Assembly (NCBI GenBank): GCA_017623055.1
Contig: JAGAPX010000024.1
Span: forward strand, 1 to 51,422
Reading direction: 5' to 3'
DNA length: 51,422 bases
Source: Phascolarctobacterium sp.
Lineage (GTDB): Bacteria > Bacillota > Negativicutes > Acidaminococcales > Acidaminococcaceae
The first letter of the stretch is position 1, and every line of letters begins with the position of its first letter. The notes below the pieces were generated by a model, which had not been told where the DNA came from, searched no databases, and worked only from the letters and a program-made list of their open reading frames with translations. Positions 1 to 51,422 of this stretch are shown here, piece by piece. A program made the position numbers and the translations under genes.

Positions 1-2
1 GT

Positions 3-56
3 ATTCCGGCGAAAACCAACGCTCAAAAGGTAGTAGTTTTGCCTGTACGAGAGTAA
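3..56 (+). CDS. C-terminal tail of an upstream gene (partial)
   Basis: The third frame is open from the window edge and ends at TAA 54-56, giving a short tail that ends in VVVLPVRE. It lies just ahead of the ribosome binding site of the aldolase gene. It is too short to identify. It could equally be a chance open stretch, so it is listed only as a possible gene end. Confidence 0.3.
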   Translation: MPAKTNAQKVVVLPVRE

Positions 57-77
57 ATGTGAAGGGGATTGTTTGTG

Positions 78-722
78 ATGAAAATTTTTATGGATACCGC
101 TAACGTGGAAGAAATTTCTAGATTTGTAGATTGGGGCGTTGTGTACGGCGTTACTACTAACCCTAGCTTAATTGCTAAAACCGGACGCACTCAAGCAGAG
201 GTTATTCCTGAAATCGCTAAGCTGGTGGAAGGTCCCGTTAGCGCAGAAGTAATTAGCACTGAATGTCAAGGTATGTTAGAAGAAGCTCGCAAGCTGGTAC
301 AAATTGCAGAGAACATTGTTATTAAAATTCCCTGCATTCCCGAAGGTTTGAAGGCTGTGAAAATTTTGAGTGCGGAAGGCATCAAGACCAATGTGACCTT
401 GGTGTTCAGTATGTCCCAAGCTCTTATGGCTGCTCGTGCCGGTGCTACCTACGTTAGCCCCTTTATCGGACGTTTGGACGACATTGGCGAAGACGGTGTG
501 CTGCTTGTAAAAAATATTGTAGAAGCTTTTAAAATTTATGGTATTGAAACTGAAGTTATCGCTGCAAGCATCCGTAATTTGGCACATGTTGATGCAGTAA
601 TGCTTACTGGTTGCCAAATTGCAACTATTCCTACAAAGGTTCTTGAGCAAATGATTAAACATGACCTTACCGACAAAGGTTTAGCTGCATTTTTGGCAGA
701 TTATCAAAATAGCCTAAAATAA
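78..722 (+). CDS. fsa: Transaldolase-like fructose-6-phosphate aldolase
   Basis: The product is a 214-aa protein of the small transaldolase/FSA family (MipB/TalC type), a class I aldolase that forms a Schiff base and handles fructose 6-phosphate or the pentose-phosphate transaldolase reaction. The N-terminus [12 protein letters not shown], the VTTNPSLI motif (about residues 25-32) and the catalytic lysine in VIKIP (K83) are all present, and the length matches the family. The ATG at 78 was chosen because GAAGGGGA (61-68) lies 9 bases upstream; the TTG at 69 sits directly against that site. A terminator follows, so transcription ends here. Whether it acts as aldolase or transaldolase cannot be told from sequence. 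Confidence 0.93.
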
Positions 723-728
723 AATTTT

Positions 729-759
729 GGCATCGTATGGAAAGTACGGTGCCATTTTT
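729..759 (+). terminator. Rho-independent terminator after fsa
   Basis: Stem GGCATCGTA / TACGGTGCC (729-753) with a short loop, followed by a run of five T. Confidence 0.75.
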
Positions 760-774
760 GCCATAGTATTTAGC

Positions 775-802
775 TTGACTTTTAAATGATTGTCAGTATA
801 AT
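775..802 (+). promoter_or_regulatory. Promoter of the perR-rubrerythrin unit
   Basis: TTGACT (775-780) and TATAAT (797-802) are separated by 16 bases, a strong sigma-70/SigA-type promoter. Confidence 0.75.
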
Positions 803-816
803 TCTAATTAGGAATT
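800..816 (+). promoter_or_regulatory. PerR/Fur-type operator overlapping the -10 box
   Basis: AATTCTAATTAGGAATT is an inverted repeat with arms AATTC and GAATT around an AT-rich centre, similar to the A/T-rich PerR/Fur boxes of Firmicutes. It begins inside the -10 element, so a repressor bound here would block RNA polymerase. Autoregulation by the Fur-family gene that follows is inferred. Confidence 0.6.
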
Positions 817-838
817 ATTTTTATAAAGGATGATGCAA

Positions 839-1243
839 ATGGCAAAGAGGAATACTATCCAAAGACAGCTTGTTATAGCTGCTGTACGTTTTTTAGCAGA
901 CCATCCCACTGCCGAAGAAGTATATGACCGCATTACCATGGAATATCCTGATATCAGTAAAGGGACGATTTATCGTAACTTAAACTCTTTGGTTGAAAGT
1001 GGATTGCTTGGTAAGGTATCTGTTCCCAGCGGTGCAGACCGTTTTGATCATATCTTGGCAAGACATTATCATATTAAATGTATCCATTGCGGTAAGTTCA
1101 TGAACGTAGAAAACTTTGACTATTTCCATGACCTTGACGAAAAGGTTGCTGCTGTGACCAATTATAGAATGGAGCATCATGACATTGTATTTAGCGGTTT
1201 GTGCCCCGATTGCCAAAAGCTGAAAGAGGCAGAAGCTAAATAA
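839..1243 (+). CDS. perR: Fur-family peroxide-responsive repressor (PerR-like)
   Basis: This 134-aa protein has the Fur fold: an N-terminal winged helix (HPTAEEVYDRI and KGTIYRNLNSL, about residues 22-50), then a dimerization domain with two CxxC zinc pairs (C81/C84 and C122/C125) and the His/Asp-rich sensor site around DRFDHILARHYHIKC. Placement before rubrerythrin, a peroxide-detoxifying protein and classic PerR target, favours PerR over Fur or Zur. ATG 839 was chosen because AAAGGA (825-830) lies 8 bases upstream; ATGs at 830 and 833 overlap that site. A palindrome overlapping the -10 box suggests self-repression. Confidence 0.85.
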   Translation: MAKRNTIQRQLVIAAVRFLADHPTAEEVYDRITMEYPDISKGTIYRNLNSLVESGLLGKVSVPSGADRFDHILARHYHIKCIHCGKFMNVENFDYFHDLDEKVAAVTNYRMEHHDIVFSGLCPDCQKLKEAEAK

Positions 1244-1300
1244 TATATTTGGAAAACTGGCTGAAAAGCCGCAAATAAATTTCTGAAGGAGGAAATTATC

Positions 1301-1840
1301 ATGGAATTGAAAGGATCCAAAACTGAACAAAATTTGTGGACTGCTTTTGCAGGTGAATCCCAAGCAAGAGTAAAATATGGCTACTACGCAAGTGCAGCTA
1401 AAAAAGAAGGCTACAATCAAATCGCTGCTTTCTTTGAAGAAACTTCCGGTAACGAAAAAGAACACGCTAAATTGTGGTTTAAAGCATTGCACGGTGGCAA
1501 AGTTCCTGGCACCATCGAAAACTTGAAAGATGCAGCTGCTGGTGAAAACTACGAATGGACCGAAATGTATGCTGAATTTGCTAAAACTGCTAAAGAAGAA
1601 GGCTTTGACCATTTGGCAATGCTCTTTGAAGAAGTTGGCAAAATCGAAAAAGAACACGAAGAAAGATATCGCGCTCTGTTGGCTAACATCGAAAACGACC
1701 GCGTATTCAAACGTGAAGAAAAACAAGTTTGGATTTGCACCAACTGCGGTAAAATCGTTGTAAGCGAAAAAGCTCCGGAAAAATGCCCGGTTTGCGACCA
1801 TCCGCAAGGCTACTTCCAAATTCGCGCTATCAACTACTAA
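1301..1840 (+). CDS. rbr: Rubrerythrin
   Basis: Non-haem diiron peroxidase that reduces hydrogen peroxide in the cytoplasm of anaerobes. The 179-aa protein has an N-terminal four-helix ferritin-like domain with iron ligands including E19, E52-x2-H55 and E116-x2-H119, and a C-terminal rubredoxin-like iron site (C146/C149 and C162/C165, ICTNCG and CPVCDHP). It is full length for the family. It follows the PerR-like gene by 57 bases with a strong ribosome site (AAGGAGG, 1287-1293), so the two are probably one transcript that ends at the terminator after this gene. The codons look biased as in a highly expressed gene. Confidence 0.96.
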
Positions 1841-1850
1841 GAAGAATTTT

Positions 1851-1884
1851 AAAACGCTCTGCGAAAGCAGAGCGTTTTTCTTTT
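1851..1884 (+). terminator. Strong terminator after rubrerythrin
   Basis: Near-perfect stem AAAACGCTCTGC / GCAGAGCGTTTT closed by a GAAA tetraloop and followed by a T-rich tract. Confidence 0.9.
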
Positions 1885-1890
1885 GTTTTA

Positions 1891-1899
1891 TGTTATAAT
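1891..1899 (+). promoter_or_regulatory. Extended -10 promoter for the rlmD operon
   Basis: TGTTATAAT (1891-1899) is an extended -10 element just after the terminator and about 30 bases before the rlmD start; no good -35 is visible. Confidence 0.5.
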
Positions 1900-1931
1900 T
1901 TAGGTAATATTTATTCTGGAGAGGTGTGCCT

Positions 1932-3302
1932 ATGAAAGCAAACATTCCCGTACAAAAGGGTGAAGTTATAGAGATAAATATTACCGGCTTGGGTAGCAGT
2001 GGCGAAGGCGTTGGCAAATACCAAGGCTTTACTGTGTTCGTACCCGGTGCGTTGCCTACTGAACCCGTTAAGGCGAAGGTTGGCTTGGTAAAGAAAAGTT
2101 ATGCGACAGCTAAGATTGTAGAAATTTTGGAAGATTCTGCGGAACGGGTAGAGCCTGCTTGCCCCGTGTATAAAGAGTGCGGAGGCTGTCAGCTGCAACA
2201 TTTGTCCTACGCTGGTCAATTACAAATGAAGGAGCAACAAGTGCGTGACGCTCTTACCCGTATTGGTCACCTTGATACGGAAGTTTTGCCTGTAATTGGT
2301 TGTGCTAATCCGTGGAACTATCGCAATAAAATGCAGTTCCCTGTGGCAATGGGCGCAGATGGCAAAATTGAAATTGGTTGTTACGCAACTGCAACCCATA
2401 GCGTTGTGGATACAGAAGGTTGCTTGATTCAAAAAGAAGCTAATAACCAAGTACTCCTTGCCGTGCGTAAGTGGATGGAAAAATTCAATGTATCTGCTTA
2501 TGACGAAAAGACTGGCAAGGGTTTAGTGCGCCACGTAATGAGCCGTGTGGGTGTGCACAGCGGCGAAGTTATGGCGGTGCTGATTACTTCTGCCTACGAT
2601 ATTCCCAATAAAAAAGAGCTTATCGACATTTTGGTGAAGGAAGTTCCTGGTTTGGTAAGCGTCATCCAAAATATAAACAAGAAGCCTACCAATATCATTA
2701 TGGGCAACAAGACCCGTGTGATTTATGGCAAGCCCAATATTAAAGATAGCTTGGGTGCTTTAAGCTTTAACGTATCTGCTCAATCCTTCTTCCAAGTAAA
2801 CAGTGAGCAAGCAGAAAAGCTTTACAACAAAGCGTTGGAATACGCTGCCCTTACCGGTAACGAAACTGTTGTTGACGTTTACTGCGGAACGGGAACAATT
2901 TCTCTTTATATGGCGAAGCACGCTAAAAAAGTTTATGGTATCGAAATTGTTGCGCCTGCTATCGAAGACGCTAAGAAAAATGCTGTGGCGAACGGTTGCG
3001 TTAATGCAGAGTTCATCTTAGGCGATGCTGCGGTAGAGTTGCCTGCACTTTTAGAGGGAGGCGTGAGTCCTAACGTTGTACTTTTAGACCCGCCTCGTGC
3101 CGGTTGCGAAGAGCGTGTACTTGAAGCAATCACTAAGGTTAGGCCGGAACGCATCGTATATGTTTCCTGTAACCCTGCTTCCTTGGCGCGCGACTTGGCT
3201 TATTTGGAAGGGCACGGTTATAAGACAACAGTAGTGCAACCCGTTGATATGTTCCCTTTTACATCCCATGTAGAAAATGTTGCCTTAATTGTGAGGGCCT
3301 GA
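1932..3302 (+). CDS. rlmD: 23S rRNA (uracil-C5)-methyltransferase, RlmD/TrmA family
   Basis: SAM-dependent enzyme that puts a C5 methyl group on a uridine of 23S rRNA (U1939 in E. coli numbering; Gram-positive RlmCD members can also do U747). The 456-aa protein starts with a TRAM RNA-binding domain (about residues 1-60), then a 4Fe-4S cysteine cluster (CPVYKECGGCQ), and a C-terminal Rossmann methyltransferase with VYCGTGTISL, LLDPPRAGC and VYVSCNPASLARDL, the last carrying the catalytic cysteine. ATG 1932 has GGAGAGG 7 bases upstream; a GTG at 1926 is too close. It leads a four-gene run with very short gaps. Exact target uridine is not decidable here. Confidence 0.92.
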   Translation: MKANIPVQKGEVIEINITGLGSSGEGVGKYQGFTVFVPGALPTEPVKAKVGLVKKSYATAKIVEILEDSAERVEPACPVYKECGGCQLQHLSYAGQLQMKEQQVRDALTRIGHLDTEVLPVIGCANPWNYRNKMQFPVAMGADGKIEIGCYATATHSVVDTEGCLIQKEANNQVLLAVRKWMEKFNVSAYDEKTGKGLVRHVMSRVGVHSGEVMAVLITSAYDIPNKKELIDILVKEVPGLVSVIQNINKKPTNIIMGNKTRVIYGKPNIKDSLGALSFNVSAQSFFQVNSEQAEKLYNKALEYAALTGNETVVDVYCGTGTISLYMAKHAKKVYGIEIVAPAIEDAKKNAVANGCVNAEFILGDAAVELPALLEGGVSPNVVLLDPPRAGCEERVLEAITKVRPERIVYVSCNPASLARDLAYLEGHGYKTTVVQPVDMFPFTSHVENVALIVRA

Positions 3303-3305
3303 CCT

Positions 3306-3716
3306 ATGATTAAACCTATTATGAAAGACGTGCTGTTTTTGGCGCAAAAGTCTGAGCCTGCAACAGCTAAAGATAAAAATATTGCCATTGATTTGTTGGA
3401 CACCTTGCAAGCAAATGCTGACCGTTGTGTTGGTATGGCTGCTAATATGATTGGCGAGCGCAAACGTATTATTGTATTCAATCTTGGTAAAACTAACGTG
3501 GTAATGTTCAACCCAGTGATTGTGAAAAAAGATAAGCCTTACGAAACAGAAGAGGGTTGCTTATCACTTATTGGCGAACGTGCTTGCACCCGCTACGAAA
3601 ACATCGAGGTTGAATACCAGGATATGAAGATGCGTAAGCAACGCAGTAAGTTCAGTGGTTTTACTGCGCAAATTATCCAACACGAATGTGACCATTTAGA
3701 AGGAATAATAATTTAG
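3306..3716 (+). CDS. Divergent peptide deformylase-like protein
   Basis: This 136-aa protein has the peptide deformylase fold signature: EGCLSL with the metal-ligand cysteine C85 and QHECDHLEG with the HExxH pair (H126, H130). Motif I reads VGMAANM rather than the usual VGLAAPQ, so the glutamine that stabilises the transition state is a methionine (M48). It also stops directly after motif III and lacks the C-terminal helix. A canonical deformylase is encoded at 13255, so this one is probably not the main N-formyl-methionine deformylase. It begins 3 bases after rlmD and is followed by a radical SAM gene. Metal binding looks intact; substrate and activity are unknown. Confidence 0.8.
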   Translation: MIKPIMKDVLFLAQKSEPATAKDKNIAIDLLDTLQANADRCVGMAANMIGERKRIIVFNLGKTNVVMFNPVIVKKDKPYETEEGCLSLIGERACTRYENIEVEYQDMKMRKQRSKFSGFTAQIIQHECDHLEGIII

Positions 3717-3740
3717 AGGATGACGAAAGGATGATAAACT

Positions 3741-4862
3741 TTGAAAATTGCTAAGAAAGATGCCTTGATGTGGTTTAGATTTTTTGCACAGCTTCCCGAT
3801 GACGAAGAGCTGATGCCCAAGCAAATGGAGCTGGTTTACGCAACCTTTGCCCAAATTGAAGCTGCTATTGACGCTCGTAACGATAAACTGCTTGCTGAAA
3901 TCAAAGGCTTGCAATCCATTGACGGCAGAAGCTATTTCGTAGGCAAGGCAGAAAAATTTGCTAAAGGCTGTCGCTCCTGCCTTACTGGTACTGGCTTGAC
4001 TGCAATTCGCAAGACCAACAAATGCAACATTAAGTGCAAATTTTGTTATAACTATGGTGATTTGGACAATATTATGCCCATTGGCGAAGGTATGTGGGAA
4101 ATTGGTGGCACCCGTTTTTATGAACGCGATTTAGATTTGCTTCTTTCCGTTCAAAACAAGCCTACCGGTATTTCTTACGTGTATCTTGAACCCTTTATGG
4201 AAATTGAAAAATATTACAACATCATCCGCAAGTTTAGCGAAGCTGGTATTCACCAGCACATGTATACCAACGGTACTCTTGCCAATGAAGAGAATCTCAA
4301 GGCTTTGGGCGAAGCTGGTCTTGACGAGTTGCGCTTTAACTTAGGCGCAACTAACTGCAACGACAAGGTTATCGAAGCCATTGGCATTGCTAAGAAGTAC
4401 ATTAAAAATGTTGGTATCGAAACTCCCATGACTCCGGAATTTTTTGATACCTTCTTTAAAAAGAAAGAACAGATTTTGGCAACCGGTGTGGACTTCATCA
4501 ACTGCGCTGAGCTGCACTTGAACGCTAACAATATTGAAAACTACGCCGGAGAAAATATGTATATCTACCGTCAAGGCTACATCTCTCCCATTTGGAGTAG
4601 GGAGCTGTCCTTGAAGCTGATGAAGATTGCTGACGACGAAGGTTGGGACATTGCCATTCATGATTGCGCTAACCGTACCAAGTTTGCCCGTGGCTTGAAC
4701 CTTGCTGCGAAAGAAGGCAAATGGTTTGGTGCCAGCGATTACTGTGGCGAATTTACCAAGGTTCCTTATTGGGTGTTCCTGCCTATTCTGGAAGATGAAA
4801 GCTTCCAATTTTTGGAGGAAGAAGAGCTTCCTCAAGGCTACCGTCCCGGCGAATTGTACTAA
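3741..4862 (+). CDS. Radical SAM protein of unknown substrate
   Basis: A 373-aa protein with the radical SAM triad CNIKCKFC (C95, C99, C102), which binds the 4Fe-4S cluster that cleaves SAM. An extra CRSC pair (C77, C80) precedes the triad. The middle part looks like the usual TIM-barrel fold (GISYVYLEPFME, HMYTNGTLANEENLK). The start is TTG 3741 with GAAAGG 10 bases upstream; the nearby ATG at 3731 is in a closed frame, and an in-frame ATG at 3768 is a second option. It sits between a deformylase-like gene and an HD hydrolase in an apparent operon. I do not recognise a characterised subfamily. Confidence 0.85.
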   Translation: MKIAKKDALMWFRFFAQLPDDEELMPKQMELVYATFAQIEAAIDARNDKLLAEIKGLQSIDGRSYFVGKAEKFAKGCRSCLTGTGLTAIRKTNKCNIKCKFCYNYGDLDNIMPIGEGMWEIGGTRFYERDLDLLLSVQNKPTGISYVYLEPFMEIEKYYNIIRKFSEAGIHQHMYTNGTLANEENLKALGEAGLDELRFNLGATNCNDKVIEAIGIAKKYIKNVGIETPMTPEFFDTFFKKKEQILATGVDFINCAELHLNANNIENYAGENMYIYRQGYISPIWSRELSLKLMKIADDEGWDIAIHDCANRTKFARGLNLAAKEGKWFGASDYCGEFTKVPYWVFLPILEDESFQFLEEEELPQGYRPGELY

Positions 4863-4874
4863 AGGATTTAGAAG

Positions 4875-5537
4875 ATGCGTATAACATTTGAAGAAATTAA
4901 AAACAACGAAACTATTAGAACCTATATTAAAAAGGCGGATGAATCCTTGCTCTCCCTTGGTTTTACGGAGCATAGCTTTGCTCACGTAACCAAGGTTGGC
5001 GTAACTGCCAAGAACATTTTACTCAAGCTTGGTTATAGTGAACGTGAGGCAGAGCTGGCGGCGATTGCAGGCTTTATGCACGATATCGGCAACGTGATTA
5101 ACCGTAAGGATCACGCTCAAAGTGGTGCGGTTATGGCGTTCCGCATTCTTGATAACATGAACTGCGACCCAGAGGACACTGCTACCATCATCACCGCCAT
5201 TGGTAATCATGACGAGAGCACTGCTTTCCCGGTTAACCCTGTGGCTGCGGCGCTTATCATTGCAGATAAATGCGACGTACGTTCTAGCAGAGTCCGTGAT
5301 AAGGCAACTATCGCTTTGGACATTCACGATAGAGTGAACTACGGCGTAACCAAGTCCGACGTGAACGTAGATGCTGAGGCAAAAATTATTACCTTGAATA
5401 TCGAGATTGATACTAATATCTGTAGCGTGATGGAATACTTCGAGATTTTCATTGAGCGTATGTTACTGTGCAAACGTGCTGCTGAAAAGCTTGGTACTAA
5501 ATTCCAGCTGGTTATTAACAATCAACAAATACTTTAA
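4875..5537 (+). CDS. HD-domain phosphohydrolase
   Basis: A 220-aa HD-superfamily metal-dependent phosphohydrolase. The signature residues are H37, H69-D70 (FMHDIGNV), H80, H112 (GNHDES) and D131 (ADKCD), all in the expected order. The C-terminal 70 residues form a separate alpha/beta part with no motif I recognise. It starts 12 bases after the radical SAM gene and ends at a terminator, closing the rlmD operon. The HD family includes nucleotide and cyclic-nucleotide phosphohydrolases; the substrate is not predictable. Confidence 0.85.
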   Translation: MRITFEEIKNNETIRTYIKKADESLLSLGFTEHSFAHVTKVGVTAKNILLKLGYSEREAELAAIAGFMHDIGNVINRKDHAQSGAVMAFRILDNMNCDPEDTATIITAIGNHDESTAFPVNPVAAALIIADKCDVRSSRVRDKATIALDIHDRVNYGVTKSDVNVDAEAKIITLNIEIDTNICSVMEYFEIFIERMLLCKRAAEKLGTKFQLVINNQQIL

Positions 5538-5540
5538 TAA

Positions 5541-5579
5541 AAAATGCTCTGCTGTTTTTACGGTGGAGCATTTTTGTTT
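5541..5579 (+). terminator. Terminator closing the rlmD operon
   Basis: Stem AAAATGCTC (5541-5549) with GAGCATTTT (5566-5574) and a following T tract. Confidence 0.8.
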
Positions 5580-5608
5580 AGAAAAGACAGTGCGTTAGAA
5601 AGATAATA

Positions 5609-5637
5609 TTTACAATTGTCCTTGTGGATGATATACT
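5609..5637 (+). promoter_or_regulatory. Promoter of the cyclase-family gene
   Basis: TTTACA (5609-5614), 17-base spacer, TATACT (5632-5637). Confidence 0.65.
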
Positions 5638-5673
5638 CATAGTAACTTAATTAAAAAACAAGGGGGCTTAATC

Positions 5674-6441
5674 ATGAGTTACAAATTATGGGATATCTTA
5701 GGAGAAATGAAATCTGCGGAGTACGAATGGGTAGAACTTTCTCATTCTCTGAACAACGACAGTCCGTATTGGGGTGGTATTCCCGAAGGCTCTGTTGAAC
5801 TGGGCAAGGTTTGCTACGATTGGGGCAATCCGATGTTGGAATGCATCATTCACACCTTTAAATTCCCCGGTCAATTTGGTACCCACATTGACTTCCCTGC
5901 GCACTTTATTAAGGACGGCAAAACTTCTGAATATTATGGCGCTGAACAATTGATGTTCCCGCTGTGCGTTATCGACGTTACTGCTAAGGTTGCAGAAGAT
6001 GTGCATTACGCTGTAACTGTTGAAGATATTAAAGAGTACGAAGCAAAATATGGTACTATTCCTGATGGTGCTTTTGTTGCTTTGCGTACTGATTGGAGCA
6101 AAAACTGGCCTAGTATGGATGCTATCAGCGGTATTGCAGAAGATGGTAGCGAAAACTTCCCTGGCTGGTCTATGCCTGCACTGCAATATATTTACGAAGA
6201 ACGTAACGCTGCTGCTAACGGTCACGAAACCTTGGATACCGACGCTTCCGCTCTTGCTTGCGAAGCTGGTGACTTGGCTTGCGAACGCTATGTACTTGCT
6301 AAAGGCAAACTGCAAATCGAAGTATTGAACAATCTTGACAAGGTTGCTCCTGCTGGTGCAATTTTGGTTGCTGCTTGGCCTCGTATCGAAGGTGCAAGCG
6401 GTATGCCCGTGCGCGTTTTCGCCATTACTCCGAAAAAATAA
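5674..6441 (+). CDS. Cyclase-family (kynurenine formamidase-like) metal hydrolase
   Basis: A 255-aa member of the cyclase/arylformamidase family, whose members are metal-dependent amidohydrolases or cyclases. The family metal-binding motif is seen as FGTHIDFPAHF (about residues 69-79), together with LSHSLNNDSPYWGG near the N-terminus. The ribosome site AAGGGGG lies about 8 bases before ATG 5674. It has its own promoter and is followed 12 bases later by nfo. A second, shorter family member is at 24618. No tryptophan-degradation genes are near, so kynurenine formamidase activity is not supported by context. Confidence 0.85.
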   Translation: MSYKLWDILGEMKSAEYEWVELSHSLNNDSPYWGGIPEGSVELGKVCYDWGNPMLECIIHTFKFPGQFGTHIDFPAHFIKDGKTSEYYGAEQLMFPLCVIDVTAKVAEDVHYAVTVEDIKEYEAKYGTIPDGAFVALRTDWSKNWPSMDAISGIAEDGSENFPGWSMPALQYIYEERNAAANGHETLDTDASALACEAGDLACERYVLAKGKLQIEVLNNLDKVAPAGAILVAAWPRIEGASGMPVRVFAITPKK

Positions 6442-6453
6442 GCGAGCAAATAA

Positions 6454-7296
6454 ATGTTAAACATCGGTTGTCACTTATCTTCAAGTAAAGGCTTTTTGGC
6501 AATGGGTAAGACTGCTCTTTCCATTGGCGCCAATACTTTTCAGTTTTTCACTCGCAATCCCCGTGGTGGTAAGGCAAAGGCTGTAAACCCGGAGGACGCT
6601 GCAGCTCTTGTAAAGCTGTGCCAAGAAAATAATTTTGCCAAGCTTTTAGCTCATGCTCCTTATACCATGAACCCTTGCGCCGCTGACGAAGGCTTGCGTG
6701 ATTTTGCACGCAACGTCATGGAAGGGGACTTGGCAATGCTGGAGTATGTGCCTGGCAATTTGTATAACTTCCATCCTGGTAGCCACGTTAAGCAGGGAGT
6801 TGAGGTTGGCATAGAAAAAATTAGTGCCATGCTCAACGATGTGCTTCATAAGGATTTGCACACTACCGTACTTTTGGAAACAATGGCAGGCAAAGGTAGT
6901 GAAGTTGGTCGCACCTTTGAAGAACTGCGTGCCATTTTAGACAAGGTTCGTTTGAATGAAAAGATGGGTGTGTGCCTGGACACCTGCCACATCTTTGATG
7001 GTGGATACGATATCGTTAATGACCTTGATGGCGTGCTGGAACAGTTCGATAAGATTATTGGCTTGGAGCGTTTGCAGGCGATTCATCTTAACGACACCTT
7101 GAATGTTTTAGGAAGTCATAAGGATCGTCACGCTTGTATTGGTGCTGGTAGTATTGGCTTGGAAGCCATGACTCGCATTATTAACCATCCTGCTCTTAGG
7201 AGTTTGCCCTTTTATCTGGAAACTCCCAACGAACTTTCAGGGTACGCTGCCGAGATAAAGCTGTTAAGAGAAAAGTGGGAGGAACCTACATATTAA
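6454..7296 (+). CDS. nfo: Endonuclease IV (AP endonuclease)
   Basis: Zinc-dependent apurinic/apyrimidinic endonuclease that nicks DNA 5' of abasic sites in base excision repair. The 280-aa protein matches the family length and shows GCHLSSSKG at the start, FFTRNPRG, the [11 protein letters not shown] segment, [32 protein letters not shown] and the late FYLETPNE motif, which contain the trinuclear zinc ligands. It lies 12 bases after the cyclase gene, probably on the same transcript. The ribosome site is weak. Confidence 0.95.
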
Positions 7297-7376
7297 GAAT
7301 TTCTCTGAGAAAATTAGGATACAATCAAAAAGGGAAAACGGATATATTTAATGAAATTTTGCTTTAAAATGTTAAG

Positions 7377-7405
7377 TTGACAATGTTTCTGCCATATTGT
7401 ATACT
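7377..7405 (+). promoter_or_regulatory. Promoter of the glyQS T-box transcript
   Basis: TTGACA (7377-7382), 17-base spacer, TATACT (7400-7405): close to consensus, placed just upstream of the T-box leader. Confidence 0.85.
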
Positions 7406-7411
7406 GACTAA

Positions 7412-7600
7412 TAGCTATGAAGAAGAGGAGTAGCTTGCGCACCTAGCGAGTCGGGAGGGTGAAAGCCGACATCAGCAAGTGAAGGGCACTTTGGAGCGAA
7501 AAGAATATGTATTAAGGCGGCAGTGCGATTGCACTGCAAGCAGGGTGGAACCGCGGTAATTACCGTCCCTGTAACTATATTTAGTTACAGGGGCTTTTTT
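7412..7600 (+). promoter_or_regulatory. Glycine T-box riboswitch with terminator
   Basis: This leader carries the T-box core AGGGTGGAACCGCGG (7542-7556), which pairs with the acceptor end of uncharged tRNA. It is followed by a terminator stem (CCCTGTAACTA 7567-7577 with TAGTTACAGGG 7582-7592) and a T run at 7595-7600. In the stem I region GGC at 7485-7487 is followed by a purine and is the likely specifier codon for glycine, matching the downstream glycyl-tRNA synthetase genes. Uncharged tRNA-Gly would favour the antiterminator and switch on glyQS. The specifier position is inferred by pattern, not by folding. Confidence 0.93.
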
Positions 7601-7640
7601 ATTTCCTTGTAACAAAAACATTTTATATAGGAGGCACACT

Positions 7641-8522
7641 ATGAATTTGCAAACAATGATTTTGAAATTGCAAAACTTCTGGGCTAAACAAAACTGCATT
7701 ATTGGTCAGCCCTATGACGTGGAAAAGGGTGCAGGCACTATGAACCCTTCCACTTTCTTGCGCGTACTTGGTCCTGAATCCTGGAACATTGCTTATGTTG
7801 AACCTTCTCGTCGTCCTGCTGACGGTCGTTATGGTGACAACCCCAACCGTTTGTTCCAACATCACCAATACCAAGTAATCATGAAACCTTCTCCGGAAAA
7901 TATCCAAGACCTGTATCTTCAAAGCTTGGCTGAATTGGGCATTCGTCAAGAAGAACACGACATCCGCTTTGTAGAAGACAACTGGGAATCTCCTACCTTG
8001 GGCGCTTGGGGCTTGGGCTGGGAAGTTTGGCTGGATGGTATGGAAATTACCCAATTCACCTACTTCCAACAAGTTGGTAGCCTTGACGTTAAACCTGTAG
8101 CTGTAGAAATCACCTACGGCTTGGAACGTTTGGCTATGTATATCCAAGGCGTAGAAAACGTTTACGACGTTGAATGGGTAGACGGCGTAACCTATGGCGA
8201 CGTATTCCACACCAACGAAGTTGAACAATCCTACTACAACTTCCAAGTTGCAGATACTGATTTGCTCTTTGACCTGTTCAATAAATATGAAGCAGAAGCA
8301 AAACGCGTTATCGAATTGGGCTACATCCGTCCCGCATACGATTACGTTTTGAAATGCTCCCACACCTTTAACCTGTTAGACTCCCGTGGCGCAATCAGCG
8401 TTAACGAACGTACCGCTTACATTGGTCGTGTACGTGCAATGGCTCGCTTGTGTGCTAACGCTTATGTAGAACAACGTGAAAAAATGGGCTTCCCGATGCT
8501 GAAAAAGGAGGCGAATGAATAA
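7641..8522 (+). CDS. glyQ: Glycyl-tRNA synthetase alpha subunit
   Basis: Catalytic subunit of the bacterial alpha2-beta2 glycyl-tRNA synthetase; it activates glycine with ATP and charges tRNA-Gly. At 293 aa it is of normal length and contains the class II signatures ([52 protein letters not shown]). A good ribosome site (AGGAGG) precedes ATG 7641. It is controlled by the T-box just upstream. Its stop overlaps the glyS start by one base, consistent with translational coupling. Confidence 0.98.
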
Positions 8523-10687
8523 TGGAAAAACTGTTATTTGAAATTGGTACCGAAGAAATCCCGGCGAAGTTTATGCCCGGTATTCTGGCTCAATTAAAAG
8601 AGCTGGCTGAAAAGAAAATGGACGAACTGCGTATTCCTTATGAAGCAGTTAAAGTATATGGCACCCCGCGTCGTATGACCTTCATTGCTGACGGCGTTGC
8701 TGAACACCAAGCTGACAGCACCATCGAAGCAAAAGGTCCTTCCGTAAAAATCGCTTTCAAAGACGGCGAAGCTACTAAAGCTGCCCAAGGCTTTGCTCGT
8801 GGTCAAGGCGTTGACGTAGAAGATTTGGAAGTTCGTGGCGAATATGTTTACGCTGTAAAACACTTGGCTGGTCAAGAAGTTGAAGCACTTCTCCCTGGTT
8901 TGCTCCACGACATCCTCACTTCCTTAAGCTTCCCCAAAACCATGCGCTGGGCTGACCATGACTTCCGTTTTGTTCGCCCCATCCGTTGGTTGGTTGCTCT
9001 CTTTGGCGACGATGTAATTCCTGTTGAAATCACTGGCGTTAAATCTGGCAAATTCTCCCGTGGTCACCGCTTCCTGCGTCCTGCTCTCGTAGAAGGTGCA
9101 AAAGCAGTTGAAAGCCTTGACGACGCTAAAGAACTTCTGGAAAAAGCTGTTAGCGCTGTTAAAAATACTGTATCTTCCGCAGTTAACAAAACTCCTGGCG
9201 CTGTAGAAATTCCCTGCGCTGAAGCATACGAAGAAGTTTTGAAAGACAACTTCGTAATGGTTGATCAAGACGCTCGTCGTGAGCTGATTCGTCAACAAGT
9301 TATCGATCTGGCAATCGAAGAAGGCGGTCACGCTGAAATCGACGAAGATTTGCTGGAAGAAGTTAACTACTTAGTAGAATGGCCTACTGCTCTCTGCGGC
9401 TCTTTCGAAGAACGCTTCTTGCCGTTGCCGAAAGAATGCATCATCACTCCGATGCGCGAACATCAACGTTACTTCCCCGTGCTGAAAGAAGACGGTAGCC
9501 TGCTCAATAAATTCATCACCGTTCGTAATGGCGGTAAAGAACATCTTGACGTAGTTGCTCACGGTAACGAACGCGTACTGCGTGCTCGTCTTTCTGACGC
9601 AGAATTCTTCTTCAACGAAGACCGTAAACAACCCTTGGAAGCTCGCTTGGCAAAACTTACCACTGTTTCCTTCCAAGAAGGCTTGGGCAATATGAACGAT
9701 AAGAGCCAACGTCTTGTAAAAGCAGCAGATATGATTGCTTTCGGTTTGAACTCTAAAGTTGATAGAGAAAAACTTGCTCGTACCGCACTGCTTTGCAAAA
9801 CTGACCTCGTAACCGGTATGGTTGTTGAGTTCACCGAACTGCAAGGCGTAATGGGTCGTGAATACGCACTCTTAGACGGCGAAGCTCCGGAAGTTGCAAA
9901 AGGTATCTACGAACACTACCTGCCCCGTTTCGCAGGTGACGAACTGCCCGCAACTGACATTGGCCGTATCGTAGGCATTGCTGATAAACTGGATAACATT
10001 GTGGCAACCTTTAGCCGTGGCCTTGCTCCCACCGGTTCTCAAGACCCGTACGCACTGCGCCGTCAAGCTCTTGGTATCATCAACATTTTGATAGATGGCA
10101 ACTACCATGTTTCTATGATTAAACTTATTGCAGGCGTTGCATACCTCCTGAACATTCCTTCCGAAAAAACCAAGGAAGTTATCATGCCTGTAATGGACTT
10201 CTTCAAACAACGCTTGAAAAATATGTTGCTTGACCAAGGCATCCGTTACGACGTAGTTGACGCAGTTCTCGCTGACGACCGCAACGACGACATCGCTGAC
10301 CTTGCTGCTCGTGCTCAAGCTCTCAATGCGTTCGTAGCAACTGAAGAAGCTCCTGCTCTTATTCAAGCTGCTACCCGCGTTGCTAACTTGTGCAAAAAAA
10401 TTGAACAAGAAACTGCTATCAACACCAACCTCTTCCAAAATCCGGCAGAAGGCGAACTCCACAAAGCAGTTACCGAACTCAACAACGAAATGCTGTTGGC
10501 AACTGTTCAATTCAACTATGCAGCAGTTCTCCAAACCGCTTGCAAGCTGGTTGCACCCGTTAACAAATTCTTTGACGATGTAATGGTTATGGATAATGAT
10601 GAACAAATTAAAAATAACCGTTTGGCATTGCTCTCCGCAGTTAAAGATATTACTCACGCGGTTGGCGATTTGAGCTGCATCGTATAG
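8522..10687 (+). CDS. glyS: Glycyl-tRNA synthetase beta subunit
   Basis: Partner subunit of GlyQ needed for tRNA-Gly recognition. The 721-aa protein starts with the characteristic LLFEIGTEEIPAKFM and contains VYGTPRRMTF, FVRPIRWLVALFGD, REHQRYFPV, a region resembling an HD fold, DKLDNIVATFSRGLAPTGSQDPYALRR, and the C-terminal DALR-like anticodon-binding helices. A GGAGGCG ribosome site lies inside the end of glyQ. It is about 30 residues longer than many homologues, with a small insertion near residues 210-240 (KAVSAVKNTVSSAVNK). Transcription probably ends at the terminator at 10740. Confidence 0.97.
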   Translation: MEKLLFEIGTEEIPAKFMPGILAQLKELAEKKMDELRIPYEAVKVYGTPRRMTFIADGVAEHQADSTIEAKGPSVKIAFKDGEATKAAQGFARGQGVDVEDLEVRGEYVYAVKHLAGQEVEALLPGLLHDILTSLSFPKTMRWADHDFRFVRPIRWLVALFGDDVIPVEITGVKSGKFSRGHRFLRPALVEGAKAVESLDDAKELLEKAVSAVKNTVSSAVNKTPGAVEIPCAEAYEEVLKDNFVMVDQDARRELIRQQVIDLAIEEGGHAEIDEDLLEEVNYLVEWPTALCGSFEERFLPLPKECIITPMREHQRYFPVLKEDGSLLNKFITVRNGGKEHLDVVAHGNERVLRARLSDAEFFFNEDRKQPLEARLAKLTTVSFQEGLGNMNDKSQRLVKAADMIAFGLNSKVDREKLARTALLCKTDLVTGMVVEFTELQGVMGREYALLDGEAPEVAKGIYEHYLPRFAGDELPATDIGRIVGIADKLDNIVATFSRGLAPTGSQDPYALRRQALGIINILIDGNYHVSMIKLIAGVAYLLNIPSEKTKEVIMPVMDFFKQRLKNMLLDQGIRYDVVDAVLADDRNDDIADLAARAQALNAFVATEEAPALIQAATRVANLCKKIEQETAINTNLFQNPAEGELHKAVTELNNEMLLATVQFNYAAVLQTACKLVAPVNKFFDDVMVMDNDEQIKNNRLALLSAVKDITHAVGDLSCIV

Positions 10688-10739
10688 TAAAATTTGTTAT
10701 AAGCACTTCTGACAAATTTTAAGTTATTCTAGAATTTAG

Positions 10740-10769
10740 CACCGTCTCTAGAAATAGGGACGGTGTTTT
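10740..10769 (+). terminator. Terminator after glyS
   Basis: Stem CACCGTCTC / GGGACGGTG (one G-T pair) followed by TTTTC. Confidence 0.8.
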
Positions 10770-10888
10770 CTATTTCTCAACTAAACTAAAAAAGGAATTT
10801 GCTGTGGCTTTCGAGAATAATATTATGTTGTGGTGTTTAATATAATTGTTTGTGATATTACCATATTAACCTATTTTCTGGAGGAACC

Positions 10889-13156
10889 ATGTTCTGCGTT
10901 GATGTTGCTATTAATTTGCCTGTGAAGAGCTTGTTCAAACAGTTCACCTACGCCGTGCCCGAAGAGCTACGCTTTTTGGACAGTGGTTGGCGTGTGGTTG
11001 TTCCCTTTGGCGCGCAAAAAGTGGAAGGCTTTGTGGTGCGTCGTAAGGAATTATCAGAGCTTGTCCCGCAGGCACAAGAAAAACTGAAAAATGTAGAAGC
11101 AGCTTTGGGCGACAGACCGTGGTTTGATGAGGAGATGCTCAGTACAGCTAAGTGGCTGGCTGATTATTATATGTGCTCTTTGGCAGAAGCTATGCGCCTT
11201 TTCGTGCCTGGCAAGACCAGCATCAAGAGGCAGGCGGTGAAGGATGCTAGCGGTAAGTTATTGTACTACGCTTATGAGGAGCGTTTGAAGGAAAAGACAG
11301 TGCTTGCCTACAAAATTACAGAAGCTGGTCGCGCCGCCCTCGCACTTGGCAACAATAAGGCGAAGGCTCAAATGGCGGCGCTTGCCGTGCTGTCCGAAGG
11401 TGAGTGGCTAACTGTAAGTGACCTTATGGAATACAAGATTAGCGCTGCCACAGCTCGCACCCTTGCGGAAAAGGGTTGGGCAGAAGCTGGACAGAAGCGC
11501 GTTTTGCGTAACAGCTATGTAAATCCACAAAAGCGTGGGGAAGTCTTTACGCTGACTGACGAGCAGGCAGGTGCTTTGGAAAAAATAAATGCTTCCGTTG
11601 ATGAAACTAATGGTAGAACCTTTTTACTGCAGGGCATTACAGGCAGTGGCAAGACGGAGGTTTACCTGCGTGCTGCGGCGAAGGCTGTGGAGCAGGGAAA
11701 ACAGGTCTTAATGCTTGTGCCGGAAATTGCCTTGACCGCCCAACTGGTGAAACGCTTTAAGGCTTGGTTTGGCGACATGGTTGCTGTGGCTCACAGTAAG
11801 CTTTCCCAAAACGAGCGTGGTGACGTGTGGTACAAGATGCACACTCACCAAGCTAACATTTTGATTGGGGTGCGCAGTGCTGTTTTTGCTCCCTTTAAAA
11901 ATCTAGGACTAATAATTATAGATGAAGAACACGAAAGCAGTTACAAGCAGGAGGAACGCCCCAACTATCACGCAAGGGTGGTGGCATTGCAACGCTCTCG
12001 CTATACAGGCGCGCCTTTGATTTTAGGTAGTGCGACTCCTGACCTTGAAAGCTATTACAAGGCGACTAATGGCGACTACGAGCATTTACGTCTGACCAAG
12101 CGTGCTACGGGAAGCCTGCTTCCCACAGTAGAAATTGTGGATATGCGTAAGGAATTGCAAGAGCGTAATTTCAGCGTGCTTTCTCGCAAGCTAAAGCAAG
12201 CTCTTGTTACTACTGCTTCTGGTGGCGAGCAAGCGATTGTGCTTTTAAACAGACGAGGCTATTCAACCTTCGTGCTGTGTCGTGACTGCGGTGCTTCCAT
12301 TGTGTGTCCCCATTGTGCGGTGGCGCTTGTTTACCACAGTGCAAGTGAAGCAATGCGTTGTCATTACTGCGGTAACACGGCAGAGATTCCTGCGGAATGC
12401 CCCACCTGTCATAGCAGACGCATTAAATTTTTCGGAACAGGTACCCAAAAGGCGGAGGCTGAATTAGAGGAGCTTCCTGAAATTAGGGTACTGCGTATGG
12501 ATCAGGACAGTACTGCTCAGAAGTTTGCCCACGCAGATATTTTGAGCAGTTTTGCCCGTGGAGAACGTAATGTGCTTATTGGTACTCAGATGGTTGCCAA
12601 GGGACACGATATTCCCAATGTAACCTTGGTTGGTGTACTTTCCGCAGATAGTGCGTTGAATTTGCCGGACTTCCGTGCGTCGGAGCGTACCTTTTCACTT
12701 TTGACCCAAGCTGCAGGACGGGCGGGACGAGGCGACAAGGCTGGTCACGTTATCTTCCAAGCTTATGATGTGGAAAATAAAGTGCTTCAACAGGCAGCAC
12801 GTCAGGATTACGACAACTTTGCTCTTGATGAACTAAAAGACCGCGAAGCTTTCTTCTATCCTCCTTTTGCCCAAATGTTAAAGATGACTGTTTGGGATAA
12901 GGACGAGGGGCAGGCTCTTGCTTTGGCCAAAAAAGTTACAACTTTCCTGCAAGCACAACAGCTTGAAGGTAAGTTAAATGATATACTGGTGCTTGGACCA
13001 TTCCCCGGACTTGTTGCTAAGGTGAGGGATATGTACCGCTTCAACATTCTCGTTAAGGCTAAAGATATGCAACCTATTAAGGACGCGCTTCTTAATAGCG
13101 AGTTCCGTGAGCAACGCAATCTGTTCTTTGACGTTGACCCGGTGAATGTAATTTAG
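10889..13156 (+). CDS. priA: Primosomal protein N', replication-restart helicase PriA
   Basis: 3'-5' helicase that recognises stalled forks and reloads the replisome. The 755-aa protein has an N-terminal 3'BD-like DNA-binding domain, Walker A GITGSGKTEVYL, DEEH box (IIDEEHESSYKQEE), GSATPDLES, two paired zinc sites (CRDCGASIVCPHC and CHYCGN...CPTCHSRR), and helicase motifs GTQMVAKGHD and QAAGRAGRG. GGAGG lies just before ATG 10889. It opens the priA-def-fmt-rsmB cluster typical of Firmicutes, although def has its own promoter. An AT-rich TATAAT at 10841-10846 may be its -10 box. Confidence 0.97.
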   Translation: MFCVDVAINLPVKSLFKQFTYAVPEELRFLDSGWRVVVPFGAQKVEGFVVRRKELSELVPQAQEKLKNVEAALGDRPWFDEEMLSTAKWLADYYMCSLAEAMRLFVPGKTSIKRQAVKDASGKLLYYAYEERLKEKTVLAYKITEAGRAALALGNNKAKAQMAALAVLSEGEWLTVSDLMEYKISAATARTLAEKGWAEAGQKRVLRNSYVNPQKRGEVFTLTDEQAGALEKINASVDETNGRTFLLQGITGSGKTEVYLRAAAKAVEQGKQVLMLVPEIALTAQLVKRFKAWFGDMVAVAHSKLSQNERGDVWYKMHTHQANILIGVRSAVFAPFKNLGLIIIDEEHESSYKQEERPNYHARVVALQRSRYTGAPLILGSATPDLESYYKATNGDYEHLRLTKRATGSLLPTVEIVDMRKELQERNFSVLSRKLKQALVTTASGGEQAIVLLNRRGYSTFVLCRDCGASIVCPHCAVALVYHSASEAMRCHYCGNTAEIPAECPTCHSRRIKFFGTGTQKAEAELEELPEIRVLRMDQDSTAQKFAHADILSSFARGERNVLIGTQMVAKGHDIPNVTLVGVLSADSALNLPDFRASERTFSLLTQAAGRAGRGDKAGHVIFQAYDVENKVLQQAARQDYDNFALDELKDREAFFYPPFAQMLKMTVWDKDEGQALALAKKVTTFLQAQQLEGKLNDILVLGPFPGLVAKVRDMYRFNILVKAKDMQPIKDALLNSEFREQRNLFFDVDPVNVI

Positions 13157-13188
13157 TCCTTGGCGCTAGTGTAACTAACAAAGGATTT

Positions 13189-13217
13189 TTGAAATATAGT
13201 GCTTTGTATGGTACAAT
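13189..13217 (+). promoter_or_regulatory. Promoter of the def-fmt-...-rpe run
   Basis: TTGAAA (13189-13194), 17-base spacer, TACAAT (13212-13217), about 38 bases before the def start. Confidence 0.7.
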
Positions 13218-13254
13218 ATAAGGTACGAAATTTAACATATATAGGAGGCTCATT

Positions 13255-13728
13255 GTGGCTAAATTAAAAATTCTTACTGCAGGTGACCCTGTGCTCCGTA
13301 AAACTGCGGAGGAAGTAAAGCGTATAGATAAAAAATTAACCAAGCTTTTGAAGGATATGGCAGAGACCATGTACGCTGCTGATGGCGTGGGCTTGGCTGC
13401 TCCGCAAATTGGCGTGTCCAAACGTATCGTTGTCATTGACGTGGGTGAAGGCTTGGTAGAAATGATTAACCCTGTTATCGTTAGCAAAGAGGGTAGTGTT
13501 GTTGGCGGCGAAGGTTGCCTTAGCGTACCTGAATATGAGGGCGAAGTAGAGCGTGCAGAAAAAGTAGAGTGCGAATTTACTGACCGCACCGGCAAACGCT
13601 ATTTAATGGAAGCAACTGGCTTGATGGCAATCGCTATTCAACACGAGCTTGACCATTTGGACGGCGTGCTTTTCATCGACAAAGCTCAAACCATTATGCC
13701 CAAGCAAAAAGAGAAATTGGATAAATAG
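13255..13728 (+). CDS. def: Peptide deformylase
   Basis: Removes the formyl group from the N-terminal methionine of new proteins. The 157-aa protein has all three motifs intact: GVGLAAPQ (Q51), EGCLSVP (metal ligand C88) and QHELDHLDG (H130, E131, H134). It is preceded by AGGAGG with a 6-base spacer to a GTG start; there is no better ATG. It ends at the base before the fmt region, the classical deformylase/formyltransferase pairing. This is the canonical enzyme, in contrast with the divergent copy at 3306. Confidence 0.97.
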   Translation: MAKLKILTAGDPVLRKTAEEVKRIDKKLTKLLKDMAETMYAADGVGLAAPQIGVSKRIVVIDVGEGLVEMINPVIVSKEGSVVGGEGCLSVPEYEGEVERAEKVECEFTDRTGKRYLMEATGLMAIAIQHELDHLDGVLFIDKAQTIMPKQKEKLDK

Positions 13729-13737
13729 GTGAAATTT

Positions 13738-14679
13738 ATGCGTATAGTTTTTATGGGAACTCCTGATTTTGCCGTAGGCAGCTTACAAGCGCTGGCAGAA
13801 GCAGGCAAATATGAAATTGTTAGTGTTATCACTCAACCGGATAGACCTAAAGGACGTGGTCGTCAAATGCTGATGACTCCCGTCAAGGAATATGCATTGA
13901 GCCAAGGCTTTGAAGTGCATCAACCGCAACGTGTTAAAACTCCGGAATTTGTGGCACAGCTTAAAGAAATGAACCCTGATTTGATTGTAGTTGCTGCTTT
14001 TGGTCAACTGCTTTCCAAGGAAATTCTTGATATGCCTAAATATGGCTGCATTAATGTGCACGCTTCCCTGCTTCCCAAGTACAGAGGCGCTGCGCCCATT
14101 CACTATGCAATTATGCAAGGCGAAAAGGAAAGTGGCGTAACCATCATGCAAATGGATATCGGTATGGATACCGGTGACATGATTAAAAAGGTTGCTGTAC
14201 CCATTGGCGAAAACATGACCATGGGCGAGCTGCACGACGAGCTGAAAGTGAAAGGCGCAGAACTTTTGCTGGAAGTTATCGAGGACATTGAAGCTGGTAA
14301 GGCACAGCCTGAAAAGCAAAGCGAGGAAGAAGCAACCTACGCTTCTTTGTTAAAACGTGAAATGGAACGCATTGACTGGAGCAAAGCTGCTGTTGACATC
14401 CACAACTTAATTCGTGGCTTTAACCCTGCTCCCGGTGCCTTTACTAAATTGCCTGACGGCAAAAACTTAAAAATTTGGGGTAGCCGTTTAACTGATAAAG
14501 CTACCACCGCAGAACCAGGTACCGTCGTTGAAGCTACTAAACACAGCTTCTTTGTTGCTTGCGGTAACGGCGTGTTGGAAATTATCGAAGTACAACCCGA
14601 ATCTAAAAAACGTATGGCTGCGCAAGTTTTCATTAACGGACGTGGCGTACAAGTTGGAGATGTTTTAGGCAAGGAGTAA
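13738..14679 (+). CDS. fmt: Methionyl-tRNA formyltransferase
   Basis: Transfers the formyl group of 10-formyl-THF to initiator Met-tRNA. The 313-aa protein has the N-terminal formyltransferase domain (MRIVFMGTPDFAV; TQPDRPKGRG; NVHASLLPKYRGAAPIHYA with the catalytic Asn-His; GMDTGDM) and a C-terminal OB-like tRNA-binding domain (about residues 205-313). ATG 13738 was chosen because AGGTGA overlaps the def stop at the right distance; a GTG at 13729 lacks a site. It follows def directly. Confidence 0.97.
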   Translation: MRIVFMGTPDFAVGSLQALAEAGKYEIVSVITQPDRPKGRGRQMLMTPVKEYALSQGFEVHQPQRVKTPEFVAQLKEMNPDLIVVAAFGQLLSKEILDMPKYGCINVHASLLPKYRGAAPIHYAIMQGEKESGVTIMQMDIGMDTGDMIKKVAVPIGENMTMGELHDELKVKGAELLLEVIEDIEAGKAQPEKQSEEEATYASLLKREMERIDWSKAAVDIHNLIRGFNPAPGAFTKLPDGKNLKIWGSRLTDKATTAEPGTVVEATKHSFFVACGNGVLEIIEVQPESKKRMAAQVFINGRGVQVGDVLGKE

Positions 14680-14692
14680 TCCCCTATATATT

Positions 14693-15478
14693 ATGGAAGA
14701 AACTATCTTTAAACCTAAGAAAAGAATATTTATGGCGCTTACCTCCATCAGCGCAATCATCGGTGCTTTGATGATTTACGTGGTCTGGAAGGTAACCGTT
14801 CCTGGACTTGCGCAAATCCATTACCTTTTGCCCAAACTTATGGGCGTGGTCGGTGCTGTTATTGCCTTTGCCCTGATGATTGGCGTAATTGGTATTGTGC
14901 TGGCGCTTTTGGGTATTTCTATGTTCAAGGTGCTGTTCTTTTGGGCGTGGAAGGCAATTAACATTTTATTCCCCTTCGCCGTAGTGCTGGGAAGGTTGTT
15001 CAATATTCCCCGTAGCAAAATTGAACAGTCCTTTATTGAGGTAAGCAATAACCTTGTTATGCAGCACAAGATTAAGGTTCCCGCAGAACGCATCTTAATT
15101 TTGACACCTCACTGCATTCAAAGGGATACCTGCGTTCATAAGATTACCCGCAACGTAGAAAACTGTAAGCAATGTGGCGGTTGTAGTGTAGGCGATATGC
15201 TTGCATTGGCACATAAGTATGGTTGCAAGCTGGCAGTTGCTACAGGCGGTACCCTTGCTCGCCAAATGGTTATGCAGGCAAGACCAAAGGCTATTGTTGC
15301 CGTTGCCTGCGAGCGAGATTTAACCAGTGGTATTCAAGACGTATTCCCCCTGCCTGTATTGGGTGTTTTAAACGAGCGTCCCTTTGGACCCTGCTTTAAC
15401 ACCCGTGTAGATAAAAAGAAACTGGAAGATGCTATTTTAGCATTTTTAGATGATGAGGAAGCCAATGGCAAAAACTGA
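14693..15478 (+). CDS. DUF116 family membrane-associated cysteine-rich protein
   Basis: A 261-aa protein of the DUF116 family, commonly found between fmt and rsmB in Firmicutes. Two or three hydrophobic segments occupy about residues 14-35, 45-80 and 85-105, so it is probably membrane-anchored with a cytoplasmic C-terminal domain. That domain has a cysteine cluster (CIQRDTCVHK, NCKQCGGCSVG, and a later ACERD) that could bind metal or an Fe-S cluster. Function is unknown. It starts 13 bases after fmt and overlaps rsmB by 14 bases, so it is part of the operon. Confidence 0.85.
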   Translation: MEETIFKPKKRIFMALTSISAIIGALMIYVVWKVTVPGLAQIHYLLPKLMGVVGAVIAFALMIGVIGIVLALLGISMFKVLFFWAWKAINILFPFAVVLGRLFNIPRSKIEQSFIEVSNNLVMQHKIKVPAERILILTPHCIQRDTCVHKITRNVENCKQCGGCSVGDMLALAHKYGCKLAVATGGTLARQMVMQARPKAIVAVACERDLTSGIQDVFPLPVLGVLNERPFGPCFNTRVDKKKLEDAILAFLDDEEANGKN

Positions 15479-16811
15479 TAAGAAAGCTGCTACTGCCCGC
15501 AGTGCTGCTGTGGAAATATTGCAGCAAGTTTTGGACGAAGGCGCATATACAAATATTGCAGTTAATAAATATCTGCGCAGTCATGAGCTAAGCGATATGG
15601 ATCGCCGTTTAATGACGGAGCTGGTCTACGGTACGGTGAAGGCTGTGGGTACTATTGACTGGTATTTACAGCAATGCGTTACTCGTCCTTTGAACAAGAT
15701 TGATAAGCTGGTACTTAATGTATTGCGTGTAAGCGTGTATCAGCTTTTATATATGGATAAGATTCCTGCTTCAGCGGCTTGTAACGAAGCTGTTAATTTG
15801 GCGCGCCTTTTTAGCCATGAGGGTACTGCTAAATTTGTTAACGGTGTACTGCGTGGCTTGCTCCGTAAAAAGGACAGCTTCACCTTCCCCGATGCAGAAA
15901 AGAAAACTGCCGATTATATTTCCTTGGCAATGTACCATCCTCGCTGGCTGGTGAAGAAGTGGATTAAAAATTACGGACGTGCAGAAACGGAAGCTCTCTG
16001 TGCTTTCGACAACACTCCCGCGCCTGTGTGCCTGCGTGTAAACACTTTAGTTACCACCCGCGAAAAGCTTATGGCAAAATTAACGGAGGCTGGCGCAGAA
16101 GTACGTGCTTCCAAATGGAGCGCAGATGGTATCGTTTGCGAGAAGCTGCCTGCCTTAAGCACTGTCTTTGCCGGAATGCACAACGAATTTTACGTGCAGG
16201 ACGAAAGCAGTATGCTTGTAGGTGCAGTGCTTGCTCCCCAAGCAGAGGAGACTGTAATTGATATGTGCAGTGCGCCCGGTGGCAAGACCACTCACTTGGC
16301 ACAGCTGATGCAAGATGAAGGCATCATCTACGCTGGTGACGTGCACGAGCATAAAATAAAACTTATTGAAGAAAATGCTACCCGTTTGGGTATTACAAAT
16401 ATTAAAGCGCAAATCCAAGACGCTACTGAATTTGTAGAAGCTTGGGAGGGCAAAGCGGACAAAGTACTGGTTGACGCACCCTGCTCCGGTATGGGTGTGC
16501 TTCGTCGTCGTGCGGAAGCTCGCTGGCGCAAGACCCGTAACGATTTAAAGATCTTTCCGCCCTTGCAGCTCAAGATTTTGACTAACGCTGCCCGCTATGT
16601 AAAAGCAGGAGGTACCTTGGTTTATAGCACCTGTACCATTGAGCAGGCAGAAAACCACTACCTCGTGCAAGAGTTTTTAGCTACTCATCCCGATTGGCGC
16701 ATTGAGCCTTTTGCTCACCCCTTGACCGGGGAAATGGTGGAGGAACTGCAGCTCCTTCCTCAAAAGGATAATGTGGACGGGTTCTACATTTGTAAATTGG
16801 TGAAGAAATGA
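15465..16811 (+). CDS. rsmB: 16S rRNA (cytosine-967-C5)-methyltransferase RsmB
   Basis: SAM-dependent enzyme that methylates C967 of 16S rRNA. The 448-aa protein has an N-terminal NusB-like RNA-binding domain (about residues 5-140) and a C-terminal RsmB/NOP2 methyltransferase domain with DMCSAPGGKTTHLA, DAPCSGMGVLRR and YSTCTI, the last two carrying the catalytic cysteines. ATG 15465 is preceded by GAGGAA; ATGs at 15450/15453 have no ribosome site. It overlaps both DUF116 (14 bases) and rlmN (4 bases), indicating tight coupling. Confidence 0.96.
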   Translation: MAKTDKKAATARSAAVEILQQVLDEGAYTNIAVNKYLRSHELSDMDRRLMTELVYGTVKAVGTIDWYLQQCVTRPLNKIDKLVLNVLRVSVYQLLYMDKIPASAACNEAVNLARLFSHEGTAKFVNGVLRGLLRKKDSFTFPDAEKKTADYISLAMYHPRWLVKKWIKNYGRAETEALCAFDNTPAPVCLRVNTLVTTREKLMAKLTEAGAEVRASKWSADGIVCEKLPALSTVFAGMHNEFYVQDESSMLVGAVLAPQAEETVIDMCSAPGGKTTHLAQLMQDEGIIYAGDVHEHKIKLIEENATRLGITNIKAQIQDATEFVEAWEGKADKVLVDAPCSGMGVLRRRAEARWRKTRNDLKIFPPLQLKILTNAARYVKAGGTLVYSTCTIEQAENHYLVQEFLATHPDWRIEPFAHPLTGEMVEELQLLPQKDNVDGFYICKLVKK

Positions 16812-17866
16812 AACAAGACATTTTTGGTTTGACAATAGAAGAATTGCAGGACAAGTTTGTAGAGCTTGGCTTGAAAAAATTCCGTGCGAAGCAAGTATTC
16901 CAATGGATGTATCAAAAGTCCGTCTTTGATTTTGCAGAGATGCGAAACTTGAGCAAGGCAGATATTACCATAATGGAAGAAAACTTTACGGTACTGCCTC
17001 GTGAACTGAAGATTTTGCGTGAGCAAAACTCCAGTGACGGCATGACCAGCAAGCTTTTGATTGCTTTTCCTGACGGCAATTCCGTAGAAACTGTTTTGAT
17101 GCACCACGATTATGGCTACAGCGTGTGCGTCTCCAGTCAAGTTGGTTGTGATATGCATTGTGCCTTTTGTGCCAGCGGTTTGAATGGTTGCGTCCGTAAT
17201 CTTACTGCGCCGGAAATTATCGTGCAGGTTTACCTCTTTAACGAGCGCTTGCGTGCTACCGGAAAAATGGTAAGCCGTGTAGTAGTTATGGGTAGCGGTG
17301 AACCTATGCTTAATTTTGACAGCGTACTTGGTGCGTTGGACTTCCTCCATCGTGAGGACACCAGCTTTATGAGTTACCGTAATATGACCATTTCTACCTG
17401 TGGTATTATCCCCGGTATCGAAAGGTTAAAAGAACAAGGCAAGCCTATTAATCTGGCGATTAGCCTTCACGCCGTAAAGAACGACCTGCGTACGGAGCTG
17501 ATGCCTGTTAATAAAGGCTTTAACTTTGTAGATGTCATCACTGCTGCCGAAGGTTATAGCGAAGCCGGAGGCAGACAAGTAACCTACGAATACATTTTGA
17601 TTAAAGATAAAAACGACAGCGTGCAGGATGCAGAGCTTTTGAGCAATTTCCTGCGCTATAAGCACGCTACCGTAAACCTTATTCCCGCTAATCCCGTACC
17701 TGAAAAGGGCTTTGAACGTCCCTCTAAAAATGCTATTGAACGTTTTGTAAAGGTACTGCAAAAGAACAAGGTGAACGCTACCGTCCGTAAGGAAATGGGC
17801 AAGGATATTGACGCTGCCTGCGGACAGCTGCGTGCTAAATTTGCCAAGGAGCAAGGAAAAAACTAA
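16808..17866 (+). CDS. rlmN: 23S rRNA/tRNA adenine-C2 methyltransferase RlmN
   Basis: Radical SAM enzyme that methylates A2503 of 23S rRNA and A37 of some tRNAs. The 352-aa protein has the cluster motif CDMHCAFC, GSGEPMLNFD, the ISLHA segment and the C-terminal cysteine in AACGQLRAKF that carries the methyl group. It begins in an ATGA overlap with rsmB. The normal position is between rsmB and the prpC/prkC pair. Confidence 0.97.
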   Translation: MKQDIFGLTIEELQDKFVELGLKKFRAKQVFQWMYQKSVFDFAEMRNLSKADITIMEENFTVLPRELKILREQNSSDGMTSKLLIAFPDGNSVETVLMHHDYGYSVCVSSQVGCDMHCAFCASGLNGCVRNLTAPEIIVQVYLFNERLRATGKMVSRVVVMGSGEPMLNFDSVLGALDFLHREDTSFMSYRNMTISTCGIIPGIERLKEQGKPINLAISLHAVKNDLRTELMPVNKGFNFVDVITAAEGYSEAGGRQVTYEYILIKDKNDSVQDAELLSNFLRYKHATVNLIPANPVPEKGFERPSKNAIERFVKVLQKNKVNATVRKEMGKDIDAACGQLRAKFAKEQGKN

Positions 17867-17867
17867 G

Positions 17868-18593
17868 ATGAAAGTTATCAGCAAGACCCATGTGGGCATG
17901 GTAAGAAATAATAATGAAGATAGTTTGTTAGTGCGTGAGCCTTACCTTTTTGCCGTTGCTGACGGTATGGGAGGTTATAGCGCAGGCGAGGTGGCAAGCC
18001 GTGAAACCTTGAAGGCTTTTGAAGCAGGAACCTACGAGTTGCGCCACGGCAAGGTTGCTGCTCCGGAAGAAGTGTTACTGGAAGCATTTACCAAGGCGAA
18101 TAAGCATACCTACCTAATGGCGCAAAAGAATGATGCCTACAAGGGTATGGGTACTACCTTAACCGCACTGTATCTGCCGGGGGACAACACCGCCTACGCC
18201 GCTCATGTTGGCGATAGCCGTTTGTACCTATACCGCAATAACACCCTTAGCCAGATTACCAAGGATCATTCCTATGTGGCAGATTTATTGGCGCAGGGTA
18301 AGATTACTTCTAGCGAAGCCTTTAACCATCCCAAGAAGAATATGCTTTTGCAGGCACTTGGTGTGGAAGAAGAAATCAGAACTGATATTTTCCACTTTGC
18401 TTTGGAAAAAGGCGACATCCTGCTTTTGTGCAGTGATGGACTTTCTGACATGCTTCGGGATTTGGAAATTGCCAACATCTTAGAAGCAAGTGATTTTGAA
18501 AATGCTGCTACCGCTTTACTGGAGCAATCTCTAGATAATGGTGGCAAGGATAATATAAGCTTTATTATGATTGCTGTAGAGGAGGATGCATAG
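17868..18593 (+). CDS. prpC: PP2C-type Ser/Thr protein phosphatase
   Basis: Cytoplasmic metal-dependent phosphatase that reverses the phosphorylation made by the PASTA kinase encoded next. The 241-aa protein shows the PPM motifs: GMVRNNNEDS at the start, VADGMGGYSAGEVAS, GMGTTLTAL, HVGDSRLYLY, ITKDHSYV, LLLCSDGLSDML and GGKDNISFI. ATG 17868 follows the rlmN stop by one base; in-frame codons further upstream lie inside rlmN. It ends next to the kinase start. Confidence 0.96.
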   Translation: MKVISKTHVGMVRNNNEDSLLVREPYLFAVADGMGGYSAGEVASRETLKAFEAGTYELRHGKVAAPEEVLLEAFTKANKHTYLMAQKNDAYKGMGTTLTALYLPGDNTAYAAHVGDSRLYLYRNNTLSQITKDHSYVADLLAQGKITSSEAFNHPKKNMLLQALGVEEEIRTDIFHFALEKGDILLLCSDGLSDMLRDLEIANILEASDFENAATALLEQSLDNGGKDNISFIMIAVEEDA

Positions 18594-18594
18594 A

Positions 18595-20616
18595 ATGGAA
18601 GAAAAGACCATATTGAATAGACGCTATGAAATCCTCCGTACTATCGGACAAGGTGGCATGGCTGAAGTTTTTTTGGCACATGATATTTTGCTTGACCGCG
18701 AAGTTGCCATTAAGGTGTTGCGTGACCAGTTCGTTGCAGATAAAGCGCTTGTGGAACAGTTCCGCAGGGAAGCAAAATCTGCGGCGAAGTTAAAGCACCC
18801 TTATATCATTAATGTGTATGACGTAGTTTCCGAGGGTGATAAAGAATACATTGTTATGGAATATGTGGAAGGCATTACCTTGAAGGATTATCTACAAGAC
18901 AATAAGCTTTCCGTAAGCGCAGTTCTGGAAATTGGCGTACGCTTGGCAGATGCACTGCAGCACGCTCATAGCAAGAACATTATTCACTGCGATATTAAAC
19001 CCCAAAATATTTTGGTTGATAAAAATTTGAATCCCAGAATTGCAGATTTTGGCATTGCCAAGATGGTAAGCAATCAAACCATAGTCTATACCTCTACCGT
19101 AATGGGTTCTGTTCATTATCTTTCTCCGGAGCAAGCAACCGGTAGACAGGTTACTGCTTCCAGTGACGTGTATTCCTTGGGCGTAGTGCTTTTTGAAATG
19201 CTTACTGGCAAAGTTCCCTTTGATGGCGAAACTGCTGTTGCCGTTGCTATGATGCATGCGGAAAAACAAGTACCGCCTTTGAGCGATTACTTGGCTGATG
19301 TTCCCGAAGGCTTGCAAGCAATTTTGGATAAGGCTTTGGCGAAGAACCCTGCGGATAGATATATGAACGCAGGCTCTCTGCGTAGGGATTTGCTGGATTT
19401 GAAAATGCGCTTGTTCCCCTTCAGCAGCAACGATTACATGAAGGAAATGACCATCGCCATTCCTCAAAATAAAAATCTGTCCGAAACTGAAGCTGATGGT
19501 GCTACTGTAATCATGGCACCTGTACGCACTAAAGTTGAAGAAATTAATGAAGAACCCATAGGTGAAGACGAAATGGCGAGAAGAAGGAAGAAAAAGAAAT
19601 TCAAATTAGGCTTTAACAATTTTATGATTTTGGCAACCATCGTGGTGGTGCTTATTTCTGTAGCAGCAAACTTTATCTTTGGCAGCAGTCGTGCCGTAGT
19701 TGTTGTGCCTAATGTTGTAAAGATGACCGTTGTAGAAGCCCAAAACCTTTTGGAAGAGAAGAAGTTTATTGTTGACTTGGAAGAAGGCTTTGGTGAAGAC
19801 GTACAACCTGGTACTGTTATGAAGCAAACTCCTGCTGCCGGTGAAGAACGTAAAGAAGGCAGTAAGATTCTTTTGATTGTAAGCAAGGGCGCAGAACTGA
19901 AGAGCGTTCCCGAAGTTCGCACCATGAGCCTAGAAAAAGCAACCCGCTTCATTGAACACGCAGGCTTTGAGGTTGGCGAAGTTAGCAGAAAATACGTGCG
20001 TACTGAAATCATTGGTACCGTACTTAGCCAACAGCCTAAAGGTGCAAGCAAGCTTCCTAAAGGCAGCAAAATTAACTTGGTAATCAACGAAGGCGACAAA
20101 CCCGTTCCCAATCTTGTAGGCAAAAAGGTTAAAGAAGCAGAAAAGCTTTTGAAGGCTGCAGGCTTGCGTTTGGGCGAAGTTCGCTACGTTGAAGATAAAC
20201 CTGCCAAAGACACCGTTGTTAGCACAAGTCCTATGGCTGGTCAAAAAATTGTTGAGTTTGAAAAAGTTGACTTAACCGTATCTGACGGCGAAGCAAGCAA
20301 GCCTAAAGATGTTTACGTTGACTTTAACCTTACCGTTGATAAATTGGTAGGCTATATTGATACCTACGATAAAGACAAGAAAAAAGAAGCCGAAAATATT
20401 AAAAAACGCAACGAACTTTACGGCAACTATCTGAAAAAGAACAAGGATAGAAAATATGCTTTGCAAATTTACGTTGTAGATGATAAGGGCAGAGACCTTG
20501 TCTTTAGCGGTAAAAAGAAAATTGGCGAAAATGTTCGCAAGAAAACTAGCATCGTTGGCAACGCACGTATTAAAGTGTATGCTGACGGCAGCTTGATTGA
20601 GGATAAATCTCTGTGA
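18595..20616 (+). CDS. prkC: PASTA-domain Ser/Thr kinase (PrkC/PknB type)
   Basis: Single-pass membrane kinase that senses cell-wall fragments through extracellular PASTA domains and controls envelope growth. The 673-aa protein has an N-terminal kinase domain (glycine loop GQGGMAEVF at 18-26, K40, catalytic loop HCDIKPQN at 131-138, DFG at 151-153), a basic stretch RRRKKKKF, one membrane helix near residues 340-360, then three PASTA repeats and a unique C-terminal domain of about 105 residues. The usual HRD is HCD here, so it lacks the arginine typical of activation-loop-regulated kinases. ATG 18595 has GGAGG 9 bases upstream; ATG 18586 is too close. Confidence 0.95.
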   Translation: MEEKTILNRRYEILRTIGQGGMAEVFLAHDILLDREVAIKVLRDQFVADKALVEQFRREAKSAAKLKHPYIINVYDVVSEGDKEYIVMEYVEGITLKDYLQDNKLSVSAVLEIGVRLADALQHAHSKNIIHCDIKPQNILVDKNLNPRIADFGIAKMVSNQTIVYTSTVMGSVHYLSPEQATGRQVTASSDVYSLGVVLFEMLTGKVPFDGETAVAVAMMHAEKQVPPLSDYLADVPEGLQAILDKALAKNPADRYMNAGSLRRDLLDLKMRLFPFSSNDYMKEMTIAIPQNKNLSETEADGATVIMAPVRTKVEEINEEPIGEDEMARRRKKKKFKLGFNNFMILATIVVVLISVAANFIFGSSRAVVVVPNVVKMTVVEAQNLLEEKKFIVDLEEGFGEDVQPGTVMKQTPAAGEERKEGSKILLIVSKGAELKSVPEVRTMSLEKATRFIEHAGFEVGEVSRKYVRTEIIGTVLSQQPKGASKLPKGSKINLVINEGDKPVPNLVGKKVKEAEKLLKAAGLRLGEVRYVEDKPAKDTVVSTSPMAGQKIVEFEKVDLTVSDGEASKPKDVYVDFNLTVDKLVGYIDTYDKDKKKEAENIKKRNELYGNYLKKNKDRKYALQIYVVDDKGRDLVFSGKKKIGENVRKKTSIVGNARIKVYADGSLIEDKSL

Positions 20617-21506
20617 GTGAATTACAAGGACGAGTTTTAAAAAATTATAACGGTTACTACTACGTAAGCGTGGAAGATAAAATCTACACCTGCAAGGTCA
20701 AAGGCAAGATGAAGCAAAACCGCTTCTCTTTGGCTACGGGTGATATGGTTAGCTTCCAAATGGGTGAGAAGGACGAAGGCATGATTAAAAAGGTTTTGCC
20801 TCGCAAGAACTTTTTGCTGCGTCCTACCATTGCCAACCTTGACCTTTTGGTTGTAACCTTTGCCTGTGCTTCTCCTGATTTCAGCTACATTTTGGCAGAT
20901 AAACTTTTTGCCTTGGCAGAACTGGCGAAGATTCCGGCAATCCTGGTGCTGAACAAAAAAGACCTTGCTCCCGCTGGCTTGATTGATGAAGTAAAGGCAA
21001 CCTACGAGAAGATTGGCTACGAGGTATTTGCCATTTCTGCAGATAATGACGAGGGCATTGAACCCTTGCGTGAAAAACTGCGTGGCAAGATTTGCGCCTT
21101 TGGCGGACCTTCGGGCGTAGGCAAGTCATCTACCATCAACGCCATCGATAGTAGCGTAGACCTTAGAACTGGCGAAGTAAGCGAAAAGATTGGACGTGGC
21201 AAGCACACCACCCGCTATGCACAGCTTTTGCCCTTTGCCGAAGGTTACATTGCTGATACCCCGGGTTTTGGCAATTTGCTCTTTGAAGATTTTGACGAAA
21301 AGAACTTGGTAGATTGCTTTAGAGAGTTTGCTGAATACGAGGACGGTTGTAAATTTTGTCCCTGCACTCATACTCACGAGCCTGTGTGTGGTGTAAAAGC
21401 GGCAGTAGCAAATGACGAGATTGCCGCCAGCCGTTACCAATCATATTTAGACATTCTTCAGGAAATAAAAGAAATTAAAGAGAAAGAGGGAAAACGTTTA
21501 TGGTAA
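20613..21506 (+). CDS. rsgA: Ribosome small-subunit-dependent GTPase RsgA
   Basis: GTPase that checks late 30S maturation. The 297-aa protein has an N-terminal OB fold (about residues 1-70), a circularly permuted GTPase domain with NKKD (G4) before GPSGVGKSS (G1) and DTPGFG (G3), and a C-terminal zinc site [16 protein letters not shown]. The GTG start overlaps the kinase stop and has GAGG at proper distance. This gene after prkC and before rpe is standard for Firmicutes. Confidence 0.96.
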
Positions 21507-22141
21507 AAATTGCTCCTTCCATTTTGTCTGCGAACTTTGCATTTTTGGCAGACGAGATTAAAAAAATTGAAGTTGCCGGTGCTGACTGGGTGCATATTGA
21601 CGTAATGGACGGTCAATTTGTACCGAACTTGACCTTTGGCGCTCCCGTAGTTAAATGCATTCGCAAAACTACTGATATGTTCTTTGACTGCCATCTGATG
21701 GTAGAACAACCTGAAAAATACATTGCTGATTTCAAGGCTGCAGGCGCTGACCAAATCGTAGTGCACGTGGAAACCACTAAGCATTTGCACCGCTGCATCC
21801 AACAAATTAAAGCAGAAGGTATGAAAGCTGGCGTGTCCTTGAACCCTGCAACTCCCCTCTGTACTGTGGAAGAAATCCTGCCCTACGTTGACATGGTTCT
21901 CTTGATGAGCGTTAACCCCGGCTTTGGCGGTCAAAGCTTTATCGAAAGCACCGTTCCTAAAATTGCACGCTTGCGTAAAATGATTGATGATGCTGGTCTT
22001 AATGTTGACATTCAAGTTGACGGTGGCATCAACGATAAAACTGCTGTACTGGTAAAAGAAGCTGGCGCTACTGTTTTGGTAGCAGGCTCCTATGTTTATG
22101 GTGCGCAGGATGTTAAAGCTGCAATTGAAAGCTTAAGATAA
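21500..22141 (+). CDS. rpe: Ribulose-phosphate 3-epimerase
   Basis: Pentose-phosphate enzyme interconverting ribulose 5-phosphate and xylulose 5-phosphate. The 213-aa TIM-barrel protein shows [62 protein letters not shown] and DGGINDKTA, with the metal-binding His/Asp residues in place. It overlaps rsgA by 7 bases and ends at a terminator, closing the operon that began at def. Confidence 0.98.
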
Positions 22142-22172
22142 AAGCACGATAAGCCCTGCTCGTAATGATATG

Positions 22173-22212
22173 TACCCTCTTTTCTGGACAATCAGTAAAG
22201 AGGGTATTTTTG
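22173..22212 (+). terminator. Terminator after rpe
   Basis: Stem TACCCTCTTT (22173-22182) with AAAGAGGGTA (22197-22206), then a T run. Confidence 0.85.
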
Positions 22213-22236
22213 TTTGGTGCACTGTGTTTTCTCCTT

Positions 22237-22347
22237 TCACTCTTATAGTGGGGTAAAAAATGGTAAATCGGCAAAAACGACTCAAAAAAATTTTTTTTTT
22301 TGTAAAATTTGCCGATTTGGCAAAAATCGACCCACTATATTAGTGAG
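22237..22347. repeat. 111-bp nested inverted-repeat element
   Basis: Two arms face each other across an A7/T11 core. The outer arms are TCACTCTTATAGTGGGG (22237-22253) and CCCACTATATTAGTGAG (22331-22347). The inner arms are AAATCGGCAAA (22265-22275) and TTTGCCGATTT (22308-22318), a perfect 11-base match. It contains no credible gene. It could be a miniature mobile or REP-like element, or a structured RNA. It lies between the rpe terminator and the adhesin promoter. Confidence 0.7.
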
Positions 22348-22521
22348 ATTCTTTTTTCCTTCTCCTTCTTTTATAAAATTTTCTTGCTCTTCCTTATTTT
22401 CTTGCCCTGTATCAAGAAAAGCGTAGCTTTTCCTCATTGTTCCCTATTCTTACTATAAGCTTGTAGTATATATAAATTAAAAACGCTATACTCAAAACTG
22501 AAAAATAGTGTACTTCTGACT
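22348..22521. other. AT-rich noncoding stretch upstream of the adhesin promoter
   Basis: The first half is almost all pyrimidine on the + strand (22348-22410). A perfect 7-base hairpin GAAAAGC-gta-GCTTTTC lies at 22416-22432 and a palindrome at 22451-22468. No reading frame here has a ribosome site or protein-like composition. Confidence 0.6.
22451..22468. promoter_or_regulatory. 18-bp near-perfect palindrome, candidate operator
   Basis: TACTATAAGCTTGTAGTA equals its reverse complement except for one symmetric pair of positions. It is about 53 bases upstream of the adhesin -35 box, a reasonable place for an activator or repressor site. The binding protein is unknown. Confidence 0.45.
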
Positions 22522-22551
22522 TGACCAAATGCTTTTTTTTTTTAGTACAAT
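22522..22551 (+). promoter_or_regulatory. Adhesin promoter with a T10 tract in the spacer
   Basis: TTGACC (22522-22527) and TACAAT (22546-22551) are separated by 18 bases that include ten consecutive T (22534-22543). Loss of one T would give the optimal 17-base spacing. A transcript from here would have a leader of about 95 bases before the gene. Confidence 0.65.
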
Positions 22552-22655
22552 ATGCATAGAAACAGACCTTGAAGAAATGTAAAAGATGTATTTGTCTTTT
22601 TAGCCTGTGGGTAGTGCAGACTATGATATAAAAAGCTTTCAAGGAGGCGTAAACT

Positions 22656-24263
22656 ATGAAAAAGAATTTGGCGAAACGGATAGTATTAGGGCTTTTAACC
22701 GGTGCTGTGCTGATGAGCAGTAGTGTTGCTTGGGCGGAGGTAGAATACGGTTATAAAATTGACCTTAATGAAAAATATCTAACAGAGCATATACCTGACG
22801 ATAGTCTTTCTATAGGTGGGTATATGTCCGAAAGAGTAACTAATGGTGAAGACGTAACAGAACAAGGCTCTGTAAGAAGTGTAGCTATAGGTGTGGGGAG
22901 TCAAGTTGGTAGTATTGTGAATAATGTGCGTAATGATTGCCCTGATAGTGTTGCCTTAGGTTATTATGCTGGAGTGGATGGTACTGGTGGCACTGCTATT
23001 GGTAGTAAGGCTAAAGCCAATGGAGAAAATAGTGTTGCTTTGGGTTATGGTTCCATTGCAAGTGAAGAGAACGTAGTGAGTGTAGGTTATGGTACTACTC
23101 TAAACGGTGTTGGTGTTGCCTATAGAAGAATCGTCAATGTAGCAGAGGGTAATGATACCTATGATGCTGTAAATGTAGGGCAGTTGCAAGAAGTTAAAGA
23201 CATAGTTGGTACTGGGGAAGTAGTAACAAATGGTTCAGGCATTACTTGCATTACTAATGGTGAAACTTTAACAGACACAGTTAGGAATTTGGCAAATGCA
23301 GTACATACAAATTGGGACGGTCTTTATGCTAAAACTGGCAGTGCGGACTTCTCTGGTGGAATTTACAGCGAACGTGTAAGGAATGCATCAGATTTGACTG
23401 ATGCAGTCAACAAATTGGATACTGCGTTAGGAAAGGTTTATACTAAGACAGAAGCTGATGCAAAGTTTGTAAAAATTGGAGAAAATAATGTTATAAATAA
23501 TAGCATAACAATTAATGAAAACAGTTCAGAAAATCCTGTTACTATTGGTTCTGAAGGCATCACTGTAGGGACTAACTCTGCTCGCATTGATGGTTCTGGT
23601 TTCTATGTTTGGGGACAAGGTGATACTAGTAATCATAATAAAGCACAAGCTATAGCATCTATGACAGAAGAGGGCAAAATTAAAGGTGCTGGCGGTAAGT
23701 TTGAAGTTGGTACTGACGGTAGTGTAAAAGCTGCTGATGGTGCGTTTACAGTTGCTGCTAACGGTAATGTAACTGGTGGCACTTATAACGGTGTAGATAT
23801 TCAAGCATTGGCTAATAGCGTTGCAAGTAATGATGCTGTTGCAGGCATTAACCAACGACTCGAAAAAACCAACGCTAAAATCAACAAGGTAGGCGCAGGC
23901 GCAGCTGCTTTGGCAGCTCTCCATCCGCTGGATTATGACCCTGATGACAAGCTTACTTTTAGCGCAGGCATGGGTAATTACGCAGGCGAAAACGCAGCAG
24001 CTTTAGGTGCCTTCTATCGTCCTAACGAAAAATTTATGTTAAGCCTTGGTGGCACCATGGGTAACGGCGAAAATATGGTTAACCTTGGCTTGTCCATCGG
24101 CTTGGATAAAGCAAGTGGCTTTGCGAAGATGAGCAAACGTGAGCTTATCCAAGAGGTAAATGCTGTTAAAGCAGAAAACGAAGCTATGAAAGACCAGCTG
24201 GCAAATGCAGATGAACGTATTGCTAAACTGGAAGCTTTGGTTGCACAATTGGTTGCTAAATAA
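22656..24263 (+). CDS. YadA-like trimeric autotransporter adhesin
   Basis: A 535-aa outer-membrane surface protein. It has a signal peptide (about residues 1-27, cut after AWA), a YadA head with left-handed beta-roll repeats of the SVALGYG / TAIGSKAKANGENSVALG type (about 75-150), a neck motif (RRIVNVAEGNDTYDAVNVGQL region, 158-178), a stalk, and a C-terminal YadA anchor (about 405-488: AALAALHPLDYDPDDKLTF, AGENAAALGAFYRPNEKFML, NLGLSIGLD). Unusually, the anchor is followed by a 47-residue coiled coil (VNAVKAENEAMKDQL, DERIAKLEALVAQL) instead of ending at the barrel. A strong ribosome site (AAGGAGG) precedes ATG 22656. Its promoter has a homopolymer spacer. Confidence 0.92.
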   Translation: MKKNLAKRIVLGLLTGAVLMSSSVAWAEVEYGYKIDLNEKYLTEHIPDDSLSIGGYMSERVTNGEDVTEQGSVRSVAIGVGSQVGSIVNNVRNDCPDSVALGYYAGVDGTGGTAIGSKAKANGENSVALGYGSIASEENVVSVGYGTTLNGVGVAYRRIVNVAEGNDTYDAVNVGQLQEVKDIVGTGEVVTNGSGITCITNGETLTDTVRNLANAVHTNWDGLYAKTGSADFSGGIYSERVRNASDLTDAVNKLDTALGKVYTKTEADAKFVKIGENNVINNSITINENSSENPVTIGSEGITVGTNSARIDGSGFYVWGQGDTSNHNKAQAIASMTEEGKIKGAGGKFEVGTDGSVKAADGAFTVAANGNVTGGTYNGVDIQALANSVASNDAVAGINQRLEKTNAKINKVGAGAAALAALHPLDYDPDDKLTFSAGMGNYAGENAAALGAFYRPNEKFMLSLGGTMGNGENMVNLGLSIGLDKASGFAKMSKRELIQEVNAVKAENEAMKDQLANADERIAKLEALVAQLVAK

Positions 24264-24268
24264 TATAG

Positions 24269-24331
24269 TCTTTAGGCGGTGAAGTAGATACCAACTGGCA
24301 ATGGAACTTGGGCGTACGCTATAGTTTCTAA
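24269..24331 (+). pseudogene. Relic of an outer-membrane beta-barrel C-terminus
   Basis: Just after the adhesin stop, in another frame, the sequence reads SLGGEVDTNWQWNLGVRYSF followed by TAA. This is a typical last beta-strand of an outer-membrane protein, ending in the aromatic Phe of the BAM signal. It has no start codon and a stop precedes it directly. It is most likely the remaining end of a porin-like or autotransporter gene replaced or truncated by recombination. A frameshifted alternative ending of the adhesin itself cannot be excluded. Confidence 0.55.
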
Positions 24332-24365
24332 TTTCTAAATTCACAATTAGTTCATTTTCTTGCCC

Positions 24366-24393
24366 TTGTTCTCTCACAGCTATGTTGTATACT
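24366..24393 (+). promoter_or_regulatory. Promoter of candidate small RNA
   Basis: TTGTTC (24366-24371), 16-base spacer, TATACT (24388-24393); no gene follows before the terminator about 100 bases later. Confidence 0.5.
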
Positions 24394-24399
24394 AAAGAC

Positions 24400-24499
24400 G
24401 TAGCAAGGAAGACTTGCTACAAACCCTTCCCATCAAATTCATCATAAACAGCTTTCCTAGAGGAACCACTCGCGCACATCCCCTGCGAGTGGTTTTCTC
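24400..24499 (+). ncRNA. Candidate ~100-nt small RNA
   Basis: The putative transcript starts with a perfect 8-base stem GTAGCAAG / CTTGCTAC (24400-24420). It continues with an unpaired C-rich CCCTTCCC segment and a small TTCC-taga-GGAA hairpin, and ends in the terminator stem AACCACTCGC / GCGAGTGGTT with a T-rich tail. It has a promoter and terminator but no open reading frame with a ribosome site. It matches no RNA family I recognise. Confidence 0.45.
24464..24499 (+). terminator. Terminator downstream of the adhesin locus
   Basis: Perfect 10-base stem AACCACTCGC (24464-24473) / GCGAGTGGTT (24485-24494) with a TTCTCTTT tail. Confidence 0.85.
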
Positions 24500-24617
24500 T
24501 TTGTGTAGAAAAAGTTTTTTGCAATGCAGGGTATTTGCTTTGTAACAGAGTAATATATTATAAAAGACGAAGTGGTTATATCATTGGTTTTAAGATAAAT
24601 ATTTATGGAGGCTTGTT

Positions 24618-25220
24618 ATGAAAATTTTTGATATATCTCAAGAGGTTTTGGGCTGTGAGGTTTACCCTGGCGACCCTGCTCCGCAAAGCCAACTGCTTGC
24701 TGATATGAGCAAGGGTGATTTATACAACTTAACTGCTTTTAGTATGTGCGTCCATAATGGTACTCACATTGACGCACCCTTTCATTTTTTCCAAGAGGGG
24801 AAAGCTGTAGATGAAATGCTGCTGGAAACTTTTGTTGGACCAGCTTACGTAGTTGAGCATCGTGGAATTGTTACTGCAGATGATGCAGAGATGATTTTGG
24901 AAAAGGCAGAACAGGCGCACTGGGAGGCACGAGAAAGAATTTTGATCAAGGGCGAGGCGATAGTTTCTTTAGAAGCAGCAGAGGTATTTGCTTCGGAGGG
25001 TATATTGCTTTTGGGTAACGAAGCTCAAACTGTTGGACCGGAAGATGCTCCTATGGAAGTTCATCAAGCGTTGCTTGGCGCAGAAATTGTTTTGTTAGAG
25101 GGTGTTCGTTTGCAAAATGTTCCTGAAGGAGCATATCTTTTGAACGCAGCACCCCTTAATTTATCAGGAGCTGACGGCGCGCCCTGCAGGGCAATTCTTT
25201 TGGAGCTGCCTTGTTGGTAA
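24618..25220 (+). CDS. Cyclase-family (kynurenine formamidase-like) metal hydrolase, short form
   Basis: A 200-aa cyclase-family protein beginning with FDISQEVLGCEVYPGDP and carrying the metal-binding motif HNGTHIDAPFHFF (about residues 48-60). Its late CxAILLELP-type segment also fits the family. A GGAGG site precedes ATG 24618. It is about 55 residues shorter than the relative at 5674 and is not a close duplicate. It stands alone, with a possible promoter TTGCTT/TATAAA at 24535-24564. Substrate unknown. Confidence 0.85.
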   Translation: MKIFDISQEVLGCEVYPGDPAPQSQLLADMSKGDLYNLTAFSMCVHNGTHIDAPFHFFQEGKAVDEMLLETFVGPAYVVEHRGIVTADDAEMILEKAEQAHWEARERILIKGEAIVSLEAAEVFASEGILLLGNEAQTVGPEDAPMEVHQALLGAEIVLLEGVRLQNVPEGAYLLNAAPLNLSGADGAPCRAILLELPCW

Positions 25221-25265
25221 AAATGCGTAACGGAAAATAATTTTCAATTTCGACACAAAAGCATA

Positions 25266-25294
25266 TTGCACAAGTGGGAATACTCTGTTATAAT
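25266..25294 (+). promoter_or_regulatory. Promoter of the secreted-protein gene
   Basis: TTGCAC (25266-25271), 17-base spacer, TATAAT (25289-25294). A perfect stem CTAACC-gtaa-GGTTAG (25311-25326) follows in the leader, 10 bases before the ribosome site. Confidence 0.7.
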
Positions 25295-25351
25295 TAAGAC
25301 AAGAAGAAAACTAACCGTAAGGTTAGAATAAACTCGAAGGAGTTGAAAATT

Positions 25352-25804
25352 ATGAAAAAAATGATGTTAGGATTACTCGCTGCAATGGTAATGAGCGTAG
25401 CAATTGAAGCTCCCGTTTCCGCGCATGAATATAACCCCTTTAAAGACGCTTATAAAGTAGCATCCCACCGTGAACAAGTTCCCGGCAAAGTGCAATTCGT
25501 ATATGTTCTCGTAGATGAAAAAGAAGCACCGCTCGCTGGTGCAACCTTGGAATATGTTGACCATGACGGTGTGGTTGAAAGTGTAAAAGCTGATGCTGAC
25601 GGCAAGGTTCGTCTCTCTTACACCAAGGGTTTGCCCTTCGTACAACTTAGAGGCGTAAAACTTGACGGCAAGCTGCTTCCGGCAATCGGTGAAGATATCA
25701 CCGCTGATGCTGACCGTGAAGATATCCGCAAAGGCGACGTTGAATACTTCGTACTGCAAAAAGATTCTCGTAAAAACGTAGTGTACGTTTTTGACGCAGA
25801 CTGA
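25352..25804 (+). CDS. Secreted protein of unknown function
   Basis: A 150-aa protein with a clear signal peptide (MKKMMLGLLAAMVMSVAIEA, likely cut near VSA-HEY). The mature part has a fold-like repeat of beta-strands: VPGKVQFVYVLVDEKEAPLAGATLEYVD, DADGKVRLSYT. This is reminiscent of carboxypeptidase-regulatory or Ig-like (SpaA/CnaB) modules, so an extracytoplasmic binding role is possible. The ATG at 25352 has AAGGAG 9 bases upstream. It has its own promoter and terminator, so it is monocistronic. In a diderm it would be periplasmic. I do not recognise the family. Confidence 0.75.
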   Translation: MKKMMLGLLAAMVMSVAIEAPVSAHEYNPFKDAYKVASHREQVPGKVQFVYVLVDEKEAPLAGATLEYVDHDGVVESVKADADGKVRLSYTKGLPFVQLRGVKLDGKLLPAIGEDITADADREDIRKGDVEYFVLQKDSRKNVVYVFDAD

Positions 25805-25828
25805 GTTAGATAATCTCCCTCCAAATCA

Positions 25829-25866
25829 AAAGAAGTACCGAGTGAAAACTCGGTGCTTCTTTTTTA
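25829..25866 (+). terminator. Terminator after the secreted-protein gene
   Basis: Long stem AAGAAGTACCGAGT / ACTCGGTGCTTCTT with a GAAA loop and a T run. Confidence 0.88.
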
Positions 25867-25948
25867 ATATGTTTAAAGGTTTTTTTATGATGTTTATTGA
25901 ATTAGTAATAGATGAATTGTGCGTAGTATAAAGTAAGGAGGTGCAAAG

Positions 25949-27601
25949 ATGCTATTAGGTATTGACGTGGGCGGTACTTTTACTGACGCTGTTGTGATTG
26001 CTGATAAGGAAATTTTGGCGCAGGCAAAGGTTCCTACGAACCACGAGGATGTTTTGCAAAGCATTTTGGCGGCGCTGGACAAGGTGCTGTTGGACGGAGT
26101 TGCCCAAAAATTACAGCGGGTAGTTATTTCCAGCACCATTGTTACCAACGCTTTAACAGAAAATAAAATTGACCCTGTGTTCCTGGCAGTTATGACTGGT
26201 CCCGGTATGAACGTGAAGGGTAAGTTCCCGGTGACTCCTTATTACGTAAGTGGTTACGTAGACCACCGTGGTAAGATTACGGCGCAGATTGATTGGACTA
26301 AGCATCGTGATTTGCTGAATACAAAGGGTAGTGGCGTGTGTGCAGTAAGCGGTAAGTTTGCAGTGCGCCAACCTCAAAACGAATATTTGCTGGAACACGA
26401 GCTGAGGAAGTGCGGTTATAAAAAAGTTTTCTTAGGCAGTGAGCTTAGTGGTGAGCTGAACTTTGTGCGTCGTACTAACTCTGCTTATTTTGCTGCTGCT
26501 GTGTATAAGGTTTTTGATAAGTTCTGCCAAAAGGTGCAGCTTGCTTTGGGTAACAGGGGCATTACTGCTCCCGTACATGTTTTGAAGGCTGACGGTGGTA
26601 CGTTGCCCTTAAGTGTTGCCTTGGAGCAACCTGTTGAAGCAGTGTTTACTGGCCCTGCGGCTTCTGTTCTTGGTATTGAAGCCCTTGCTGCTCCCGAAGT
26701 GAACAGCATTTCTTTAGACGTTGGTGGCACTACAACTGACATTGCCTTTTGGGAAAATGGTTTGCCCTTAATGGCGAAGCGTGGTGCCAGCATTAATGGT
26801 TATCCTACTGCGGTGCGTGCCTTCCATATGCGTAGCATTGGTATTGGTGGCGATAGCAGGATTACGAAATTGGCAGATGGTAATTACCAAGTTGGTCCTG
26901 AACGTGAGGGGCCTGCTGTTGCCATCGGAGGAAGCGTTGCAACTTTAAGTGACGCTCTTATCGTGGCTGGGTATGTTAGCTTTGGCGAGCCTGCTAAATC
27001 TTACGAGGCTATTGCTAAACTTGGAGGCGAGCCTGCAGTCGAAGCTGGCAAGATTGTGGCAAGTGCTGTGGCGCAGATTACTGCGACCATTAAAGATATG
27101 CTGGTGGAATGGGCGAAGCAGCCTGTTTACACCGTTGATGACGTTATTCGTGGTACGGAGTTTGAGCCTGACCAATTAATTGGCGTAGGTGGCGGTAGTC
27201 TTGGCTTGGTAAAAGCTGTGGGCGAAGCTATGAGCTTGCCTGTAGAAATTCCTCAAGGCGCAATGGTTGCCAACGCAATTGGCGCAGCCTTGGCAAGACC
27301 TACCTTATCCGCAGGCTTACGTGCTGATACTACGGATGGCTATTACATTATTCCTGAAAGCGGTAAGCGTGAACGCTTGCCAAGCGGTTTTGGACAAAGA
27401 GTTGCAGAAAAAATCTTGGCAGATTGGCTGCACAAGCAAGCAGCAGATTGGCAGCTTCCGGGACAGGAGGTTGAGCTGATTAGCTGCGAACATTTCCGTA
27501 CAATCCATAGCTATTACGATACGGGGGACATCTTTAATTTAAGGATGCAGCTGAAGCCCGGTATCTTACATAAAATTAGTGGCAGGGAGGTAGAATTATG
27601 A
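25949..27601 (+). CDS. Hydantoinase/oxoprolinase family protein (HyuA-like)
   Basis: A 550-aa protein of the ASKHA-type hydantoinase A/oxoprolinase family, ATP-dependent ring-opening enzymes for hydantoins or 5-oxoproline. The N-terminal phosphate-binding motif LGIDVGGTFTDAVV and the second one ISLDVGGTTTDIAFWENG (about residues 251-268) are clear, with FTGPAASVLG between. It is shorter than classic HyuA (near 690 aa). No HyuB partner is next to it; instead a histone-deacetylase-fold hydrolase overlaps its end by 4 bases. GGAGG precedes ATG 25949. Substrate unknown; a link with the unrelated M20 hydantoinase/carbamoylase at 45527 is only suggestive. Confidence 0.88.
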   Translation: MLLGIDVGGTFTDAVVIADKEILAQAKVPTNHEDVLQSILAALDKVLLDGVAQKLQRVVISSTIVTNALTENKIDPVFLAVMTGPGMNVKGKFPVTPYYVSGYVDHRGKITAQIDWTKHRDLLNTKGSGVCAVSGKFAVRQPQNEYLLEHELRKCGYKKVFLGSELSGELNFVRRTNSAYFAAAVYKVFDKFCQKVQLALGNRGITAPVHVLKADGGTLPLSVALEQPVEAVFTGPAASVLGIEALAAPEVNSISLDVGGTTTDIAFWENGLPLMAKRGASINGYPTAVRAFHMRSIGIGGDSRITKLADGNYQVGPEREGPAVAIGGSVATLSDALIVAGYVSFGEPAKSYEAIAKLGGEPAVEAGKIVASAVAQITATIKDMLVEWAKQPVYTVDDVIRGTEFEPDQLIGVGGGSLGLVKAVGEAMSLPVEIPQGAMVANAIGAALARPTLSAGLRADTTDGYYIIPESGKRERLPSGFGQRVAEKILADWLHKQAADWQLPGQEVELISCEHFRTIHSYYDTGDIFNLRMQLKPGILHKISGREVEL

Positions 27602-28914
27602 AGAACACTCTCGGTTTAGTATTTTTCCCTGCATTTGATTGGATGATTAGCCCCACTCACCCCGAAAGGCAGGAGCGTTTGTTATACACTCGCGACCAGC
27701 TGGAGGAAGAGGGTTTGTTTGACTGCGAGGAGATTAAAGAATATCGTCCTCGCTTGGCGCAGATAAATGATTTACAGCGTGCCCACATTGGCGTACCGGG
27801 AATCGCCCGTCTGATTACGCCTGCTCACCTTGCTTCTGCTGGCGGTTGCCTTACTGCCGCTGATGCAGTTATGCGTGGGGAGGTTAAGCGTGCTTTCGCA
27901 CTTGTGCGCCCGCCCGGACATCATGCCATGCGCGTTGTCCACGGTATTCGTGGATTTTGTACTGTCAATATTGAAGCAATAATGGTAGAATATTTAAGGA
28001 GCCGTTATGGCGTGAAGCGTATTGCCGTAATTGATACGGACGTGCATCACGGCGATGGTTCGCAGGATGTGTTCTATCACGACCCGAATACTTTGTATAT
28101 TTCCTTCCATCAGGATGGACGTACCTTGTATCCGGGAACAGGTTTCCCCGAAGAAGCAGGCAGCCCCGGTGCTTGGGGTACCAATATTAATTTGCCCTTG
28201 CTTCCGGGAACAGGCGACGAAGGCTTACACCGCTTGTATGATGGCTTGATTAGCCATATTTTGGAAGATTTCAAACCGGAGCTGATTATTAACTCCGCTG
28301 GTCAGGATAACCATTTTTCTGACCCCTTGGCTTCCATGGCGGTTACAGCCCAAGGCTACGCCCGCTTAGCAGATAAATTGCAGGCGGATATTGCAGTGCT
28401 GGAAGGCGGTTACTCCGTTGAAAGTGCTTTGCCCTATGTCAATACAGGCATTATTCTTGCTATGGCAGGTATGGATTATAGCAAAGTGCTGGAGCCTGAC
28501 ATGAGCGAATTGCGTAAGCAGGACCCACGTTGTAACAAACGTGTTGACCAGCTTATTGAGCAAGTAGGCAACCTGTACTTTAATCGTGAGAGTACCAAAA
28601 AAGAACTGCTGCAAAAATGCAATGGCGTTTGGCAGCGCAAGAAGCACATTTATTATGATGAAGAAGGAATTCGCGAACAGCAGGTAGAGACCATTCGTTA
28701 CTGCAATAGCTGTAGCGGTTACTTTACCATCCAGACTGCGGCAGAGGATACCCGCTTTGGTGACCAAAGTGCGTTTATCGTTTGCCTGCCGCGAGATATT
28801 TGCCCCTCTTGCAGGCAAAAAGCTTATGACGAAGCACTGCGAGAGAAAAAAACGAAGCGTTGGCAATACGTTTTCGTTCAGCAAATTGTGGATGGGTTCA
28901 TCGAAACAATTTAG
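27598..28914 (+). CDS. Histone-deacetylase-family amidohydrolase with C-terminal zinc-ribbon-like domain
   Basis: A 438-aa protein. Residues 1-295 form the HDAC/acetylpolyamine amidohydrolase fold with RPPGHHA (H108/H109), DTDVHHGDG (zinc ligands D148 and H150), SAGQDNHFSDPL (D237) and LEGGYS (Y272). Bacterial members deacetylate polyamines, acetoin-related proteins or small amides. The C-terminal ~140 residues are extra, with two CxxC pairs (C369/C372 and C402/C405) that look like a zinc ribbon. It overlaps the HyuA-like gene in ATGA, so the two are translated together and probably act on a common substrate. Confidence 0.88.
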   Translation: MKNTLGLVFFPAFDWMISPTHPERQERLLYTRDQLEEEGLFDCEEIKEYRPRLAQINDLQRAHIGVPGIARLITPAHLASAGGCLTAADAVMRGEVKRAFALVRPPGHHAMRVVHGIRGFCTVNIEAIMVEYLRSRYGVKRIAVIDTDVHHGDGSQDVFYHDPNTLYISFHQDGRTLYPGTGFPEEAGSPGAWGTNINLPLLPGTGDEGLHRLYDGLISHILEDFKPELIINSAGQDNHFSDPLASMAVTAQGYARLADKLQADIAVLEGGYSVESALPYVNTGIILAMAGMDYSKVLEPDMSELRKQDPRCNKRVDQLIEQVGNLYFNRESTKKELLQKCNGVWQRKKHIYYDEEGIREQQVETIRYCNSCSGYFTIQTAAEDTRFGDQSAFIVCLPRDICPSCRQKAYDEALREKKTKRWQYVFVQQIVDGFIETI

Positions 28915-28927
28915 TGAGGTTTAAAAG

Positions 28928-29521
28928 GTGATTAAAGAATTAGTAATTGCTACCCGTAATTTGGGTAAGCTGGAAGAATTTAAGGTATTGATGAAAGATT
29001 TGCCCATTGAAATTAAATGCTTGGCAGATTTTGACGCAATCGAGGAGCCTGCGGAAACAGGTCGCACCTTTGCGGCTAATGCTCGCATGAAGGCGCAGTA
29101 CTATGCTAAAAAAACTGGTGTACCCTGCATTGCAGATGATAGCGGTTTGGAAGTACAAGCCTTGGACGGTGCACCCGGTGTACGTAGCGCTCGTTATGCC
29201 GGTGAAAAGGCTACTGACGCAGAAAACAACGAAAAGCTTTTGCACATCATGAAGTTCCAAGTAAAACGTACCTGTCGTTTCCGTTGCGCTTTGGCGGTGG
29301 CTTTGCCTAATGGCAAGGTGCTTCACGAGGTTGACGGCATCTGCGAAGGTATGCTGCTTCACGCTCCCTTGGGCGAAGGCGGCTTTGGTTATGACCCGCT
29401 GTTCTGGTCCACAGAACTGCATAAGGGTATGGCAGAAGCAAGCATGCAAGAAAAAAATAAGATTAGCCATCGTGGCAAAGCAATCCGTAAATTGGTAGCT
29501 TTGTGGGAAAAGAAAAAATGA
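28928..29521 (+). CDS. rdgB: XTP/dITP pyrophosphatase (RdgB/HAM1)
   Basis: House-cleaning enzyme that hydrolyses non-canonical purine nucleotides (dITP, XTP). The 197-aa protein has ATRNLGKLEEF at the start, TFAANARMKA, IADDSGLEV, GAPGVRSARYAG, GEGGFGYDPLF and SHRGKA, in order. The start is GTG 28928, 13 bases after the preceding gene; GAGG lies about 9 bases upstream. Its end overlaps the next gene by 4 bases. Confidence 0.96.
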   Translation: MIKELVIATRNLGKLEEFKVLMKDLPIEIKCLADFDAIEEPAETGRTFAANARMKAQYYAKKTGVPCIADDSGLEVQALDGAPGVRSARYAGEKATDAENNEKLLHIMKFQVKRTCRFRCALAVALPNGKVLHEVDGICEGMLLHAPLGEGGFGYDPLFWSTELHKGMAEASMQEKNKISHRGKAIRKLVALWEKKK

Positions 29522-30033
29522 AGATAGGTATTATTGGTGATACTCACGGTAGCCAACAGGCGATACGCAAAGCAGTACAGCTGTTGCCTCCTGTAGAATT
29601 ACTTTTACATACTGGTGATTACGCTCCTGACGCAAATGTACTGGAAACTTTGACAGGCTTACCTGTGATAAAGGTTAGTGGCAATTGTGATAGGGATGGC
29701 TTGGCAAACCCTGATGAAATTTTTGAACGTGAAGGCTTTAATATTTGGCTGACCCACGGTCATAAATATTTTCATCACGGAGATGTAGGTGAGCTTGCCT
29801 GGTGGGCACATCGTTTGGAAACAAGCATTGTAGTTTATGGACACACCCACGTTCCCATGGCGAAGTGGTACGGTGACGTACTGCTCATCAACCCGGGAAG
29901 CCCTGCCCGCCCTCGTGGTGGCAGTAAGCCAAGCTTTGCGGTGCTTACCTTAAACGCAGGTGAGAAGCCACAAGTAGAGCTTATTGAACTGCCCATGGAG
30001 GAGCCTAAAATCTATTCTGCCTTTGCAAAATAG
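29518..30033 (+). CDS. YfcE/MJ0936-type metallophosphoesterase
   Basis: A 171-aa calcineurin-like phosphodiesterase. Metal ligands are seen in IGDTHG, HTGDYAPD, VSGNCD, LTHGHK and VYGHTHVP. Family members hydrolyse artificial phosphodiesters in vitro; the natural substrate is unclear. It starts in an ATGA overlap with rdgB, a pairing seen in many Firmicutes, which suggests co-translation. No clear terminator follows. Confidence 0.92.
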   Translation: MKIGIIGDTHGSQQAIRKAVQLLPPVELLLHTGDYAPDANVLETLTGLPVIKVSGNCDRDGLANPDEIFEREGFNIWLTHGHKYFHHGDVGELAWWAHRLETSIVVYGHTHVPMAKWYGDVLLINPGSPARPRGGSKPSFAVLTLNAGEKPQVELIELPMEEPKIYSAFAK

Positions 30034-30130
30034 CAGTGAAGTTTTGCGAGGACAGCGCTTTAATTGTACGACTATTTTATAATTTGTTAAAAAGTATTTG
30101 CATATTTTTAAATTTGTGTAGACTAAAAAC

Positions 30131-30159
30131 TTGCAAATGTACACTATTTATTTTACAAT
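30131..30159 (+). promoter_or_regulatory. Promoter of the malic enzyme-fumarase operon
   Basis: TTGCAA (30131-30136), 17-base spacer, TACAAT (30154-30159), 41 bases before the start codon. Confidence 0.7.
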
Positions 30160-30200
30160 GGAAGTGTCACTAATATCATAAACTTAGGAGGATTTATATT

Positions 30201-31427
30201 ATGACCTTACGTGATGAAGCTATCAAATTACATTTGGATAACAACGGTAAAATTAAAGTTGTTAGCAAAGTACCCATTGAAAACCGCCATGACCTTTCCT
30301 TGGCATATACTCCTGGTGTTGCAGAACCCTGCAAAGACATTAAAGAAGATAAAAACCTTTCCTTTGAATATACTTGCCGTGGCAATATGATTGCTGTAGT
30401 TTCTGACGGTACCCGCGTACTTGGCTTGGGCGACATTGGTCCTGAAGCTGGTATTCCCGTTATGGAAGGCAAAGCAGCTCTCTTCAAAACCTTTGCTGAT
30501 GTTGATGCTGTTCCAGTTTGCTTGGGCACTAAAGACCCGGACGAAATCGTTAAAACCGTTAAATATTTGGAACCCAACTATGCAGGCATCAACCTGGAAG
30601 ACATCTCTTCCCCGAAATGCTATGACATTGAAGACCGCCTGAAAGAAATCTGCGATATCCCCGTATTCCATGATGACCAACACGGTACTGCAATTGCTTG
30701 TCTTTCTGCTGTAATGGGCGCACTGCGTTTCGTTAAAAAAGACTTCCAAACTGCTAAATTCGTAGTTAATGGCTGTGGTGCTGCTGGTAGTGCTATTGGT
30801 CGCTTGCTGGTAAACATGGGCGCACAAAACGTAATCATGGTTGACCGTTGGGGCGCTCTCTATGAAGGCATTGACGTACAACTTGACCGCATCCAAACTT
30901 ATCTTGCAACCGTAACCAACAAAGATAAAGTACAAGGCGTTTTGGCTGACGTTGCTAAAGGCGCTGACGTTTTGATTGGTGTATCTGCTCCTAACGTATT
31001 CACCAAAGAAATTATGCAAAGCATGGCTAAAGACGCTGTTGTTTTCGCATTGGCTAACCCTGTTCCCGAAACCACTTACGATTTGGCTAAAGAAGCTGGC
31101 GTAGCAGTTGCTGGTACCGGCCGCAGTGACAGACCGAACCAAGTTAACAACGTAACCGTATTCCCGGGCGTATTCCGCGGCGCTATCGACGTTCGTGCTC
31201 GCGCTATTACCGAAGATATGAAAGTTGCTGCTGTTTGGGCAATCGTTGATTTGATTGACGAAAAAGACCTGCGCGAAGACTATGTTGTTCCCGATGCATT
31301 TGACCCGCGCGTAGCTCCGGCTGTAGCTGCTGCTGTAGCTAAAGTTGCTATTGAAAAAGGCTTGGCTCGTAAAATCGTTGACCCTGAAGAAGTAAAAGCT
31401 AATACCTTGAAACGTGTTGGCCGCTAA
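30201..31427 (+). CDS. NAD(P)-dependent malic enzyme (oxaloacetate-decarboxylating)
   Basis: Converts malate to pyruvate and CO2 with reduction of NAD(P). The 408-aa short-form enzyme has LAYTPGVAEPC, GDIGPEAGIPVMEGK, the catalytic region CYDIEDRLKEICDIPVFHDDQHGT (shown here in parts: HDDQHGTAIA), and a Rossmann fold VVNGCGAAGSAIGRLL (about residues 189-204). No phosphotransacetylase domain is attached. AGGAGG precedes ATG 30201. It leads an operon with the two fumarase subunits, so fumarate, malate and pyruvate are linked, fitting a succinate/propionate-type fermenter. Cofactor preference is not decidable here. Confidence 0.95.
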   Translation: MTLRDEAIKLHLDNNGKIKVVSKVPIENRHDLSLAYTPGVAEPCKDIKEDKNLSFEYTCRGNMIAVVSDGTRVLGLGDIGPEAGIPVMEGKAALFKTFADVDAVPVCLGTKDPDEIVKTVKYLEPNYAGINLEDISSPKCYDIEDRLKEICDIPVFHDDQHGTAIACLSAVMGALRFVKKDFQTAKFVVNGCGAAGSAIGRLLVNMGAQNVIMVDRWGALYEGIDVQLDRIQTYLATVTNKDKVQGVLADVAKGADVLIGVSAPNVFTKEIMQSMAKDAVVFALANPVPETTYDLAKEAGVAVAGTGRSDRPNQVNNVTVFPGVFRGAIDVRARAITEDMKVAAVWAIVDLIDEKDLREDYVVPDAFDPRVAPAVAAAVAKVAIEKGLARKIVDPEEVKANTLKRVGR

Positions 31428-31437
31428 GGAGGCAACT

Positions 31438-32283
31438 ATGAGAGAGATTAATGTTAGTGAAGTAACTAAAGTTGTAAGTCAACTGTGCAAAGATTCCTGC
31501 TACTATCTGCCGGAAGAACTGCTTGCAAAACTGAAAGCATCCATTGACACCGAAGAATCTCCCCTTGGTAAAGAAATCTTAACCACCATCGTAGAAAACG
31601 CTGAACTGGCAAGACGTAAAGACGTACCTATCTGCCAAGACACCGGTTTGACCGTAGTGTTCATGGATATTGGTCAAGACGTACACTTTGTTGGTGGCGA
31701 TTTATACACTGCAATTCACGCTGGTGTAGCTGATGGTTATGTAAATGGCTATCTGCGTAAATCTTCTGTTGATGATCCTCTGTTCATCCGCAAAAACACC
31801 AACGACAATACTCCGGCAATCATTCACACCACCATCGTACCTGGCGATAAAGTAAAAATTACTGTATCTCCCAAAGGTTGTGGTAGTGAAAACATGGGCG
31901 CACTGAAAATGCTGAAACCTGCTGACGGCGTTGAAGGCGTTATCAAATTTGTTGTTGACACCGTGCGTAGTGCTGGTCCTAACCCCTGCCCGCCTGTAAC
32001 TGTAGGCGTAGGCATTGGCGGTAACATGGAAAAAGCAGCTCTCTTGGCAAAATATTCCTTGAGCCGTAAGGTTGGCGAGCACAATCCCAATCCTCAATAC
32101 GCTGAACTGGAAAAAACTTTGCTTGAACTTGTTAACAAAACTGGCGTAGGTCCTTCCGGTTTGGGCGGCAGCACCACTGCTGTTGCAGTAAACATTGAAT
32201 ATGCACCTACTCACATTGGCGGTATGCCCGTTGCTGTAAACTTAAACTGCCACGCTGCACGTCGTGCAGAAGCTGAAATATAA
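31438..32283 (+). CDS. Class I fumarate hydratase, alpha subunit
   Basis: A 281-aa alpha subunit of the oxygen-sensitive 4Fe-4S fumarase (TtdA/FumA N-terminal type), which hydrates fumarate to malate. Cluster cysteines are likely those in PICQDTG, SPKGCGSEN and NPCPP. GLGGSTTAVAV near the C-terminus is typical. ATG 31438 has AAGGAGG; an in-frame TTG further up overlaps the malic enzyme gene and lacks a site. A related use on tartrate cannot be excluded, but the operon with malic enzyme favours fumarate. Confidence 0.94.
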   Translation: MREINVSEVTKVVSQLCKDSCYYLPEELLAKLKASIDTEESPLGKEILTTIVENAELARRKDVPICQDTGLTVVFMDIGQDVHFVGGDLYTAIHAGVADGYVNGYLRKSSVDDPLFIRKNTNDNTPAIIHTTIVPGDKVKITVSPKGCGSENMGALKMLKPADGVEGVIKFVVDTVRSAGPNPCPPVTVGVGIGGNMEKAALLAKYSLSRKVGEHNPNPQYAELEKTLLELVNKTGVGPSGLGGSTTAVAVNIEYAPTHIGGMPVAVNLNCHAARRAEAEI

Positions 32284-32293
32284 GGAGGGTATT

Positions 32294-32857
32294 ATGAGCG
32301 AAGCTACTATTAAATACATTAAAGCTCCTCTGAGTGCAGAAACTGTTAAAGAACTGCGCGCAGGTGATGTGGTTCGCATTAGCGGCTACATTTATACCGC
32401 TCGTGACGCTGCTCACAAACGTTTGACTGAAGCGTTGGCACGTGGCGAAGAATTACCCTTGGATTTGAAAGATAACGTAATTTACTATGTTGGTCCTTCT
32501 CCCACCAAACCGGGCGAAGTAGTTGGCAGTGCTGGCCCCACCACCAGTGGTCGTATGGATAAATACACTCCGACCATGATTCAACAAGGTATGCGTGGCA
32601 TGATTGGCAAAGGCTTGCGTAGCCAAGAAGTTATTGACGCGTGCAAAGAATACGGCGCAGTTTACTTTGCTGCTGTTGGCGGCGCTGCAGCTGTAATCGC
32701 TCAATCCATCAAAGGCGAAGAAATGATTGCTTACGAAGACCTTGGTCCTGAAGCAATCCGTCGCTACGAAGTAGAAGACTTCCCTGCAATCGTAGTTATC
32801 GACGCAGAAGGCAACGACTTCTACAAAGTTGGTATCGCTAAATATAGCAAAGAGTAA
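32294..32857 (+). CDS. Class I fumarate hydratase, beta subunit
   Basis: The 187-aa beta subunit (FumA C-terminal/TtdB type) supplies the swivelling domain that completes the active site. It shows LRAGDVVRISGYIYTARDAAHKRL (in parts: GYIYTARDAAHKR), GPTTSGRMD, MIGKG and AAVGGAAAVIAQ. ATG 32294 has AAGGAGG 6 bases upstream, 10 bases after the alpha subunit. A terminator follows directly. Confidence 0.94.
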   Translation: MSEATIKYIKAPLSAETVKELRAGDVVRISGYIYTARDAAHKRLTEALARGEELPLDLKDNVIYYVGPSPTKPGEVVGSAGPTTSGRMDKYTPTMIQQGMRGMIGKGLRSQEVIDACKEYGAVYFAAVGGAAAVIAQSIKGEEMIAYEDLGPEAIRRYEVEDFPAIVVIDAEGNDFYKVGIAKYSKE

Positions 32858-32869
32858 TAAATGTTACAC

Positions 32870-32904
32870 AAAGAGGAACAGATTTGGTCTGTTCCTCTTT
32901 TTTT
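32870..32904 (+). terminator. Terminator after the fumarase genes
   Basis: Perfect 13-base stem AAAGAGGAACAGA / TCTGTTCCTCTTT with a T run. Confidence 0.92.
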
Positions 32905-32914
32905 GAAAATTTTG

Positions 32915-32943
32915 TTGACAAATTATATTACATAAGTTAGTAT
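32915..32943 (+). promoter_or_regulatory. Promoter of the S-box-metQ transcript
   Basis: TTGACA (32915-32920), 17-base spacer, TAGTAT (32938-32943), 20 bases before the riboswitch. Confidence 0.65.
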
Positions 32944-32962
32944 TATCTCAATTACAGACACA

Positions 32963-33099
32963 CTCTTATCAAGAGTGACCGAGGGAACAGGCCCTATGAC
33001 GTCCGGCAACCAAGCTTAGGCTATGGTGCTACATCCTGCAAGATTATCTTGAAAGATGAGAGGAAGGCACGACGCTCTTTCCTCGGAAAGAGTTTTTTT
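32963..33099 (+). promoter_or_regulatory. SAM-I (S-box) riboswitch with terminator
   Basis: The aptamer runs from CTCTTATC (32963-32970), which pairs with GATGAGAG (33055-33062) to form P1. The conserved core AGAGTGACCGAGGGAACAG, CCTATGACGTCCGGCAACC and GGTGCTACATCC lies inside. The expression platform is a terminator CTCTTTC / GAAAGAG (33075-33092) with a T7 run. SAM binding should stop transcription of metQ. Confidence 0.95.
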
Positions 33100-33147
33100 G
33101 TTGCAGTATACTCTGAGAGTTGTGTTAAAGAAAAGGAGTGAAAGTAT

Positions 33148-33954
33148 ATGAAAAAATTATTTATCGCAGCATTGGCATTGTTGGCAATCGCTATGGTAGC
33201 AGTTGGTTGTGGCGGCGACAAAAAAGCTGAAAAAGCTGCAGCTCTGAAAGTTGGCGCAACTCCGGTTCCCCACGCAGAAATTTTGAACTTCATTAAACCC
33301 AACCTTGAAAAACAAGGCGTTAAAATGGAAGTTATCGAATTTAGCGACTACGTAAAACCCAATCTGTCCTTGAATGACAAAGAAATCGACGCTAACTTCT
33401 TCCAACATGATCCGTATCTGGCAATCTTCGTAAACGACCGCAAATTACCGTTGGCTTCCGCTGGTAAAGTTCACATTGAACCTATGGGCGTTTACTCCAA
33501 AACCATTAAAGATATCAAAGCTGTTCCCGATGGCGCAAAAATCGCTATCCCCAATGACCCCTCCAATGGTGGCCGTGCATTGGCAATTCTCGAAAGCGCA
33601 AAACTCTTCACCCTTAAACAAGGCGTAGGCGTTAACGCAACTGTTGCTGATATCGTTGACAACCCGAAAAAATTGCAAGTTATCGAAATCGAAGCTGCAT
33701 TGCTCCCGCGTTCCATGGATGATACCGACCTTTCCGTTATCAACTCCAACTTCGCTATGGAAGCTAAACTGAACCCGACTAAAGACGCTATCTTCCAAGA
33801 ACCCAAAGAATCTCCGTATGCTAACATCGTTGCTATCCGTAAAGGCGACGAAAAACGTCCGGAAATTCAAAAGCTTATGAAAGCTTTGCAATCTCCCGAA
33901 GTTAAAAAATTCATCGAAGACAAATATCAAGGTGCTGTAGTTCCTGCTTTCTGA
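33148..33954 (+). CDS. metQ: Methionine ABC transporter substrate-binding lipoprotein
   Basis: Binds methionine outside the inner membrane and delivers it to a MetNI permease. The 268-aa protein has a lipoprotein signal peptide with cysteine at residue 21 (VAVGCGG) and NlpA/MetQ family sequence (KVGATPVPHAEIL, EFSDYVKPNLSL, DANFFQHDPYL, IAIPNDPSNGGRAL). It is directly under S-box control. No metN or metI gene is next to it; it is flanked by a terminator and an rRNA methylase gene, so the permease must be elsewhere. Confidence 0.95.
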   Translation: MKKLFIAALALLAIAMVAVGCGGDKKAEKAAALKVGATPVPHAEILNFIKPNLEKQGVKMEVIEFSDYVKPNLSLNDKEIDANFFQHDPYLAIFVNDRKLPLASAGKVHIEPMGVYSKTIKDIKAVPDGAKIAIPNDPSNGGRALAILESAKLFTLKQGVGVNATVADIVDNPKKLQVIEIEAALLPRSMDDTDLSVINSNFAMEAKLNPTKDAIFQEPKESPYANIVAIRKGDEKRPEIQKLMKALQSPEVKKFIEDKYQGAVVPAF

Positions 33955-33978
33955 TTTAATTGGACATTCTGAAATTAT

Positions 33979-34012
33979 AAGACTCCGACTGGTGACGGTC
34001 GGAGTCTTTTGT
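33979..34012 (+). terminator. Terminator after metQ
   Basis: Perfect 11-base stem AAGACTCCGAC / GTCGGAGTCTT with a T-rich tail. Confidence 0.9.
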
Positions 34013-34090
34013 GTGTAATGCATTTTTCCTGTACAGCTTAAAGCTACTGTGATAAACTATATTCATCTTAAAACGAAAGAGGTTTAAGCT

Positions 34091-35314
34091 ATGCGCAACT
34101 ACGCAAGATTTTTTGTAACTCCCAAAGGAGAAAAGGCTGCTCGCACTGGTCATCCTTGGGTGTTTGGCGAAGAAGTAACCAAAGTGGAAGGCGAATACCA
34201 AAATGGTGACTTGGTAGACGTCGTAACTCACAAGGGTAAATATATAGGCATCGGTTTTGTAAACGATATTTCCAAAATCAGAGTGCGCATTATTTCTACT
34301 AATACTAATGATAAATTTGACGAAGCCTTTTGGGAACGCCGCCTGCGTTACGCTTTGGACTATCGTCTGACCGTAATGGGGGAGAAGGATTTTAATTGCT
34401 GCCGTCTGATTTTTGGTGAAGCAGATACTTTCCCCGGTCTTACTGTTGACCGCTTCAACGATATTCTTGTAACTCAAACCTTGTCCTTGGGCATTGAAGT
34501 ACGTAAGGAAATGCTCTTTAACTTGCTGATAAAGATTATGCGTGAGATGGGACAAGAAATTCGTGGTTTGTACGAGCGTAATGATGTGAAGATTCGTCGT
34601 TTGGAGGGTATGGAAGAAAATAAAGGCTTCTTTAAATCTGACTTGCTTGATCCTGCTTGCCCCACTACTACTGAAATCAACGAGAACGGTATTCGTTACA
34701 CCGTTGATGTAGAAAACGGACAAAAGACAGGCTTCTTCCTTGATCAGAAGTATAATCGACAAGCTATTGCTAAAATTGCTAAGGGCAAGAAGATTTTGGA
34801 CTGCTTTACTCATACTGGAAGCTTTGCCCTCAATGCTGCTCAAGGTGGTGCGGCGAAGGTTACTGCCGTTGACATCAGTGCAGAAGCAGTGCGTATGACA
34901 GACCACAATGCTAAAATTAATGGTTACGATAAAATTGTGAAAGGTTTGCAGGCAAATGTTTTCGATTTGCTCAGCGAGCTGGCAGATAAAAAATCTCGTG
35001 AATATGACTTTATCATTCTTGACCCGCCTGCCTTTACTAAATCTGGCAGCACTGTTAAGAACGCTATTCGTGGCTACAAGGAGATTAACTTAAAAGCAAT
35101 GAAGCTTCTGCCTCGTGGTGGTTACCTTGCAACTTGCTCCTGCTCCCACTTTATGAAGGAAGAGTTCTTCGTGCAAATGCTTCACGATGCGGCGAAGGAT
35201 GCTAATGTTAGCCTGCGCCAAATTGAAGCACGCCAACAATCTCCTGACCATCCCATCTTGTGGAACGTACCTGAAACCTACTACTTAAAATTTTATATTT
35301 TCCAAGTTGTATAA
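34091..35314 (+). CDS. rlmI: Class I rRNA methyltransferase of the RlmI type
   Basis: SAM-dependent 5-methylcytosine methyltransferase for 23S rRNA (C1962 in E. coli). The 407-aa protein has an N-terminal PUA RNA-binding domain (about residues 1-75, GHPWVFGEEV), a middle EEHEE-like region (FGEADTFPGLTVDRF), and a Rossmann methyltransferase domain (KTGFFLDQKYNRQ, LDCFTHTGSFALNAA, ILDPPAFTKS, ATCSCSH). ATG 34091 is preceded by AAGAGG. It is a single gene facing the MFS gene on the other strand. Confidence 0.92.
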   Translation: MRNYARFFVTPKGEKAARTGHPWVFGEEVTKVEGEYQNGDLVDVVTHKGKYIGIGFVNDISKIRVRIISTNTNDKFDEAFWERRLRYALDYRLTVMGEKDFNCCRLIFGEADTFPGLTVDRFNDILVTQTLSLGIEVRKEMLFNLLIKIMREMGQEIRGLYERNDVKIRRLEGMEENKGFFKSDLLDPACPTTTEINENGIRYTVDVENGQKTGFFLDQKYNRQAIAKIAKGKKILDCFTHTGSFALNAAQGGAAKVTAVDISAEAVRMTDHNAKINGYDKIVKGLQANVFDLLSELADKKSREYDFIILDPPAFTKSGSTVKNAIRGYKEINLKAMKLLPRGGYLATCSCSHFMKEEFFVQMLHDAAKDANVSLRQIEARQQSPDHPILWNVPETYYLKFYIFQVV

Positions 35315-35321
35315 TGAAAAT

Positions 35322-35357
35322 AAAAAGGATGCACGCAATTTGCGTACATCCTTTTTT
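35322..35357. terminator. Bidirectional terminator between rlmI and the MFS gene
   Basis: AAAAAGGATGCACGC / GCGTACATCCTTTTTT stem with an A run on one side and a T run on the other, so it can serve both converging genes. Confidence 0.88.
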
Positions 35358-35365
35358 CGTTGAAG

Positions 35366-36811
35366 TTAAGCTGTTTCTTTTTTACCTTTAGGTACGGTTG
35401 CAATGATGGAGGCTATTGCAACTAAGGTCATAAATACGTTAAAGAGCAGAGCAACTGCTGCTGCGTAACGGATATCAATGTTATCTGTGCGTCCTAAGAA
35501 AAGATGTGCGAACATAACAGTATCGCTATTGCTAAGGGCAGTAAAGATTGCCGCGGAGATTGCTACACCAAAGGCAGCTCCGAGAGAGGACGCCATTTTG
35601 TAAATGCCTGCTGCTGCACCGGCTTGTTCTTGGGGAACGTTGGACAGCGCTGCGTCAGTAGAAGGAGTTGCGTAGCAGCCCAAGCCAATGCCAAAGAGGG
35701 TAAAGCCGACGAGGGAAGCGATAACATATTGCCAAGTGTATAAGAAGCTTAAAGAGTTAAGCAAAATACCCAAGGCGGTAATGGAACAACCTAAAATCAT
35801 CGGTTTGCGAGGACCCCATTTTTGCAGGAGTTTTTCGCCCACACGAATGGTTGCCAAGATTGCGATAAGGTAGCCCAAGGTAAGCATACCAGCTTGCAGT
35901 GAAGTCATACCAGCAGCTTGTTGTACGAGGGCAAGGGTGACCATAATGGTACCAGCAGCACCGTTCAGCAAAAAGTTGGACAGGGTTGCACCTGTATAGG
36001 TTTTGTTGCGGAACAGTTTGAAATCAACGAAAGCATTTGCCTTGGTATCTTCAATTTTGAAGAAGATGGCAAAGGAAACGATGAAGAGTGCTGCCAAGGA
36101 CAGAATGATGGTGCTTGTCCAGCCAAGCTTGGAGCCTTGACCGATTACCAGATTAATGGAAACCATTGCTACCATAAAAGCGATCAAACCACTCCAGTCA
36201 AAATCTTCTTTTTCGTTGGTTACGATTTTGCTTTCGGGAGTTCCACGAATAAGGAAGTAGCTGATGATGGACACGATAATGGAGAACCAAAAAATCCAGC
36301 GCCAGCCAATGGTAGAAGCTACAAAGCCACCAAAGAGGGAGCAAAGCCCACTACCACCCCAAGAACCGATGGACCAAAAGCTTACTGCACGTTGACGAGC
36401 GGGACCGTCGTAGTAGGCTTTGATAAGCGCCAAAGTACAGGGCATAATGCAGGCGGCGGAAAGACCTTGGATAATTCTGCCTGCCAGCAGATAGTTGACG
36501 GTACCAGCAGGAGTCATGGCAATCAAGAGAGAGCCGATGATACTGAGGAAGGTACCTAAGATTGTAATTTTAACGCGACCAATTCTATCGCCCAAGCCAC
36601 CCATAACTACAATGAAGATGCCGGAAAACAGAGCAGTGATGCTAACTGCGATGTTGCTCCAGTTTTCTGTAATACCAAGCTCTGCTTGCATGGTGGGAGC
36701 GATGTTTAAGGTTGTTTGGGCGAACAACCAGAAGGTGATTACGCCCAAAACGATACCCAAAAGTAATTTATCGTTGCCTTGGTAGGGAACGACTTGAGTA
36801 TTTTTGTTCAT
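35366..36811 (-). CDS. MFS drug-efflux-type transporter (DHA2/EmrB-like, 14 TM)
   Basis: A 481-aa membrane protein with about 14 hydrophobic segments and the MFS motif GGLGDRIGRVK between helices 2 and 3. Motif C-like glycine patterns and the sequence LAGRIIQGLSAACIMP match the DHA2 (EmrB/QacA) proton antiporters. It follows the M20 amidohydrolase by 24 bases in the same direction and is probably co-transcribed. It may therefore move the amide substrate or product rather than a drug. Substrate not predictable. Confidence 0.9.
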   Translation of the reverse strand: MNKNTQVVPYQGNDKLLLGIVLGVITFWLFAQTTLNIAPTMQAELGITENWSNIAVSITALFSGIFIVVMGGLGDRIGRVKITILGTFLSIIGSLLIAMTPAGTVNYLLAGRIIQGLSAACIMPCTLALIKAYYDGPARQRAVSFWSIGSWGGSGLCSLFGGFVASTIGWRWIFWFSIIVSIISYFLIRGTPESKIVTNEKEDFDWSGLIAFMVAMVSINLVIGQGSKLGWTSTIILSLAALFIVSFAIFFKIEDTKANAFVDFKLFRNKTYTGATLSNFLLNGAAGTIMVTLALVQQAAGMTSLQAGMLTLGYLIAILATIRVGEKLLQKWGPRKPMILGCSITALGILLNSLSFLYTWQYVIASLVGFTLFGIGLGCYATPSTDAALSNVPQEQAGAAAGIYKMASSLGAAFGVAISAAIFTALSNSDTVMFAHLFLGRTDNIDIRYAAAVALLFNVFMTLVAIASIIATVPKGKKETA

Positions 36812-36835
36812 ATAATACTCATCTACCTTTCTAAA

Positions 36836-38089
36836 TTATTTTGCCAGCCAAGCGCCTGCTGCTACAAGCATTGTTTCAATACCAGTGCGCAAAGTGGGGT
36901 GCAGTGCAGGAGCCCAGAAGGGAGAGTGGGGACCGGGCAGGGCTGCCACAGTATTGTTCTTAACTGCTTCGTCGTATTTTGCTTGGTCAGTACCACCTAC
37001 GAACCAATAAACGTAGGGACTTTCAAAGGCAATACCAAAGCGGCCAAAGTCTTCGCTGGCGCCAACAGGCGGACATTCAAAAGCGTCATCACCAAAGTGT
37101 TCTTTAAAAGCTTTGGCGATTGTAGCAGTGGCAGTCGGGTCGTTGACAGTAAGGGGATAATTGTTGATGGGTTCAAAGTCAGGATCCTTAGGTGCGTTGG
37201 AAGCGTGAGCTTCAGCAATGCAGATGCGTTTAATGGCATCGAGGACGTGGTCGCGAACCTTAGCATCGGTGTTGCGTACATTAAGCTTGATTTCAGCAGT
37301 TTCTGCAATAATGTTTTCTGCAGTGCCTGCATGGAACTCGCCAACGGTTACTGCAACCTGTGCTTGAGGAGCGACTTCACGGGAAACGATGGTTTGCAAC
37401 CGCAAAACTGCGGCACTTGCCATAACGATGGGGTCAATACCATTTTGGGGCATGCCACCATGAGCACCTCTACCGTAGAAACGAACCAGCATGCTGTCGC
37501 CAGCAGTTAAGATTTGACCGGGACGATAGCCAACTTTGCCTGCACGGTATTGCAAAAGATGTTGTCCTAAAATTACATCCGGTTTGGGGAATTTGGTAAC
37601 CATACCATCTTCAATCATTTTGGCGGAGCCTTCGCCTGTTTCTTCTGCAGGCTGAAACACTACCATCAAAGTGCCTTGCCACAATTCACGGTGCTTGGAC
37701 AAAATAGTTGCTGCACTCAAAAGCCAGGTAATGTGCAGGTCGTGCCCACAGGTGTGAGCCACGGGAACGGTCTCACCCTTGGCATTGACTGCTTCACATT
37801 TGCTGGCATAAGGAACACCGCTCTCATCTTTCATGGGAAGTGCGTCCATATCAGAGCGCAGCATTATAGTAGGGCCTTCTCCGTTTTTCATTAAGCCTAC
37901 TACACCGGTAATACCAATGTTTTCCGTAACTTCAAAGCCTGCGTCCTTCAAATGGGAAGCCACAATCTTAGATGTGCGGTGTTCTTGCAGGGAAAGTTCC
38001 GGGTGTTGGTGTAAATCTTTATAGACTTCTTCGGCGTAAGGCAAAATCTTTGCAACGGAATCAGCCACTTGGTCGATAAATTTACTCAT
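36836..38089 (-). CDS. M20-family amidohydrolase (hippurate hydrolase/aminoacylase-like)
   Basis: A 417-aa dinuclear zinc amidohydrolase of the M20D group, which removes acyl groups from N-acyl amino acids. Key motifs are LHQHPELSLQEH, RSDMDALPM, AHTCGHDLHITWLL, FQPAEETGEGSAKM, GRGAHGGMPQ and the late ASEDFGRF. The start at 38089 was chosen because AAAGGAG (38105-38099) gives a 9-base spacer; the ATG at 38098 abuts the site. It is the first gene of a two-gene minus-strand operon with the MFS transporter. Confidence 0.92.
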   Translation of the reverse strand: MSKFIDQVADSVAKILPYAEEVYKDLHQHPELSLQEHRTSKIVASHLKDAGFEVTENIGITGVVGLMKNGEGPTIMLRSDMDALPMKDESGVPYASKCEAVNAKGETVPVAHTCGHDLHITWLLSAATILSKHRELWQGTLMVVFQPAEETGEGSAKMIEDGMVTKFPKPDVILGQHLLQYRAGKVGYRPGQILTAGDSMLVRFYGRGAHGGMPQNGIDPIVMASAAVLRLQTIVSREVAPQAQVAVTVGEFHAGTAENIIAETAEIKLNVRNTDAKVRDHVLDAIKRICIAEAHASNAPKDPDFEPINNYPLTVNDPTATATIAKAFKEHFGDDAFECPPVGASEDFGRFGIAFESPYVYWFVGGTDQAKYDEAVKNNTVAALPGPHSPFWAPALHPTLRTGIETMLVAAGAWLAK

Positions 38090-38297
38090 GTTTTTCATCT
38101 CCTTTGCGTGAGAAAGTTTACAAGTTGGACAATAAGATATAACTAGTGCAAGGGTAAGTGTTACCTGATTGCGCCTTCATTATAGACGGCAAAATTTACT
38201 AATTCAATAGAGTTTACCTATTGTTAACCAGTTTCACAGTATTACTACAGTGCGTGTGCTGACGGTGAAGTCAGTGTGTGAAAAGGGTGAAGCTGTG
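38090..38297. other. Intergenic region upstream of the amidohydrolase
   Basis: Holds the minus-strand promoter for the amidohydrolase and, further out, an inverted repeat CTGAC-ggtgaa-GTCAG near 38259-38274. No gene is seen. Confidence 0.5.
38179..38207 (-). promoter_or_regulatory. Promoter of the amidohydrolase-MFS operon
   Basis: On the minus strand TTGAAT (38207-38202), 17-base spacer, TATAAT (38184-38179). Confidence 0.7.
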
Positions 38298-38344
38298 AAA
38301 AAGAAAAGACCTCAAAAATTAGCGTGATGCTAATCTTTGAGGTC
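38298..38344 (-). terminator. Terminator of the small membrane protein gene
   Basis: Read on the minus strand, a 16-base stem GACCTCAAAGATTAGC / GCTAATTTTTGAGGTC with one mismatch is followed by TTTTCTTTTTC. Confidence 0.88.
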
Positions 38345-38358
38345 ATAATTTTTTGTTG

Positions 38359-38541
38359 TTAGAAGCCTAATTTGCTCATGCCCATGTAAACGGAAGCAAT
38401 AATGCCGATGAACAGGGCAGTAAGCAGGGCGTACTCTTTACTTGTAAAAGTTTGTCCGTATCTGATGGCGCGGTACAATCCTTTAATACAGATGGCGCTC
38501 ATCAAACCAAATAAGAAAAATGCGAAGTAGATGTTAAGCAT
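38359..38541 (-). CDS. Small membrane protein of unknown function
   Basis: A 60-aa protein with two hydrophobic segments (about residues 3-22, FAFFLFGLMSAICIKGLY, and 39-55, ALLTALFIGIIASVYMG) joined by a short polar loop. That predicts a two-helix inner-membrane miniprotein. It is supported by a consensus minus-strand promoter, an AAAGGA ribosome site 8-9 bases before the ATG, and a strong terminator right after its stop, so it is expressed alone. No family recognised. It could be a regulator of a membrane complex or a small toxin-like protein; there is no direct evidence for either. Confidence 0.7.
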   Translation of the reverse strand: MLNIYFAFFLFGLMSAICIKGLYRAIRYGQTFTSKEYALLTALFIGIIASVYMGMSKLGF

Positions 38542-38612
38542 GGTGGTGGATCCTTTGTGTTGTAGAATATTTTGTTGACGTCAAGAAAATGATAGAGTTT
38601 GTTGCTAAATTT

Positions 38613-38642
38613 ATTATATGGGGTTGAATGGTGGAATGTCAA
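38613..38642 (-). promoter_or_regulatory. Promoter of the small membrane protein gene
   Basis: On the minus strand TTGACA (38642-38637) and TATAAT (38618-38613), both perfect consensus, with an 18-base spacer. Confidence 0.75.
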
Positions 38643-38718
38643 ATGAAGTGAAATTTTAATCAACAAAATGAGATAATGTAGTATAATGGTATTAACTACT
38701 TGTTGAGAGGTGAAGATG

Positions 38719-39282
38719 ATGAAAAAAATTGTGTTACTAGTTTTGGGGTTGTTAATGTGGAGTTGTAATTGCTTAGCTGCAGGAACTACTGTTAGCGTTA
38801 TTGCAGATATACCAATGATGTTAAAAAATGATAAGGCTACTATAAATGAAATAGATAATAATGTTAGAAAAATTTTTAAATCATACAAGTTTGAAGTTAC
38901 GCCCAATATTGAAGAAGCTTTATTGCTAGTACGTCAATATAGACAGGATAATGGATTACTTGCTAAAAATGGTGGTGGAGATTTCCTTAAAACTAAAGAT
39001 GTACAAAATTTAGGAAAAATGTTTAAAACAGATTATGTGTTTCACATAGAAGCTTTTCCGCAAGCACTTAGAGGTAAGGCAAGCCTTTTTTCAGCTAGAG
39101 TTAAATATAATGCTATTTGTAATTTAAAAGTTATGAATGTTAGAACAGGTGAATTTGTTATAGTTAAACAATTTACCGAGGAAGGAGATACTGGCACAAG
39201 TTATGGGAAAATGGTTAAACATTTTTCTGAGTTTATACCCAATAGTCTCAATAACGCTAAGTTAGACGTGTCTGCTTTATAA
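38719..39282 (+). CDS. Secreted protein of unknown function
   Basis: A 187-aa protein with a signal peptide (KKIVLLVLGLLMWSCNCLAAG, cut near LAA-G). The mature domain begins with TTVSVIADIPMML and has mixed alpha/beta character with FKSYKFEVTPNIEEALLLVRQYRQDNG. It may belong to the periplasmic lipoprotein-like or TolB-N-like fold types, but I recognise no family. The start was taken as ATG 38719, with GAGAGG 8 bases upstream; ATG 38716 and GTG 38710 are alternatives. Base composition is clearly more AT-rich than the flanking housekeeping genes. A -10-like TATAAT lies at 38682-38687. Confidence 0.7.
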   Translation: MKKIVLLVLGLLMWSCNCLAAGTTVSVIADIPMMLKNDKATINEIDNNVRKIFKSYKFEVTPNIEEALLLVRQYRQDNGLLAKNGGGDFLKTKDVQNLGKMFKTDYVFHIEAFPQALRGKASLFSARVKYNAICNLKVMNVRTGEFVIVKQFTEEGDTGTSYGKMVKHFSEFIPNSLNNAKLDVSAL

Positions 39283-39292
39283 ATATTTTAAG

Positions 39293-39328
39293 AAAGGTAG
39301 TCAAGGACTAATCCCTGACTACTTTTTT
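39293..39328 (+). terminator. Terminator after the secreted-protein gene
   Basis: Stem GTAGTCA (39297-39303) / TGACTAC (39316-39322), extended by GG/CC pairs, followed by TTTTTT. Confidence 0.85.
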
Positions 39329-39425
39329 AGTATATATGAAATTTTAAATTTTAAAACTTTTCAGCTATAGAAATAGCAAGGTGTAATTTAAATAATGTTA
39401 TAATTAATATAATAGGGGGATAAAT

Positions 39426-41219
39426 ATGGATATTGAAGGATTGGCAGTTGCTGAAGTAGGTAGATATTTGTCTAGAAGTGATAGATTGCAAAAAAGTATT
39501 AACGAGAAAGATAAAATACCTTGTTGGGATGGTACGATTTATTTTAAGTATTATAACAAAGTAAATGAAGCGTTTAAAAAGTATAGTCATAATTTCGATA
39601 AAAAGGGTATTGTATGTGTTCCTGTTCAAGTTAAAGGTTCGACAAGTAACAATTATGACAGTAAAGAAACAATAAAATATCCAGTAGATGTTATTGATTT
39701 AGAAAACTATTTCAATAACTATGGTACAATTTATTTTGTTGTCTATATAGATGTTGTAAATAAGGAAGCAAAAGCAATATATTATGTTTCGTTGCTTCCT
39801 AAAATGATTTCGAAAATAATAAAAAATAAAAATGAGCAAAATACTATAAATATAACATTAAGAAGATTTCCATATGCTATTAAGGATATGGAAAGTATCA
39901 TTGAGAATTTTATTAGTCATCGAGAGAAACAATTAATTTTGGTAACAAACAAGGATTTAAATACGAGAAGGTTATTGGAAGAAAATAGGTTATCTGAAAT
40001 TACATTACCTTTAACTGGAGTGAAAAATGATTTGTCTAATTTAGAAGATGTAATTAGAAATCAAGATTTGTACTTATATGGTAGATTTGACAATCCAATA
40101 CCACTGACTGTGCCTTTGGAATGTATTGATACTACTGATAAAATAATTATAGAAGCTACTGGACCAGCGATGGTTAATATAGATAGAGAAATATATTATG
40201 ACCAAGCAGGAGTTGTTTTTGGGGAGAATGGTAGAATTGTAAAAATTGGAAAAAGCATACAATTGTCATTAAAAGACGAGAAGTTTAATTTTGAATTAAA
40301 AGGAACGTTAAAAGAGCGATTAAATGATTTACGATTCTTATTAAAGATTATAGAAACGCATACATTTGAGTATAATGGCGTAAAATTCAATGTAAGAAAT
40401 TTTGAAGAGTCTCAAGTTTTAGCAATAAGTAGGACTTTTAATTATTATAATAAAGCACTTTTGTTATTGGAAAAGTTAAATGTAAGTGAAGATTTAGAAT
40501 TAGATAATTTTACTGAGCAAGATGGAAAAACAATTGATGGACTAATAAAAGGTATTATTGACGGGGAAAGTTTTAATGACCTGGGATTTGACACGGAACA
40601 GAAATTGGTTGTAGCAAAAGTTGCTAATTTAGTTTTATTAGTTGTTCTAAAGAAGGTGTCTGAAGATACCTATATAATGATGAGAGTTGAAGATTTTGGG
40701 TTGGGGGCGTACAAAATTGATGGGCGTACTTTTTTTGCACCAATATTGTTTGCTGCTAATACTGATGTGATTTTACAATCTAATAATTTTAATTATGAAT
40801 ATTTAGAAAGTCAAATTAGTGAACTATCGTATTCAAAATTGATTGATGAAAATAGCGTTGTTTTCTTGTTGGAAATGTTGGCAGCATACGATAAGCGTCC
40901 AAATGTTAAATTGTTGAATGTAATAAAAACATTTTCGAAATGGCTCGTGGATTGTGACGAAAGTGATATACATCTGTTAAATGATTTACAAATAGTAAAA
41001 AGGGAACGCGAATTAAATTTAAAAGAAAAAACAATATTGTTCAATATGTATTGCAATGCTAGAAATGAAATGAATATACCAGTTTTATTTGCTTGTTCGG
41101 TTTTACTTGATTCTCAAGAAGATGCGCGTAACTATTATACTCAATTAAATGATGAACAAAAAAAGATTGTTAATGGTAGACCCATTATGATTTTTTATGA
41201 AGACATTGAACAAACTTAA
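39426..41219 (+). CDS. Large unknown protein with putative N-terminal restriction-endonuclease-like (DUF4365-type) domain
   Basis: A 597-aa protein with no signal peptide or membrane segment, very rich in Asn, Ile, Lys and Tyr. Residues 1-130 look like the DUF4365/PD-(D/E)XK class: a helix with AEVGRYL, then PCWDGTI (D35), a beta strand ending in PVQVKGS (Q68 and K70), VDVIDLENYFNNYGTIYFVVYID and a helix. A D...QxK arrangement is a usual nuclease active-site variant. Residues 130-597 match nothing I know: a beta-rich middle (about 215-300) and a helical C-terminus. AGGGGGA lies 5 bases before ATG 39426. Low GC and solitary placement between terminators suggest acquisition and possibly an anti-phage role; that role is inference. 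Confidence 0.75.
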   Translation: MDIEGLAVAEVGRYLSRSDRLQKSINEKDKIPCWDGTIYFKYYNKVNEAFKKYSHNFDKKGIVCVPVQVKGSTSNNYDSKETIKYPVDVIDLENYFNNYGTIYFVVYIDVVNKEAKAIYYVSLLPKMISKIIKNKNEQNTINITLRRFPYAIKDMESIIENFISHREKQLILVTNKDLNTRRLLEENRLSEITLPLTGVKNDLSNLEDVIRNQDLYLYGRFDNPIPLTVPLECIDTTDKIIIEATGPAMVNIDREIYYDQAGVVFGENGRIVKIGKSIQLSLKDEKFNFELKGTLKERLNDLRFLLKIIETHTFEYNGVKFNVRNFEESQVLAISRTFNYYNKALLLLEKLNVSEDLELDNFTEQDGKTIDGLIKGIIDGESFNDLGFDTEQKLVVAKVANLVLLVVLKKVSEDTYIMMRVEDFGLGAYKIDGRTFFAPILFAANTDVILQSNNFNYEYLESQISELSYSKLIDENSVVFLLEMLAAYDKRPNVKLLNVIKTFSKWLVDCDESDIHLLNDLQIVKRERELNLKEKTILFNMYCNARNEMNIPVLFACSVLLDSQEDARNYYTQLNDEQKKIVNGRPIMIFYEDIEQT

Positions 41220-41253
41220 GAATAATTTTCGTAATATGTTTTAAACAACAAAA

Positions 41254-41300
41254 CTCCGTCTAAACTAAATTAACACTTTAGCTTAGACGGAGCTTCTTTT
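41254..41300 (+). terminator. Terminator after the 597-aa protein gene
   Basis: Stem CTCCGTCTAA (41254-41263) / TTAGACGGAG (41283-41292), extended inward by CTAAA/TTTAG, with a T-rich tail. Its core is the same as the terminator at 42183. Confidence 0.85.
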
Positions 41301-41309
41301 ATAATTTAC

Positions 41310-41338
41310 TTGCTCTTATTGGACACCAATGCTATCAT
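41310..41338 (+). promoter_or_regulatory. Possible promoter of the three-gene cassette
   Basis: TTGCTC (41310-41315), 17-base spacer, TATCAT (41333-41338); moderate match only. Confidence 0.4.
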
Positions 41339-41350
41339 TTAATTGGAACT

Positions 41351-41363
41351 ATTCGTGACGAAT
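41351..41363. promoter_or_regulatory. 13-bp perfect palindrome, candidate autoregulatory operator
   Basis: ATTCGT-G-ACGAAT lies about 13 bases after the putative -10 box. The one-base centre is too tight for an RNA hairpin, so a DNA-binding site for a dimer is more likely. About 48 bases before the first small gene. Confidence 0.45.
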
Positions 41364-41411
41364 ATATTTTATGTATGAAGTTGTTTGATTCTATCGAAAG
41401 GAGATGTGCTT

Positions 41412-41681
41412 ATGGGTAATGAAGCTATTTTAAGTAGTGATAAAAAGTTTACTACATTTTCTTTTAATGGTCATAACATAAGATTTCGTACATCTCCTAG
41501 ATTAGAGAAATATACCAAAATTAAAGAATGGGATAATGGATATATTGTTGTTATGGCTAAATATGAAGGACACGATGAGGAAGAAGAATATATTGACTTG
41601 ATTCCTATTCTCGAAAATTTATGTTTTGATGTAGAGAAATTTTTGAAGCCAATTGAGAAAGTGAGGATTGTTTATGAATAA
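41412..41681 (+). CDS. Small conserved-looking protein, first of a three-gene cassette
   Basis: An 89-aa acidic protein. It opens with FTTFSFNGHNIRFRTSP, then IKEWDNGYIVVMAKYEG, an acidic run HDEEEEYIDLIPILENL, and ends in EKVRIVYE. The pattern suggests a small beta-rich fold with one helix. I believe similar proteins are found next to DUF4160-type genes in Clostridia (possibly the family called DUF7724), but that is from memory and not certain. ATG 41412 is 8 bases after AAAGGAG; the ATG at 41404 overlaps that site. It overlaps the next gene by 8 bases. Confidence 0.7.
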   Translation: MGNEAILSSDKKFTTFSFNGHNIRFRTSPRLEKYTKIKEWDNGYIVVMAKYEGHDEEEEYIDLIPILENLCFDVEKFLKPIEKVRIVYE

Positions 41682-41904
41682 GCTTGAAGCTATTGCTGAT
41701 TCCGCGGAGATGATTATAAACGGATATGCTTTCATCAAAGCTGGAAACAATGTTAAGGTTATAAATCTTAATAATCCTAATAAGGCTTTATTAATGGATA
41801 ATACTGGAGATGTATTGGAAACCAGTATGGATGATATTGAGATTGATATTGTTTTAGATTATTATCATCGTAACAAGAAATATATGGAGGTAGCATATGC
41901 CTAA
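41674..41904 (+). CDS. Small protein, second of a three-gene cassette
   Basis: A 76-aa protein with an N-terminal helix (LEAIADSAEMIING), a beta section (YAFIKAGNNVKVINLNN, KALLMDNTGDVLETSMDD) and a C-terminal helix (IDIVLDYYHRNKKYMEVAY). It resembles a small family that often sits beside DUF4160 genes (possibly DUF7723; recalled, unverified). ATG 41674 has GAGG 7 bases upstream. It overlaps both neighbours, so the three proteins are probably made in fixed ratio and may form a complex. Confidence 0.68.
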   Translation: MNKLEAIADSAEMIINGYAFIKAGNNVKVINLNNPNKALLMDNTGDVLETSMDDIEIDIVLDYYHRNKKYMEVAYA

Positions 41905-42175
41905 GTACTACGAATATAAAGTGTATGGGTATTACCTCTACTATACTTCTCACTGTGTAATCGAAGCTATGCACGTTCATGCAAGTGATAGAAAATTAAC
42001 TGAAGCTGGTTCGGCAAAATTTTTTGTACAGAGTAATGGTGAGACTGTAGTTGCAAATAAAGGCGTTCTAACAGAAAGAGAGTTAAAAGTTCTTAGAGAA
42101 TTTATTAAAGATAACTATCGTGAGATGTATTTAAAATGGGCTGAAAAAAGTGAAAAGGGATTTTTCGGCGAATAA
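41897..42175 (+). CDS. DUF4160-like protein, third of the cassette
   Basis: A 92-aa protein resembling DUF4160: an N-terminal YYEYKVYGYYLYYTSH, then CVIEAMHVHASDR (the family HxH-type region), SAKFFVQSNGETVVANKG, and the C-terminal helices LTERELKVLREFI and NYREMYLKWAE. DUF4160 proteins are commonly paired with DUF2442 proteins and suspected to be toxin-antitoxin-like; no biochemical role is established to my knowledge. GGAGG lies before ATG 41897. It overlaps the previous gene by 8 bases and ends at a terminator. Confidence 0.72.
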   Translation: MPKYYEYKVYGYYLYYTSHCVIEAMHVHASDRKLTEAGSAKFFVQSNGETVVANKGVLTERELKVLREFIKDNYREMYLKWAEKSEKGFFGE

Positions 42176-42182
42176 AAACTAA

Positions 42183-42218
42183 AACTCCGTCCATTAAATT
42201 TGGACGGAGTTCTCTTTT
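42183..42218. terminator. Bidirectional terminator after the cassette and the YeiH gene
   Basis: Perfect 10-base stem AACTCCGTCC / GGACGGAGTT with T-rich tails in both directions. It shares the CTCCGTC/GACGGAG core with the terminator at 41254. Confidence 0.88.
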
Positions 42219-42246
42219 TAATGATAGAAAATTTTAAAATGTTTTT

Positions 42247-43275
42247 TCACCAAATTCCCGTTACATATTGCACGATGAGTGCTGTGATGGTAATTCCCAT
42301 CCAGCAGCTAAAGCCTAAAAGGATGGGTTTGGTTCCTGATTTTACAAGCTTGACTACATCTGTATTCAAACCAATGGCTGTCATAGCCATAATGATGAAA
42401 AATTTACTAAGGTTTTTCATTGGTGCAAAAGTTTCAGCAGTTGCGCCGAAGCTCATGCAAATTGTGGTGAACACAGAAGCTAAAACGAAATACAGAATAA
42501 AGGTGGGGAAGGCATTTTTAAAACTAAAGGTGCTTTGTCCGCCGTTATTCTTTTTAGCGTAGAGCAAAGATAAAACTAAAGTGATGGGGATGATTGCCAA
42601 AGTTCTTGTCAATTTTACCATTACTGCTTTATCGAGAGTTGCAGTTCCTAAATTGTGCATTGCATCCCAAGTGGAAGCGGTAGCTGTAACTGCGGATGTG
42701 TCGTTAACCGCGGTACCGGCAAAAATGCCAAAGGCTTCGCCACTGGTGGTGTCAAATCCCAAAGCATTACCAAGCATAGGGAAGGTAAGTGCTGCAACTA
42801 CATTAAAAAGGAAGATTACAGAAATGGAAGAAGCCACTTCTTCATCACTTGCCTTTACTACAGGAGCAGTAGCTGCTACGGCGGAACCACCGCAAATGGA
42901 AGAACCTACGCCGATTAAGGCAGCAGTTTTATCGGGAATGTTACAAAACTTGTAGGCAAGGTAACCAATTAAAAGAGAGATGCCTATAGTTGAGATGATT
43001 ATTGGCATGGATTGAATACCTGTATTTACTACAACGTGTAAGTTTAAACCAAAGCCAAGTAAAATTACTGCGTACTGCAAAATCTTTTTAGAAGTAAAGG
43101 TGATGCCAGCTTTGAAAGTTTCTTTAAAAGGTAGAAAGCGTGTAATCACCATGCCTGCCAGAATACCAAAGACAGGACCGCCAATGAGGGGAAGTTTATT
43201 ACCTAAATATTGACAGGGTAATGCTATCAAGAGGCATAAAAGAAAACCTCTAATGTTTTTTTGAATGAAATCCAT
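42247..43275 (-). CDS. YeiH-family putative sulfate exporter (UPF0324)
   Basis: A 342-aa inner-membrane protein with about ten hydrophobic segments. Family hallmarks are LLGFGLNLHVV, GVGSSICGGSAVAATAPVVKASDEEVA and AGTAVNDTSAVTATAS. YeiH proteins are described as putative sulfate or sulfonate-related exporters, but the substrate is not firmly proven. ATG 43275 has AAAGGA upstream, within the end of the exonuclease gene; the 12-base gap suggests one transcript with it. Confidence 0.9.
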   Translation of the reverse strand: MDFIQKNIRGFLLCLLIALPCQYLGNKLPLIGGPVFGILAGMVITRFLPFKETFKAGITFTSKKILQYAVILLGFGLNLHVVVNTGIQSMPIIISTIGISLLIGYLAYKFCNIPDKTAALIGVGSSICGGSAVAATAPVVKASDEEVASSISVIFLFNVVAALTFPMLGNALGFDTTSGEAFGIFAGTAVNDTSAVTATASTWDAMHNLGTATLDKAVMVKLTRTLAIIPITLVLSLLYAKKNNGGQSTFSFKNAFPTFILYFVLASVFTTICMSFGATAETFAPMKNLSKFFIIMAMTAIGLNTDVVKLVKSGTKPILLGFSCWMGITITALIVQYVTGIW

Positions 43276-43287
43276 TTTGTGTCCTTT

Positions 43288-43905
43288 CTAAAACAAGCTT
43301 TCCATTACCGGTTCGCCTTCTGGTTTTTCAGTACATTGTTTTACGCCGCCTCGCCACATTCTGCCAAGTTCTAGGTTGTAATTACCGGCTAGCTGTTCAA
43401 AGTCCTGCGCACCACATTGCTGCATAATTTGGGCAACTGCTGTGGCACAAGCACGAGAATCTTCTAAAGCGTGGTGGTGTTTAAATTTAAAACCAACACT
43501 TTCTGCTACAGATTTTAAACCAAAGCTTTCTAAATGGGGCAGTGCTTTTTTAGCAAGCATCCAACTGCAGATGAAGTCAAACTCAGGTAGGGGAAGCTTC
43601 CAAGAATTAAGAGAGCTTTTTAAAACGCCCATGTCAAATTTGGCGAAGTGTGCTACAACTTGCTTGCCTTGTAAGCGTGGCAGAACTTCTTGCCAAATTT
43701 CGGGGAGAGTGGGTTCATCGGCAACCATTTCTTCGGTAATGCCGTGAATTTTTATATTGTCAGGGTGAAAATACAAATTTTTAGGACGAATGAGCTGGTA
43801 GTATTCGTCAACGATAACTCCGTCTTTGACGGTGACTAAGCCAATTGAGCAAGCGCTGTCGCTACTGCGATTGGCTGTTTCAAAATCTATGGCAACAAAT
43901 TCCAT
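43288..43905 (-). CDS. DnaQ-like 3'-5' exonuclease
   Basis: A 205-aa DEDDh exonuclease of the DNA polymerase III epsilon superfamily. Motif I is FVAIDFETAN (D7, E9), motif II is in VVAHFAKFDMGVLKSSL, and motif III is HHALEDSRA with the catalytic histidine. The C-terminal tail of about 40 residues (LELGRMWRGGVKQ) has no known domain. The start at 43905 is supported by GGAGGT; the longer frame to 43956 has no ribosome site. It is not fused to a polymerase, so it may act in repair or RNA/oligo turnover. Confidence 0.9.
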   Translation of the reverse strand: MEFVAIDFETANRSSDSACSIGLVTVKDGVIVDEYYQLIRPKNLYFHPDNIKIHGITEEMVADEPTLPEIWQEVLPRLQGKQVVAHFAKFDMGVLKSSLNSWKLPLPEFDFICSWMLAKKALPHLESFGLKSVAESVGFKFKHHHALEDSRACATAVAQIMQQCGAQDFEQLAGNYNLELGRMWRGGVKQCTEKPEGEPVMESLF

Positions 43906-43944
43906 TGCGTACCTCCAAATATATTTACGGGGTGATTTATAAAC

Positions 43945-43974
43945 ATTGTAACACAATTAAATGGCGATTGTGAA
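43945..43974 (-). promoter_or_regulatory. Promoter of the exonuclease-YeiH operon
   Basis: On the minus strand TTCACA (43974-43969), 18-base spacer, and an extended -10 TGT-TACAAT ending at 43945. Confidence 0.5.
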
Positions 43975-44019
43975 AAATCTTAGTCATTACGTCTTTTTTG
44001 TATGAAACTTGTGGTTTTA

Positions 44020-44028
44020 TGTTATACT
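44020..44028 (+). promoter_or_regulatory. Extended -10 promoter of hydG
   Basis: TGT-TATACT (44020-44028) without a good -35; about 70 bases of leader precede hydG. Confidence 0.5.
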
Positions 44029-44101
44029 TAGTTAATAGAATTTTTCTAAAAGAATTATGCTCCGACGAGGAAGCAAGGCTTACCTGAAAGGAATGAAGAA
44101 T

Positions 44102-45517
44102 ATGTATAATCCTAAATCTATGAAGGCTGAGGAGTTCATCAGTCACGAGGAGATTTTGCGTACCTTGGAATACGCAGAAGCTAACAAAAATAATTTAGAA
44201 CTTATCGAAGAAATTTTAGCAAAGGCTGAAAAGCGTGAAGGCTTGGGCTATCGTGAAGCTTCCGTGCTTTTGGCGTGTGAGGACGAAGCAATCCTGCAAA
44301 GAGTTTACAAGCTGGCAGAGCAAATTAAGCTGGATTTTTACGGCAACCGCATAGTTATGTTTGCTCCCTTGTATCTTTCCAACTACTGCATCAATGGTTG
44401 CACCTACTGTCCTTATCATATGAAGAATAAGCACATTGCTCGCAAGAAGCTTACCCAAGAAGAGGTTGCTGCGGAAGTAATTGCTTTGCAGGATATGGGT
44501 CACAAGCGTTTGGCATTGGAATCCGGTGAAGACCCGGTGCACAATCCTATCGAATATATTTTGGAGTGCATCAAGACAATTTACTCCATTAAACATAAGA
44601 ACGGTGCCATCCGTCGCGTAAACGTAAATATTGCAGCTACTACTGTGGAGAACTACCGCAAGCTGAAAGAAGCAGGCATTGGCACTTACATTTTGTTCCA
44701 AGAAACTTACCACAAGGAAAGTTACGAGCAGCTGCACCCCACTGGTCCCAAACATAATTACGCTTACCATACGGAAGCAATGGACAGAGCCATGGAAGGT
44801 GGCATTGATGACGTAGGTTTGGGCGTGCTCTTTGGTTTGGAACGCTACAAGTACGAATTTGCAGGACTCTTGATGCACGCAGAACATCTTGAAGCAGTTC
44901 ACGGTGTTGGACCCCACACCATTAGCGTACCTCGCATTAAACGTGCAGATGATATTGACCCTTCCACCTTTGCCAATGGTATTGACGACGAAATCTTTGC
45001 TAAACTTGTTGCCCTGATTCGTATTGCAGTGCCTTACACCGGTATGATTGTTTCTACACGTGAAAGCCAAGCCGTACGTGAAAAGGTTTTGAAGCTGGGC
45101 ATCTCCCAAATTAGCGGTGGTTCCAGAACTTCCGTTGGTGGTTACACTGAGGAAGAACGCCCCACCGATACGGAACAGTTTGACGTTTCTGACCAACGCA
45201 CTTTGGACGAAGTGGTGCATTGGTTGATGGATTTAGGTTACATTCCCTCCTTCTGTACTGCTTGCTATCGTGCAGGTCGTACCGGCGACAGATTTATGGA
45301 GCTGTGCAAGTCCAAGCAAATTCAAAACTGCTGCCACCCCAATGCGCTGATGACCTTGAAGGAATACCTGATGGATTACGCTTCCGAAGAAACAAGAGCT
45401 ATTGGTGAAGCGCTTATTCAAGCGGAGCTGAACAATATTCCGAAAGAAAATGTGCGCGTGATTTGTGCAGACCATTTGCAAAAAATTGAAGAAGGTATCC
45501 GCGATTTTAGATTTTAA
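44102..45517 (+). CDS. hydG: [FeFe]-hydrogenase H-cluster maturase HydG (radical SAM tyrosine lyase)
   Basis: Splits tyrosine into p-cresol, CO and cyanide and builds the iron-CO-CN synthon of the [FeFe]-hydrogenase active site. The 471-aa length, the radical SAM triad CINGCTYC (C96, C100, C103), FQETYHKESYEQLHPTGPK, ISGGSRTSVGGY, and the C-terminal auxiliary-cluster motif CTACYRAGRTGDRF...C separate it from the shorter ThiH. ATG 44102 has AAAGGA 9 bases upstream. HydE, HydF and a hydrogenase are not in this window, although HydG implies them. It is followed 9 bases later by an M20 peptidase gene. Confidence 0.94.
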   Translation: MYNPKSMKAEEFISHEEILRTLEYAEANKNNLELIEEILAKAEKREGLGYREASVLLACEDEAILQRVYKLAEQIKLDFYGNRIVMFAPLYLSNYCINGCTYCPYHMKNKHIARKKLTQEEVAAEVIALQDMGHKRLALESGEDPVHNPIEYILECIKTIYSIKHKNGAIRRVNVNIAATTVENYRKLKEAGIGTYILFQETYHKESYEQLHPTGPKHNYAYHTEAMDRAMEGGIDDVGLGVLFGLERYKYEFAGLLMHAEHLEAVHGVGPHTISVPRIKRADDIDPSTFANGIDDEIFAKLVALIRIAVPYTGMIVSTRESQAVREKVLKLGISQISGGSRTSVGGYTEEERPTDTEQFDVSDQRTLDEVVHWLMDLGYIPSFCTACYRAGRTGDRFMELCKSKQIQNCCHPNALMTLKEYLMDYASEETRAIGEALIQAELNNIPKENVRVICADHLQKIEEGIRDFRF

Positions 45518-45526
45518 GGAGCATAT

Positions 45527-46759
45527 ATGAAGGCTGTTAATGAGAATAGAGTAAATGAATTATTGATGGGCTTGGCTGAATTTGGAAAGACCGACCAAGG
45601 CATTACCCGTCTGGCGTATAGCGACGAGGACAGAGCTGCGCAAAACTGGCTCTTAGCTCAAGTTGCAGATTTAGGTTTGGAAATGCGTGAGGATGCAGTT
45701 GGTAATGTGTTCCTGCGTCGTAAGGGCGAAGACGACACTCTTCCTGCTGTTGCTACAGGCTCCCATCTTGATACCGTAATTCATGGTGGTATGTACGATG
45801 GTATGTGCGGTGTGGTTGGTGCGCTGGAAGCATTGTATATGCTCAAAGACGTTAAGCTGAAACGTAGCGTGGAAGTAATCATCTTCCGTGCGGAAGAAAG
45901 CAGTCGCTTTGGTTTTGCTACCATTGGCAGTAAGCTGATGAGTGGTAATGGTAACCCGGAAGGATTTTCCAAGGCTGCGAAAAAAGGCGAGCTGAGCTAT
46001 GTCGAAGCTTTGGCAAATTGGGGCTGTGACCCTGCTAATTATAAGGAAGCAATTGTTAAACCCGGTACCTATAAAAGCTTTAGCGAAATACACATTGAGC
46101 AAGGCAAGGTGCTGGAAGAAACTGGCAAGCAAGTTGGCATTGTTCATAACATTGCGGCACCTACCCGTTTTAAAATTCATATCAAGGGTATGGCAGACCA
46201 TTCCGGTGCTACCCCTATGGGCTTTCGCAGGGACGCACTTGTTAGCGGTGCCAAGCTTATTTTGGCGGTGGAAGCTGCTGCGACGGAAGAAAAGGACAAT
46301 GGAACCGTTGGTACTGTTGGCGTTGTAGATGTAGAGCCCAGCTCCATCAACGTTGTTCCCGGTGGCGTAACTCTGTGGGTTGACGTGCGCGGTGTTAATA
46401 ACGAAAGCATCGCTCGCACTTTGGAAATGATTAAGGAAGCTGCTTACAACGTAGCTCAAGACGACAAGGTGCGCATTGATATTGAAATGCTTACTGCGGA
46501 TAAGCCTGTTGCGTTAAGCGAAGAGCTGGCGAAAAAGGTAGAGGCAATCTGCGAGGCGGAAGGCATTGACTATTTGCACATGAATAGTGGTGCGGGGCAC
46601 GACGCTATGCATATGGCAAAGCTTGCTCCTACAACCATGATCTTTATTCCGTGCAAGGAAGGCATTAGCCATAACCCGGCAGAGTTTGCAAAATTGGAAG
46701 ACATTTGCCGTGCGGTAAATGTTTTAGCAAAATTAATCGAAGCAGAAGCAAATGAGTAA
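45527..46759 (+). CDS. M20-family Zn-dependent hydantoinase/carbamoylase
   Basis: A 410-aa amidase of the N-carbamoyl-L-amino-acid hydrolase/allantoate amidohydrolase group. Metal and substrate motifs are GSHLDTVIHGGMYDG, FRAEESSRFG, EIHIEQGKVLEE, the dimerization-lid ADHSGATPMGFRRDA and the late SGAGHDAMHMA. It may hydrolyse N-carbamoyl amino acids or ureido compounds. AAGGAG precedes the ATG at 45527. Its nearness to hydG looks like a simple transcriptional neighbour rather than a functional link. Confidence 0.92.
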   Translation: MKAVNENRVNELLMGLAEFGKTDQGITRLAYSDEDRAAQNWLLAQVADLGLEMREDAVGNVFLRRKGEDDTLPAVATGSHLDTVIHGGMYDGMCGVVGALEALYMLKDVKLKRSVEVIIFRAEESSRFGFATIGSKLMSGNGNPEGFSKAAKKGELSYVEALANWGCDPANYKEAIVKPGTYKSFSEIHIEQGKVLEETGKQVGIVHNIAAPTRFKIHIKGMADHSGATPMGFRRDALVSGAKLILAVEAAATEEKDNGTVGTVGVVDVEPSSINVVPGGVTLWVDVRGVNNESIARTLEMIKEAAYNVAQDDKVRIDIEMLTADKPVALSEELAKKVEAICEAEGIDYLHMNSGAGHDAMHMAKLAPTTMIFIPCKEGISHNPAEFAKLEDICRAVNVLAKLIEAEANE

Positions 46760-46773
46760 TATAATGTAGAAAA

Positions 46774-46808
46774 CAAAAAGGAAGCACGAAAGTGCTTCCT
46801 TAATTTTT
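46774..46808. terminator. Bidirectional terminator between converging genes
   Basis: Perfect stem AAGGAAGCAC (46778-46787) / GTGCTTCCTT (46792-46801) with a GAAA loop, A-rich on the left and T-rich on the right. Confidence 0.85.
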
Positions 46809-47709
46809 ATACGCCTGTACCGTCGAAACAGGGAATAAACTCAGCGCAAGCTGCCTCTTCTTCTTGGACGAAGCCGTCTTCGATGCCACTATCCATTAAG
46901 TATTGTTCAATTTCAGCGTACTCTTCCGCGGTGACCTTGCGGTTGATTTCGGGGAACTCTGCCGCGCGACCGCAGGGCACGTATTGGTGCATCAGACTAA
47001 ACATAACTTGACCGGGTTTAAAGTTTTGGGCAACCCAGTCGATAACTTTTTTACTGTTTTCCAAATGACCGGGCATAATCAGGTGACGGATGATTACACC
47101 ACTTTCCATAATACCGTCGTCGTTAATTTTGTAGTCGCCAACTTGGCGGTACATTTCTTTAATGGCATCTGTCGCAATGCGGAAGTAGTAGGGTGCGTTG
47201 CTATACTTAATGGCAAGCTTGTCATCAGAATATTTTAAATCGGGCAGGTAAATTTGCACCTTGCCTTTTAAACGGCGCAAGGTATCTTGAGATTCAAAAC
47301 CGCTGGTGTTGTACACAACGGGAACGCTCAAGGGAGCAGGCAAGCTTTTAATAACAGCTTCTGTAAAATGGGTGGGGGTTACTAAATTTATATTGTGTGC
47401 GCCTTGGGCGATAAGCTCTTGGTAAATTTCCTGCAAGCGTTCAATGGAAATCTCCTTGCCAAAGCCCTTGCAGCTAATATCATAGTTTTGGCAGAAAACG
47501 CAATGGAGGTTGCAGCCACTGAAGAACACAGTGCCGCTACCTTTGGTTCCGCTAATGCAAGGTTCTTCCCACATATGCAAGCCTGCTCTTGCCACGATGG
47601 GGAGTATGCCACAGCCACAGCTTCCAAAGAATCTTTCCGGGTTATCGTCATTCATACATTCAGGTCTATCTACGCCACAACGATGGGGACAAACGTAACA
47701 ATATGTCAA
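46807..47709 (-). CDS. PflA-like radical SAM protein
   Basis: A ~300-aa radical SAM protein similar to pyruvate formate-lyase activating-enzyme-like proteins. N-terminal cysteines (CYVCPHRCGVDRPEC, GSCGCG) precede the SAM cluster motif CNLHCVFCQNYD, and VYNTSGFES, YLPDLKYSD and LIMPGHLENS follow. Members of this group often lack a glycyl-radical partner nearby, as here. Start: AAGGAG abuts the ATG at 47718, so the in-frame TTG at 47709 (9-base spacer) is preferred; the two differ by three residues. Target unknown. Confidence 0.87.
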   Translation of the reverse strand: MTYCYVCPHRCGVDRPECMNDDNPERFFGSCGCGILPIVARAGLHMWEEPCISGTKGSGTVFFSGCNLHCVFCQNYDISCKGFGKEISIERLQEIYQELIAQGAHNINLVTPTHFTEAVIKSLPAPLSVPVVYNTSGFESQDTLRRLKGKVQIYLPDLKYSDDKLAIKYSNAPYYFRIATDAIKEMYRQVGDYKINDDGIMESGVIIRHLIMPGHLENSKKVIDWVAQNFKPGQVMFSLMHQYVPCGRAAEFPEINRKVTAEEYAEIEQYLMDSGIEDGFVQEEEAACAEFIPCFDGTGV

Positions 47710-47764
47710 AGTAATCATCTCCTTGAAAATTATCCTTTATTCATTGTAGCACAAGGCAAAGTTG

Positions 47765-47793
47765 TTGACAAAAATATCAGCAGATTTTATAAT
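47765..47793 (+). promoter_or_regulatory. Consensus promoter of the ZTP riboswitch transcript
   Basis: TTGACA (47765-47770), 17-base spacer, TATAAT (47788-47793): a full-consensus promoter, consistent with control being exerted later by the riboswitch. Confidence 0.88.
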
Positions 47794-47802
47794 TTTCTAT
47801 AG

Positions 47803-47900
47803 TAGGTCATATAACTGACGGAAAGTGGAACACCACATGGGAGTATGACCGGTTAACGCCGACCGTCTGGGCACGAAGCCAGATTAGTGTCGGTTTTTTT
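47803..47900 (+). promoter_or_regulatory. ZTP (pfl) riboswitch with terminator
   Basis: P1 is GGTCATA (47805-47811) with TATGACC (47844-47850). Inside it ACTGACGG, a GTGG-aaca-CCAC hairpin and TGGGAG match the ZTP core, and CCGTCTGGGCA (47863-47873) matches the conserved 3' element. The 3' element is also part of a terminator-like stem CCGAC...GTCGG followed by T7 (47894-47900). ZTP or ZMP binding, which signals folate shortage, should turn on the downstream transformylase gene. Confidence 0.9.
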
Positions 47901-47921
47901 AATTTAAGGGAGGTTTATACA

Positions 47922-49097
47922 GTGAAAGAATTAGCATTGAAATATGGTTGCAACCCAAACCAAGCTAAAGCTCGCATTTATATGAAAAATGACAAAGAAC
48001 TGCCCATCGAAGTGTTGAACGGTCGTCCCGGCTTTATCAACTTCTTGGATGCTTTCAATAGCTGGCAATTGGTAAAAGAATTGAAAGAAGCTACTGGTCT
48101 TCCGGCTGCTGCTTCCTTCAAACACGTTAGCCCTGCTGGTGCTGCTGTTGCTATGCCCATGAGCGATACCCTGAAAAAAATCTACTACGTTGACGATTTG
48201 GAATTGTCCCCGTTGGCAACTGCTTACGCTCGTGCTCGTGGCGCTGACCGTATGAGCTCCTATGGTGACTTCGTTGCTCTGTCCGACGTTTGCGACAAAG
48301 AAACTGCTACCATGCTGGCTCGCGAAGTATCCGACGGCGTTATCGCTCCTGGCTACACCGAAGAAGCTTTGGCAATTCTCAAAACCAAGCGTAATGGCAC
48401 TTACAACGTAATTAAAATTGACCCTGACTACGTTCCTGAACTGAGCGAAACCAAAGACGTATTTGGCATTACCTTTGAACAAGACCGTAACGAAGCTAAA
48501 ATTACCACTGATATGCTGGTAAACCGCCCCACCGTTAACAAAGAAATCCCCGAAGCAGCAGCTCGCGACCTTTTGATTGCTTTGATTACTTTGAAATACA
48601 CCCAATCCAATTCTGTTTGCTACGTTAAAGACGGTCAAGCAATTGGTATCGGTGCAGGTCAACAATCCCGCGTACACTGCACTCGTCTGGCTGGCAACAA
48701 GGCTGACATCTGGTGGTTGCGTCAAAACCCGAAAGTGTTGGCACTGCCTTTCAAAGAAAACATCCGCCGTCCGGATCGCGACAACACCATCGACGTTTAC
48801 ATCTCCGATGACTACGAAGACGTATTGGCAGACGGTATCTGGGAAAACTTCTTCACTGAAAAACCGGAGCCGCTGACCCGCGAAGAAAAGAAAGCTTGGC
48901 TGAAAGAATTGAATGGCGTAGCTCTTGGCTCTGACGCATTCTTCCCCTTCGGCGACAATATTGAACGTGCTCATCGTAGCGGCGTAGAGTTCATCGCTCA
49001 AGCTGGTGGCTCCATCCGTGACGATAATGTTATTGAAACCTGCGACAAATATAATATCGCTATGGCGTTTACTGGCTTGCGTCTTTTCCACCACTAA
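47922..49097 (+). CDS. Stand-alone AICAR transformylase (PurH C-terminal domain type)
   Basis: Formylates AICAR (ZMP) with 10-formyl-THF in the ninth step of purine synthesis. The 391-aa protein begins directly at the transformylase domain (LKYGCNPNQAKARIY) and has FKHVSPAGAAVA with the catalytic Lys-His, YARARGADRMSSYGDFVALSD, GIGAGQQSRVHCTRLAG and DAFFPFGDNIERAHRSG. The usual N-terminal IMP cyclohydrolase domain (about 200 aa) is missing, so IMP ring closure must be done by another protein. GTG 47922 has AAGGGAGG 8 bases upstream. The ZTP riboswitch in front senses this enzyme's own substrate. Confidence 0.94.
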   Translation: MKELALKYGCNPNQAKARIYMKNDKELPIEVLNGRPGFINFLDAFNSWQLVKELKEATGLPAAASFKHVSPAGAAVAMPMSDTLKKIYYVDDLELSPLATAYARARGADRMSSYGDFVALSDVCDKETATMLAREVSDGVIAPGYTEEALAILKTKRNGTYNVIKIDPDYVPELSETKDVFGITFEQDRNEAKITTDMLVNRPTVNKEIPEAAARDLLIALITLKYTQSNSVCYVKDGQAIGIGAGQQSRVHCTRLAGNKADIWWLRQNPKVLALPFKENIRRPDRDNTIDVYISDDYEDVLADGIWENFFTEKPEPLTREEKKAWLKELNGVALGSDAFFPFGDNIERAHRSGVEFIAQAGGSIRDDNVIETCDKYNIAMAFTGLRLFHH

Positions 49098-49105
49098 AAT
49101 CAAAG

Positions 49106-49140
49106 TCCCCGTTCACTATGTGAGCGGGGATTAAATTTTT
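49106..49140 (+). terminator. Terminator after the transformylase gene
   Basis: Stem TCCCCGTTCAC / GTGAGCGGGGA with one mismatch, loop TAT, then a T-rich tail. Confidence 0.78.
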
Positions 49141-49154
49141 ATTTCTAGGGACAA

Positions 49155-49185
49155 CAAAAAAACCTGCTCTCTTGCGAGAACAGGT
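49155..49185 (-). terminator. Terminator of rpsT
   Basis: On the minus strand ACCTGTTCTC / GAGAGCAGGT (one mismatch, GCAA loop) followed by TTTTTTT. Confidence 0.88.
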
Positions 49186-49235
49186 CAGCTTGTAAAATGA
49201 ATAAGTGCACGCGCGTAAACTTATTTCTTAATCAA

Positions 49236-49499
49236 TTAGCCCATAGCGTTGATTTTTTTAGCAAGTCTGGATTTTTTGCGAGCTGCAGCATTTTTGTGGA
49301 TAATGCCTTTGCGAGCTGCTTTATCGATTAAACCGGAAGCAGTAGCGAAAGTAACTTTTGCGTCTTCTTGAGCGCCAGCTTCAGTCAAAGCAACAACTTT
49401 ACGAGAAGCGTTACGGAGAGCAGCTTTCATCGGAGCGTTTTTAGCACGACGTTCTGCATCGGTTTTTACACTGCGGATAGAAGATTTAATGTTCGGCAA
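49236..49499 (-). CDS. rpsT: Ribosomal protein S20
   Basis: Primary 16S rRNA-binding protein of the 30S subunit. The 87-aa, highly basic helical protein has NIKSSIRSVKTDAERRAKN near the start and DKAARKGIIHKNAAARKKSR at the end. The start codon is TTG at 49499 behind an extended ribosome site AGGAGGTG with a 9-base gap. E. coli rpsT also uses a UUG start, which is tied to its autoregulation. It is a single gene with promoter and terminator, opposite to lepA; rpsT next to lepA is common in Firmicutes. Confidence 0.96.
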   Translation of the reverse strand: MPNIKSSIRSVKTDAERRAKNAPMKAALRNASRKVVALTEAGAQEDAKVTFATASGLIDKAARKGIIHKNAAARKKSRLAKKINAMG

Positions 49500-49535
49500 C
49501 TGAGTTCACCTCCTGACTTTTTTCTGTACTGGAAT

Positions 49536-49564
49536 ATTCTATCACGTACTCTGGCTTTACGCAA
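49536..49564 (-). promoter_or_regulatory. Promoter of rpsT
   Basis: On the minus strand TTGCGT (49564-49559), 17-base spacer, TAGAAT (49541-49536). Confidence 0.65.
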
Positions 49565-49650
49565 GGCTTTTGTAAAAAAACTTTTAACTTTTTTTCAAGA
49601 ATATTGTGGGGGAAAGCAGGTAAGAACACAAGAGGTAGGGAGTTTAGACG

Positions 49651-49680
49651 TAGACAGTCCCTGCGTTGAGATGATATAAT
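49651..49680 (+). promoter_or_regulatory. Promoter of lepA
   Basis: TAGACA (49651-49656), 18-base spacer, extended -10 TGA-TATAAT (49672-49680). Confidence 0.6.
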
Positions 49681-49731
49681 AATCTGTACTGAAAAAATAA
49701 TTTAGAAATTTACTATATAAAGGAGCTAACA

Positions 49732-51422
49732 ATGGATCAAAGTAAAATCCGTAATTTTTCCATTATTGCCCATATCGACCATGGCAAATCTACCTTGGCA
49801 GACAGATTGATTGAACATACCGGTACTCTTTCCAAGCGTGAGATGGAAGAGCAAATTCTTGACTCCATGGATTTGGAGCGTGAACGTGGCATTACCATCA
49901 AAGCGCAAGCAGTGCGTAGTATTTATAAAGCTCGCAATGGCGAAGAGTATATGCTTAATTTTATCGATACCCCCGGTCACGTAGACTTTACCTACGAAGT
50001 TTCTCGTGCTTTGGCTGCGTGCGAGGGTGCGCTTCTCGTAATTGACTCCACCCAAGGCATCGAAGCACAAACTTTGGCTAACGTGTACCTTGCGTTGGAT
50101 AATGATTTGGAAATTATCCCTGTTGTAAATAAAATTGACCTGCCCAGTGCTGACCCTGACCACGTAAAGCGTGAGGTAGAGGACGTTATCGGTATTGATG
50201 CTTCTGACGCAGTGCTTTGTAGTGCAAAAACTGGCATTGGCATTGAAGAAGTATTGGAAGCAATTGTGGCGAAAGTTCCTGCCCCTAGTGGAGATGAATC
50301 TAAACCCTTGAAAGCGTTGGTGTTTGACTCCAAGTTTGATGCATATAAAGGTGTAGTTTTGTACGTGCGTGTTATCGACGGCGCTATCCGAAAGGGAATG
50401 AAAATTCGTATGATGGCTACTGGTGCTGAATTTGAAGTTACCGAAGTTGGTTACTTCAAACCTGGTCTGGTAAATGTAGATTCCTTGGAAGTAGGTCAAG
50501 TAGGCTTCTTTGCTGCTTCCATTAAAAATGTAAAGGACGCTCGTGTTGGTGACACTGTAACTGATGCTAACAACCCTGCGCCTGCTCCGTTGCCTGGTTA
50601 TCGCAAGGCAACTCCCATGGTTTTCTGCGGTCTTTATCCTGTAGAAAACTCCGAATATGACAATTTGCGTGATGCTTTGGAAAAACTTCAGCTTAACGAC
50701 GCATCTTTGGTGTTCGAGCCGGAAACTTCTACCGCTTTGGGCTTCGGCTTCCGTTGTGGCTTCCTTGGCTTGCTGCATATGGACGTTATCAAGGAACGTT
50801 TGGAACGTGAATATGGTTTGACCCTTATCACCACTGCTCCCAACGTAATTTACGAAGTGTTCCGCACTAATGGCGATGTGGAAATGGTAGATAACCCTTC
50901 TAACTTCCCTGATCCTACCGTTATTGACCACGTAGAAGAACCTTTCGTAAACGCAACCATCATCGTACCTAAGGATTATGTTGGCGCTGTAATGGAACTG
51001 AGCCAAGAAAAACGCGGTGAATACGAAAATATGACTTACCTTGACGAAAGTCGTGTTATGATTCACTATGCGTTGCCTTTGAGCGAAATTATCTACGATT
51101 ATTTTGATAGATTAAAATCCACAACCCGTGGTTATGCTTCTCTTGACTACGAGCTGTGCGGTTATCGTGATTCCAATTTGGTTAAGGTTGATATTCTTCT
51201 TAACGGCGACCCTGTGGACGCACTTTCTGCCATCGTTCATCGCGAAAAAGCGCAAGTGCGTGGTCGTCAGCTGGTAGAAAAACTGCGTAGCCTTATTCCT
51301 CGCCAAATGTTTGAAATTCCCGTACAAGCTGCCATCGGCAACAAGGTTATCGCTCGCGAGAACGTGCGCGCTATGCGTAAGGACGTTTTGGCAAAATGCT
51401 ACGGCGGTGACATCAGCCGTAA
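49732..51422 (+). CDS. lepA: Elongation factor 4 (LepA), 3' end cut by window
   Basis: Ribosome-associated translational GTPase that back-translocates stalled ribosomes. About 563 residues are present, starting [21 protein letters not shown] with G1, then [10 protein letters not shown] (G2), DTPGHVDF (G3), [10 protein letters not shown] (G4) and the SAKTG segment (G5). Domain II, an EF-G-like domain III/V and the start of the LepA-specific C-terminal domain (GGDISR) follow. LepA is normally near 600 aa, so about 35 residues lie past the window edge. AAGGAG precedes ATG 49732. The frame is open to the last base. Confidence 0.97.

Follow-up and report, generated by a model that had tools for sequence, protein, structure and literature searches.

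The candidate nuclease gene and its flanks

The window analysed here is a stretch of 51,422 nucleotides from a Phascolarctobacterium sp. contig (JAGAPX010000024.1). On its forward strand, positions 39426-41219 encode a 597-residue protein, a candidate defence nuclease with a DUF4365/DREN-like nuclease domain, a middle domain without a match and a TPR-like C-terminus. The reading frame is intact, begins with ATG and is preceded on the same strand by a Shine-Dalgarno-like ribosome-binding site (AGGGGG, 39414-39419). Homologues of 580 to 620 residues align over their full length at 20 to 30% identity with the same architecture, so the frame is not a chance one.

The AT-richness and the isolation by terminators noted in the preliminary description were both borne out. 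The gene has a GC content of 28.3% (GC3 20.9%), compared with 44.5% GC for the window outside 38560-43290. Strong terminator hairpins with U-rich tails lie 5' (39290-39332; -18.2 kcal/mol, z -5.1) and 3' (41240-41305; -18.5 kcal/mol, z -7.0) of the gene, which is therefore most likely monocistronic.

Comparison with three congeners places the gene in a variable slot (38560-43290) that is absent or replaced in each of them. The flanks are common to all three, on the peptidase side up to about 38559 and on the other side from an exonuclease-like gene starting at 43291. In G323 the site is empty, with only 184 nt between the flanks. The slot of G322 contains an AbiEii-type toxin and its DUF6088 partner (L127, 2759-4310), together with a DUF7724/DUF7723/DUF4160 cassette 91% identical to that of the window (L127, 4681-5561) and without the nuclease gene. 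In G321 it is occupied by an AAA_14/DUF4143 ATPase (L128, 5190-6512). Stretches matching the downstream terminator (41240-41305) recur in the slot of two congeners. The slot amounts to a minor hotspot at which defence-like genes integrate. Its content changes and is partly defence-like, and in the congeners the slot is empty or its content swapped; the nuclease gene has therefore probably arrived recently, in agreement with the horizontal gain proposed at the outset.

The remainder of the slot contains other genes. The 190-residue product of 38710-39282, a predicted secreted protein or lipoprotein encoded by AT-rich DNA (31%), matches no known family. The three small genes at 41412-42175 (DUF7724, DUF7723 and DUF4160) form a separate cassette, possibly a conflict module of its own. 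A Cons_hypoth698 (YeiH-like) transporter gene (42247-43275) was found in none of the three congeners searched, and the variable slot therefore extends to about 43290.

A predicted DREN-like nuclease domain

The N-terminal domain (residues 1-175; 39426-39950, forward strand) was assigned to the PD-(D/E)XK nucleases. A DUF4365-like layout had been suspected from a WDG...QVKGS pattern, and WDG...VQVKGS is indeed present (D35-G36, Q68-V-K70), with Pfam DUF4365 (PF14280) scoring above its cut-off (29 bits against 24.3; E 1.3e-6; residues 52-155). The protein is the sole DUF4365 match in the host genome. Only six of 16 divergent family members match the model at E 0.1, which makes the family an outlying DUF4365 branch.

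AlphaFold2 (AF2) modelling of the full-length protein, from a 62-row alignment of the window protein and related loci, gave a mean pLDDT of 90.0 and a pTM of 0.75, and the model contains a nuclease core, the feature for which structure prediction had been proposed. The best structural match found by VIA for residues 1-163 is the N-terminal domain of the SPARDA protein DREN-APAZ (9vx6_P; Z 12.9, 3.0 A over 132 residues), with further SPARDA chains at Z 12.7 (9qcc_M) and Z 12.3 (9jsz_J). Next come Hjc (Z 9.7), which is the second structural match, and DpnI (Z 8.2); RecU was also matched. The first five Foldseek matches are likewise SPARDA chains, only at E 2.6e-3 and weaker. A sequence-level search of the PDB did not match SPARDA, so the link is purely structural. 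Only about 12% of residues in the structurally aligned part are identical to DREN; hence the two proteins need not have substrate and activation in common. The viral structure library gave no match under E 0.001. A weak PDB match to peanut lectin, obtained with the N-terminal profile (E 0.015), was set aside as chance, because the fold is wrong and the catalytic residues are not preserved in it.

Conservation points to the active site. D29, D35, G36, Q68, K70, P230 and Q522 are invariant in all 72 near-full-length members, and E4, D489, N519, R526 and P586 are nearly so. The invariance of D29, D35 and G36 is, among the genome loci, partly by construction, these residues having been in the search pattern, while Q68, K70, Q522 and R526 lay outside it. 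All of D29, D35, G36, Q68 and K70 are kept in an alignment of 16 sequences (A2), whose plasmid members came from tblastn and were not selected by the pattern.

D35 (39528-39530, forward strand; 72/72, and 16/16 in A2) is the predicted metal-binding catalytic aspartate, the presumed counterpart of catalytic D41 in the NbaSPARDA DREN (PMC12205087). Q68-V69-K70 (39627-39635, forward strand) carries the predicted catalytic QxK, corresponding to Q60/K62 of NbaDREN (PMC12205087) and to Q62/K64, the pair assigned to the active site of TmuRE (PMC10810196). The equivalence follows from residue order and motif rather than from superposition, and residue by residue is presumed. In SPARDA, D41A and Q60A abolish the collateral nuclease and K62A impairs it; D41A also abolishes defence (PMC12205087). 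The pair D35/K70 had been correctly singled out as catalytic, and Q68 is to be added to it. The evidence from predicted fold and predicted active site that the N-terminus is a nuclease is strong.

The loop between D35 and Q68 (39549-39620) has 33 residues in the window protein and 23 in most members; the roughly ten extra residues are of low confidence in the AF2 model.

The middle and C-terminal parts

The middle region (residues 176-468; 39951-40829, forward strand) is beta-rich and then alpha/beta. Modelled alone, it gave a pLDDT of 90.6 and a pTM of 0.82, and its comparison with the PDB produced nothing convincing (VIA Z at most 4.2; lowest Foldseek E 0.089). With matches this weak its fold is left unnamed, from which novelty does not follow. 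The C-terminal module (residues 456-597; 40791-41216, forward strand) is all-helical and TPR-like in the AF2 model. Its eight helices (residues 457-597) match many TPR and other helical chains in VIA, the resemblance to TPR-like solenoids covering residues 465-597, at Z 7 to 10, scores that helical bundles readily attain. One helix bears the near-invariant motif N519-x-x-Q522-x-x-x-R526 (40980-41003, forward strand; N in 70, Q in 72 and R in 71 of 72 members).

Distribution of the family

Neither genome nor viral contigs yielded a match when the window protein served as a single query. Relatives in these contigs were found only with alignments, and wide alignments yielded no usable search pattern. 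Distant full-length relatives were found by tblastn on plasmids and in one C. difficile phage, and alignment-based scans added 14 viral loci, among which some overlap, and 67 genome loci. The hosts include Bacillota, Bacteroidota, Actinomycetota, Spirochaetota, Pseudomonadota and others, besides plasmids and phages. Nearly all intact copies have 580 to 620 residues, and the layout is constant. The gene was found in none of 58 other genomes of the host's own family, and just one further genome among 299 sampled from the phylum has it.

PADLOC-DB 2.0.0 assigned no family to the window protein, and 16 members gave isolated weak matches only; NCBIfam returned a meaningful score for no member. The family was not found under DUF4365 in the open literature, a search whose scope took in few subscription journals, and is apparently undescribed so far.

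In a quick-method tree, a single clade holds most members linked to type III restriction genes, and a few lie outside it. The place of the window protein, in an open fork with most of these type III-linked members, is unsupported. Very similar members occur in metagenome-assembled genomes of Lachnospiraceae, Treponema and Gastranaerophilales (L085, L086 and L087), reflecting recent transfer or mis-binning. Several copies are broken by split frames (L006, 5968-7813; L021, 4866-6727; L083, L084 and L097) while intact relatives also exist, which suggests a cost or an on/off use of the gene.

Neighbourhoods of relatives

Genes were called and clustered at 81 loci, near-copies being left out where seen, and no universal partner gene was found across them. 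At eight loci (L042, L047, L050, L052, L053, L054, L064 and L068) the relative belongs to an apparent operon, whose genes are often only a few bases apart, comprising an HKD+Snf2 helicase, DUF4391, the relative itself, type III Mod and type III Res. Four further loci have part of this set. The gene families were checked on L050, and the other loci were joined to it by blastp clustering. The recurring five-gene set resembles an enlarged type III restriction system, of which some relatives are probably the accessory nuclease. A search for DUF4391 in the host's own genome found none, a weak result, as the search had no positive-control signal. The earlier suggestion of a single-gene defence system is thus not settled: the gene is solitary in the window, but its relatives at eight loci belong to a type III restriction operon.

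The nearest neighbours at the other 69 loci include restriction genes (REase_I, L079; Specificity_I, L096; IIG, L026; McrC, L057) and other defence genes (GajB, L019; AbiEii, L090; AbiEi, L051; bSEFIR, L034; PDC-S32, L055). Vsr (L059), ZacA (L048), dGTPase (L080) and TIR (L033) were also found, an SduA_C protein lies nearby in L023, type I R and S genes lie near L025, and a giant DUF4011/helicase/MTES_1575 protein adjoins L036. At E 1e-15 the 127 nearest neighbours match 158 PADLOC families, compared with 19 for 127 control genes picked at arbitrary positions in seven genomes belonging to the same phylum; because PADLOC families overlap, and the best 25 of the 158 are listed, this is a contrast and not an exact rate. 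The 19 control families include no restriction, Abi or Gabija family.

The association with restriction genes raises the question of whether the protein is itself a restriction-type endonuclease, dependent on modification or sequence, whose middle and C-terminal parts read marks on DNA so that invader DNA is cut directly without abortive infection. The relatives within Mod/Res operons or beside other restriction genes would fit such an enzyme, as would DpnI and Hjc among the structural neighbours of the nuclease domain. It is nevertheless an unlikely explanation, since no DNA-reading domain (SRA, wHTH or TRD) was recognised, the nearest nuclease, DREN, is a non-specific effector, and the window copy has no adjoining methyltransferase.

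Many loci have solely mobile-element or nondescript neighbours, as any mobile gene would show. Relatives on phage-plasmids, large plasmids and prophages adjoin integrases, XerS-like recombinases and relaxases, and this, with Hjc as the second structural match, is what would be expected of a nuclease serving mobile elements in recombination or in the processing of plasmid or phage DNA, like Hjc or RuvC-type resolvases. That role is quite improbable given that the neighbours of relatives are highly varied and rich in defence genes, that the TPR-like C-terminus is atypical of resolvases, and that the gene is here a lone chromosomal one in a slot that a congener uses for an AbiE-type toxin.

The AbiEii-type pair in that congener and a weak Imm1-like match in the window's next cassette could hint at a toxin belonging to a toxin-antitoxin or competition system, controlled by an unrecognised antitoxin or neighbour rather than by phage sensing, which is very improbable because no small partner is conserved across the 81 loci except the type III operon genes, the next cassette is present in a congener lacking the nuclease gene, and two terminators flank the gene.

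The contexts of homologues had been named as a check, and they proved to be defence and mobile-element neighbourhoods, not housekeeping ones. Taken together, context is strong evidence that the window gene is horizontally moved and defence-linked.

Comparison with known systems

The closest known counterpart is the SPARDA DREN-APAZ (DUF4365-APAZ) protein, a defence effector paired with a short prokaryotic Argonaute (PMC12205087, PMC10810196), which has in common with the window protein an N-terminal DUF4365/DREN-type PD-(D/E)XK domain with D...QxK. The two differ in length, the solved SPARDA chains having about 400 residues and the window-protein family about 600. They also seem to differ in the C-terminal part of about 420 residues, which in the window protein gave no APAZ match in these searches and ends in the TPR-like module. 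VIA aligns SPARDA chains to residues 1-172 only, the middle part by itself gave no SPARDA match, and neither PADLOC nor Pfam matched APAZ in the family. No Piwi protein was found in the host genome by a search that gave signal in a control genome, and Piwi was absent from 32 of the 33 genomes of relatives searched, the one match lying elsewhere on the chromosome.

Shedu (SduA), a stand-alone PD-(D/E)XK nuclease joined to variable sensory modules, resembles the window protein in layout, with nuclease and sensor (here putative) in one protein. The Shedu nuclease domain is C-terminal (PF14082, SduA_C), whereas that of the window protein is N-terminal, and no Shedu model in PADLOC or Pfam matched the window protein.

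The position of relatives between the HKD-Snf2 helicase/DUF4391 pair and type III Mod/Res at eight loci, as an extra nuclease in a restriction operon, recalls a published theme, the auxiliary or backup nuclease effectors that lie within BREX and BREX-related operons (PMC12839542). A type III set with DUF4391 and a protein of this family was not found described in the open literature searched.

A candidate sensor-effector nuclease

The window gene probably encodes a self-contained sensor-effector nuclease directed against phages or other mobile elements, solitary in this host. The features computed here comprise the nuclease fold, the catalytic residues, a single architecture, horizontal mobility, defence-rich neighbourhoods and the absence of an Argonaute partner. 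The nuclease identity is strongly indicated and a defence role is likely; for the trigger and mechanism DREN, which is activated by tetramerisation (PMC12205087), is the model from which anti-phage action, activation through assembly and unspecific cleavage are extrapolated. The C-terminal part (the middle domain and the TPR-like helices with N519/Q522/R526) may sense an infection signal or a partner, upon which the protein would assemble. Assembly would in turn allow the N-terminal DREN-like domain (D35, Q68 and K70) to cut nucleic acid with little sequence specificity, so that the infected cell would be killed or arrested, or the invader destroyed.

To our knowledge, DREN/DUF4365 nucleases have so far been known as effectors switched on by guide-loaded Argonautes. 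It is possible, although we put this forward tentatively, that the family is a widespread and undescribed defence family of Argonaute-free DREN nucleases, in which a new sensor (the middle domain without a known fold and the TPR-like N-Q-R site) replaces guide-RNA recognition, acting alone in some hosts and within a type III restriction operon in others. Direct testing of the window protein's role is feasible because it is small enough to express in the laboratory, has clear catalytic residues and its family occurs both alone and in restriction operons. A new phage signal might come to light through the unmatched candidate sensor part. If a single-chain sensor does stand in place of a guide system with the same active site, the DREN effector would be a portable module.
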